Positions 1 through 64,000 of a stretch of DNA of 64,000 bases are shown here, piece by piece. Origin of the DNA: Cristatella mucedo (lineage: Eukaryota; Bryozoa; Phylactolaemata; Cristatellidae); the NCBI GenBank assembly GCA_009760855.2, contig WPIO01000032.1, positions 3,479,001-3,543,000 on the forward strand, written 5' to 3'. Both the position numbers and the translations under genes were made by a program. The notes under the pieces are model-generated. The model was not told the DNA's origin. It was given only the letters and a program-made list of their open reading frames with translations, and ran no database searches. How positions within the stretch are numbered: the stretch's first letter is position 1; every line of letters starts with the position of its first letter.

Positions 1-64
1 AAAGAGGATCCTTGTCGTCAGATAAGCCATTGTTGTTTTCCCTTAGCTGAAATTGAAGCGTACT

Positions 65-690
65 TAGTTATGCGATTAACTCTCACAGTGATATTGCCTA
101 GATAGAGTACAGTACGTATTTATCTGCTCCTGCCGTAGTCGGATTTGACACGGGAGTCAGGCGATCTTGTGCTGCGTCCAAGCACCACGGTTGATCATTG
201 GATACAGAACGAAGTTTTTATGCTGACCTATAAGGCCCGCCATGGCTTGGCTCCTTCATACCTAGCTGAACTGCTGCACCAGTTTCAGCCTCCTCGTGCC
301 GTCAGTTCCTGTATGCACAATACATGAGCTGTTCCGTTCCTCCGCTTAAAGACTGTTGACGGCAGAACCTTTAGAAGACAGAAGCAGGTCTTAGACTGTG
401 GAACTCACTTTCACAGTTCTTACACTGCGACGACTGCTCTCCAGCTGCCGACTGTGGCACTTCCTTTCCAGCCGCCCTGAGCTGCTACGTTCACGTTAGT
501 CACACCTCAACTGCTCTCCTGATTCTGCTATGCTTCCCTCTCTCTTTGTTGCACGAGATAAAGTCTGTTGTTGACTACCGAATGCGTACCGAAAGCCGCT
601 TAGGCTGTGAGAGCTCTATGCAAAACTCACCTGCACAAAATCCACATGGTCTTTGTAGAGTTACATATGGAGATACATTGCATTACATAT
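65..690 (+). mobile_element. L2-B composite retroelement copy (shared leader plus LINE 3' end)
   Basis: From about position 190 to 690 this matches the 3' end of the L2-B LINE seen at 23240-24123 and 44308-45294. In translation it shows the LINE C-terminal signature HGLAPSYLAELLHQFQP, and it ends near repeated TACATT units. The first 125 bp or so are not L2-B: they match, nearly base for base, the leader of the copy at 29361. The reading frame is broken by several indels. It lies upstream of the first visible CSNK2B exon, probably inside an intron. Confidence 0.8.
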
Positions 691-1205
691 TAGAATTTAT
701 ACATCGTATGAAATGCTGCCTTGTCTTGAACATGCACTGGATTCTAACTAGGGGCTCTGCTTCTGGTTGCTGATGAACGGCAAAACCAGCAAACATTGAG
801 GACTGATATATTTCTTAGCCTTAATGCACTTTTGTGCATACATATGTATGATTTAGTTTTCTTAGGGCACTAAATGTTTCATTAATAATGATGAGCCTTA
901 CCAGTAGAGCACTAGCATCTAAATGCTGGGCTCGAGGAATTTTTGGGACAACATTCCCAGTTTTCCTTGTTTGAGGTAATCATTGACCTAATCGTGTATT
1001 GCCCGAGGGGAATGGTTGTTTGAAATTTTATTAACATCTTCAGGAATTCATCGATTCCGGGTTCGTCCTTAATTGAATATCAGTGTATATGCAATCATCT
1101 TACAAGTCGTCATACTTGGAGTTGCAGCTTCATTCAAAATCGTATGTTAGTAGCCCTGCTGAATTATCCATATATTGCATATTTAAAGTCTGTCTTAATC
1201 TTTAG
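691..1205 (+). other. CSNK2B intron sequence, no recognised element
   Basis: This stretch lies between the LINE remnant and the first visible CSNK2B exon and ends in the acceptor TTTAG. I see no open frame with similarity to a known protein and no repeat shared with the rest of the window. It is most simply the 3' part of the intron that follows the upstream CSNK2B exon. Confidence 0.5.
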
Positions 1206-2450
1206 GTTGATGAAGAATACATCCAGGATAAGTTCAACTTGACGGGCTTGAATGAGTTAGTGCCACACTATCGTCAGGCACTTGATATGATCCTTGACTT
1301 GGAGCCAGACGATGAGCTGGAGGACAACCCAAGTCAAAGTGACCTTATTGAGCAGGCTGCAGAAATGCTTTATGGCCTAATTCATGCTCGTTACATTTTA
1401 ACGAACCGTGGTATTGGGCAGATGATTGAGAAATGGCAGCAGGGTGACTTTGGTTATTGCCCCCGAGTGTACTGTGAGAATCAACCCATGCTTCCTATTG
1501 GTGAGTATGCTCGCAGTAATGAGGTCGCAATGTAGCCGTTGAATCATCCGCTTCAAGGTGCTATATGCTGCTTTTCTTCACACTGTAGGCCTCTCCGATG
1601 TACCAGGTGAAGCAATGGTGAAGCTTTATTGCCCCAAATGCCAAGACGTGTATACCCCCAAGTCATCTCGCCACCACCACACCGACGGAGCTTATTTTGG
1701 TACCGGTTTTCCTCATATGCTGTTTATGGTTCATCCCGAATACCGGCCGAAAAGACCTGCAAACCAGTTTGTTCCAAGGTGTGATGTCGCTTTCACTCAA
1801 AAAGTAGGCTGCTTGTCCAGAGAGTGTACTTGGTTGTGCTGATCATTGTTTTGTCCTCTTTCGTGTACCCTCAGGCTGTATGGCTTTAAGATACACCCAC
1901 TGGCTTACCAACTGCAGCATCAAGCAGCATCTAACTTCAAAGCACCTCTGAGAGGTATGTTCTACAGTGTTGTTTCATAGTGGATGTTGCCATTGCTGAT
2001 GGGCGAACGATCATTACTATGAGCTGAAGCATACTATACTGCCATGCAAATGATGACATTTTTGCCATCGGTTCTTAAGCTGCTGTAGATTTTGACACTT
2101 TCACAAAAAGTAAAGGATTCTCACTTTAGTGAGTGAGCCCCATAAAAAGCCGTGCCGGTGTCAGGCGAGTGAGTTGGTACGTGCTTGTACTACAGGTATT
2201 CTACTGCTAGACATATCAGTAAATTGGTTAGGCTGACGTTAGACGTTAATGTAAAATCTGAAAATTGTGTCGTGTCTCCATTGCTGAAGGAGCTGCTGCT
2301 TAGCAGATGCACATATGCACATTCGTGCTTGCGCACACACAAGCTTGTCATGGCCAAGTTCCATCATCTGGCCAAGTTTCACTATGTTTAGTTGAGCTGT
2401 TAAGAGTATTTTTTAACCTCATCCCCTCAGGTCCTCTGCGGACCATATAA
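1206..2450 (+). CDS. CSNK2B: Casein kinase II regulatory subunit beta (partial, 5' exons outside window)
   Basis: CK2 beta dimerises and binds two catalytic alpha subunits to form the CK2 holoenzyme, a constitutive Ser/Thr kinase of nucleus and cytoplasm. Coding exons are 1206-1500, 1589-1778, 1875-1954 and 2431-2450, all with GT/AG borders; they join in one frame to give 194 residues, against 215 for full-length human. The first codon here corresponds to human Val25. Visible hallmarks are the acidic loop [11 protein letters not shown] (local residues 31-41), the zinc-binding pairs CPRVYC and CPKC, and the near-invariant block [17 protein letters not shown] followed by PEYRPKRP. The last exon adds only six codons, ending PLRTI and TAA; this resembles the vertebrate end in spirit but is the least certain part. 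Changes against human include [13 protein letters not shown]. The N-terminal 24 codons, with the usual WISWFCGLRG segment, were not found and should lie upstream. No polyadenylation site is obvious right after the stop. Confidence 0.96.
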
Positions 2451-3639
2451 TAGATGTTCCATTCTTTGGTTGCAAATTTGGCGAAGCAAACTCTGGCACT
2501 GTGGGTCCTTGCCTATGGAATCCTCCTGCAAAATTGATGGGCGAAGACGGTATCTTGTCTGCTGTGACCAACTCAGGCATTCCTTTCCCATATTGCTGTG
2601 ACGATGCTTTCTTGCTCTTTTCTTGACTGCCCTTGTTCCTCACTTTTTATGGTGTGCGATGTGAAAGAAGGCTCTGGATTCCAGAATAGGCTCCAAAATC
2701 TACTCGGGCTGCAATTGGGTGAGGTCTAAAGAGATTCATTGTACTTGTGTGGCCCACTTGGTCTTTGTTGTTTTGTGTAGCTGCTGTTGGAAATCACGTA
2801 GGAGCTTCCATCATGCTGCTGTCATGCCTACAACGAGCAACAAGCAAGGGTTTGAGTGGTTAGGGTTGAACTCGATATTGGCTGATTAATACTCCCAGCT
2901 GTCTTTAAAATATGAATGCTTACCTAGACACCTTTGACCCCAATCCATATCTTGCAGTTGGATTAGGATCAAAACTGAGTTATGCTGATTGCTTTGCTTG
3001 AGTTTGATATGGTAGCTTTTCTTGATTGTAAAGCTTGGATTTGCTTTGGCATGCTAATGCCATGATAAGAATTAGTCACTAGCAAAAATATTTTTCTCTT
3101 TGCCCCTTAAGTTTTATAGCATGTTCAAACTATAAGTATTGATCTATTACCTAGCTGTTTAACTGTTGACAAATCTAGTCTCCTCATGTCGTTGCTGAAC
3201 TCCGATCTTCAAATTGCCTGGATACTGTACAATAACTTTTTTGTATTTGCGATTGAGTTGATACTATTAATGCTAGTTCCTCACCTGGAAGCAGAATGGT
3301 TGGTTTACGATAATGCATGCTGCCATAGAGGCTTTGCAGCTGTAATGGTTTCTTGAGACAGCATGTCCAAAAGCATAGATGCAAGTGGTAAGTTGTGTTG
3401 CTAGTGCCCATCTAATCTACAAAAGTTGTATCAGCTTCTCTAAGGGTATGATAATCGTCAGTTAAACGAATATCCATGGAGGAATCGGGCATATAATAAG
3501 CATGGCAAAGCATTTCAAGTAGTATATCGACTCGAGGTGGTTCTGTTATTCATTTTGGGGTCACTTCATTCTCTTGGTCTGGCCTACCCATCCAAACTAC
3601 TTCCCAGTCAGGCTAGGCAAAGGACTACCTGCTATTCTA
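2451..3639 (+). other. CSNK2B 3' untranslated/intergenic stretch
   Basis: Non-coding sequence after the CSNK2B stop codon. No long frame resembles a known protein and there is no clear AATAAA close to the stop, so the end of the transcript cannot be placed. Nothing repeated elsewhere in the window was recognised here. Confidence 0.5.
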
Positions 3640-3945
3640 AATCAAGTTGTTTGGGTCTACCTCTAACCAACTTCAAATCCTGGAGACCGTGCCTTTAGTT
3701 TTTGTGCCCCTAAGGCTGGGAACTTACTCCAAAATGACTTTACAAAACAGCATGACAACATTTCAAAAGAAGCTGAAAACACATGTTTCTTACTGCATTT
3801 ACTGGGTCAGTGTACATTGTCCTCCGTATGCCCATGTGTGCTGACACCGTGCATTTTATCACTAATAAATTGACATGCTTCCTGTTCATCATATCTAATG
3901 TTCATAGAAAGAGATTTAGCTCTCCTAGGATGCTATGCAAATTTC
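3640..3945 (+). mobile_element. L2-like LINE 3' fragment
   Basis: The segment follows the order of the L2-A 3' region: a piece equivalent to the end of ORF2, then the block with CATGTGTGCTGACACCGTGC, then a worn copy of the 3' hairpin region with AAAGAGATTTAGCTCTC. It shares the variant CACCTCTAACCAACTTCAAA (here CTACCTCTAACC...) with the fragment at 61500-61845, so the two may be a separate old subfamily. No ATT tail is left. Confidence 0.6.
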
Positions 3946-4340
3946 TTATTTTATTAACCTGTGCAGCCGATATTAGCTGCTGCAATTTAGCCATCTAGGG
4001 GCCGATAGCTTTAGCCAGAGGGATGGGCATGGGCTGAAGCAGCCGTATCCTTAGGACAACGTGCTTGTTTAAGGTGATCTTGCAAGCGATCTCCACTTGT
4101 CGAAACTAAAGGAAGTAGCCTGCTTTTCTTCGAATCACAGGTCGTACTTTTGATCTGATTGTCAGCTGGGAAGAGAAGAGGCGGTCGAAATAGGCCGAAT
4201 ACTAGTTAGTGTGGTTGTGGTGGTTGGCATATATTTGTTTCAGGTTGTGAGAATTGGGGATTCTTCTGTTAGCATCTTTTCTACCCTGGTGTATGCAAGC
4301 TGCTTAAAATTGTCACCGTTGCTGCATCGACACGGTGGAA

Positions 4341-4383
4341 AAGCTACTGTTAAGATAAATGATAAGCTACTGTTAAGATAAAT
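4341..4383. repeat. Two-copy tandem duplication, 23-bp period
   Basis: AAGCTACTGTTAAGATAAAT occurs at 4341-4360 and again, unchanged, at 4364-4383. It is a simple local duplication with no visible function. Confidence 0.85.
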
Positions 4384-4689
4384 TATTGCTTTCTTCAGAG
4401 TGCTAGATCATGTGAGAAGACTGATGTATGATTGCTGAAATACATATTTTAGTTTACGATTGCAAAAGTGAATGTATGCAAAAAGGGAAGCATTAATTAG
4501 AGCTTATTTGTTAGCCCTACCCATGGGTTATGTAACTGGAAAGTAGCCACGTGGCTTGCTGTATTGTGCTTCATGCTATGCTCGCTGCTGCATGCTTACG
4601 TTCTAAACCATTGGTGGGACGAATGTCAGATGACAACGAATTATGAAAATGGTCGATCGTTTGATCATTCGCCATGCTGGTTTGGCCAA

Positions 4690-4850
4690 GTTTTTAAGAT
4701 ATTCGCGTTGACCTGTGTTTTGGTGAATGTATTTGATAACCGAGGTCGTGGGCTCGAGCCTCGTGGCATATGTTAAGCGTCGGAATAGTTATTAAGTTCT
4801 CTTAGGATGGTATACAAAATGAATTTTATATTTATATATATTTGCAAATG
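4690..4850 (+). mobile_element. tRNA-derived SINE with L2-type tail (SINE-2), decayed
   Basis: A B-box-like GGGCTCGAGCC follows a tRNA-like head. The body then runs into a worn version of the L2-A 3' end (ATTAAGTTCTCTTAGGATGG) and an AT-rich end. It matches the better preserved copy at 10720-10870 in order and spacing. Confidence 0.65.
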
Positions 4851-5302
4851 TTCGTGTGTTAGCTCCTATAAGTGCCATCTGTCTCTAAGAACCGTGCTTG
4901 GCTTGTTCTGTGAATCAAACTTGCTGCAGGTTTTGCTATAGTAGTATGACTGTTATTCGGTCAGTAGCTCAAAACTGCCACTCGGACCGAGTGTCTCTGC
5001 TTGTTGACCGTTTGCAGCGGATGTAGTTTGCAACTGACAGTCTTCTAAGCAAAAAATGAAAGCGGGACTGCAACGATGAAACGAGAGCAGGGGTGCACTC
5101 GGTATTTTTTAACAAAAAACCCATCAAACTGCAAAGAACAGCTCTAAGAAACAGCTAGAAGTAAAGGAAAGGTTGGCAAAAGTCCGTGGTGTGAATATGT
5201 TGAAGTGTGACATCTGTCTGAGACAAAGCGATCTTCAAGTCAGAGGAAGGGTAGTTCATATATTGTCTGTATGGTCCCCGGAGAACAGTTACGTGTCATT
5301 AG

Positions 5303-5579
5303 TAACACACCTATTTAGGACAGCATTTAGTGGGTCCCTGTGATTCGTCCTTGATGTGCTTATGCGTGCTGACACTGTGCATGCTGCCACTAACCACATT
5401 TGCATCTGACCCTGTGCATGTCACCCCTAACCATATTATTCATTTCGTTTGTTTTTCAAGCATGATTTTACTTACCATTCAATTGCATTTCACCTTACAT
5501 CAAATGTAAAGCGCCTAGAGAGAGATTAAGTTCTCTGAGGGCGCTTTATCAAGTGAATTATTATTATTATTATTATTAA
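5303..5579 (+). mobile_element. L2-A LINE 3' end with (ATT)n tail
   Basis: Contains the L2-A 3' UTR block (ACAGCATTTAGTGGGTCCCT), the repeated TGCTGACACTGTGCATG and CATGTCACC segments, the hairpin-like AGAGATTAAGTTCTCTGAGG, and seven or so ATT units. It carries 3' UTR only, a typical 5'-truncated LINE insertion. Confidence 0.9.
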
Positions 5580-7949
5580 GCATAGGTTGCATAGTCTAAA
5601 CAGAGAAACCTTTAGTAGTTATCGAGGCAGGTTGATATTATTTTGTTGGAATGCTGCGAATGTAAAACGTATTTTTATTCGCGATATAAATAATGTCTTT
5701 TTGTTTTTGTATGCTTCGCGTGCTTGCCTGCTCACGATTCAGTGCGTGTTCCTCACTAGAGAACCTGCTGACTAGTCACCATGACTGACCTCTTCCTGCA
5801 TGCTTCAGCGTGCTGGCCCCTAAGCTAGCTACTTATGTGCTCTTGCATTCTTGACTAAGCAAGCGAGAAAAACCCCGGTTGAACGCCAATTTAGTCTCTT
5901 TGTCCGAGACAGCCTAATCGTCACTCACCAGCTATGGTCTCTCAGTTTTCTGCACCTTTTCACAGGCGGCTTCATTCCTAAACCCATTACGATCAGCACG
6001 GTGCAGGGTCTGCAGTGCAAAGCACACAACTGAAGCAAAATATCTTTCGTAGAAAATGCACACAGATTGAAGAACGGAGAGAACACTAGCAGAGTGACCA
6101 GCTTACATTGCCAAAGCGAAACTACCTATTTTTCTTAAGCAGCAAGCAGATAAGCACTGTAAATTGGTCAGTACATTTATCGTTTTGAAGATTATCAAGA
6201 ACATGACATAGTTGTGAACACTGCAAAGATCGGAACTGCCTTTATGTTAAGAGCTATTCCGCTAGATTGTTAGGAATAAGAAATTGCACCCAAATCGATC
6301 TAGATTGTAGAGAAAGCTATTATTTATTTATCATCTGCGGGTGAAATTTATTCGGCCATGGTTCATGTTTGTAGCATCCACTGCTGTGTTGGCTTTCGAT
6401 TGTACTCGTCAGCCTTGAAAATTTAAGCTCTGCCCATTATCTGTTTAGGTAATATGCAATAGGTGCACGGGTAGCAGTGGATTCGAGAAAGCGCAGGCTT
6501 TTGGAAGACATGATATCTGCTGTTGAGTTCATCTGGATCGTTGACATGAGTCACAACTCACCTAATAGAGCTGCCAACTCAGCAAGGGCATAGGCTGCTC
6601 TGACAAATCACAGTTTATTGGTGGAAATCGGCAGCTTGTGGAAGTCACCAGAAAGCTGACTGATTCAAGAGAGGCCAAGCATGTAGATAGCGAGTGGCCA
6701 TCCTGTTTATGTAAGAGCATTATGCTGCACCGGCACCTTGCTAAGATTGCTGTTCTTTTGCAGATCGTGCTATTGCTACAGTTGGTCCCGATTTTGCGAG
6801 GTGCTTTTACTCTGTATGTATTTCCGCTGTGCAGACTGCACACAGTCATGTCAGGTCTCTGATAACTATCAGCATCTCATAGCCGGTCGCTAACTGACTT
6901 GTAAATAAATAAAGTTCGTTATTTGACAGCCGTGAGTATTCCAAACGTATGCAGTTTTGTATGTTATTTATTAATATACATGATTTGGCATGCTTTACAC
7001 CGTGCTTAGCTAGGCAGACATTCGAACATGCAGGACTTTTATTATGATAAGAAACCTTTAGATCTGCTAGCAGGTCTACATTACTGTTGTAGTTAGTCTT
7101 ACCAATCCCATGCCTATGAAATTAGCAAATGTGCAGAAAGCATCATTTGAGATCGTTAAACAAATTTGAACTCATATAGTCGGTTAGAAATCACGCCATT
7201 CTATCGTCTACTATCGAGAACTTGAACGCTTGTCGAACCTTTTTGAATCTGGCGATTCAGCAGAGATAAAAGTTAACCTGCACCTGGTCATGTTGATGCT
7301 TTCTGGTCGAGTGAGTTTTTTAATCGCCCTGCTGCCATTTATGGCTCAAAACGTTGTTATGTAACGGAAATTAAAAAAATATGCATACTGCAACTGAAGC
7401 TCCAACGTTCACTATGAACATGAAATATGGGACAAATATGAAAACACTTGTGAATGTGTTGGGAGATTTGTCATGATTTTATAAAAATCGACCGAAAATG
7501 AAAAATAAAGTGCAATTTTGCAAAAGATTACGTAAGATTAGTTAAATTGATCTGGCATAAACAAATATTGATAATCTTTTCAGCCATAACTTCAGTTTGG
7601 GAATACGCCGGAAAACGAAAGAATCCAATTATATACGAGCTAGAAGGTAAATGAGGATGCAAAAAGTTCTGGAAACTCCACGACAACGTTGAAAAATCAT
7701 CTGAAAAACATGGAATTGATTTTGATAAACCTGCTGGATGTCCAGCCAAGGAAGAGCCCGTGAACAATTGACAAAAACGATGCCAATTTACTGGGGCGAA
7801 AGAGGAGACTTACCGGTTTGGCTACTTATGGAATATCGATTAGAGCTACCGCTAGAAACAAGTATATGCGGCCATACATCTCACGGAATGGATTCAAACT
7901 TACAACGAACGAAAGCAACGTGATAAAGCTGATGCATGATTATTACGAA
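5580..7949. other. Unassigned non-coding stretch
   Basis: No conserved protein, SINE or L2 segment was recognised over about 2.4 kb. The only hint of a transcript end is the overlapping AATAAATAAA at 6904-6913, described separately. The stretch from about 7380 to 7950 may be the 5' part of the hAT element that follows, but this cannot be shown from the sequence. Confidence 0.45.
6904..6913 (+). terminator. Candidate polyadenylation signal
   Basis: Two overlapping AATAAA hexamers are followed within 20 bases by a T/G-rich stretch (GTTCGTTATTTG). It could end a + strand transcript, for instance a long CSNK2B 3' UTR, but no exon upstream proves this. Confidence 0.25.
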
Positions 7950-9320
7950 GAAAAGAAACAGAACGGTTGCCGACATTAAGAGAAAACTCCGAGGAGTAAA
8001 GTTGAGTGCGTCTAAATGAATACACAATGGTGAGAGGACGTTGGTTCTTCGGAGTTAACATTCATGATAGCGGCGATAAAACAAAAACCAAGACGAGTCT
8101 TGTTCGCATATCTGGTTCATCCAGACGAGTCTTGTTCGCATATCTGGTACAGGTCTGCTTTCGATATGATCGAACCAATGAAATGGCATTTGAGCGTTTT
8201 TGGAATTAATAATGGATGGGGAATTGGTGGAATCTACTCAGGCCGATACTTTTTTTATAGTAAATAAGAAATACAATAGCCACATCGATGTCATCGAAAG
8301 TTTCGCTTAAACCATGGTCTTCGCCTTCGAGTGTGTGACATATTGTTCAAGAATGATGATGGATGATTTAAACCTGGATAGTGACGATATTGATGAAATG
8401 AACAATTTTGTAGCAGGTACGTACTTGGAAATGATCAGCGATGTGGCATTAGAAGGAGACATCGATAACCACGATATGCCCCCGAAATCACGAAAGCTCG
8501 TCGATTTTATTAGCAAGTCAACAACGGTTCGAAACAACGTCTTTAAATCCAAAGTAAAAGCTGAGTGCGAATGCGAGGTTGAACTGCATCTTGACGTGAA
8601 GATTCGATGGAACTCAGTGCCAGCAATGTTAGAGCCGTTATTAAAGACATAAGTCGCCATCTGCTAGACCTTAATCGAATTGAAGGGGCTGGAAATGATT
8701 AAGACATTTGTATTTCGACGCTCTCAAAACTCGTCTGAAGGCAATGGAACCTGTGAAACTTACTGTTGAGAATCGAAGTCGAGGCGAGGCGACGTTGGCT
8801 GACACAGATTTTAGAATTCTAACCTGAATAGTGACATAAGTACCAAGCTCACGGAAAATTTGATGAGTTACGTTGAAGAGCGATTGAACAAGTATATCAT
8901 GAAATTTGCAAAGTCTCAAAAATCCGCCAGTCGCCCGTCAAAAACTATACTACATTTCGCAGGAAATTTGGCGTGTCTACTTGGAATCAAGGATGTGGAA
9001 GTTGTCGCCGAACAGTTGTCAAACGATGCTGTAAATGTAAAATTGTCTTTAAAAAACTGAATTTGTTGCTTCAAAAAGATGGATCGTTAATTGCAGAGGG
9101 CATAACAGTTTCAAATAGCTCAGGTGCGACTTTAGGCTCATTGGAAACTCTGGCCAGCGAGCTGAAAATTGCCAGAAATTGTGTGACGCTATTTTATCAA
9201 TTAAATCGACATGAATGTACATTGAAAGAGTTTATTTCGGTCTGTACAAATTTCTGTATACAATTAAGATCGCGTCTCTCAGACAAGTCGCTCAATGCAC
9301 TTGGATTTTTGAAATATTAG
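7950..9320 (+). pseudogene. hAT-superfamily transposase relic
   Basis: hAT transposases are RNase H-like DDE enzymes that cut and paste DNA elements. Several frames here resemble one in order. At 8314-8652, SRKLVDFISKSTTVRNN is followed by LDVKIRWNSVPAMLEPLLK; LDVKxRWNS is a hallmark of hAT/ZBED-type proteins. At 9270-9318 the frame ends RSRLSDKSLNALGFLK, like the C-terminal dimerisation end of this family. Around 8000-8060, FFGVNIHDSGDK may match the upstream core. The frame is broken by a shift just after 8640 (the reading continues as DISRHLLDL one frame over) and by stops around 8680-8860. The usual SxxSAxxERxFS stretch was not seen. Terminal repeats were not identified. The protein is not functional as it stands. 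Confidence 0.7.
8091..8148. repeat. Tandem duplication inside the hAT relic, 32-bp period
   Basis: AGACGAGTCTTGTTCGCATA plus TCTGGT occurs at 8091 and again at 8123 without change. This internal duplication adds to the signs that the transposase is dead. Confidence 0.85.
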
Positions 9321-9479
9321 TATTAGAAGTAAAAATGTATTGATTTAGGACTTGAATCACGAAATGTATGTAGTAAAATGGTGTTTAGAGCAAAAATAAG
9401 CTATTGACTGTAACATTGGTGAAGGAATAGGAAAAAAAACTTAACAGCTTTTTTGAAAAAATGCTGTAGGAAACAGTGT

Positions 9480-9620
9480 TTTAAGCTTTTATAAATGTCA
9501 TGTCAGGGGACGCGGCGGTAGTGAGTTCCGGCTTTGGTGGCATACGAACTAAAGGCACAGTTTCTAAAGGTTTCGAGACTCGTAAGAGGTATGGCTGAAC
9601 GATTCTAGTCAGAACATTCA
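9480..9620 (-). mobile_element. L2-A fragment
   Basis: Read on the + strand, GTCATGTCAGGGG, GGCATACGAACTAAAGGCAC and the worn GAGACTCGTAAGAGGTAT follow the order of the L2-A minus-strand copies at 14376 and 19625. It corresponds to the end of the reverse-transcriptase ORF and the start of the 3' UTR. Confidence 0.6.
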
Positions 9621-9939
9621 ACCTGCACTTGTCATGCGGTTGCATGCTAATACTAGGCGGGGCACCCTGACCCTAGATTTCGAATCGGATTGTATTTTTC
9701 CTGTTGGTGAGCAGACGAGATGTGTGTGACTGATTAACGTCTGCTAACCGGAAAAGAATTAAACGTTTAGCACTGTTGAGTACGAGTTCTCCGACGGTGT
9801 TTGCTATTTAGCCACACACAAACACTCACACAATAAGTGTGTAAACTCAGCTTAGACACCGACCAAGATATTAAAGAATACAGCACAAGCTTAATCAAGC
9901 CCACATTGAGGTCCGGAACTTTTGAGCACAGCAATACGA

Positions 9940-10525
9940 CAATTAATAAGAATAATAACAATTTGTAAAGCGCCATCCCAGAACTGAATCTCTGTCTAGG
10001 CACTTCACAAATGTTGTAAAGAAACTAAGACTAAATGATAAGCAGTAATGTGCGAAATGTCATCAATCGTAACATTTTAAGATGTGAATGTACAAGGTCA
10101 ACATGTAGATATGGTTAATAGGAGCAGGCAGTGTCAGCATGCATAAGCACAGAGAGGACGTAGCGCAAGGATCCACTAAATGCTGTAATAAATGCGTTGT
10201 AAGTTTCGTTTAAAATGTCGTCATGTCGTGCCGTCAGCTGGGAGAGAGTTCCAGTCTTTTTGAGCATACGAATTACAGGTACGGACTCCACTGGATTGGA
10301 GGTTCGTACGAGGTATAACTACACGATTTGAGCCAGAACAGCGGGTTGTACGATGCTTGGCTTGCTGGGTGTAGTTCTGATAGGTAGGCTGGAACCAGAG
10401 AATGAAGGGACCCAAAAGTGAGCGAAACCTTGAAGTTGATGCCTGGGAGCCAGTGCAGGTCAGCGAGAAGTGATGTGATGTGGCAACTGCGATGCTCACG
10501 GCAGACAAGCCTAGTCAATTAAGGT
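9940..10525 (-). mobile_element. L2-A LINE 3' end, diverged
   Basis: Begins (as seen on +) with AATAATAACAAT, then the hairpin-like 3' end AAAGCGCCATCCCAGAACTG, then the 3' UTR and the ORF2 C-terminus. Minus-strand frames at 10221-10518 still show LICREHRSCHITSLLADLHW-like residues (RLVCREHRSCHIT, LADLHWLPG). Frameshifts divide the ORF. Confidence 0.85.
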
Positions 10526-10719
10526 TAGAGCGTGTATCTGGTGGCGTGGCCGTGGTTTGGATCAAGCAGTTGCCAAACCGGCGGCTATTAGTTATAAAGT
10601 ACCAGTGTAGTGATAACTAAGCTCTCACCAACATTGCTAGAGAGACCCGGATACTGTGATACGTAAAAAATATCGTGAGCTAGTAAAGTAATATGAAAAT
10701 GATAGAGAAGTTGTTACAT

Positions 10720-10870
10720 TCATTTGGTCTAGCGGTTAAGGTGCTCGCCCCGACCAAGGTCTGACTGAGGTCGTGGGCTCGAGCCCCGAGGCATATGTGA
10801 AGCGCCTGAATAGAGATTAAGTTCTCTTGGGGCTCTATATAAATGAATTTTATATCCATATGTGCTCAAA
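10720..10870 (+). mobile_element. tRNA-derived SINE with L2-A-like tail (SINE-2)
   Basis: The head TGGTCTAGCGGTTAAGGTGC reads as a tRNA A box and GGGCTCGAGCCCC as the B box of an RNA polymerase III promoter. The part after about 10796, TGTGAAGCGCCTGAATAGAG then ATTAAGTTCTCTTGGGG, mirrors the 3' end of L2-A. This is the layout expected of a SINE that is copied by a partner LINE. A second, older copy lies at 4690-4850. Confidence 0.8.
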
Positions 10871-11177
10871 GTGACTGGAAAATGCCCTGGAAAATGTTAC
10901 CGACACTTATCGCGCTTCACTTATCGTGCGAGCCATAAGATCTTAAATCTTGGCTCCTTCCTCAGCCCAAGGTCCTGCATATAGGCCGACTTTCTTAAAC
11001 TGATATATTATTAAGCTCATATTGATCACAGGGAAGCTACTTGCCACTAGTAATAAAAAATGTAGTAGTTAGGATTGTGTCGCCTAGCAAACTCAGCGCT
11101 CCTTTCAATGATCTCTCGGTGTTTCGTAAATTTATTCAAAATACCGCTTGCACTGCTCGTATTGATTTCGCCCAAGC

Positions 11178-11252
11178 TCGCTCTCTCTCTCTTTCTCTCT
11201 CTCTCTCTTTCTCTATCTCTCTCTCTCTCTCTCTCGCTCTTTCTCTCTCTTC
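11178..11252. repeat. (CT)n microsatellite
   Basis: About 75 bp of CT repeats with occasional T or A interruptions. The frames that run through it are low-complexity artefacts. Confidence 0.95.
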
Positions 11253-12527
11253 CCCGAAGAGTTTTCACACGACTACCGTAATGACTAGCCGTGTTTTTCC
11301 AGTTTTTGTTTACAAGCTCATCGATTCAACCGCTTCAAATACTGTAGCTCTGTAATAGCAATGCTGATAAAAATGCCACTGAGCTTCAACAGTTAGCCCT
11401 CTAAATGGCAGCTTTTTTTAATTTGGGATTACTTGGAAGCAACAAGAAGCTACATATTGTTTAAATACTGCCACCTGATTGATATGAAATCAATAAACAA
11501 ACTGAAATGTTTTGCTAGGACTTTGTGTAGACTACTTCCTGGTAAGGAATTCATTATTTCTCCGAACTCATTCTCCACAAAGTAAAAGATTTTCTCTTGT
11601 CTCGCGCAACGTCAAATGAGCATGGCGACTATTTGGGAAACTTCTGCACTTTTAAACGTTTAGGATTCCGCATTTGACATGTGCAAGCTGCTTTAAACTA
11701 TGGCTGGTACATAAAAAATGTCTGTCAAGGCTTCAAAGGTAGGCTGTTCTAGTTCTTTAAGTCCTCATACGTTCGTTCTATAGATTCAATATCCGGTTTC
11801 TAACAGATAGCAATATAATAGCAAAACTTTTATGTATATAGGGTTAGCTAATCATATTATCATTGCGTTTGCCATTGTAAAATTACTTGAGCAGCCGCCG
11901 AAGTCTAATGCCCGTAATGTATAAATTGCTAGCTCGCCTGAAGCAAGATTAGAAATTCACTAACCATTCCTAGAGGCTCAGATAGATTCAAGTAGCAAGT
12001 TTACCTGGCTGCACCATGTTCCTTTGAATGAGCAGGTGTAGTGTTAGTGTAAAGGCAGACTACAATTACAAGGAAAAATAAATTATACCATGCCGGTGTG
12101 AAGCCTCCTTTCAAGGAATTCTATAGAATAATTTGTTCTGATAACATTGGTTCTAAAAGTGTAAGACCTCATACAAACTTAGATAGCGTTGTAAGTACAC
12201 CCGGAAAAGTCTTTGCGTCGCGCAAAAATAGGCCAACAAGTCCCAAGAACGTTTTGACTTCTCAATTAAGTTAATCATAATTTATGGTTCTTTTCATATC
12301 GCATGTACCTTATGCCAAGCAGCAATAGTTAAGCGCAGCCAAGACGCACCCGTGGTCGACGAAAACGATGAATAAATTGCAAAAAAATTCCCCGAAGGCT
12401 TATCCTTGCTCTGAGTACCGCTTCCCGCGAGAACCATCTTTGCTGTTGACTGCTGCTGCGGCAGAACATGAAACCATTAGCATCGTTAACGTTAATTGTA
12501 CTAATGCTAATGTTCAACACGTTTCAG
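11253..12527. other. Unassigned non-coding stretch
   Basis: AT-rich sequence with no recognised protein similarity, SINE or LINE segment. Confidence 0.45.
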
Positions 12528-12650
12528 TCAAGAACTTCTGCAAGTGGGAGATCAGGCGGTACATCAAAGAAACCTCCAAAATTTAACCACACTTTTGATC
12601 ACGTGTCCACTTTTATTCATAAGATCTCCCCGCAGATCGATATCTTCAAG
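12528..12650 (+). other. Candidate orphan exon (123 bp)
   Basis: The stretch is open in one frame for exactly 41 codons (SRTSASGRSGG ... ISPQIDIFK). It is flanked by a good acceptor (ACGTTTCAG ending at 12527) and a good donor (AAG/GTACGC at 12651). I do not recognise the protein. It may equally be a chance match to splice consensus in AT-rich DNA. Confidence 0.2.
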
Positions 12651-12879
12651 GTACGCAGTATCTTGCTCTGCTGATAGTCGCGCTCTCGAGCTTCAAACGA
12701 AACGGCGCGACAAAAAACACGTGCCAGCTTCAAAAGTGCAGGTTATGTAGACTATCCTACCTTTCTGCGTCAGAAAATGATACTAAAAGTGAATTTAAAG
12801 TGCCATGAGATATAATCACTAAGTGAATCAACGACAGTTTTTGCCTCACGTTTTATGGCTGTGGTGATGGTGGTGGCTC

Positions 12880-12950
12880 AATATGAAGTGCATGGAAAGA
12901 GATTGGGTTCTCCGAGAGAGCGATAACGAATGTTCCGTTATTATTATGCG
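12880..12950 (+). mobile_element. L2-A 3' end remnant
   Basis: GAAGTGCATGGAAAGAGATT, then GGGTTCTCCGAGAG and a short ATTATTATT end, copy the L2-A 3' terminal hairpin and tail in worn form. Confidence 0.6.
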
Positions 12951-13456
12951 TAAGAAATGCCCCGAGATAAACAGGGAATCCAGATATTCTTGATTAAGTT
13001 GCAAAAATGCTATTAGTTCTTGACTCAGTTGGGAACCTCGTGCGTTTATGCGCCGGTTTTCCCTCCTTTAACAGGTATTCCCTCCTGAGCACGTGTCCCC
13101 CATCGATAGTAGCATTGGCAATAAGGTTATGCATGTGAGATACAAGGGTGAAAACCTATAAAAGTCATCTACAAGTTAGCTTGGTACTGTTGAATTACAG
13201 AAAAATATTCGTCTCAAAAATGCCTCTAGCATAATCAAGCATTGCAGCGTAAAATATTAAACACAGGTAACACTTTCATGCCGCTGCCTACAGACTATAC
13301 AAAGTGCGGCTATTCTAGGACGAATCGTCTCGAATAAGTTCATACTAAGCGCGAACCGAATCAAAGATACATCAAGTTATAAGTTTTGAAATCGTTTGTG
13401 GATCTTTTAGGAATAGTAGCAGGTGTAACTAACTACCAATTACTAATACTTTATGG

Positions 13457-13643
13457 TGGTGGTTCTCCTCCTGTGGGTCGCGACCCCTTTGAGGGTTGAA
13501 CGACCCTTTCACAGGGGTCGCCTAAGACCATTGTAAAACACTCATTTCCACATTTCGCACACAATAATTGTATGGTTAGGGGTCGCCACAACATGAGGAA
13601 CTGTAATAAAGGGTCGCGGAATTAGGAAGGTTGAGAACCACTG
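13457..13643 (+). mobile_element. SPIN-like non-autonomous hAT element, copy 1
   Basis: The 187-bp element ends in AGGTTGAGAACCACTG and starts with a worn partner (GGTTCTCCTCCTGTGGG). Inside it carries GGGTCGCGACCCCTTTGAGG, GGGGTCGCCTAAGACCAT, GCCACAACATGAGGAACTGT and AAAGGGTCGCGGAATTAGG in the same order as the SPIN family of hAT transposons. The flanks CTTTATGG and CTTTGTAA could be a worn 8-bp target duplication (5 of 8). It has no coding capacity and would need a transposase from elsewhere. Confidence 0.88.
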
Positions 13644-13654
13644 CTTTGTAACCA

Positions 13655-14370
13655 AGTTCCAGGGGTCAGAGGCTAGTTCCCGCCATACTCCGGCCACGCT
13701 GCCGCTCGCCATGCCGCCGAGCTAGGGTAACACGAGCGGCCGTCAGGGTAAACCTCTTTATAATAACGCATGCGTCAACAACAACAGGGGAACTAAACAA
13801 GTCTACAAGGAGGGTCCTATACACAGTACAATATGGGGGCGCAAGACGACGCAGCAAGCGCCAACAAACGTGTTAGTTGGGGTCAGTCGGCTTCTGCAGT
13901 CCTGTCGTTGCACCGACTCCGAATCCAACAGTACGAGCGTCCGCCGTCCAAAACCCGGCTGGCTGGGTTACTGCTTGGCTAGTTCAAGTCGAAAACTACC
14001 ACCGTCATAAACTTCCACCGAAAAACGCCAACACACAGGGTGTGGGTCAAGAAGCTACAAGGGTAACGCGGAATATACAAGTCAGCAACGAGCGAGCTAT
14101 CCAGCTCAGCTCGGGCCTTGGGTACTCGTTCCCTTGCGTGCGTGGCAGCATCGCCGGAGCACGCCTGCACGAATCCAGGTGCATAACTCGGCGAGACCGG
14201 GAGCCTCCAACACCACGACTTACTTGGCCAACTTCTCGTACCCAAAAGCCCCGGCGATCTCACGTCACCACACATGCCGTAGGTCCGACCCCTGCCTAGC
14301 CGGTGACCCTAACCCTCACTATAGCCGTCCGGTCCCAGCCAACCAAACCCAGCCTGGGTACAGCTTTATG
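13655..14370. other. GC-rich unassigned stretch
   Basis: Richer in G+C than its surroundings and open in several frames on both strands, yet no translation resembles a known family. It could be an old retroelement or LTR remnant; nothing in the sequence decides this. Confidence 0.35.
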
Positions 14371-14375
14371 GTATT

Positions 14376-15170
14376 TTAATAATAATAATAATAATGTACT
14401 TGATAAAGCGCCCTCAGAGAACTTAATCTCTTTCTAGGCGCTTTACATTTGCTGCAAAAGGAAATGCAATTAAATGGTAAGTAAAATCATGCTTGAAAAA
14501 CAAACAAAATGAATAAAATGGTTAGGAGTGACATGCACAGGGTCAGCATGCAAATGTGGTTAGTGGCAGCATGCACAGTGTCAGCACGCATAAGCACATG
14601 AAGGACAAATCACAGGACCCACTAAATGCTGTCCTAAATAGGTGTGTTTTTAAGTTCCTTTTAAATGTGGTCAAGTCAGGGGATGTTCTGACGCAGGTCG
14701 GGAGGGAGTTCCAAGCTTTGGGAGCATACGAACTAAATGCACGGTCGCCAAAGGATTTGAGGTTTGTACGAGGTATTTCTAGACTGTTGGATTCCGAAAA
14801 GCGGGTGGTACGATGCTTGGCCTGATGGGGGAGTACATCTGAGAGATAGGCTGGAGCCAAAGAATGAAGTGACCTAAAAGTGAGCGACAAAACGTTGAAG
14901 TCAATTCGTTGCTTGACTGGTAGCCAGTGCAGGCCGGCGAGAAGTGGAGTAATGTGGCAACTGCGACACTAACGACAGACAAGCCTAGCTGCGGAGTTTT
15001 GCACCAGCTGCAATCGCCTGATCGCACATGCTGGTAGGCCAGTGAGCAGTGAGTTGCAGAAGTCGAGACGAGATATCACGAATGCATGGACCAACTTAGA
15101 CGTGGTATCCTTATCTAAACAAGCCCGAATTTTAGCAATATTATGAAGCTGAAAATAGGCAGCTTTGACC
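14376..15170 (-). mobile_element. L2-A LINE 3' end
   Basis: On the minus strand this starts in the reverse-transcriptase C-terminal region (AKIRACLDKDTTSKLVHAFV, SRLDFCNSLLTGLPA) and runs through the 3' UTR and the hairpin-like end to an (ATT)n tail at 14376-14395. Two frame changes divide the ORF. It is 5'-truncated near 15170. Confidence 0.92.
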
Positions 15171-16331
15171 AAAAGTAGTAGATTTATGATGAAAGAGCTA
15201 TGATGTTCCACAGTAGCAGCTTAAGCGATATAACCTTTCACATTAGCGAATTGAATTAAGTAATATATTCAAGGTCTATTTATTCGAGCTTTGGTATGAT
15301 TTAAGCTCTTTGCAAGAAATATCCAGAGAATATCATCAGATATTGGAACGAAAGCTTAGCAGCGTCATTTTGCATGCAATGCAATGCAACTGTGCATGCG
15401 TAGACACGTATAGTAAGGCGGGTTTAGATATTCAATTACTTGAAGGTCGCAAATCGATACAACACTGCACCAGGACTTATGGGCACTAGCATCGTGGACG
15501 TAAAGATTTTTATTAACTTTCGGCTTATCTCGGTTTCAATTTCTGAGCAAGAATACAGAAATTCTTCGAGATATCTGCATACCTCAAAATCAAGTACTTG
15601 TCTACTCAGCTCCTTGCGAGCTTGGATGAGCTTATGCAAAGTTTCCTTTTCGACTTTGCGTAGCGCTCATAGGCACGGAAGCAGTTTCGAAGCGCCTCTA
15701 GCCACAGTGCATAGCGCATTCAATTGCATTTTTACACTAGCCACTGCCAAGATTGAGCAGCTTAGAGATATTTACCAAAATGGAAGTGCATTTTCTGAGG
15801 TTCTTGGAGGATCGCGTGTGACAAGTTAACCAGAAACGTTGATCCTACTACTTAGGTGAAAGATCTACGTGCATTTGTTGGTTTTTATAGATCAGCAAAC
15901 TAAAATTTGAATATAATATGCAGCACTGCTTTTCCTACTTCTATAATTTGCTGTGGTTAGTGGTAAATTTAGATGCCTAGTCTTCCAAGAGATTTTTACA
16001 GCACATTGATTGGTTGCAGTGTTGATACATTATTAACCATGCAATGCACACCTGCCAAACTAACGTCCGACAATATTTAAGGAAGCGAAGTGTGGCTGGT
16101 TAACAGCGATTAACTAGGCTAGCTCGCGTGAGCAATCCGTGCACGTAAATAAAAACTAATGACAAATAACTAGTTATAAATGCCAATAATCGATCGAAAA
16201 AAACGCATTGTTCTATGCGCCAGCTCTTCTGGTTTTGTAATTAGCGAAGCGTCCGGCCGCTAATATATGCCCCACCTGCAGCAGGTAGTTGGGCAGTTGA
16301 CTCGGCGCAGCGCCCGACCTTTGATGTAAGG
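15171..16331. other. Unassigned stretch
   Basis: Contains an open stretch on both strands at 15436-15830. The minus-strand version (RKELSRQVLDFEVCRYLEEF) looks protein-like but matches no family I can name. No SINE or LINE parts were recognised. Confidence 0.35.
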
Positions 16332-16571
16332 GATGTTGCCCGCCGCTGCTAAACTACCTTATCAGCGGCGAGTCAGCCAGCTCGCATATACGTATGTACG
16401 TGTGACAGAATAAACAGCGAGTCTCATTTATCGCTCACGTGCGAGCATGTGCCTCCGTGAGACTCCACTAGAACTACCACCGCCGGAGCCACACTGATAC
16501 AACAGCATAGACAAACATTAGAATCGCATTCACTAATAAACACTATACCTGTTCATTTGGCGAGCCGGGTC
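16332..16571 (+). mobile_element. Possible LTR end with primer-binding site
   Basis: A TGTTG start at 16332, a cluster AATAAACAGCGAG near the middle and a CA end at 16554-16555 are followed at once by TTTGGCGAGCCGGGTC. TGGCGAGCCGGGTC would pair with a tRNA 3' end (GACCCGGCTCGCCA), as LTR retrotransposon primer-binding sites do. There is no second LTR nearby and no gag or pol, so this is a suggestion only. Confidence 0.3.
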
Positions 16572-16934
16572 AAAAAATGCACGTAGACGATCCATTCGCA
16601 GACGTGACCTTGAACTATAGAAGCACATTAAAAAAGAACCAAAACACATTTAATTTATTAAAAATTAATTCCCACACAAAAACATTACTTACTACATACT
16701 TACTAAATCTAGTTAGCGTTTAAAATAAGAAATATTTGTAAGACCATTGACGCTGACAACTACTAGGGACCAATTAGTCCAGCGGCTAGCCAATAACTGT
16801 ACTAGCTACCTGGTCACTAAATGACTACGACGCTATAATCGGCATGCGCAGGGCTGCCGAGAAATTCCATTGGGCCTTTACTAACGGTGATGAAAATTGG
16901 CCGCTCGGCGGGTCTTTAAATCCAAGAAACACTA

Positions 16935-17400
16935 TCGCGTGCCTTCTTTGCTAAAAGAGCTGCGATGGCTCGCTGGCTGATTAATGGATGCGGAGCCCTG
17001 ACCTACTCCTGGCCCGCCGCGGCTGAGCTCTTAGCTGAGCCGAACTGCATGCCTTTGCCTCCTCAGGTCCTCTCACGACCAAAGATTTGCCGCTCCGCCC
17101 TTTTGCTTGAAGGCTTGTCACCAACAGACGCCTTTTCTCCGCGGGTCGTATGCTGTGACGCTCATTACCGCAGGTCTCGCACGACCACAATATCCTCTCC
17201 TGCTGCCTGACTCTGATAGATATCCTATCCAGTCGTCCGGCGCTGTCATTTCTATGCCGTATACTTCCTTCGCTGCATCACGACTCAACCATACTTCTCC
17301 TTTTATCTTTTGTGCGTGAGAGGAAGTCTGTTTGCTACCGCATGCGCCCCGAAAGCCGCACAGGCTATGAATGCGCTATTGGTACAAACGGAGTGCAGGG
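16935..17400 (+). mobile_element. Strongly diverged L2-B 3' copy
   Basis: TTTGCTAAAAGAGCTGCGAT, CCTCAGGTCCTC, GTGCGTGAGAGGAAGTCTGT and CGAAAGCCGCACAGGCTATG follow the order of L2-B at 23560-24030. The intervening parts are changed and richer in GC. The end with the TACATT tail is lost. Confidence 0.6.
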
Positions 17401-18859
17401 GCTCGTCCGTACAGAACTACGCCCCAAACAATCGCACTCTTGACGGCGGCGCTAGTCCTACGGCCAATGCGCGACGAATACCGGTAAAGCCAGGGAGCCT
17501 TCGACACGGCGGCTACTGACTCGTAGGCGCCGCTGCACTCGCGAATGCTGGCAGTAGCGGTACGCGGTGCAACAACCGCGTACAGCGCCACCGCACCCAG
17601 AGACAACGAATCCATTTCCTGTCCGAGACAGCGACGGAGGGGTTCTAGAAGACGCCGCTGCGCGCAGCAACTCTCCTACGGCTCAGAGCCACGTGCATAG
17701 CTCGGTTCGGCTGCTCAAGTCCGGTCGGGACGGTGAGTCTTGCTTCCGACCTGCTTCCTAACTACTCGAGTCTTCGGTGTCAATGTCACTGTCATGTTCT
17801 TAGGACGACATACCGCTAAGAAATACACATTTAAAAATAGTCAGTTTCAATCAGGAACAGAACGCCAAGCAGTAGCTCCGGAGAGCGTACGTCATTGCCG
17901 TAGTGCGGCAGGTCTGATTTAACATGTCTTATGGCACCGAGTGCGCCGGGGCGGACCCCACTGCTGATTAATAGCTGTGGTAGGCCAAACGGGCGAGCTG
18001 AATAGCCACTGCAAGAGCTCGTGAGCTCGTGCCTTTGGGCTTTGCCCATTCGGGCCCCGCCCAAAGGTTTCGTCAGCAGCCGCACATTGCTGTGCGGAAG
18101 CCGGCACTCCAACCGTCACCAATATGGGGGGGGGGCGTTCCGAGACTTAGGGAAGACTTGACGTTAGCTCAGCAGCCAAACCCGGTTCTGCTTCGTCGGC
18201 CCAGACTCGGGCGAGACTTATCTAGCTGGTGACCTATCGCAGGCGCCGTTCAGGCCACGCCTCCTGAATCGCCTCGAAAGGGATGGCCGGCGACTTGACC
18301 AGTGAAATCGCCGATGCGTTCCTGGCAAGTCCCTGTTTATGGGAACCTCTGAGCCCGGAGTTCAAAAATCATATTATGAGGCAGCAAGTGGTAAAGACAA
18401 CAACGGACAGGTTTCGTCCTACGAGTAATTGCATTAGCGGAGCCCGGTCATAGAGAAATGCTGTAGCTATCCCACGAACGCCTAGTGGGCGGAGCGAGTA
18501 GGAAGCCAGACTTGGAGCAAGACTACCGTTTAAACATGCAAAAAAGGAACACCGAAGTAAGACTCGAGTAGGTAGGAAGAAAAACGCACCGTCTAGACTT
18601 AACTTTGGGCACGTGCACTCTATCTATTACGAGGCTTCGGCTTTTATGCTGCCTTGGAAATAGATTGTCGCATAACCGGTTGCTAGCCGTAATAGCTCAG
18701 AAACCGCAAACAAGAATATTAATCATAATACGGCTGATTTAGCACGCCACTGCTTCACTGCGGAAAACTCTCCAGCGCAACATGCACGTAGTGGCCTTGT
18801 GAAGTCGCAGGCTGCCATGCATACAGGACGCACGGGAGACTCCAGAGCATTAATGCCAA
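17401..18859. other. GC-rich unassigned stretch
   Basis: About 1.4 kb with higher G+C than the flanks, a run of ten G at 18124-18134 and many short overlapping frames. No family was recognised on either strand. Confidence 0.35.
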
Positions 18860-19060
18860 CGGGCCATTCGAAGAGCCTCTAAAGTTTGGGGTACCTCGGG
18901 GCTCTGTGATTCGTCCACTTCTTTCGACTTCTCTGCGCTCTCCCACTTACCGTCGCAATCACCATCAATACCGTAAAATTTACGCCTTTATTTCTATGCA
19001 GATGACGTGCAGCTGTGCCAGTGCTTTTGACACCCTCCCTGCATACCGATTCGTCAAACT
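18860..19060 (+). mobile_element. LINE reverse-transcriptase fragment
   Basis: One frame gives FGVPRGSVIRPLL, the start of reverse-transcriptase block B (GVPQGSVLGP). A second frame about 90 bp on gives YFYADDVQL, the catalytic YADD box. The spacing fits an L2-like enzyme and a frameshift separates the two motifs. It is a decayed fragment. Confidence 0.7.
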
Positions 19061-19624
19061 CAATAAACTCTTTGCCGTATGTATTGGTCGTATTCGCACT
19101 TTACAGGCAGCAAAATTTCCCGAATTCAACGACAATAGAATAAACTTATTAAATATTATAAAAACAGCGAAATCCGGGTATCTTGTTCTGAAGTTACCTT
19201 TCACTTGAAGACCACATCAAGTGAGCCTATTTTAATTACGGGACGTTGGAAAAATTTGAGACAGTTTAGATCAGACGTCACACCCTACCATTTATAGATA
19301 TTGCTACACGGTCCGTACGAAATTTAATGTACCTGCATTTATGGTGTGCATTCAATATATACATAAACTACATATGAGCCTAAATTTATACATTACAGAT
19401 CAACATATGCCAATATGGTGCCTCGGTAGTTTACAGAAGTCCTGCTGAAATTACTATATTACAATTGCAGTGCTAGCTACTGAAATGCCGGTGTGTGCCA
19501 GACCAGCCAGATTGACTGCGGGAACGCAATTTTCGGATCATGAATTGTAACGACTAGGAACCAGAACCGCCACAGTTTATGGCTAGGCGGAATAGAAGCT
19601 TAACTCACGGCGATCAGTAGCGCT
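19061..19624. other. Unassigned AT-rich stretch
   Basis: No recognised coding or repeat content. Confidence 0.45.
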
Positions 19625-22430
19625 CTAATAATAATAATAACAATAATAATTCACTTGATAAAGCGCCCTCAGAGAACTCAATCTCTCTCAAGGCGCTTTA
19701 CATTTGCTGAAAAGGGAAATGCAATTGAATGGTGAGTAAAATCATGCTTGACAGACGAACAAAATGAATAACATGGTTAGGGGTGACATGCACAAGGTCA
19801 GCATGCAAATGTGGTTAGTGGCAGCATGCACAGTGTCAGTACGTTTAGGCACATGAAGGACGAATCACAGGGACCCACTAAATGCTGTCCTAAATAGGTG
19901 TGTTTTTAAATTCTTTTAAAATGTGGTCAGGTCAGGGGATGTTCTGACGCAGGTCGGAAGGGAGTTCCAGGCTTTAGCAGCATACGAACTAAATGCACGG
20001 TCTCCAAAGGATTTGAGGTTTGTACGAGGTATTTCTAGACTGTTGGATTCCGAAAAGCGGGTAGTACGATGCTTGGCCTGATGGGGGAGTACATCTGAGA
20101 GATAGGCTGGAGCCAAAGAATGAAGGGACCTAAAAGTGAGCGACTAAAACATTGAAGTCAATTCGTTGCTTGACTGGTAGCCAGTGCAGGTCGGCGAGAA
20201 GTGGAGTAATGTGGCAACTGCGACGCTCACGGCAGACAAGCCTAGCTGCGGAGTTTTGCACCAGCTGCAATCGCCTGATCGCACATGCCGGTAGGCCAGT
20301 AAGCAGTGAGTTGCAGAAGTCGAGACGGGATGTCACGAATGCATGGAACAACTTAGACGTAGTATCCTTATCTAAGCAAGCCCGAATTTGAGCAGTATTA
20401 TGAAGCTGAAAATAGGCAGATTTGACTGTGGAGCTGATATGGTCGTCCAACGAGAGGTCGCTTTGGAATAAGACATCTAGATTTCGAGCTGATTCAACTG
20501 GAGATATGCTGGCAGAGCCAATTTTGAGCGTCAGCCTTTCCAATTTGTGAATCACACTGGGTTTGCCCGTAGCTAGTAAGTTAGTTTTATCGTCATCTAG
20601 TTTTAGAAAATTTGCTGCCATCCATGTGCAGATGTCATCAATACATGCAGCAAGTGAGTTGAGAGAATTTGAGGTGCTCGGAGGCTGGAAGGGATCAAAG
20701 CAAAGGTACAACTGAGTGTCATCCACATAAAAGTGAAAGCCTAGATTGTGCTTGGCAATCCCATCAGCAAGACGGAGAGTATAAACCGTGAAAAGAACCG
20801 GACCTAGCACGGAGCCCTGAGGTACGCCATATTTCAGAGGTACCTCAGGTGATCGTTGTCCATTCACGTCAATACTCTGGAGTCTCCCACTGAGATAGGA
20901 CCTGAACTACTGCAGAGCAGTGCCAGTGATGCCTAGGCGAGATGAGAAGCGCTTTAGAAGAACTTTGTGATCGATGGTATCAAAAGCTGCCGAAAGATGG
21001 AGCAAAACAAGCAGAGACACTCTACCCATGCCTGCATTCCTAAGTAGGTCGTTGTATACCCGAAGCAATGCTGACTCTGTGGAGTGATTAGCTCTAAAGC
21101 AAGACTGGAACTTACTAGCAAGGTGTGAGATTTCGATATATGAGTTGAGCTGGTCCGCCACGACCCGTTCAAGTGTCTTTGATAGGAATGGTAGAAGGGA
21201 GACTGGTACGGTAGTTGCTTAAGTTCTCTTGGTCTAGTGTCGATTTCTTGAGAAGTGGCCTGACTACAGCTTTTTTGATAGGTGCTGGGACATGACCTGA
21301 GGCTAATGACATATTAATGATGTTAGTTATGCATTGCAGCAGCAGATCAATGCAACGTATGAGCAGGACAGTGGGAATAGGGTCCAGAGGATTTGTTGTC
21401 TTCTTTGACTGAGATACAAACTTCAGGACTAGATCACTAGTGACCTGCTTAAATGTAGACATTGAGGTGCAGCCAGGAATCGGGGAACAGCATTCTACTG
21501 GAGATGTTGTCATCGCAGGGATGGATTCCCCGATCTTGTCTATCTTCTGCACAAAGAATCGAGAGAAGCGATTGGCTAGATCATCACAAGGATCATCAGG
21601 TAAGGAGCTAAGCTGGGAGCGGTTGAGGAGATGGTTTATCGTCGACATCAGCATTTTTGGATTGTGCATCTGTGATTCAACAATGCTTCTATAGAAGCTA
21701 GATTTGGCCTTTGCTAGGATCGATTGGTACGACCTACAGTAGTCTTCATATGCCTGTCAATGGACAGTCAGTCCAGATCTTTTGTATGCTTTTTAAGCTT
21801 TCGCTTAGTAGACCTGGCTAGTTTAATGTCTGTGGTAAACCATACGTCGTCCGGGCGGGGGCGCACAGTGCGCTTTGTTAGAGGTGCAAATTCGTCGAGC
21901 GTGTCAGCTAGTGTCGTGTTGTAGCTATCTACCAATGATGACAGATCGGAGGGAGGACTGAGCAGCAGAGGTGAAGCAGATATTCTCGCACGGACAGCAT
22001 CGATGTCAAGGGTCTTGAGGTTTCGCGATTCACAGGTTATTGTAGAGGAGGAAGTGGGCACACACTGTAGATTGAATGAGATCTGCATGTGGTCAGATAA
22101 GCAGGATTTGGTGATAATTGGTGATGACAAAGTGCAGTTGTATGAGAAAATCTGGTCGAGTGTGTGACCCTTGATGTGAGTAGGGCCATGCACATGAGCC
22201 ACAAGAGACAATGAGTCAGTCAATGCACGAAATTCGGTGCTGAAAGCGTCAGATAAGTTATCAAAGTGAACGCTGAAATCACTCATAAAGAGGAAGGATC
22301 GATTTCTTGCACACAGAATCGAAATGAGATCGGAGAAATCTGAGATAAAGGAGGATTTGGTACCTGGTGGGCAATAAACTACTGCCACTATCGGTAGCTT
22401 GTTTTCGGATGAGACCAAGACTTTAGGGTT
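19625..22430 (-). mobile_element. L2-A LINE, 2.8 kb copy with endonuclease end and reverse transcriptase
   Basis: L2-type LINEs encode one large protein, an APE-like endonuclease followed by a reverse transcriptase, and insert by target-primed reverse transcription. Going 5' to 3' on the minus strand, 22418-21768 encodes the end of the endonuclease (LPIVAVVYCPPGTKSSF; CLSDHMQISF, the SDH box). 21669-21169 encodes the linker and the N-terminal fingers (NPLDPIPTVLL, AVVRPLLKK). 21161-20907 encodes AAFDTIDH. 20867-20130 encodes GVPQGSVLGPVLFTVY and the catalytic box FYVDDTQLY, then the thumb (SRLDFCNSLLTGLPA). The 3' UTR ends in the hairpin-like element and (ATT)n at 19625. At least three frameshifts or stops break the ORF. 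The copy is truncated inside the endonuclease at about 22430. Confidence 0.95.
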
Positions 22431-23035
22431 TGAAGCACAGGCAGGAGTTGAGCTCTAGACGTTATTCTAATCGGGAGTTTGACATCAGAGGCTTCGCTCA
22501 TGTCGACAGATCAGCGGTTCAATGGGTCCTGTATGAAAAATGTAGCACGCCATGGCCGGCGCTAGACGCCTGGAACTCTCAGTCACTTCTTTACGCTATT
22601 GCTACGAAGTTGTTTCCAAAAGACATAGGCGCTCTTCACTGGTACTTTGTTTCGATATCGTCGGCATACCTGCGTGCATAGGTGCCGCACGTACAAATAG
22701 TTAGCCGTGCCCAATGTTTGGGGCTTCATATTTTCGGCCAACTCCTGCCCGGACGGGAAGCCACTGCACTCTTCTAGGAATGCAGTTTTCTTTCGTGGCT
22801 CGAGAATATAAAACGTTGAACCTGGCCTCAGCCTCTCTGGGCTACATGCAACTTTTCAAGGCAATCCAACCTTCTTGATGCAGAACCGTCACCGGCGGGC
22901 TTCCATGGATTCAAGTCCCTGCAAAGAGTTTTTGGAAAGATATTCAAGGTACTGGTTAAGTATATAACCTGTATTTTCTCTATCGCTTCCAACTCGCCTC
23001 CACTGACCTCGGAGCGTATCATTTGGTCCCCATCC

Positions 23036-23072
<37 letters not shown>

Positions 23073-23239
23073 CGCTCTCTCTCTCTCTCCCCATCAGCTC
23101 TGTGGCCCAACCATACCGAACCAGTTTTCCTAAGATGGTCTGCCAGTCCTTGCTCTGCAAAGTCGGACATTGAATGAACAATTTAGACTTTCTTTTTGAA
23201 AAGCTGGGCCGCAGTTCAGAATTCAGAGCCCTATCTCGA
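22431..23239. other. Unassigned stretch with one microsatellite
   Basis: No recognised genes. It holds the (CT)n run at 23038-23093; the arginine/glutamate-rich frames across it are artefacts of that repeat. Confidence 0.45.
23038..23093. repeat. (CT)n microsatellite
   Basis: Roughly 55 bp of CT repeats interrupted by CCCTCCG. Confidence 0.95.
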
Positions 23240-24123
23240 CCGTAGGGATCGACCTCGACCGCGGCCATCACCGAATGCTCAAAACTTAGGTGTCCTGTTC
23301 AGCAGCTGCTTCAATTTCAAAAGCTTCATTCAGAAGACTGCCTCTACAGCTAGCCATCACATCCGATCCCTATCCAAGATTAGGAGCTGTCTCCCACAGT
23401 GGCTTGTAAAAAATTTAACTAGCTCTCTAGTTCTGTCTCGGCTTGATTGTTGTAATTCCCTTTTGGCAGGGCTGCCAAAGAAAGCTATTATGCCATTACA
23501 GTGGACTATGAATATGGCTGCAAGGCTAGTCTTCAAGTCCCAGCGGTTTGAGCACGTGTCTTCTTTGCTGAAAGAGCTAGGATGGTTGCCGGTTGAGCAA
23601 AGGATACAGAGCAAAGTTCTTATGCTGACCCACAAGGCCCGCCACGGCTTGGCTCCTTCGTACCTAGCTGAACTGCTGCATCAGTTTCAGCCTGTTCGCG
23701 CCCTCAGGTCCTGTGTGGACAATGAATTAGCTGTCCCATTCCTCCGCTTAAAGACCGTTGGCGACAGAAGCTTTAGCTCTGCAGGTCATAGACTGCGGAA
23801 CTCGCTTCCACAATTCTTACGAGACGACAACTACTATCCTACTGCCGACTATGGCACATCCTTTTCAGCGGCCCTGAGCTGCTACTTCCTGAACTGCTAC
23901 TTCTATGCTACTCACTACCTCAATTGCTCTCCTGACTCTGCTATGCTTCCCACTTTCTCTTTGTTACGTGAGACGAAGTCTGTTGGCTACCGAATGCGCA
24001 CCGAAAGCCGCTTAGGCTGTGAGTGCGCTATACAAAACTCTCCTGCGTAACACCCACATGGTCTTTATGACTTTGTGGAGTTACAGACGGAGATGCATTA
24101 CATTACATTACATTAAATTACAT
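23240..24123 (+). mobile_element. L2-B LINE 3' part with (TACATT)n tail
   Basis: An open frame from 23196 to 24050 encodes the C-terminal third of an L2/CR1-type reverse transcriptase: QNLGVLFSSCFNFKSFIQK, SRLDCCNSLLAGLPKKA, AARLVFKSQRFEHVSSLLKE, HGLAPSYLAELLHQFQP and the NSLPQFLR end. It is the best preserved L2-B frame in the window. The 3' UTR has the CCGAAAGCCGCTTAGGCTGT block and ends at 24095-24123 in repeated ACATT units, which sets this family apart from L2-A with its ATT tail. Confidence 0.92.
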
Positions 24124-24882
24124 AGGGATCGTCGAGAGATCTTTCGATCGAACTGCCTGACCTTGAAGGCTCAGGTTTCTGGCATTATGTAAGCATGCTC
24201 AAGGTTATTGAATTGATCAGCGCGCATCTAGCTAGTTTTACTGTTGATAAGTAAATAGTCCGGTAGTCGTGACATCTGAAGCTTTTTAATGCATGCAGCC
24301 ACTTAGGACCAAACGTTGTAATCAGTTGAATTAAGTACTGATATTATGACTGAAAGCTAAAAGAAAAAAACACACACGCAATTTCCAAGTAGTTTTGGTA
24401 TTTTAAGTCAAAATGGTCAGACTTTGGAGTTATCTGAATGTCCACGTTTAGCCGACTACAATATAGATATATAAAATATAAATAATATATGTATATATAA
24501 TATGTAAGAATACAAGTAAATAAATAAAAATATATAAAATATAAATAAATATAAGTACAGATTCGCAACAGTTACGCTAGATTCGAAAGTATTATTCAAA
24601 AGTTCACTTTAAGCGAGTGAGCTCTAGCTGGAACGCGTCTGTTATCGACGGGCGTATAGTTTTGGCTGAAACGAAGTAGAAGGTGAGTTATATCCGGAGT
24701 TTCGCCAATCAACACTCTCTACCCAAAGCCTTAATCGGCTGTGCAAATAAATTTCGATTATGTTGAGCTACTAAGCATTGCATATAATGTGTGGCCCGTT
24801 GTGTAGGTGCGAGGTCTATTTTTAGTCTGCGAACGGTAGTGGCTTTGCAAGACCTTAAGGACCCCAATTTGTTACGATGTAG
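24124..24882 (+). other. Probable TMEM26-like intron 1, with AT-rich segment
   Basis: Holds an AT-rich stretch with TATATA and AAATA runs around 24460-24560 and ends in the acceptor GATGTAG. A short first exon with the start codon should lie here or further upstream but was not identified. Confidence 0.4.
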
Positions 24883-34535
<9,653 letters not shown>

Positions 34536-34633
34536 ATACAGTAAAAAGATATATATTTACGGAGGTGGCATATATATTGACCCCTAGGCCAGTAAGTAGA
34601 TGTAAATATATACCTTTGGGTTTATAATAATTA

Positions 34634-35114
34634 AAAGTTCTTATGCTGACCCACAAGGCCGGCCACGGCTTGGCTCCTTCGTACCTAGCTGAACTGCTGC
34701 ATCAGTTTCAGCCTGTCCGCGCCCTCAGGTCCTGTGTGGACAATAAATTAGCTGTCTCATTCCTCCGCTTAAAGACCGTTGGCGACAGAAGCTTTAGCTC
34801 TGCAGGTCCTAGACTGTGGAACTCGCTTCCACAATTCTTACGCAACGACAACTACTCTCCTACTGCCGTCTATGGCACATCCTTTTCAGTGGTCCTGAGC
34901 TGCAACTTCTATGCTACTCACTACCTCAACTGCTCTCCTGACTCTGCTATGCTTCCCACTTTCTCTTTGTTGCGTGAGACGAAGTCAGTTGGCTACCGAA
35001 TGCGTACCGAAAGCCGCTTAGGCTGTGAGTGCGCTATACAAATCTCTCCTGCGTAACACCTACATGGTCTTTATGACTTTGTGGAGTTACAGACGAAGAT
35101 ACATTACATTAGAT
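34634..35114 (+). mobile_element. L2-B LINE 3' end
   Basis: Begins at AAAGTTCTTATGCTGACCCA, 99 bp after the TMEM26-like stop codon, and continues to a TACATT tail. Its frame 34643-35056 is open for 137 codons (HGLAPSYLAELLHQFQP, RSFSSAGPRLWNSLPQF), a fairly young copy. It may be transcribed as part of the TMEM26-like 3' UTR. Confidence 0.92.
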
Positions 35115-35156
35115 TAGAGACCGACATAATGAGAAAGGGGTTGAATAAGAAAGCTA

Positions 35157-35209
35157 GATAGAGAGAGAGAAAGAGAGAGAGAGAGCAAGAGATACAGAGA
35201 GATAGAGAT

Positions 35210-35303
<94 letters not shown>
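35157..35303. repeat. (GA)n microsatellite
   Basis: About 145 bp of GA repeats, with interruptions in the first 60 bp. Confidence 0.97.
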
Positions 35304-35306
<3 letters not shown>

Positions 35307-35440
35307 CAAGAGAGAACAAAAGTGCTGGTAAGTAGCGACAGCTATAGATATATAGACAGGCGCAGAAGTAACGAAATGTGGATTGAAGCTCAGTGCAGAA
35401 ATAAAACAAGCAAAGCGAAGGCTGCACTACAGTGCAAGCA

Positions 35441-35540
35441 TAATAATAATAATAATAATTCACTTGATAAAGCGCCCTCAGAGAACTTAATCTCTCTCTA
35501 GGCGCTTTACATTTGCTGTAAAGTGAAATGCAAGCATAAA
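35441..35540 (-). mobile_element. L2-A 3' terminus
   Basis: (TAA)n followed by AAAGCGCCCTCAGAGAACTT and the rest of the hairpin-like end. Only about 100 bp were copied. Confidence 0.85.
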
Positions 35541-36052
35541 TGAAGAACACGAAGCTACGTAGCATTTATCGTGCAGGTAACGCATGCATAAAATACTGAT
35601 AAAAAAAGAATAAAGATGTTTTTGTAAGTGAACACTTCTCACGTTAATTGTTTTATTGCCTGAAACAATTTTTCCAATTCTGCCATATTGATGTCTCGAT
35701 CCTGAGCAAACGATCACTGAGATGTAGAGCTAGGATGGTGGGTATATGACACAATAATCAACAGATTTGCTTTAAACATTATGGGTCTTAGCACGGATAT
35801 AGGATAAATAAATACAACAATTAGCTCCAAGAGCACTTCGAGCTGCAAATAACCTTTTTTCGAGGCTCGTGCAGTTTTACCAAAGATTATCCTGCATGCT
35901 ATTCGCTGTCCAGTGGAGGAAGTAAGTTGTCAACAAATAAAAATTATTACAGCATCCCTGCTGAAAGTACAGTTTAGTGCTCTGTGTAGTGCCATGCGTT
36001 TTGTGAACTGTTCACACAAATGCAAAATTTCATAAGAATCGAATCAGTTATG

Positions 36053-36157
36053 TAAGCACTTAAGGTGCTTACACATTCCCCCCCCCCGATCATTGGCTGG
36101 CTATATAAGCACTTACGGTGCTTCCACAATTTTCCCTCGATTATTGGCTGACTATTG
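36053..36157. repeat. Two-copy tandem duplication, 53-bp period
   Basis: TAAGCACTTAAGGTGCTTAC followed by GATCATTGGCTGGCTAT is repeated as TAAGCACTTACGGTGCTTCC and GATTATTGGCTGACTAT. The first ten or so bases of each unit are nearly self-complementary (AAGCAC...GTGCTT). The first unit carries a C10 run. Confidence 0.8.
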
Positions 36158-36277
36158 CTAAAAGTAAAAATTTAAAAAGAGTCAGAATAGCTTTGTTAAG
36201 TAAATTTAGTGCACGCAATTGCAAATTATTGCGAATCTCCCGATCTCCGTTCTAGCAACACAAGAAAAGTGCCAATA

Positions 36278-36519
36278 CAGATGCACTTCTCAACATGCTT
36301 AAAACTCTCGAAAAAAGAGAGCATGCCGCCCAGGATCACACGACTTTTGCTGCTCAGCACCAACTACCTCCGGAGCCACAGCATGCAGCCACCATCCAGC
36401 CGACGCCGTCTAAAATACTTCAGATACCTGTCGCAGTGACACCAAAGAGCAACGTCCGTCGATCGACAAGGAAAGATCGGACTAATTTGAATCGAGAGGC
36501 CAGAAGTGAATCTTGTTAA
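36278..36519 (+). pseudogene. Unclassified open frame, possibly retroelement-derived
   Basis: NTDALLNMLKTLEKREHAAQ leads into a proline-rich stretch and a basic end (SNVRRSTRKDRTNLN). After one stop the same frame region gives RGLKFTTVTTIPKVH-like residues. The composition resembles the linker or N-terminal parts of some retroelement proteins, but I cannot assign a family and no catalytic motif is present. Confidence 0.25.
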
Positions 36520-37039
36520 AAGAGGCTTGAAATTCACCACCGTAACAACTATTCCAAAGGTGCATTAAAGAGTTTAATCGAGGAATAGTGTGAAGGACTT
36601 TGAATATTGTGAAAACTTTCCAAGACTAAGCAAGCCCCAAATATCTGCACTGCTTAGGCCACTGTGATCATTCCACTGTCGGTTGCGACTAAGTTAGAAA
36701 ACAAACCTAAATGACTTGCTACACCTCCATTGACAAATAGCAGCTTTATTTTAGCTATGGTTTTTGAAATAACAAATTATTTTAGAAAATCAGAGATCAA
36801 AAATTTATTTAGGTTTTGTAGGTGAGTAAATTACTTCTACCGCTTTCAGCAAAGCCGTTCTCGTAGCTAGGACGCCGAACGATGATGGAGGATTAAAGCG
36901 GACAGAGCCCTGTCAAAGCATCGTAAACATTACAATTTACAAGCCACTATGAGTGCTATGTGCGGTTGATGGTCTCTTTTTATTAAAGCCAAAAATTTCC
37001 AACAGAATCCTTTAGAAATATACTTTTCAATGCACTTTG

Positions 37040-37125
37040 TGCAATAATACAATTGTATAGCACTCTCAGAGAGCTGAATCTCTTTCTTGGCACTTGAAAT
37101 ATGCTGTATAGAAAGCATGATCAAA
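37040..37125 (-). mobile_element. L2 3' end remnant
   Basis: AGCACTCTCAGAGAGCTGAA, TCTCTTTCTTGGCACTT and TATGCTGTATAGAAAGCATG follow the L2-A terminal order on the minus strand, without a preserved tail. Confidence 0.55.
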
Positions 37126-38770
37126 AATTAACAGTGGCTCTAAAAGCGTCTGTAATGATTAATGGTCTTCGAGAGGATCAGCGAATATGTAAGTAGCTTA
37201 TTGCCACATGTTATACACTGTTTTCTGATAATTGTTTTATAGAATTGAATAATAACGTCAAATATCCTTAGACGTATGAGAGTAATATCTTCAATCTACA
37301 AGTTGGTTAGCTTATAACTATGAAGTAATGTTTTTGACTTTTGGATTTCAGTGCACGTATGAAAGATGTATGAACTGGCCGATTCTGCTCATTGCGGTAA
37401 TAGTTTCTATTGACGGTAAAACAGGTTAGTTCTTTTGGACTTCCGAAATATTTCCAATATTTTTACAATGGTACAGCAATAATGAGTGTCGTTTCAAAAA
37501 GAGAGCGGGGATATAAGTTGCTAATTTGCATACGTAGTTGCAAAATGCAATTTCATATTTGAACTTGAGCATTAAAATGCTGAATGTATAAGGGTTTTTA
37601 AAGTTTTGCTTTGGCATCCCTGAAACTTACGTTCTCTACACTATGACCCCTTGACTGTCGCAGAAATGATGACTGGCGCATCTGGCGCTTCCCAGCTTCC
37701 GCTTCCGGACCGGTTGAGTTGGCGCATTGATAAGGCTACCGGATTTATTCACAGTGTGAGTTTTAAGTTTTCGCTGCCGTGCTTTGTGTTTTCTTGACAG
37801 AGCCTGTTTCACCCTTGTATGTGTCTCCGTAACACAAGCAAGGGATGCGGAAATTCTAGGCGTGTTCATCCAAGTTACACCATATCAACAGCAGATATGA
37901 AAGTCGGATGGTGATTACAAGATTTATACAAAAGTTGTTGCGAGTAAAAAGAATTTGAATTAATAAATTTATTTAAATATTCTCTGAATTTTTGTTTCAA
38001 AATTTTTCCTGTCTGCACTTGACGAGACTAAGCCAGTTTCTCTATCGCCAATCGAGTTTCATGGATGTGAACGGCAGCAGGAACTTTTCGGATTTAGCTA
38101 CAAATATCTAGGTCTCTGAGCTAAAAGCTTTCGGCAATATTTATTATTTAGCGTTTTCAACGCAGATCTCTAATGTCCGTACTGCTTCAATCTCTCTACT
38201 GACTGAACCAACTATACTCGAGCCAATATGAGGGTACAGCTGAATGTTATAATGAAAAATGGAGATAATTTTATAATTTGCATATGTAGCTACAGCAGGC
38301 ACTCTGATAGTTAATGTTGAACATTTAATTGAGCATTGAATTATGAAATAGTTATGATCAGGCTTTTGACCAGCGTGATATTGAATTAATTAGTTAAATG
38401 CTGTGGAGATTATCGCTCGATAACACGCCTAAAATGATGTCGAGTCTGACCCGGGCAATCAGTCTTAGCGAAGTCTTCCTGCCGGTGATTGATTGCTGCT
38501 GAGCTCTGTTGCCGCTGAAAGCCTACAAGTGCACATACACGGCCTATAATTAATTATCAAATTGAATTCCCTGCAATATTTTGCTGTTAGTGGCTTTTTT
38601 CCGAAACTTTTTTCGTGGTTTACTGTGCCTCCTCAATTTAGGCGAAACCGTGGAGAAATGGCCGGCCAAGGTCACGTGGCTAATCGAAACTCTATTGCTA
38701 GGCCACTCATTAAATGGATGGATAAAAATGTCGAGCCCTGACCGGTCTAAAAATGAAGGGGCAGTCTTAG

Positions 38771-39057
38771 CAGTGGCGGAGCCACAGGGAGCATTCGTCC
38801 TTGTGGAGCTGGGCAGTGATCTGGGCCGAACCTATTCCTACGCCGAACGACTGTCGCCGACGGCGAAATCGTGTCTTAATTCCACTCGATTAGCAACCGC
38901 CGAGTTCGTTTCTAATAAGCTCTACGATTGTGAATGTAATTTCTTTTCTTAATTGCGGGTCTAGCCCGGCCAACGTGAACATCTTGTGGTTCTTGCATCC
39001 CTTCATAAAAATTTAGCAGGTCTTGCGCCCCATATAAAAATCCTGGCTACGCCATTG
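38771..39057. mobile_element. Non-autonomous hAT-type MITE, 287 bp
   Basis: The ends are inverted repeats: CAGTGGCGGAGCCA on the left and, read inward, CAATGGCGTAGCCA on the right (12 of 14). The immediate flanks are AGTCTTAG (38763-38770) and AGTCTCAG (39058-39065), an 8-bp duplication with one change. CAGTG-type ends plus 8-bp duplications are characteristic of hAT transposons. The interior has a short open frame but no transposase similarity. Confidence 0.8.
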
Positions 39058-39084
39058 AGTCTCAGCAATGATATGCATGTCTCT

Positions 39085-39625
39085 TATAATAATAATAATA
39101 ATAATAATAATTATGCACTTGATAAAGCGCCCTCGGAGAACTTAATCTCTTTCTAGGTGCTTTAAATTTGCTGCAAAGTGAAATGCAATTGAATGGTAAG
39201 TAAAATCATGCTTGAAAAACAAACAACGTGAATAACATGGTTAGGGGTGACATGCACAGGGTCAGTATGCAAATGTGGCTAGTGGCAGCATGCACAGTGT
39301 CAGCACGCATAAGCACATAAAGAACAAATCACAGGGACCCACTAAATGCTGTCCTAAATAATTTACATTTTGGATATATAATAGGTGTGTTTTTTTAAGT
39401 TCCTTTTAAATGTGGTCAAGTCAGGGGATGTTCAGAAGCAGGTCGGGAGGGAGTTCCAGGCTTTGGGAGCTTACGAACTAAATGCACGGTCTCCAGAGGA
39501 TTTGAGGTTTGTACGAGGTATTTGTAGACTGTTGGATTCCGAAAGGCGGGTGGTACGATGCTTGGCCTAACGGGGTAGTATATCTGAGAGATAGGGTAGA
39601 GCCATAGAAAGAAGGGACCTAATGA
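39085..39625 (-). mobile_element. L2-A LINE 3' end
   Basis: Starts with about nine TAA units, then the hairpin-like end, the 3' UTR and the ORF2 C-terminus. A 25-bp interruption (ATTTACATTTTGGATATATA and a few bases) at 39361-39385 is absent from the other copies. It lies 27 bp from the hAT MITE. Confidence 0.9.
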
Positions 39626-40354
39626 TTCATTGCGGCTGAGCATGTATGCAGCTATACAATCTTATGCTTAGGTCTTTAGATTTTAGATCGAATATCGTGT
39701 ACCCACGAAAAATCACGGATACACCCTATACAACTTGGTATGCACAGATGCATCTATCCCTATGAAAAGCCTCAGTGCACGTCCACACGTCAACGCATCC
39801 GAGTGTTCGCAGAGTTTCAAAGGACTATTTAAAGTTAGCATTATATAATCGAAGGTGGATGTTTTCTGCTCAAAGTACGGTAGCGTTACGACTTTCGAAA
39901 GAAGGTGAAATGCCAGACTGTCTCCTCGCCATTTAGGATGATCTGGGGAGCAAGGGAGGTCTTGCCGAGGTAGCTGGCTGGTCAAATCTCCGAACGGTCA
40001 AGGCTCGCTTAGGCATCTCGGTCTCTGAGGCCTCGCCTCAGCCTCATTGTTTAAGAGTACAGGTTTCCTCTATTCGTTGGGGAATTTTTTCGTATCCACT
40101 TTGAAACTTGTCACTCAATTTGACATCCTGACGTGCGCGACAGCGCGTCGACAACCAACTGGGCAAGACAGGCTCGTCTATTATAAGTCAGGGTCGTCTA
40201 CTTGTCATTTATTAAATCCAGTAGCTGGCGGCTACTGGAGAAGGTGCCAATGGGTCGGGATCTTCTAGATAGTTTTTGCCCTTCCTTCTTGATGAGAGAA
40301 GTGAAGCTTATTCAACTGAAACTTAAAACTTTGAAAATTCTGTCTGATTTAACA
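39626..40354. other. Unassigned stretch
   Basis: Nothing recognised on either strand. Confidence 0.45.
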
Positions 40355-40465
40355 ATCACCACGGCTTACAGTGGACAAAAGAACCGCCCACAGCCGGACT
40401 CGAACCCCTATGACCTGGGTCGTAAAGAGTGAGCACCTCACCCCTGGGCTAAGACCGAGGGGTGA
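40355..40465 (-). mobile_element. tRNA-derived SINE-1 copy
   Basis: On the minus strand TTAGCCCAGGGGTGAGGTGC (A-box region) and GGGGTTCGAGTCCGG (B box) are followed by GGGCGGTTCTTTTGTCCACTG, matching the SINE-1 copies at 50980 and 60472. Confidence 0.75.
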
Positions 40466-41104
40466 AAGAATATAGATACAAATGCAGCCTTGTCAAGAGA
40501 CCCTCATTGCTGAATGCACATAGTTTGTTCAATTTTGGATTCGTTACTGAGCTTTTTACTAAGTTCGACAGAGAAAATCCTAGTTTGACCTAGGAGGAAG
40601 ATGCTGCATGACTTTATATTCACGATAAGAAAAATTGTTGAATGATAAATGCAGGGTAGCTCTGATTTATTAGAAAATTTAAAATCAAACAGAGGAGGAG
40701 TAGTGGATTATTGCTTTCACAAGTCTATCTATACTAAGGTTAGGGTTACTAGTATTTTATGAATTTCAAAAGAATTCTTTCTATGAATTTCAAAAGAATA
40801 AGATATTTTTCAATCTGGTCGTCAGCTGCCGATGATAAAAATAATAAAAAGGATAAAACTAATAATATTATCTTTTAGATATTTCCTTTATCAGAAATAA
40901 ATCCATTAACGTAGTCCTTAGTTCCCTGTAAGAGAAGCAATAACCAATCGGAATCTACATGCAAAGGTAAGTACCGCACATATGAAAAAAGTCAATTTCA
41001 GTGAGTGCTTTAAAAAAGCATACCACTCTTCCCCTTAGTCAGTTTCGTAAGGTGCAGCTTCACAAATGGGCAATTCACCGGGACAGAGCTAAAGCTGTCA
41101 GGAA
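40466..41104. other. Unassigned AT-rich stretch
   Basis: Includes a short duplication of ATGAATTTCAAAAGAAT at 40758 and 40782. Nothing else recognised. Confidence 0.45.
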
Positions 41105-41290
41105 CAGGTAGGTTTTTAAATTCTTTTGAATAGCACAAAACAAGCTATGGCATGGTGTCAGTCGGCAGTGACTTGCACGCTTTGGCAGCATGGTAACTGA
41201 AGGCAGAGCGTCCAAGAAATTTAAATTTAGCTAGGGTCATAAGTAAACCACCAGATTCAGAAGAGCGGGATGTGACGGGAGGCCTATGTA
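41105..41290 (-). mobile_element. L2-type fragment
   Basis: AGGTTTTTAAATTCTTTTGA, CACGCTTTGGCAGCATGGTA and CCAGATTCAGAAGAGCGGG follow the L2-A minus-strand order (C-terminal ORF2 region) with strong divergence. Confidence 0.55.
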
Positions 41291-41483
41291 AAAATAATTC
41301 AAAAATATATTTTATTTCAGAATGTAGACATTAAACAAGCGCAGGTAGTGCGCCGTTCTCTCTACCCCTTCCCCCCCCCGCCCCCGTGGGCTGAGCGTCA
41401 CCGTGCTGAACATCAGCACGGTTGGTTCAGTCCGCGGAGAACTAAGCCCACACCTTGGCGCTGCCGCACACCGCATTGTTCAC

Positions 41484-41822
41484 TTATTGTTTCCAGAAGA
41501 GCTTCCGGTAGGCAGCTTTGATGCCGAGGACACCAAAGCATCGCTCATCGCCCGGGTACCATGACCCGAGTGCTCTTACGAAAAATGGTAGGACAGACGA
41601 GGAAGCTCGACCCTGGAACCGGAAGTCTCGCTCGATGCCTGCGTATTTCGAAATCTCCCGATCCGCGGCTATCGCCAAGGCGTCCTCCTCGTTCTCGAGC
41701 GGGACTTCGACGTCAATGATGATTGCGGTTATCCCACCGTTGACGATGAGGTCCGCGCCCAGTGAGCTGTCGCTCACCGAAGCGCATCTGTCCAGCGTTT
41801 GGAAAATAATTTTCTCCAGCAT
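41484..41822 (-). mobile_element. C-terminal part of a LINE with restriction-like endonuclease
   Basis: A 112-codon open frame reads GADLIVNGGITAIIIDVEVP, then LENEEDALAIAADREISKYA and ALGSWYPGDERCFGVLGI. This matches the end of R2/NeSL-like LINE proteins, where a PD...(D)VTxPxEN segment belongs to the restriction-like endonuclease and GxLGSW follows. The expected PD is AD here; the second acidic position (IDVEVP) is kept. No reverse-transcriptase part is attached. It is a single fragment of a LINE class different from all other LINEs in the window. Confidence 0.75.
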
Positions 41823-41925
41823 AATTAGAGAACTTCATTTCTTTATACGCACTTTACGTATGCTATATAGGATGCATGATCAAATGGTTAGTGGTAACGT
41901 GCACAAATACGTTTTGAATACGTTT
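41823..41925 (-). mobile_element. L2-type 3' end remnant
   Basis: AGAGAACTTCATTTCTTTAT, GCACTTTACGTATGCTATAT and ATGATCAAATGGTTAGTGGT match the L2-A 3' terminal region. It is directly next to the L2-C fragment that follows. Confidence 0.55.
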
Positions 41926-41939
41926 TAAATACGGATAAT

Positions 41940-42085
41940 TACGATTTGAACCATGCCAGTGCCTCGTCTGCCAGACCGATAGTTGTTCTTAATAGTTTAT
42001 GTAGGATATCGGGATCAATAGTGTTGAAGACAGCTGATAGATCTGCCAGCGCTAGAACAGTGACACTCCCGTTATCGTTGTTGCT
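41940..42085 (-). mobile_element. L2-C reverse-transcriptase fragment
   Basis: Minus-strand reading gives a worn DLSAVFNTIDPDILHKLL and GLADEALAWF. It is related to the L2-C relic at 26774-26977 (IGLTDEAIAWF). Confidence 0.65.
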
Positions 42086-44307
42086 ATGGATGTCATTGGT
42101 TACACTGCGAGCGGCTACTTGAGTATAGCTCCTTTTTTCCAGAGGAGCATTAAAAATCCCAGTTATGGCTGGTCTCAGTTTGTGTGCCAGTTAAGTCCAC
42201 AAATGGGATGGTATAGGGTCTTCAAGAGACCAGCTCTTTTACTAGACTTCATCAAAGTAGCCGCATCACATGCAAAAACCTCGGAAAATCTTCTACGGAA
42301 GGTCATGCACTGCGATGCAGCTGCCATTTATAAAATAAAAGTAAGAACGCTGAGGTTTTAATTCCAAATTATACAGAATGGTGTCACGGGTTCACCCACC
42401 AAATTCTATGCAATTGCGCTTGCGCCTTCTTGTGTTATGACCTCAGTTGGCCCGGGCCTGCCAGGCTATTTACACATTCAAACGGCAATGAAGTTAACAT
42501 TTCCCTAAAAGCATAGCAAAACTGTGGTTTTAATTACAAATTAAAGAGAACAGAATTATAAATTTACTTACCATATTTCGTACGAGTGCGCTTAGGTGTT
42601 CTCAAGCTTTGGCCTCCAAAAATCTCAGCCCAAATGGCAGCCAAAGACATTGAAACAGCAATGCAGCTGCCGCTTCCACAAAACGTTTTGCACGAATTCG
42701 GGTTTGATTCGCAATGTTAGAAAACAGTGCTCCAAGTTTACCCACTAAGTTTTATGGTGATTGTGCTTGTGCGTTTTCATGTTTTGGCTTTAAGTGGCCG
42801 GCCCATCTTGCAGCACAAAATAATCAAACTGCGATACCGCTGCCATTTCCATAAAAGGCGTTTCGCAACTGCGGTTGATTGTATGTTTGATGTTATTGAT
42901 TGTATTGTTGATTGTATGATTACAAAGCATAGAAAACAGTGTTCCGAGCTTATCCATCAAATTTCGTACGGTTGTGCTTGCTTACGCGTTTTCATGCTGT
43001 AGCCTTTGATGGCCCGGGCTATTTGAGATCATAGCATTAGAACACGCCCGCCTAATGTCATGAAATTAGGTGGGTAACCCAAAATACTTTTTCCTATAAT
43101 TTGCATTCAGAACCACAACTTTACTACATCTATTGTGGAAATAGCAGCTGTATCGCAGTTCGAATATTTAGGTAGGCTGGCTGATCCGGCCCATTGATAG
43201 CCATAGCATGATAGCGCGAATTCGCAATGTCGAGGAATTTAATGGCTAAACCCGGAAACTGTTCTCTGTAATGTGGAGTCAAAACTGCAGCTCCTCGACG
43301 TTATTGTGGAAATGGAAGATGTTTCGAAGTTGGAATATGTAGGGAGGCTTGCCATCCCAAACCATTTGAGGTCATGGCGTGAAAACGCCCGCGCTCAGTC
43401 GCATTCAACGCAATTCACCACAATCTACTCTGATTAGGCTGAAATCGAAGGACATTGACGTTGCCGAGCTCACGTTTTGGGTGGATATTGTAGTACATCT
43501 TCGACTTTATGTATTCACTAAATTTCATGTGATTGTGCGTACACGCACTCATGCTAACGAGCTGCAAAGGAGGCCTGTATCGCTATCCACCGAAGTACAC
43601 TTTAGTTCTTCTCGAATTCACCACAAATCAGCTATACAAAGCTCCAAGAAGTTTGAAATATAAAACAATGCTACATTAAAAATTTATCCACACAATTTTG
43701 TGCCATTCCGCTCACGAGTTCTCACGATGTTCATTAAAATTGGTTGCAGATGCCCGGCCAATACCGCCATCCACGCAATCCACTGCATTCCATCGCATAC
43801 ATTAATAAGGCCTTTGCAAAAAGCTACTTTTTTGATCGCATATGAGAGTAAACTTTATGGAAATCGTACTCATAGAATTTCACTTGCATTGACACAGGCG
43901 TTCTCGTGCAATGCACTGCAATCGACTGTACTGGCCCGGGTCATTACTAAAATCCACCACATCCGCCAAAAAACGATTAAAAATAGATCGCGCCGAGCTC
44001 CAGTTTTAGTTTCATATTAAAATGCACTATGTTGTGTGCACACCTACGTAAAATTAGGAAATTTTATGCGTCCGATAACTTCGGCAATTCTCGCCAATCG
44101 CCCAAAATGGCGCGGGCAAATAACGCATGGACTCGAATCCACTGCAAATCATCCTCAAATTGTCAACATTAAGCTCTAATTTATATTGCATATAAGACTA
44201 GATTCAGTTCAAAGTGTACCCACAAAATTTCTCTCCATTGTGCATAAGCGTTCTCATGCAATGCTCTGCAATCTGCAACGGCGACTGCAACGGCCCGGTC
44301 CCCATAC

Positions 44308-45294
44308 CGAAAACTGATAAACTGAATGCTTGCCTTGCCGACATTCGATCCCGGATGTCGGAAAACTTCTTGAAACTAAATGACGAAAAAACGGAACTGC
44401 TGCTCATAGGATACCCTAAGCGTGTGGCTGGATTATAAAGCTTTGCTGTTCTGATAGGGGATGCTGTTGTTCGACCATCAACACGCACTCAAAATGTAGG
44501 TGTCGTTTTCGACAGCTGCCTCAATTGTAAAAGCTTCATTCAGAAGACTACTTTTACAGCTAGTAATCACGCCCGATCTCGATATAAGATTAGGAGGTGC
44601 CGTCCACAGTGGCTTTCAAAAAACTGAACCAGCTCCTTAGTTCTGTCTCGGCTTGATTGCTGTAATTCCCTTTTGGCTAAGCTACCAAAGAAAGCAACTA
44701 GGTCGCTGCATCTGGCTGTGGATATGGCTGCAAGGCTAGTTTTCAAGCCCCAGAGGTTTGAACACGTGTCTCCTTTGCTAAAAGAGCTAGGATGGCTACT
44801 GGTTGATTAACGGATACAGAGCAAAGTTCTTATGCTGACCCACAAGGCCCGCCACGGCTTGGCTCCTCTATACCTTGCTGAACTGCTGTACCAATTTCAG
44901 CCTCCTCGTGCCCTCAGGTTCTGTGTGGACAATGAATTAGCTGTCCCATTCCTCCGCTTAAAGACCGTTGGTGACAGAAGCTTTAGCTCTGCAGGTCCTA
45001 GACTGTGGAACTCGCTTCCACAATTCTTACGCAACGACAACTACTCCCTACTGCCGACTATGGCTCATCCTTTTCAGCGGTCCTGAGCTGCTACTTCCAT
45101 GATACTCACTATCTCAACTGCTCTCCTGACTCTGCTATGTTTCCTGCTTTCTCTTTGTTGCGTGAGACGAAGTCTGTTGTCTACCGAATGCATGCCGAAA
45201 GCCGCTTAGGCTGTGAGTGTGCTATACAAAACTCTCCTGCGTGACACCCACACAGTCTTGGTGGAGTTACAGACGGAGATACAATACATTACAG
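44308..45294 (+). mobile_element. L2-B LINE 3' part inside the array
   Basis: Starts with LNACLADIRSRMSENFLKLN and DEKTELLLIG, the region just after the catalytic YADD box. It runs through SRLDCCNSLLAKLPKKA and HGLAPLYLAELLYQFQPP to the 3' UTR and an ACATT tail. In-frame stops near 44440, 44620 and 44800 inactivate it. Confidence 0.92.
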
Positions 45295-46550
45295 TAAAAT
45301 CCACCGTAATATGACCAAATCAACCAGAACGAGTGCACTAGAAGCTCTAATTATGATTTTACGTTGCCTTAATTTTCAGTTAATGCGTACCCGCACACTT
45401 TCACTACAATTACCTCTACCATTTTGATACAATACACTACAAGTATCAGGGCCATTACCAAAATCCACAACAATCCGATACGAAATGTTCCAAAACATGT
45501 TTTTTCAATGCTCCCAATTTTTAGTGCATATTAAAAAGCGCAATGTTTACAGTGTAACCACATCATTTTAACAAATTCCCCTCGTTCAATCTAGGGCACT
45601 TCGTGGCAATCTACGGCAACGGCTCGGCTCAAAGCAGCTATTCACAACAATCCGCAGCAAATTAACCTTAATTTGGCTGTTCGAAGATTTAATTGTCATT
45701 GCATATAACGTTTGATATTGTATTCAAAATGAAGCCGTAGAGTTTTCAAGCTATCTTGCCAGTTAATTGTTAACAATGCACGGTAAATTACATCAATGGA
45801 TATTTCCAATACCCCAATCTGTGGCAAATCGGCGAGCAATCGGCCGCACGAAGCTTTAATTCTCATTCCAGGTACAATTTCACTTCGCGAAAATACGTTC
45901 AACCCATTCTGTGCTTTAAAATCTTGGGCAATGCATGGCAAGCTACGGCAATCGCGAAGGCAAATACGGCAATCCATTATGAGCAATCGCTAATCACTCG
46001 AAAGTGACTGGGCCAAACTAAAACCTTTCTGACGTATACTTGCGCACTGTATTCAAAGTACAACATCATCCTTTCAACTAATCGCACACGTACAATTGCG
46101 AGCAATGAATGGCAATTGATAGCAATGACCCGGGTCATAACTCCAACTCACTGCCAATCGACAAGAGATTGGCAGGGAGAAGTTCCAATTGTCACTGCAT
46201 ACAACAGTTCGCTGCGTCCAAAGTAAAACCGTGGCATTTTCAAGCTGCTTTGCACGTAAATTTTCAGCAATGCCCGCCAATCGACAACAATGGTTGGGGC
46301 CAATACCAAAATCGGTGGAAAATCAACAAGATTGGCTTCGCAAAACTGAAACTCTAATTCCATGTAACATCTAAATGTGCACGCACATAATTTGAACAAT
46401 TGTGCACGTTCAATCGACGGCAATTCACAGCAATTGACGGCAATGGCCCGGGAAAATTCGCCAATCCATAACTGTCTGTTACAAATAGACCAACAGTTAG
46501 TAGCTGGGCGAAGCTCCAACTTTTCCTTCGTGTTGCAGTACGCTGCATTT

Positions 46551-47487
46551 ATAATAATAATGCACTTGATAAAGCGCTCTCAGAGAACTCAATCCCTCTC
46601 TAGGCGCTTTAAATTTGCTGCAAAGTGAAATGCAATTGAATGGTAAGTAAAATCATGCTTGAAAATCAAACAAAATGAATAATATGGTTAGGGGTGACAT
46701 GCACAGGGTCATCATGCAATTGTGGTTAGTGGCAGCATGCACAGAGTCAGCACCCATAAGCACACGAAGGACGAATCTCAGGGACCCACTAAATGCTGTC
46801 CTAAATAGGTGTGTTTTTAGGTTCCTTTTAAATGTGGTCAGGTCAGGGGATGTTCTGACGCAGGTCGGGAGGGAGTTCCAGGCTTTGGGAGCATACGAAC
46901 TAAATGCACGGTCTCCAAAGGATTTAAGGTTTGTATGAGGTATTTGTAGACTGTTGGATTCCAAAAAGCAGGTGGTACGATGCTTGGCCTGATGGGGGAG
47001 TATATCTGAGAGATAGGCTGGAGCCAAAGAATGAAGTGACCTAAAAGTGAGCGACAAAACCTTGAACTCAATCCGTTGCTTGACTGGTAGCCAGTGCAGG
47101 TCGCCGAGAAGTGGAGTGATGTGGCAGCTGCGATGCTCACGACAGACAAGCCTAGCTGCCGAGTTTTGCACCAGCTGCAATCGCCTGATTGCACATGCTG
47201 GTAGGCCAGTAAGCAGTGAGCTGCAGAAGTCGAGACGGGATGTCACGAATGCAAGGACCAACTTAGATGTGGTATCCTTATCTAAGCAAGCCCGAATTTT
47301 AGCAGTATTATGAAGCTGAAAATAGGCAGATTTGACTGTGGAGCTGATATGGTTGTCTAACGAGAGGTCGCTTTGAAATATTACACCTAGATTTTGAGCT
47401 GATTCAACTGGAGATATGCTGGCAGAGCCAATTTTGAGAGTCAGCCTTTCCAATCTCTGAATCACACTGGGTTTGCCCATAACTAAT
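46551..47487 (-). mobile_element. L2-A LINE 3' part inside the array
   Basis: An uninterrupted minus-strand frame (47480-46653, 275 codons) covers the end of the reverse transcriptase: SVIQRLERLTLKIGSASI, SRLDFCSSLLTGLPACAIRR, LGDLHWLPVKQRIEFKVLSL and the [18 protein letters not shown] end. The 3' UTR ends in TAATAATAA. The clean frame suggests a recent insertion. Confidence 0.95.
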
Positions 47488-48101
47488 AAATTATAAATTA
47501 AATTATAAATTAACTAGTAAATTAAAATTGCAACAACATCCTTTTAAACCATCGCGATAGCACAATCGAGGTCAATGCACACCAATAAACGGCAATGGCG
47601 CGTCTTCAATCGCTACCCATTTCAAATTGACTAGCGATTGGCTGTTTGAAGCTCCAACTGCATGCCTCATAAAGTTCTCTGTGCGAGAACATTATGTCAA
47701 CCTATTATGCGCTTCAACCTGGAAAGTGTGTGGCAATTGAAGGCAATGAACCGATGCACGCTGCAATCTATGACGGCCTTTTACAATGACACACAAAGCT
47801 GATGGAAAACGATCCAACTTTTCTTGCGTATTAGTGTGCTGTATTAAATATTCAATCGCTTCCTTTCAACCAATCGTGAACGTACTTTCGAGGGAAACGC
47901 ACGGCAATTGATGGCAAAGGCTCGTCCTCTGCCGCAATCCGTTTCAAATTGAGTGGAAAGAGGCTGCTCGATCAGCTTGACTGGCTTTTACCCTGCCTAG
48001 ATATAGATTATCTCGTGACCAGTTCCTAGCCGTTATACTTCAGGAACCTTGAATAATGTTTCGGCTCTCATTACCAGACTGACCAAGCACGCTACCGTTT
48101 C

Positions 48102-48122
48102 ATTGGCCCCTACTTATATAAA
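48102..48122 (+). promoter_or_regulatory. Candidate COG8 core promoter (ATTGG, TATATAAA)
   Basis: TATATAAA lies at 48115-48122, 137 bp before the COG8 start codon, with ATTGG (reverse CCAAT) at 48102-48106. The two boxes are closer together than in most CCAAT/TATA promoters, and the sequence after them turns GC-rich. The transcription start is not known. Confidence 0.3.
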
Positions 48123-48258
48123 GGCCGTCTTCGGTGGGATATATGCCGAGGGGGGACGGTGCGGACCAGCCCAAGAAATCCCGACTCTAGAAGGTGAAGG
48201 CCGTAAAGCATTACCTCCTCCCCCCCCAGCCAGCTCACGCCTCTAGCTTGTTTCCGGT

Positions 48259-51200
48259 ATGGCTGGCTACGTTGAAGAGGAGCATGTTCTGAGTGCAATT
48301 TTTAAGAACTCTGTGCAGGGTAAGCGCTAAAAAAAACCTAGTATTCTGATGTTACACACTATAGATCAGGTTACCTCCCAATTATTCAGGACCCGCAATT
48401 GTTTAATGGCCTCCCTTGTGCAGTCGCGACGACCGTCGTTAGTCCTGTCAAGCAACCTCAGCACTTCCATTATGTTGTCGTACTTTTAGGTAGCGCTGCG
48501 ACGAGTGGTGCTCGATTATCCCATGAAGCAAATGCAGCATGAATTTTTTAGGTGCACGTTTTTTGTGCATTTCTTGAGGCGAAAACTCTTGGTCGCTCGC
48601 TACGCTTAGTATTTTGCTTACCTGAAAAGATACTGTCGCGGTTCTCGTGCTATACGAGGCCCGCTCAGCACTCGATGTCTTCTTATGAAGGTGTGCAGCC
48701 TTGTCTGCTATGCACAATTACGTGACTTTTTATCGGTTTTGTTGGTGGTGCAGCATTAGCTGCAAAGGTTGGTCGGCTCTTGGCAGGAACTCGTAGAGTG
48801 TGTTTGTTTCACAGTCTCATACCCAATTAAGTGAACTAGCAGAGCCTTTAATGCTCGCCTTGCTTTAATTAGAAAAGAATAGGGTACTTCTCTTTGGTAT
48901 CATAAGTTGAACCTGGTCTGCGCTGAAGGCAAGGGTCCTAGCTACTTAACCCATGCCTGCTGACACAAATGGAGTAAGTGATGTCCACGGGTAAGGAAGA
49001 GCTACTGTGGCACAACAGAATTTTTTGCAAAATTTGAAAGCTCACCGAGAAACAGGTGAAGGAAATGGGCGCAGATGGACAGCTCATGGCGGTCATGGAA
49101 AAGATTGCTGCTATCACGCTGTCATATTCAGCTGCACACGCAGGGGGGGGGGGGAGCTTGTCAATGGCATCCACCGTTGTCAACGGGCAGAGCGTGGACG
49201 AGACGATTACATTGGCACGAAGAAGCATTCCCAACTACAAGATCTCTTGCCATCCACAACACCTGGCTTGGAATCTTGCATCGTGTCGGCCAAGCATCTC
49301 GCCCCTCTACTTTCATATATGAAGATCATTGACTAGAGGCACTGCTTCTGCTGCTTCTCCTAGTACTGGTGCTGGTTGTGCTGCTGCTGCTTGTGCTTCT
49401 ACTGCCGTTGCTGCTTCTGCTGCTGCTATTTCTGTTGCTTCTTCTAATGCTGATGCTGCTTCTGCTGCTGCTGCTTCTGCTGCGCAATGAGTAGATATCA
49501 AGTGGCAGCCCTTGCTGCTGGACTCACTCCCGCCTGCCCATGTGCATGGCTGGATTGCTTTGGTACGTAGTCGTTGGGTTAGCAGTCAGCACGGTTGATG
49601 GTGACATTTGGTGGCCTTGCTGCTCACCAACCGTGCAACGATTTCAAACTTAGCACTTGTAGGGTAAGACAAGCAGCTGAGGGCTGTTGCAGCTGCTGGC
49701 CATTCCAGCTTAGCAGCGATTGAGCCCGATGCTTTGCTGGGTTGCTTTTCTTGGGTTGGGCGGTCTGACAAAGCTGCTCAGGAAGGGGGCTGCTTTACCT
49801 CAGAGCTGTGCCCGTAGAGCACACTCCTTCGAGCAGACTGCAAAACACATGAGCGTTAAAGTGCAATGTGTGAGTATGCATTGGCATAGCCCTATCCAGC
49901 GCTGTATTCGTGTACGATTGCGAGCGCTTTTTGCCTGTGGTGCTGACTGCTCTTGATTATGTAACTGTTCATGCATAAAAAATGGGCACCATTCAGTGAG
50001 AAGATGCCATGTGCACGTAGAACTACCGACATGGACCAGAATTTTCCCAGCACCTGTAGGCCCAGTCCCAAGCGGATATGAAACTGTTCCCGGCATGCCA
50101 TGGAAGTCGTAGGCTGTGTAATTCTGGTCGTGGACATTGGTGAAGCTGATGGCCATTTAAAAAAGGAAGCTTTGGATGGGGAGTGTGAATCTTGATAGCT
50201 CATTAGATTTGTGCTGGAGGACAGGCACTAGCAGTGCGTTCATCATTAATGGCTGCTGCATCCCCTGTTCTAGAGGTGAAATGATACCTATCTGATATCC
50301 TAATGATACCTATCTGATAGCCGCACTTGCTCACAGCTTGTGGGTATTGTGCAGTCTTATGCATGGCGCACCGGCTAGCGCTTTCTCGGTCGGTGTGCAC
50401 GTGGCCTGGGTTGCTGGTTTGCGGCGAGTCGTGTCGATCGGTGCTCAATGCTCCCAGTTGTAGCACAGAGCACGCTTTCTCATGCTAAATAGAGTCAGGT
50501 CATATGACAGGAACCCAAGAAAAATATAGTAACAGTGCCCCTTGTTGGCTACAGAACCCAAAGAGTACTATTTTATGGCTACTCATCCAGTCTCATGTCT
50601 TCCAGGCATGCTTTGCTAATCTTAGTGTATGTCACCTGGAGCTTGTTCAGCAATGTGTTGTTGCAGTGTCGCAGTGCTGCTGTCAACCCATCATGCAAAT
50701 TGAGCAAGTTGAACTGTTTTCTTGCAGAGTCATGGAAAGACAATGCGGATTTCACTCATTACGTGGCCGAGCTTATGGGCTTTGGCCTAGATGCATTAGG
50801 TGAGTCCTGCTTTCTGTGTAACTGCTTCTTTGTTTGCTGTAGTTTCGTTCCAGCTGTGATGGAGTGGTCTAGCTATGATGGAGCGACTCCTTGACCCCCC
50901 TCCCCGGTGACATCAGTGCATTCTGCCACCGTGAGCCCTCATTTTGCAGTAGACGTGGCCCCCTCTTTGGCTAATGCTGCTCGTGATGGCACACTAGGTA
51001 AGGCGGTTGCTTTTCACGACCTCGGCCCAAGGTCATGGGTTCGAATCCTGTAGTGAGCGATCCTTTATAGCTACTGCAAGCAGTAGTGATAGCCATAAAG
51101 GCTCCGCTGTCGCTGTACACATGAGGCTGTTGAATCAGCTAGTATTTTTTTGTTGCTTAAACTTGTGAATTTTAGTGAGCTAAGCGATCTGTATTTGAGA

Positions 51201-53312
51201 ATGCATGCTATGCAGGGCTCGTTCTCATCCAGCACTTGAACGACAAGCAAGGCGTTTGGCCACGGCTATATTCTGTTTTGCTTTGCATGGTTGTATGAAC
51301 CTGCAAATCAGCATCCTGCCGACTGGTTGCACATGCGATCATGGTCATCTCTTTTATAGTACATGAGCCTGACCGGCTTGCTGAAGAACGTGCCCTTGTC
51401 AAACAGCAGACAGAGGACTTGGCTTTCAACAATTACAAAACCTTTATAAAAACCGCCGAGTGTTCACGCGAGATTTTCCAAGATGTAAGTGCAGTTAGGA
51501 GGTGTGCTTGTCATGGACCTCTTCCTCTTGTTACAACTGCATAGCTTTTAGGTATTGCTGACTTGATTTTGCTCAGAGTTATGTGAAGCTTACCGTGCTC
51601 TTGAAAGAAACTGTTCCATTTCAGCCGTGACACTTCTAGGTGCTTGCTTTAGGAGTATAATAGTTATTATTACAGGAAAACATTTGTGTAGTACTTTGAG
51701 AGAGAGAGAGAGAGAGAGAGAACTAAATCACTTTTAAGCAAAAACATACTTGACTCTATATACTTGACTCTAATTGCACAAGACGGCTGTTGTGGCTGAT
51801 GCAGTGGTTGCATTTTGCTGATGGTGTATGCAGATAGTAGTGATAAGGACATATTCACCCAGCCACTGATATAGCCATGATCAAACCAAGAAGGGGTCAG
51901 ACCTGGGACTTGTCAGAGAAAAGCCAATCGTAGGATGACTGAAGGACATATTTGCCAGCCACCCTGCTGGACACGTCCCCTCAGGGCACTCCAAAGTTAG
52001 GCCGTGGGCCACTGCCTGTTTACTTTCCCTTCCTTTGACCTGCTCTCCCGAGTGCATATACGGTAGGAGTAGTTCCTAATTGCATCTTCCATAAGGGCGT
52101 CGTCTGCACAGGCAATTCCCAAGTTAAAGTTATTTTCTGCACATATTCCATGTGCAGAAAATTAGTTGTATATATATAGTTGTGCTATTCTCTTTATGTG
52201 CATTGGAGTTTCAGCCGTCTAATTCTATGCTCAATTACATAGTGCACACTGTATTGTACGCTATCACACGATGGCCGTCAGTCGGCTGCTGATGTGTTTA
52301 CTTCAGCTGCTAGGTTAGAGCGCTGGTGTGTTGGCTATCCAAATAAAGTGCCATCAGATAAAGAAATTCAGCATTATTCTTGCGGTTTTTGAAATCAAAT
52401 CTGGCTTAGACAAGGTGTATCAAACTTGACTGTTTCTTGGGATGTGCATACATACAGCATAGCCGTTGAGCATTGCCATCGAGTAAAGCAGGATTAACGA
52501 GTAGATAAAATGTGTTTTTAGTCGTCCCGAAGATGCTTCGATCCCGGAGACTTGGTGAAGCTATTGCTTAGCCGTCCCGCTCTACTATTAGGCTTGGCCG
52601 GCACCACTAAGTCGTTTTGCATTCAGTATCTCGACGCTTTCACAATGTCATATGAGTAGTTGTGATTGCTCCTACTCTGAGGCCATGCAGTCTGTCATTG
52701 CCTGGCGAGGTTTAACAGGGACTGCCCACGCTGTTTTGACTGCCAAGCATATTTACTATTGTCACACCCGGGGTGTGTTCAGTTCCAGATAATCGAATCT
52801 CACTTGACAGATGTCATCGACCTGTTGCCCAAATTCTCTGCTGCTTGCAGTGGCTTTGCCAAGGTGGCTCAGGACATTGGTCACAGGTGAGTGCTGCTTA
52901 CCTTCCCCTCCAATGGGACAGTCGGAGCTTGCTTCTGGGTCCCATTTAGAGTACAGGATGGAGGCCAGCATTATGCTGCCTTAGGGTGCACCAACACAAG
53001 CCCAGCTATCTGATAGCCCAGTGTGCTATCAGATAGCTGTTCTTCTTAAATGAATGCCAGCTTCAGTTCTCTCGTCTTGATCTGGGCATGCCTAATGCAG
53101 CTGGCCGTGTTGTGCTGAGCTAGCATAGCCTTTGCAGGGCCCTCTCTTTCCCTCTCTTTCTCTCTTCTTCTCTCTCCTCCTCTCCTCTCTCTCCTCTTTC
53201 TCTGTCTCTCTCTTTCCCTCTCTCTCTCTCTTTCCCTCTCTGTCTCTCTTTCCCTCTCTGTCTCTGTCTTTCTCTGTCTCTCTCTCTCTATGTCTCTCTC
53301 TGTCTCTGTCTG

Positions 53313-53343
<31 letters not shown>

Positions 53344-53368
53344 GTCTCTCTCTCTCTGTCTTTCTCTG

Positions 53369-53400
<32 letters not shown>

Positions 53401-56400
53401 GTGCAACCCTGCCCTCTAGGTGGCAATACCGGCGGAGCACCGCTGCCACAAACGGGGACCCCCGAGTTGGATGGGGAGGATCGGATGGATGTGGTCTCAC
53501 CGTTCATCTCTGTTTTGCAATAGCTTCGTCATCTCTCCTGTAGGCTGACCGGGCCGACTTCCGGCTATCGTGTGACCGCCTGTAACGTTGCTGTGCATGG
53601 TGGCTGGATAAGGGGTGTGGGCACGTTGCTTGCAGAAGTCGGATCTTGCGTTGCTGCTGCGTTTCTGGGTTCTTCCTGGGCCAGAAGAGCCGGCGTCTGC
53701 AGCCATCGCTTCCTGTCAGAGACTTCCCTGCGTGCACTTTAGGCAGGCTCGCATCCGGTCGCATCATCTCGCAGCTGTTACCAGTTGTTGCCAGAATGTT
53801 ACCCGAAGCTTGTAGTCCATTGTGATTCGTTTGCTTCATCTCGTCATTACTGTAGCTACCCGAAACAATTGTGAGAGGGCATTTCCGAACGATGGTCTCG
53901 GAACCTGCGCCGATGCGTTTTGGACAGCCATCGTATCGTGTACGATGTGTTATTGACTGACTGGCCATGAAAGCCTGCTAGCCACTCTAGTGGATGCCTG
54001 CCTAAGACAAATTTTTTGGGAGGTTTGGTGCCGTACCACTCCTAGGGTTGTTGTATTGCTTTTCCAGGCGAGCCTTAAGGAACGGTGAACTTGAGGGTTT
54101 ACTGCTGACACTACTTCTTATTTGGCTTCAGGTTTTGTCACTCACTTTTAGGTCGCTTCATTCTTTGGCTCCAGCCTATCTCTCAGATCTACTCCCCCTC
54201 ACCAGGCCAAGCATCGTACCACCCGCTTTTCGGAATCCAACAGTTTACCAATACCTCCTACAAACCTCAAATCCTTTAGAGGCCGTGCATTTAGTTCATA
54301 TGCTCCCAAAGCATGGAACTCACTCCCGACTTGTGTCAGAACATCCTCTGACTTGACCACATTTTAAAAGAACTTGAAAAAACATAACTATTTAGGACAG
54401 CATTTAGTGGGTCCCTGTGATTTGTCCTTGATGTGCTTATGCGTGCTGACACTGTGCATGCTGCCACTAACCACACTTGCATGCTGACCCTGTGCATGTC
54501 ACCCCAAACCGTGTTATTCATGTTGTTTTTCAAGCATGATTTTACTTAACCATTCAATCGCGTTTCCCTTTGCAGCAAATGTAAGGCGCCTAGAAAGAGA
54601 TTGAGTTCTCCGAGGGTGCTTTATCAAGTGCATTATTAATAATAATATTATTATTATTATTATTGTCTAGCAGCAAGTTTTTTTGCATGCTATGGTAGTT
54701 GAAGTGTTGCACTGTAATCGTCTTTGCTTTTGTCGGCACCTCTCACACTGAGCTAGTGTAAACACAGCATATTTAACTTGCCCATTGCTAGATGCAAGTA
54801 AGCCAGCCCTTGCTGGCCGTTTGCTGGCCGACTCTTTGTAACGGCCTTAGCAATCTCTGCTACAGCCGAAAGACGAACATGGTGACTCTACAGCGACACA
54901 CGCAGCTGCTTGAGCTGCTCGAGATCCCACAGCTGATGGACACCTGCGTGCGCAACGGCTACTATGAGGAGGCCCTTGAGCTTGCTGCCTACACCCGGCG
55001 ATTGGAGAAAAAGCATGCCACCATAGCCATAGTGAAGGTGCACTACCCCCCCTCCTAGCACCTACTCCTGCTCTGCCTTTTTTCCGCTTTCTCACTGGTG
55101 CTCGTGGCGCTCCAGGAGCCCTGGCTCAGAGAGCCGACCGAGTGCATGGAATTGTGACGCGAGTTGCGGAGCTTGTAAACTCGCCCCCTTGCTCCTGCAT
55201 GCCCATTTTGTCACGCATTCGTATTAGCGATCGTTAAGCTCTTAATCAGAGAGCAATGTAGCACGATGTTGGAATTCGTGCTGTCTATACCTGGGTAGGA
55301 AGTTTGTTTTTTCTTTTTGGGTATGAGAGCACCATAGCAGCTCATCAGACTTGTGTGTGAGTGCTATATGAGCTTATTAGCTGTTACTTACTGCTCTTGT
55401 AGAGCATCTGTGGGGACGTTAAGTCATGCACACAGCTTATGCTCATGCAGCTGCTGCAGCAACTGCGCAGTGATATCCAGCTGCCGTCATGCCTTCGCAT
55501 CATTGGCTATCTTCGCCGCATGGACGTCTTTTCTGAAGCTGAACTGAGAATTAAGTTCTTGCAGGTAATGAATGGGCTGGCTCATTGTTATTATTTTGTC
55601 ACCATGCCCCCTTGTGCATGGTGAGCTTAGCCCAACTGAATTACTAGTCGTGAGTCCGGGGGGGGGGGCTATGCTTCTCTATAGCTGATTGCCGACCGGT
55701 GTACTTACTATGCACCGAGTTTGGCCATCGATCACATGTGGTCGCCCTGCTTAGTCGCTTGGTGATTATGCATTGACAACAGATTGATTCTGCGTTCTCA
55801 TTGCAGGCTCGAGACTCGTGGTTTCAGAGCATACTAGATGCCATTCCGACAGCAGACGGTAATTGCCGGTATTGCTTGGCCCAGGAGAAGGTGTTCGCTC
55901 TTTGCAACCCGAGTCGTGGGTTCGAGTCCTGCAGTGGTTGATATTATATTGACCACTGCAAAGGGTGGCGATAGCCTTAAGGCTCTTCTGCCGCTATATA
56001 AAGGAGGCTCTTAAACCAGCTGACATTTTTCTGGATTTTGGTGGCCTTAGTATTTTTTGAGAAATATTTACAGAGCCCATGCATACATTTTCAACAAATT
56101 CGCAAAGCATAAAGATGAGCCACACTAATCATGCTTGTCTGATGCAGGTTATACTCATATCACCAAAGTGATCGAAGCCAGTCGTGTTCACCTTTTCGAC
56201 ATTGTTACTCAGTATCGAGCCATTTTCTCGGATGACGACCCTCTTGCTGCTATATCCACAACTAAGGATGAGGGACTGTCTGAGTCGGCTATCTTTCCGT
56301 GCTGGATTCTCCGTAAGGTGCGAATTCGTGCTGGCGAGTTCAGCTTTGAAGAAGCTTCTGTGCGAATGTTTTAACATGCAGCCTGGTTTCGCATGGCAGG

Positions 56401-59400
56401 AATGAAGACTCGATTGGTATTTCCGTTGTCGTCAATTGCAGTAATCATTGGTGCTCATAACGCCGTTTCACTTTTGTTCCTCATAACGTCAATTCTGGTC
56501 ATCGATAGCTTTGTTGAAGGGCATCTGTGTGATCGATCGTTTTCTAGCTTTAGTCTTTTAGTATAAGACCACAGCAGTCATAGTGCCGGAACTTAATTAC
56601 CCATTAAACTGTCTGTCGTGAGCTTCGAAGTTGCCACATCACTTCACGCTGACCTGCACTGGCTCCCGGTTAGCAGTGCATCGACTTCAAGATTCTGTCA
56701 CTCACTTTTAGGTCCCTTAATTCTTTGGTGCCAGACTCCTTATCAGATAATAACCATAACAGTAATCATAATAACAATAATACATATTGATATAATATAT
56801 AATAATAGTTTTAATATAATAATAATAAATAATAAATTGATATAATAATAGCAATAATACATTTGATATCAGGAAACACAATCTCTTACTAGGCACTTTA
56901 CATATGCTGCAAAGGAAGCACGATCGAATAGTTAGTGGTAGCACGCTCAATGACAACAAGCATAGCATGGTTAGGGATGACATGCACATGGTTAGCATGC
57001 AAATAGGGTTAGTGGCAGCGTGCACAGTGTCGTCATCCGTAAGCACGAAAAGGACGAATCTCGTGGACCCACTAAATGCTGTGATAGATATATGCATTTC
57101 TAATTTCTTTTTAATGTAGTCAAGTCAGTGGATGTCGTGCCACCAGTCAGAAATGAGTTCCAGGCTTTGGGAGCATACGAACTATGGGTACGGTCTCCAA
57201 AGGATTTGAGGTTCATACGAGGTATAGGTTAACGATTAGATTCCGAAAAGTTAGTGGTACGATGTTTAGCCTGGTGGGGAGTAAATCTGATAGCTAAGCT
57301 GGAGCCAAAGAATGAAGACACCTAAAAGTGGGTGACAGAACCTTGACGTCAATGGGAGCTAGTGAAATCGAGACAGGTTGTCAGAAATACATGGGCCAAT
57401 TTAGATGTGCTATCCCTATCTAAAAAAGGCCTACTTTTAGCAATGTTATGTAGCTGAAAGTGGTCAGACTTGACTGTGGAGCTGACGTGGTCGTCTAATG
57501 AGAGGTCACTTTAGAATTTGACGCCTAGATGTCGTGCAGATTCAACAGGAGATATGCAGGCAGACCCGATTTTGAATGTTTTACCTTTCCAGTTTCTGAA
57601 TCACACTTGGTTTGCCCATAACTAGTGAATAAGTTGGTTTTATCATCATCTAATTTAAGAACGTTTGCTGTCATCCATGTCATCAATACATTCAGCTAGG
57701 GAGTTGGGAGAATTAAGACATGCTCGAGGGCTGGGATGGATCAAAGCAAAGGTACAACTGAGTGTTGCCTGCATTGAATTCAAAGCCTAGGTTGTGCATG
57801 GCAATCATATGGGCAAGAGGGAGAGTATAAAATCTGAAAAGAACGGGACCGTGCACATAGCCCTGACGTACCTCGTACTTCAATGGCTCCCGGATGATCT
57901 ATGTCCATTTACATCAATACTCTGGAGTCTCTCATTGAGATAGGACCTGAACCGTTGCAGTGCAGTGCCAGTGAGGCCCAGGTGAGATGAGATATGCTCG
58001 AAAAGCACTTGGTGATCGATAGTATCAAAAGCTGCCGAATGATCGAGCAAAACAAGCTGAGAGACTCTACCTAAGTCTGCATTCCTAAGTAGGTCGTTAT
58101 ACACCCAAAGCAAAGCTTTTGATTAGTGATTAGCTCTAAAACCAGACTGGAACTTACGAGTAAGTCTTGAAGTTTCAGTATACGAGTTCAGCTGCTCTGC
58201 CACGACTTGTTCCAGTGTTTTTGATAGGAAAGAGACAAGGGGGTGGGTGGAAATTGCTGAAGTTCTCTTAGTCTAGTGTTGCTTTCTTGAGAGGTGGTTT
58301 GACTACAGCCTTTTTAAAGATGCTACGACATGACGTGATGCTAATGACGTATTTATGATGTTATTTATGCATGGCAGCAGCAGATCGATGCATCGTTGAG
58401 GCAGGGCAGTGGGAATAGGGACTAGAGGGCTAGTTGTCTTCTTTGATTGGGATCTATGAGCTTCAGAACGAGGTCACTAGTGGCCTCTTTGAACGTAGAC
58501 ATTGAGGGGCTGCATGGAATTGAAGGACATGATTCCAGGGTGATTGCTGCCACTCTAGGGATGTACTCCCTGATTTTTGTCAATCTTGTTGACAAAGAAG
58601 TTAGAGAAACGATCGGCTAGATCAGCGGTTCTCAACCTGTGGGTCGCGACCCCTTTGCAGGGATCGCCTAAGACCATCGGAAAACATGCATTTCCACATT
58701 TTGCACACAATTTTATATTTAGGGGTTGCCACAACATGAACTGTATTAAAGGTTGAGCATTAGGAAGGTTGAGAACCACTGAACTAAATCATCACAAGGA
58801 TCACTGGGTAAGGAGCTAACCTGGGAGCAGTTAAGGAGACGTTTGATCGTAGATGTCAGCATATTTTGATTGTGCATCTCTGTATCAACACTGTTTTTAA
58901 ATGAGCTAGACTTCGCCTTTGCTATGATCGATTGGTACTATCTACAGTAGTCCTCGTATGTCTGTTGATGGACAATGAGTCCTGATCTTTTGTATGATTT
59001 TTCAACCTTGTGCTTAGTAGACCTAGCTATGTCTGCGGTAAACCATAGGCCATTTGGGCAAGAGCACACAGTGCACTTAGTCAGAGGTATAAACTCATTG
59101 AGTATGGCAGTTAGTGTCGTGCTGTAACAATTTACCAATGATGACAGGTCAGAAGGGGGATTGAGAAGCAGAGGCAAAGCAGATATTCTCGCACGGACAG
59201 CATCGATGTCAAGGGTCTTGAGGTTTTGCGATTCACAGGTGATTTTAGATTAGGATGAGATCACACAATGTAGACTGAACGAGATCTGCTTGTGGTCAGA
59301 TAAGCAGAATTTGGTAGTAGTTGGTGATGAAAGCATGCAGTTGCATGAGAAAATTTGGTCGAGTGGGTGACCCTTGTTAGTAGTGCGGTAAACATGTGCC

Positions 59401-61931
59401 ACAAAAGACACTGAGTTAGTCAGTGCACGAAATTTTGTGCTGAAGACATCAGATAAGTTATCAAAATGAATTTTGAAATCACCCATAACGAGGAAGGATC
59501 GATTTCTTGCACACAAAATTGAAATGAGATCAGAGAAATATGAGATAAAGGAGGACTTAGTATCTGTGGGCGATTGACTACTGCCACAATCGGTAGCTTG
59601 TTCTCGAGTGAACTCAAAACAGCAGATTCGAAAGACTGCTTCGAGGGGGACTTTGAACTGCTTCAAATTGAAGGTCGAGTATGTAACAATAGTGACTCCC
59701 TCCAGTTTTGATTGATCTAGGGGTGTGAAAGAAGGAGAAGCATGTCGGGTGCATCGTTAGTGATCGAACAGTTTACCGACTTTGGCCAAATTTCGGTTAA
59801 GGCAGGCAGGTTGAGGCCTTTTTCTTAAATAAGGTCTAATAGTGGTTTATTGCACATTGAACGAGGATTCCAAAGTCACACGCTAAGCTGGGCCGCTGGG
59901 GTTATAGCTGGCCTGATGATCACTAGGTTAGAGCAATTCACAGCAACACTTGAGGGAGAACGAGTTGAGCGGTTCGAGACAAAACTAGGAATACCTAACG
60001 AGGAGGTACGCAACTCGCAGTTCCCGCCAAACGAGTGGATTCTCAGCTCCCGGCCCCACTTCGGCTCCAATGTACGTTTCTTTTGTTAAGGTATAATTCA
60101 CGGATCTTAGCAGCAGCAATAATATCTAGGAATGCATTTAAACTGCGATAACGAAGCGATAGTAGGTATGCACATCATAACTAATATGCAGGTTACTAGC
60201 CGCCGGTATATCTAACAGTGATGCAGACATAGCAGCCTGAAGCGGTAAGTGTTTAGACGTCCATGGGCACGTAATTTCTTACCCACTACTCTTCCACCAG
60301 GCTAAGCATCATTACACCTACTTTTCTAAATCTAATCGTTTAGCTATACCTCGTACGAACCCCTAATCCTTTGAAGACCGTGCCTTCAGTTCCTATGCTC
60401 CCAGGGCCTGGAACTCACTTCTGTCTGGCGTCACGACATTCCCTGGCTTTCCCTGACATTAAAAAAAATGCTAGCTGATTTAACAGCCTCTTTTTCTATA
60501 GCGTCGAAAGAGCCTTTACGGCTATCACCACCGCTTGCAGTGGCGATAAAGGATCGCCCACCGCAGGATTCAAACCCACGACCTCAAGGCCGAGGTCGTG
60601 AAAAGCAACCACCTTACCTAGTGAGCCACGTCTCACCATCCCTACCGACATCTAAAATGAAGCTAAAATCACGTCAATTTATCGCAGCATTTACTGAGTC
60701 CGTGTGATTCATCCCTCCTGTGGTTATGTGTGCTAACACTGCATTCTGCCACTAACCATATTTGCATACTTACCCTGTTCATGTCACCTCTAACCACGTT
60801 GTGCCTGTTGACATTGAGCATGCTACCACTAACCATTGGACCATGGTTTTTTGCATCATATGTAAAGTGCCTAGAAAGAGATTAAGTTCTCAGAGGGTGC
60901 TAAATAAAAGTATTATTATTATTAACAAATCTGTATTTACTCTTTCCATCGTGCACCTGGCTTCAGTTCATAAGGCTTCAGCCAGATTTTTGGTGAGCTC
61001 ACTGACTAAAATAAACCATTATTACTAATACTACCCGATGGCAATATAGCCCCTATTTGCTTTATATGCTGTTGCCTTATCTTTTCTTTCTTTTTGTCAC
61101 CTGTTGCTCCGACCCCAGAACTTCAGATTGTGCCTGTAAAGGTCACCTCATTTTTGACAGCCGTGTGAATATTTTTCTGAGCAGTTGTTGCGATCGATAA
61201 TTGGCATGGTGTAAGCAGGTACTCTGCCCATCACATACTGCCGCTAGACCCAAGCTGGTTTTATTACCATTCAAAAATATTACTTGAGTAGGTGTGCTCG
61301 AGTAATATTTTTATAGAGAGTATGCCTGACTCTGCTGAGAACTACGTTTTATATCACTTCCAACCAATCTGCACTGCCCCTCTTTAAGCAGCATATCGGC
61401 TTCAGCTGCACTCACATTTGTATACCTGCATTGCCTTGCCTTGGCGTACATATATTAAATACTTCCTAACTGGCCTCCCGCCGCACCAGCTGATCGTCTG
61501 ACTCTGGTGGTTTGGTTGCACCTCTAACCAACTTCAAAATTTCTTGGAAACTGTGCCTTGAATTACTATGCTCCCTAAGCCTGGAACTCACTTTCCGACC
61601 GACATGTCATCGGATTTGAAGAAATTATGAAAGAAGCTAAAAACCTACCCGTTCCTCAAAGCCTTTGCTATGTTTGAGTGCATTGTCCTTTTCCATTGCC
61701 TTCTGAAACTGTGCATGTTATGACCAACCGATTGACATGCTTATTTCTTTGGCATAGTCCCACCGATTGACATGCTTATTTTTTAGTATATGTGAAGTGT
61801 TTAGAAAGACATTTTCTCTGCTTGGGGTGTTTTGCAATGTTTTTGTCACCTAATGTGCAATGAATGATAGTCAGCTATGAGTCTGAACTCATGATTAGGG
61901 TTATCAGGTGCCAGCGCAGCCCACACACGCA

Positions 61932-62008
<77 letters not shown>

Positions 62009-62488
62009 ATGTACTTTTAGGCCAAGACCCAGAAGTTAAAGCCACGGTATTAATCTCAGACGAATAGTCGGGCTTACCATCTCTGCATGTGCTGCTGCTC
62101 GTGTGCGTTTGTACAAGCAAGCGTGCTCGTTTGTGTACTTACATCTGTCTGCCGAATTGGTCTGATCGTATCCATTGGTTGCATATCTACTGCGCAGGTG
62201 AACTCATTCCTGCAGATGCTTCAGGCCGACCTAGAGCGTGGGGGCGTGGAAGGTCGCCTGGACTCGATCGCCGGCCAGTGCATGTATTTCGGCCTGTCGT
62301 TCAGCCGCGTGGGCTGTGACTTCCGAGGCCTGCTCGTTCCAATCCTCAGTGGGGCTTCGAGCAGGGCATTTAAGTGTGCTGTAATCGCTGCAGCCACCGG
62401 CTTTGAGGAGGCCATGCAGTCGTTTGTGTTGCTCAGCCTGCCAACCACCATGCCGAGTCTGTATCAGTCCTGCACTAGCAGCCCCGAG
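48259..62488 (+). CDS. COG8: Conserved oligomeric Golgi complex subunit 8 (partial, 3' exons outside window)
   Basis: COG8 (Dor1 family) belongs to lobe B of the COG tether, which captures vesicles recycling Golgi enzymes at the cytosolic face of the Golgi. Nine exons were found: 48259-48319, 50728-50799, 51360-51484, 52789-52886, 54866-55037, 55403-55564, 55807-55858, 56148-56317 and 62198-62488. All have GT/AG borders and compatible phases, 401 codons in total; human COG8 has about 612. The start [16 protein letters not shown] has G at -3 and +4. Landmarks are [104 protein letters not shown] and [14 protein letters not shown]. The remaining third of the protein must lie beyond 64000. The introns hold many LINEs and SINEs; the last complete one is 5.9 kb. 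Confidence 0.97.
49340..49488. repeat. Imperfect (GCT)n-type triplet repeat
   Basis: Dominated by GCT, TCT and GTT triplets for about 150 bp, which gives alanine-rich frames on the minus strand. Low complexity rather than a gene. Confidence 0.85.
50281..50321. repeat. Direct repeat, 22-bp period
   Basis: ATGATACCTATCTGATA occurs at 50281-50297 and 50303-50319. The core CTATCTGATA also forms the arms of the inverted repeat at 53003-53039 in COG8 intron 4. Confidence 0.8.
50980..51160 (+). mobile_element. tRNA-derived SINE-1, nearly complete
   Basis: A-box region TGGCACACTAGGTAAGGCGG, B box GGGTTCGAATCCTG, then a body with GCGATCCTTTATAGC, GTGATAGCCATAAAGGCTC and an end AATCAGCTAGTATTTTTTTG. 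The same order is seen at 55885-56035 and, reversed, at 60472-60650. It sits in COG8 intron 2. Confidence 0.85.
51702..51721. repeat. Short (GA)n run
   Basis: About ten GA units in COG8 intron 3. Confidence 0.9.
51722..52788 (+). other. COG8 intron 3, no recognised element
   Basis: Unique-looking sequence up to the acceptor GTTCCAG at 52782-52788. No exon or repeat of the window was recognised. Confidence 0.5.
53003..53039. repeat. Perfect inverted repeat, 15-bp arms
   Basis: CAGCTATCTGATAGC (53003-53017) and GCTATCAGATAGCTG (53025-53039) are exact reverse complements separated by seven bases. It lies 117 bp after the exon 4 donor of COG8 and could fold as a hairpin in the transcript. Confidence 0.9.
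53146..53401. repeat. CT/CTGT-rich pyrimidine tract
   Basis: About 255 bp of CT, CTGT and CCCT repeats in the sense strand of COG8 intron 4. The arginine/glutamate-rich minus-strand frames and leucine/serine-rich plus frames over it are artefacts. Confidence 0.95.
53402..54131 (+). other. COG8 intron 4, middle part
   Basis: Open in several short frames, none recognisable. Nothing else noted. Confidence 0.45.
54132..54664 (+). mobile_element. L2-A LINE 3' end
   Basis: [20 protein letters not shown] and the rest of the ORF2 C-terminus, the 3' UTR, the hairpin-like AAAGAGATTGAGTTCTCCGA and an ATT-rich tail. Sense insertion in COG8 intron 4, about 200 bp before exon 5. Confidence 0.93.
55885..56035 (+). 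mobile_element. tRNA-derived SINE-1
   Basis: B box GGGTTCGAGTCCTG, body GGCGATAGCCTTAAGGCTC and end AAACCAGCTGACATTTTTCTG match the SINE-1 copy at 50980 in order. It lies in COG8 intron 7, between two exons only 290 bp apart. Confidence 0.8.
56618..56755 (+). mobile_element. L2-A ORF2 fragment
   Basis: GTTGCCACATCACTTCACGC, GACCTGCACTGGCTCCCGGT and CTCACTTTTAGGTCCCTTAA are L2-A ORF2 sequence in sense. It directly abuts the 3' end of the antisense copy that follows. Confidence 0.75.
56755..60105 (-). mobile_element. Near full-length L2-A LINE, decayed
   Basis: On the minus strand, the endonuclease begins at about 59870 with a worn [16 protein letters not shown] (the WNxRS start of APE-type domains) and [12 protein letters not shown]. 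It continues with [27 protein letters not shown] and [11 protein letters not shown]. The reverse transcriptase follows with [20 protein letters not shown] at 58050. The catalytic box reads FNAGNTQLY, so both aspartates are lost. The 3' UTR and hairpin-like end reach an AAT-rich tail at 56755-56850. About 200 bp upstream of the endonuclease (59876-60105) may be 5' UTR. A SPIN-like element interrupts it at 58623-58781. Confidence 0.88.
58623..58781 (+). mobile_element. SPIN-like non-autonomous hAT element, copy 2
   Basis: Inverted ends CAGCGGTTCTCAACCT and AGGTTGAGAACCACTG (15 of 16 complementary) enclose 127 bp with GTGGGTCGCGACCCCTTT, ATCGCCTAAGACCATCGG and GGGGTTGCCACAACATGA. It shares CATTTCCACATTTTGCACAC with copy 1 and lacks about 17 bp that copy 1 has. 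The flanks GGCTAGAT and AACTAAAT are an 8-bp target duplication (5 of 8). The intact L2-A at 21574-21581 has the single uninterrupted GGCTAGAT. Confidence 0.93.
60288..60918 (+). mobile_element. L2-A LINE 3' end, split by a SINE
   Basis: The ORF2 C-terminus (CCTCGTACGAACCCCTAATC, TGCTCCCAGGGCCTGGAACT) is followed by a SINE at 60472-60650. The L2-A 3' UTR then resumes (GCAGCATTTACTGAGTCCGT) and runs to the hairpin-like end and an ATT tail at 60918. Confidence 0.85.
60472..60650 (-). mobile_element. tRNA-derived SINE-1, complete, nested in L2-A
   Basis: Minus-strand reading gives TGGCTCACTAGGTAAGGTGG (A-box region), GGGTTTGAATCCTG (B box), GGCGATCCTTTATCGCC, GTGATAGCCGTAAAGGCTC and AATCAGCTAGCATTTTTTTT. 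It is the most complete copy of the family and defines its T-rich 3' end. Confidence 0.88.
61500..61845 (+). mobile_element. L2-like LINE 3' fragment
   Basis: CACCTCTAACCAACTTCAAA, CTCCCTAAGCCTGGAACTCA and a worn hairpin-like end (AGAAAGACATTTTCTCTG). It shares details with the fragment at 3640-3945 rather than with young L2-A copies. ATTGACATGCTTATTT is duplicated inside it at 61730 and 61774. Confidence 0.6.
61937..62004. repeat. Compound (AT)n(GA)n microsatellite
   Basis: About 38 bp of AT repeats passing into about 30 bp of GA repeats, 190 bp before COG8 exon 9. Confidence 0.97.
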
Positions 62489-63204
62489 GTGAGGACTCTG
62501 CGCTGCTGCTGCATGTGTCCGGGCTAGCTCTGCACCGACTTCCGGTTTAGGTGTCTGTAATATCTATGCTGTGCTGTCTGTTCATGTGCCGTGGGAGCTT
62601 TCTCCAAATTCTGCTTGTCTTCTGTCAAATAGCAGCAGCTTGGACGTCTTTGCACGCATTGTTTGCCGGTTTTCTGAGGTGAATCTTTTTCCTCTCTCTC
62701 TAGAATTGTGGCTTAGGTAGTCGGCAGCACCGTTAAGTAGATGGGTGGCATGGGTTTTCGGCACGGTTGTGTCGATCCCTGGTGTTTCGGCCACCATGCA
62801 GATATGTCGGTCGGCCACAGAGATCTGTTTACGATGGTTATCAGCACGTGGAACGTTCTTTGCTTTTCTGTTTTCTGCCTAAAATTGAATGCTACAATTG
62901 CCAGTCAAAATAAAAGTAATTCCAATCGCTCTGATTAAAGAAGTTATGCATAATCGGTAGGCAATGATGTTGTAAAATGGAGGTTTGCCTAAGCTGGTGG
63001 GTCACATATTCTGCTAGCAACTTCTTAATCGTTTGTGGTTCGAAGAGGTACCTGTATGTGCACGAAGGTGTCAGCCCAACAGGCACAGCTATTTAAGCCC
63101 ACTATTCTGGTAATTTGTCAGAAATTGTTATGGTAAAAAAAAAAGAGATCATGCCGATTAATGGAGTTTGGCTTGGTCTGCTGGTAATATTGAAACAGAG
63201 CAGT
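62489..63204 (+). other. COG8 intron 9 (start)
   Basis: Begins with the donor GTGAGG after exon 9. No exon or known element seen before the LINE at 63205. Confidence 0.5.
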
Positions 63205-64000
63205 ATCACTCCACTTACAACAAGCTTCACACACTCGATCAAACAAACATCCTACAAATGTAAGGTATCATCCTCTATTATTACTAAATTCTGCTCATCT
63301 GATCACATACGGATTTCATCCAGTCTACAGGGTGTGGCCTTCTCCACTTCCAAAATCATTTATGAATCGCTTGACCTCAAGACCCTTGACATCGATGCTG
63401 TTCGAGCAAAAATATCTTCGTCCCTGTTGCTTAATTCCGCTGCCGACCTGTCATCATTGGTAGAATGCTACAACACGAAACTTGCTGACGCTTAACTAGT
63501 TAACTTACCCCTATGACTAAGCGCACTGTGAGCCCTCGCTCAGATGGCCTTTGGTTTACTGCAAAAATTAAACTAGCTAGATCTACTATTCGAAAGCTTG
63601 AGAAAGCATACACAGGATCAAGACTGACTGTCCATCGTCAGGCATACATAGACTACTGTAGATCATACTAATTGATCTTAGCAAAGGCCATGTCTACCTT
63701 CTATAAAAACGTTGTTGATTGACAGACACACCATCTAAAAATGCTGATGTCCACGATCAGCCATTTCCTTAACCGCTCCCAGATTAGCTCTTTACCTAGG
63801 GATCCTTATAATGATCTAACTGATTGCTTCTGTAACCTCTTTGTCAGCAAAATAGACAAGATCAGATAGTCCATCCCTAACGTAACAGCATATCCACTGG
63901 ACTACTGTCCCCCAATAACAACCACACAGTTCTCATCTCCCTCAATTCCATGCAGCACCTTAATGTTCACCTTAAAATTCAAGGTGGCCACAGATTGATC
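63205..64000 (+). mobile_element. L2-A LINE, runs off the window
   Basis: Sense copy starting in the endonuclease end (SSIITKFCSSDHIRISSSLQ, the SDH box), then [19 protein letters not shown] and SSLVECYNTKLADA, equal to 22200-21890 of the L2-A copy on the other strand. Stops at 63494 and later break the frame. The reverse transcriptase would lie beyond 64000. Confidence 0.88.

Follow-up and report, generated by a model that had tools for sequence, protein, structure and literature searches.

A probable non-autonomous SPIN transposon nested in a retrotransposon copy of Cristatella mucedo, with a broken long relative elsewhere in the genome

The DNA analysed, referred to here as the window, is a 64,000-nucleotide stretch of the genome of Cristatella mucedo. 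Two copies of a single MITE family are present in the window, i.e. copy A and copy B (Table 1). The terminal inverted repeats of copy B are imperfect, as can be read from its first 20 bases (CAGCGGTTCTCAACCTGTGG) and the reverse complement of its end (CAGTGGTTCTCAACCTTCCT). Repeats of the type CAGCGGTTCTCAACCT, which we take to be the terminal inverted repeats of SPIN, were found both in copy B and in the 187-bp consensus of the family that is described below. A single occurrence of the 5' 24-mer of copy B and two of its 3' 22-mer were found in the window, each with 0 mismatches, and none was obtained in 100 shuffles with ≤3 mismatches allowed. A scan of the window against Rfam at gathering thresholds returned 0 matches, and the observed/expected ratio of CpG for the window was 0.81. 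Separately, an open stretch at 62192–62383 matched the Pfam model Dor1 (COG8; E 9.8e-13) and is probably an exon of a host gene.

Table 1. Positions of the two MITE copies, their target-site duplications and the insertion-site relatives within the window.
Feature	Position	Strand	Basis
Copy A left target-site duplication, CTTTATGG	13449..13456	+	
Copy A, 187 bp, full length, same MITE family as copy B	13457..13643	+	
Copy A right target-site duplication, CTTTGTAA	13644..13651	+	
Empty-site relative GGCTAGATCATCACAAGG, in the paralogous copy at 19.6–22.4 kb	21574..21591	+	
Retrotransposon copy interrupted by copy B	56821..59606	-	window self-alignments
Copy B left target-site duplication, GGCTAGAT (TA at positions 4–5)	58615..58622	+	
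Copy B, 159-bp non-autonomous element of SPIN type (MITE)	58623..58781	+	
Copy B right target-site duplication, AACTAAAT	58782..58789	+	
Second empty-site relative, AGTTAGATCATTATAAGG	63804..63821	-	

Copy B interrupts a retrotransposon copy, as an earlier note on this DNA had claimed, which assigned that copy to the putative clade L2-A; the extent tabulated for the interrupted copy is the span of the self-alignment only and may join several pieces. The member of this retrotransposon family at 19.6–22.4 kb matched the Pfam model RVT_1 (E 8.3e-10). When the flanks of copy B were joined, with one copy of the duplication removed, the resulting sequence could be aligned through the insertion point with two relatives in the window that lack the insertion, namely to 21527–21641 at 81.9% (116 columns, one gap) and to 63859–63754 at 81.1% (106 columns, gap-free). 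The uninterrupted sequence that the note had placed at 21574 was found there as described. The 8-bp target duplication that it had read around the element is likewise present in decayed form, with 5 of 8 positions identical and the other three differing by G/A transitions. As copy B is nested inside the retrotransposon copy, it must be the younger of the two, and the order of events proposed in the note is upheld.

Copy A retains the full length but begins with the bases TGGT, unlike SPIN-type ends, and its duplication has decayed to agreement at 5 of 8 positions. Copies A and B have 139 of 159 aligned bases in common (K2P 0.138). The host genome (572,011,866 bases in 688 contigs) was searched with both copies. 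Copy B yielded 2,071 first-look candidates and copy A 2,217, with all of the 40 candidates scored in each search being matches. An alignment was constructed for 38 copies, comprising eight loci from the copy B search and 30 from the copy A search, two of the 38 being the window's own. The majority consensus was 187 bp in length with SPIN-like ends, and individual copies differed from it by 3.2–9.1%; these copies were the best matches and therefore lean young. Copy A differed from the consensus at 15 of 187 bases (8.0%) and copy B at 9 of 159 aligned bases (5.7%), with 28 columns deleted in the latter.

Target preference was examined from the sequences flanking the aligned copies. The flanking 8-mers were equal at at least six bases for 27 of the 38 copies. 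Two of these 27 (L002 and L003) have identical flanks and may represent a single insertion. Where the flanks of these 27 copies agreed, position 4 was T in 21/21 cases and position 5 was A in 24/24. The other 11 copies, including both window copies, had flanks equal at ≤5 of 8 bases, some of them being cut or shifted in the alignment. A target of nnnTAnnn with an 8-bp duplication is of the Buster/SPIN type and is a feature of membership of the Buster group of hAT elements. In the text available from two studies of this group, the Buster target consensus is given as nnnTAnnn (PMC3517528, PMC3499496) and SPIN is assigned to the Buster family (PMC3499496).

Copy density was sampled in three sets of sequences. 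Two copies occur in the 64-kb window, 0 in 81,936 bp from 25 loci selected on unrelated grounds, and none besides the focal ones in the sequence surrounding 44 SPIN loci (139,029 bp including the focal copies, with two of the 44 lying in the window). One row flagged in locus L071 as an extra copy was rejected, as it represented that copy's own 3' part. The data are compatible with a copy number of some thousands, which is an order of magnitude with a wide error. That these elements stem from foreign animal DNA contaminating the assembly is hardly credible. Nothing was found in favour of this, the scored copies were distributed over >30 contigs, many of megabase length, and copy B is located within a retrotransposon whose paralogues also occur in the window.

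The earlier note had also stated that the match to SPIN extends into interior blocks, and had regarded identity confined to the terminal repeats as grounds for rejecting the SPIN assignment. A 35-base pattern was assembled from two parts, the first taken from the window copies and the second from presumed vertebrate SPIN interior sequence that the window copies lack. This pattern was present at 32 places in the host genome with 0–3 mismatches as compared to 0 for the control. All six of the pattern loci that were read are bounded at either side by SPIN end regions, and they measured 308–682 bp between the chosen bounds. Longer copies with the same ends therefore exist in the genome, and the resemblance to SPIN extends beyond the terminal repeats, as is also evident from the match to mouse DNA described below. 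Positions 1–93 and 107–187 of the short-family profile were matched in the long copies, and positions 94–106 alone were unmatched, indicating that the short family arose from the long form through internal deletion.

A 199-bp piece of the 5' interior of the long form gave 17 genome matches (17/17 candidates scored). Two of these 17 places and seven more were read, those on contigs C133 and C676 were read in part and six were left out. Among the seven further places was a copy at C111:23756954–23760241, which spans 3,288 bp between SPIN ends and is flanked by a duplication agreeing at 7 of 8 positions (GTTTAAGC/GATTAAGC). Autonomous SPIN elements are about 3 kb in size, and the C111 copy is an element of about this length with the same ends as the non-autonomous copies, as expected of SPIN. 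Its coding part is broken, with open stretches in three frames. The transposase within it is broken and appears hAT-like.

The relationships of this coding part were examined using a 120-aa open piece from the C111 copy. Twelve matches were obtained among 150 scored of 183 candidates, consisting of C111 itself, C133, C676 (two rows), C658 (short) and seven distant sequences with 25–30% identity. The matches on C133 and C676 contain stops. In a two-sequence comparison, the 120-aa piece matched a 482-aa protein of another hAT in the genome with an E value of 4e-9; this protein scored above the cut-off for Dimer_Tnp_hAT and below the cut-off for DUF4371. No hAT model of Pfam was matched by any of the transposase pieces tried, the 120-aa piece included, and a PDB search with the transposase detected no relative, only a chance match. 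Weak Pfam matches of the transposase pieces to unrelated families fell below the curated cut-offs and were disregarded.

Other hAT elements of the genome were surveyed with the Pfam models PF05699, PF18658 and PF14291, producing 138, 145 and 46 matches, respectively, among 150 candidates scored for each. Twenty of these loci were read (8, 6 and 6), and in the stretches fetched the match to SPIN ends was never better than chance (best E 0.8). For the first family the stretches stop short of the 5' end, and some stretches are masked, such that the exclusion of SPIN ends is partial. A clear best match to an unrelated hAT family, which had been put forward as an argument against the SPIN reading, was not encountered in these comparisons.

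Eight loci (L048–L055) belong to a hAT family with pairwise identities of 94.5–99.7%, mostly ≥98%, over about 2–2.2 kb, and many copies have open frames of up to about 635–642 aa; the family looks recently active, and the stretches fetched for it, which stop short of its 5' end, had no SPIN-end match. Another hAT, represented by L066 and L067 (contigs C77 and C244), has open frames of 497 and 482 aa, and the ends of L066 are CAGGGGTGTCCAACCTTTT and ACGTGTTGGACACCCCTG. Within the window, two ORFs at 8311–9320 resemble decayed hAT transposase by eye, with no Pfam match at E 0.05.

The existence in this genome of other hATs with their own ends raises the alternative that the elements represent a different Buster-family hAT, native to the lineage, whose ends look SPIN-like since Buster ends are alike. 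Short motifs are indeed common to Buster-type ends. Mouse presumably carries SPIN. A search of the literature for printed sequences identified only a table of mouse primers and a mouse intron. Alignment of the mouse intron (PMC8376875) to the consensus gave 67 identical bases of 80 aligned, all in the 3' part, with a score of 90 as compared to a maximum of 27 in 1,000 shuffles. A mouse Kcnq1ot1 primer (PMC6221546) was identical at 20/20 bases to copy B, 19/20 to the consensus and 17/20 to copy A, and its partner matched the other end of the consensus at 15/20 bases and the window copies at 12–14/20. The available text of these two papers does not call the mouse sequences SPIN (PMC8376875, PMC6221546). 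A match that spans 80 bases of the 3' part, and 32 genomic occurrences against none in the control for a pattern containing presumed vertebrate interior, go beyond short terminal motifs and render a native Buster element improbable. Searches of viral_contigs and genome_contigs with SPIN end and subterminal patterns found 0 loci, i.e. no outside copy in these collections.

Copy B is accordingly best interpreted as a decayed non-autonomous SPIN transposon (hAT, Buster), an internal-deletion MITE probably moved in trans. We assign a probability of approximately 0.88 to this interpretation, in which the name SPIN is partly presumptive. The ends, duplications, empty sites, short and long copy families, their deletion relationship and one long broken copy are observed directly, and would be explained by the following history. 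A full-length SPIN of about 3.3 kb would once have been present in the genome and been moved by its own hAT transposase. An internal deletion would have left 93 bp of its 5' end and 81 bp of its 3' end, bridged by a 13-bp filler, as the 187-bp MITE. The SPIN transposase would then have excised this MITE in trans and reinserted it into nnnTAnnn targets, each time with an 8-bp duplication. Some thousands of copies would have resulted, one of which would have entered the pre-existing retrotransposon copy in the window. The source of transposase would subsequently have decayed. Mobilisation of the MITE in trans by this particular transposase is probable, as is the present inertness of the SPIN family in this genome. 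Such a mechanism is ordinary.

Among transposons, SPIN is a standard example of horizontal movement from one animal phylum to another. Presumed arrival by horizontal transfer into this host is the natural reading, because the similarity of long non-coding stretches to the vertebrate family is much greater than would be expected had these been inherited vertically from before the separation of the phyla. The long copies on C111, C133 and C676 are 82–85% identical to one another at the DNA level and are old, which would accord with the same SPIN elements having been inherited vertically from an old animal ancestor. Such inheritance is nevertheless very unlikely, as copies within the genome appear to be closer to one another than that age permits and as unconstrained non-coding DNA is not this similar between phyla after >500 My. 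More speculatively, the elements may derive from an independent and old SPIN invasion of an invertebrate lineage beyond the snails and the bug, which left a full-length autonomous fossil; such invertebrates could conceivably have served as a reservoir that seeded the tetrapods, although we regard this scenario as doubtful.

Comparisons were made with known systems. In the text available, SPIN (SPACE INVADERS) is reported in vertebrates (tetrapods) and in Rhodnius prolixus (PMC11614815). The Cristatella elements are like these SPIN elements, as far as the accessible descriptions extend, in their ends, in the nnnTAnnn target with 8-bp duplication, in the presumed 5' interior beyond the extent of the short copies and in a 3' part as found in mouse DNA. 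They are unlike them in that the short form retains just 93 bp of the 5' end and 81 bp of the 3' end, separated by a 13-bp filler that is absent from the genome's long copies. In the genome of Biomphalaria glabrata, a hAT present in about 1,000 copies has significant identity to SPIN, and the DNA transposons of this genome are described, in the part of the paper available, as having no intact transposases (PMC5440852). The likeness to this snail element, as a SPIN-related hAT in an invertebrate genome, is drawn from that description. The similarity in target (nnnTAnnn) to the Buster-family hATs TcBuster and Mar MITE is likewise drawn from published descriptions (PMC3499496, PMC3517528).

SPIN has also been reported in Lymnaea. 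As SPIN or SPIN-like elements had already been reported from snails and a bug, the Cristatella element adds a further host to a known family and is not a new kind of element. Some thousands of copies in another invertebrate, comprising two non-autonomous forms along with a broken full-length autonomous copy, would make the timing and direction of transfers testable with internal sequence, beyond the ends of MITEs.

Additional observations were made on the mitochondrial DNA of the host. The mitochondrial contig C688 (L015, L016 and L047) is 21,008 bp in length and carries a COX1 with 11 in-frame TGA codons. The same frame contains 11 AGA/AGG codons, which by eye are best read as serine at places such as NNM-S-FW and KVF-S-W; the mitochondrial code is not that of vertebrates, because these in-frame AGA/AGG codons would be stops. 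The gene order on one strand, read by eye, is cox3-atp6-cox1-nad3-(duplicated stretch)-nad1-nad6-cob-nad4L-nad4-nad5, with cox2 (by motif) and the large rRNA on the other strand. This order is unusual and is unlike the vermetid orders in the portion of the literature available. A nad1-to-nad5 block occurs in molluscs and their kin, and would suggest a lophotrochozoan host. The contig contains a 2,119-bp stretch in tandem and a 1,795-bp inverted copy of this stretch, all 100% identical, which may be an assembly error. Matches to COX1 were also detected on C166, C83, C549 and C299, and are probably nuclear pieces of mitochondrial DNA.
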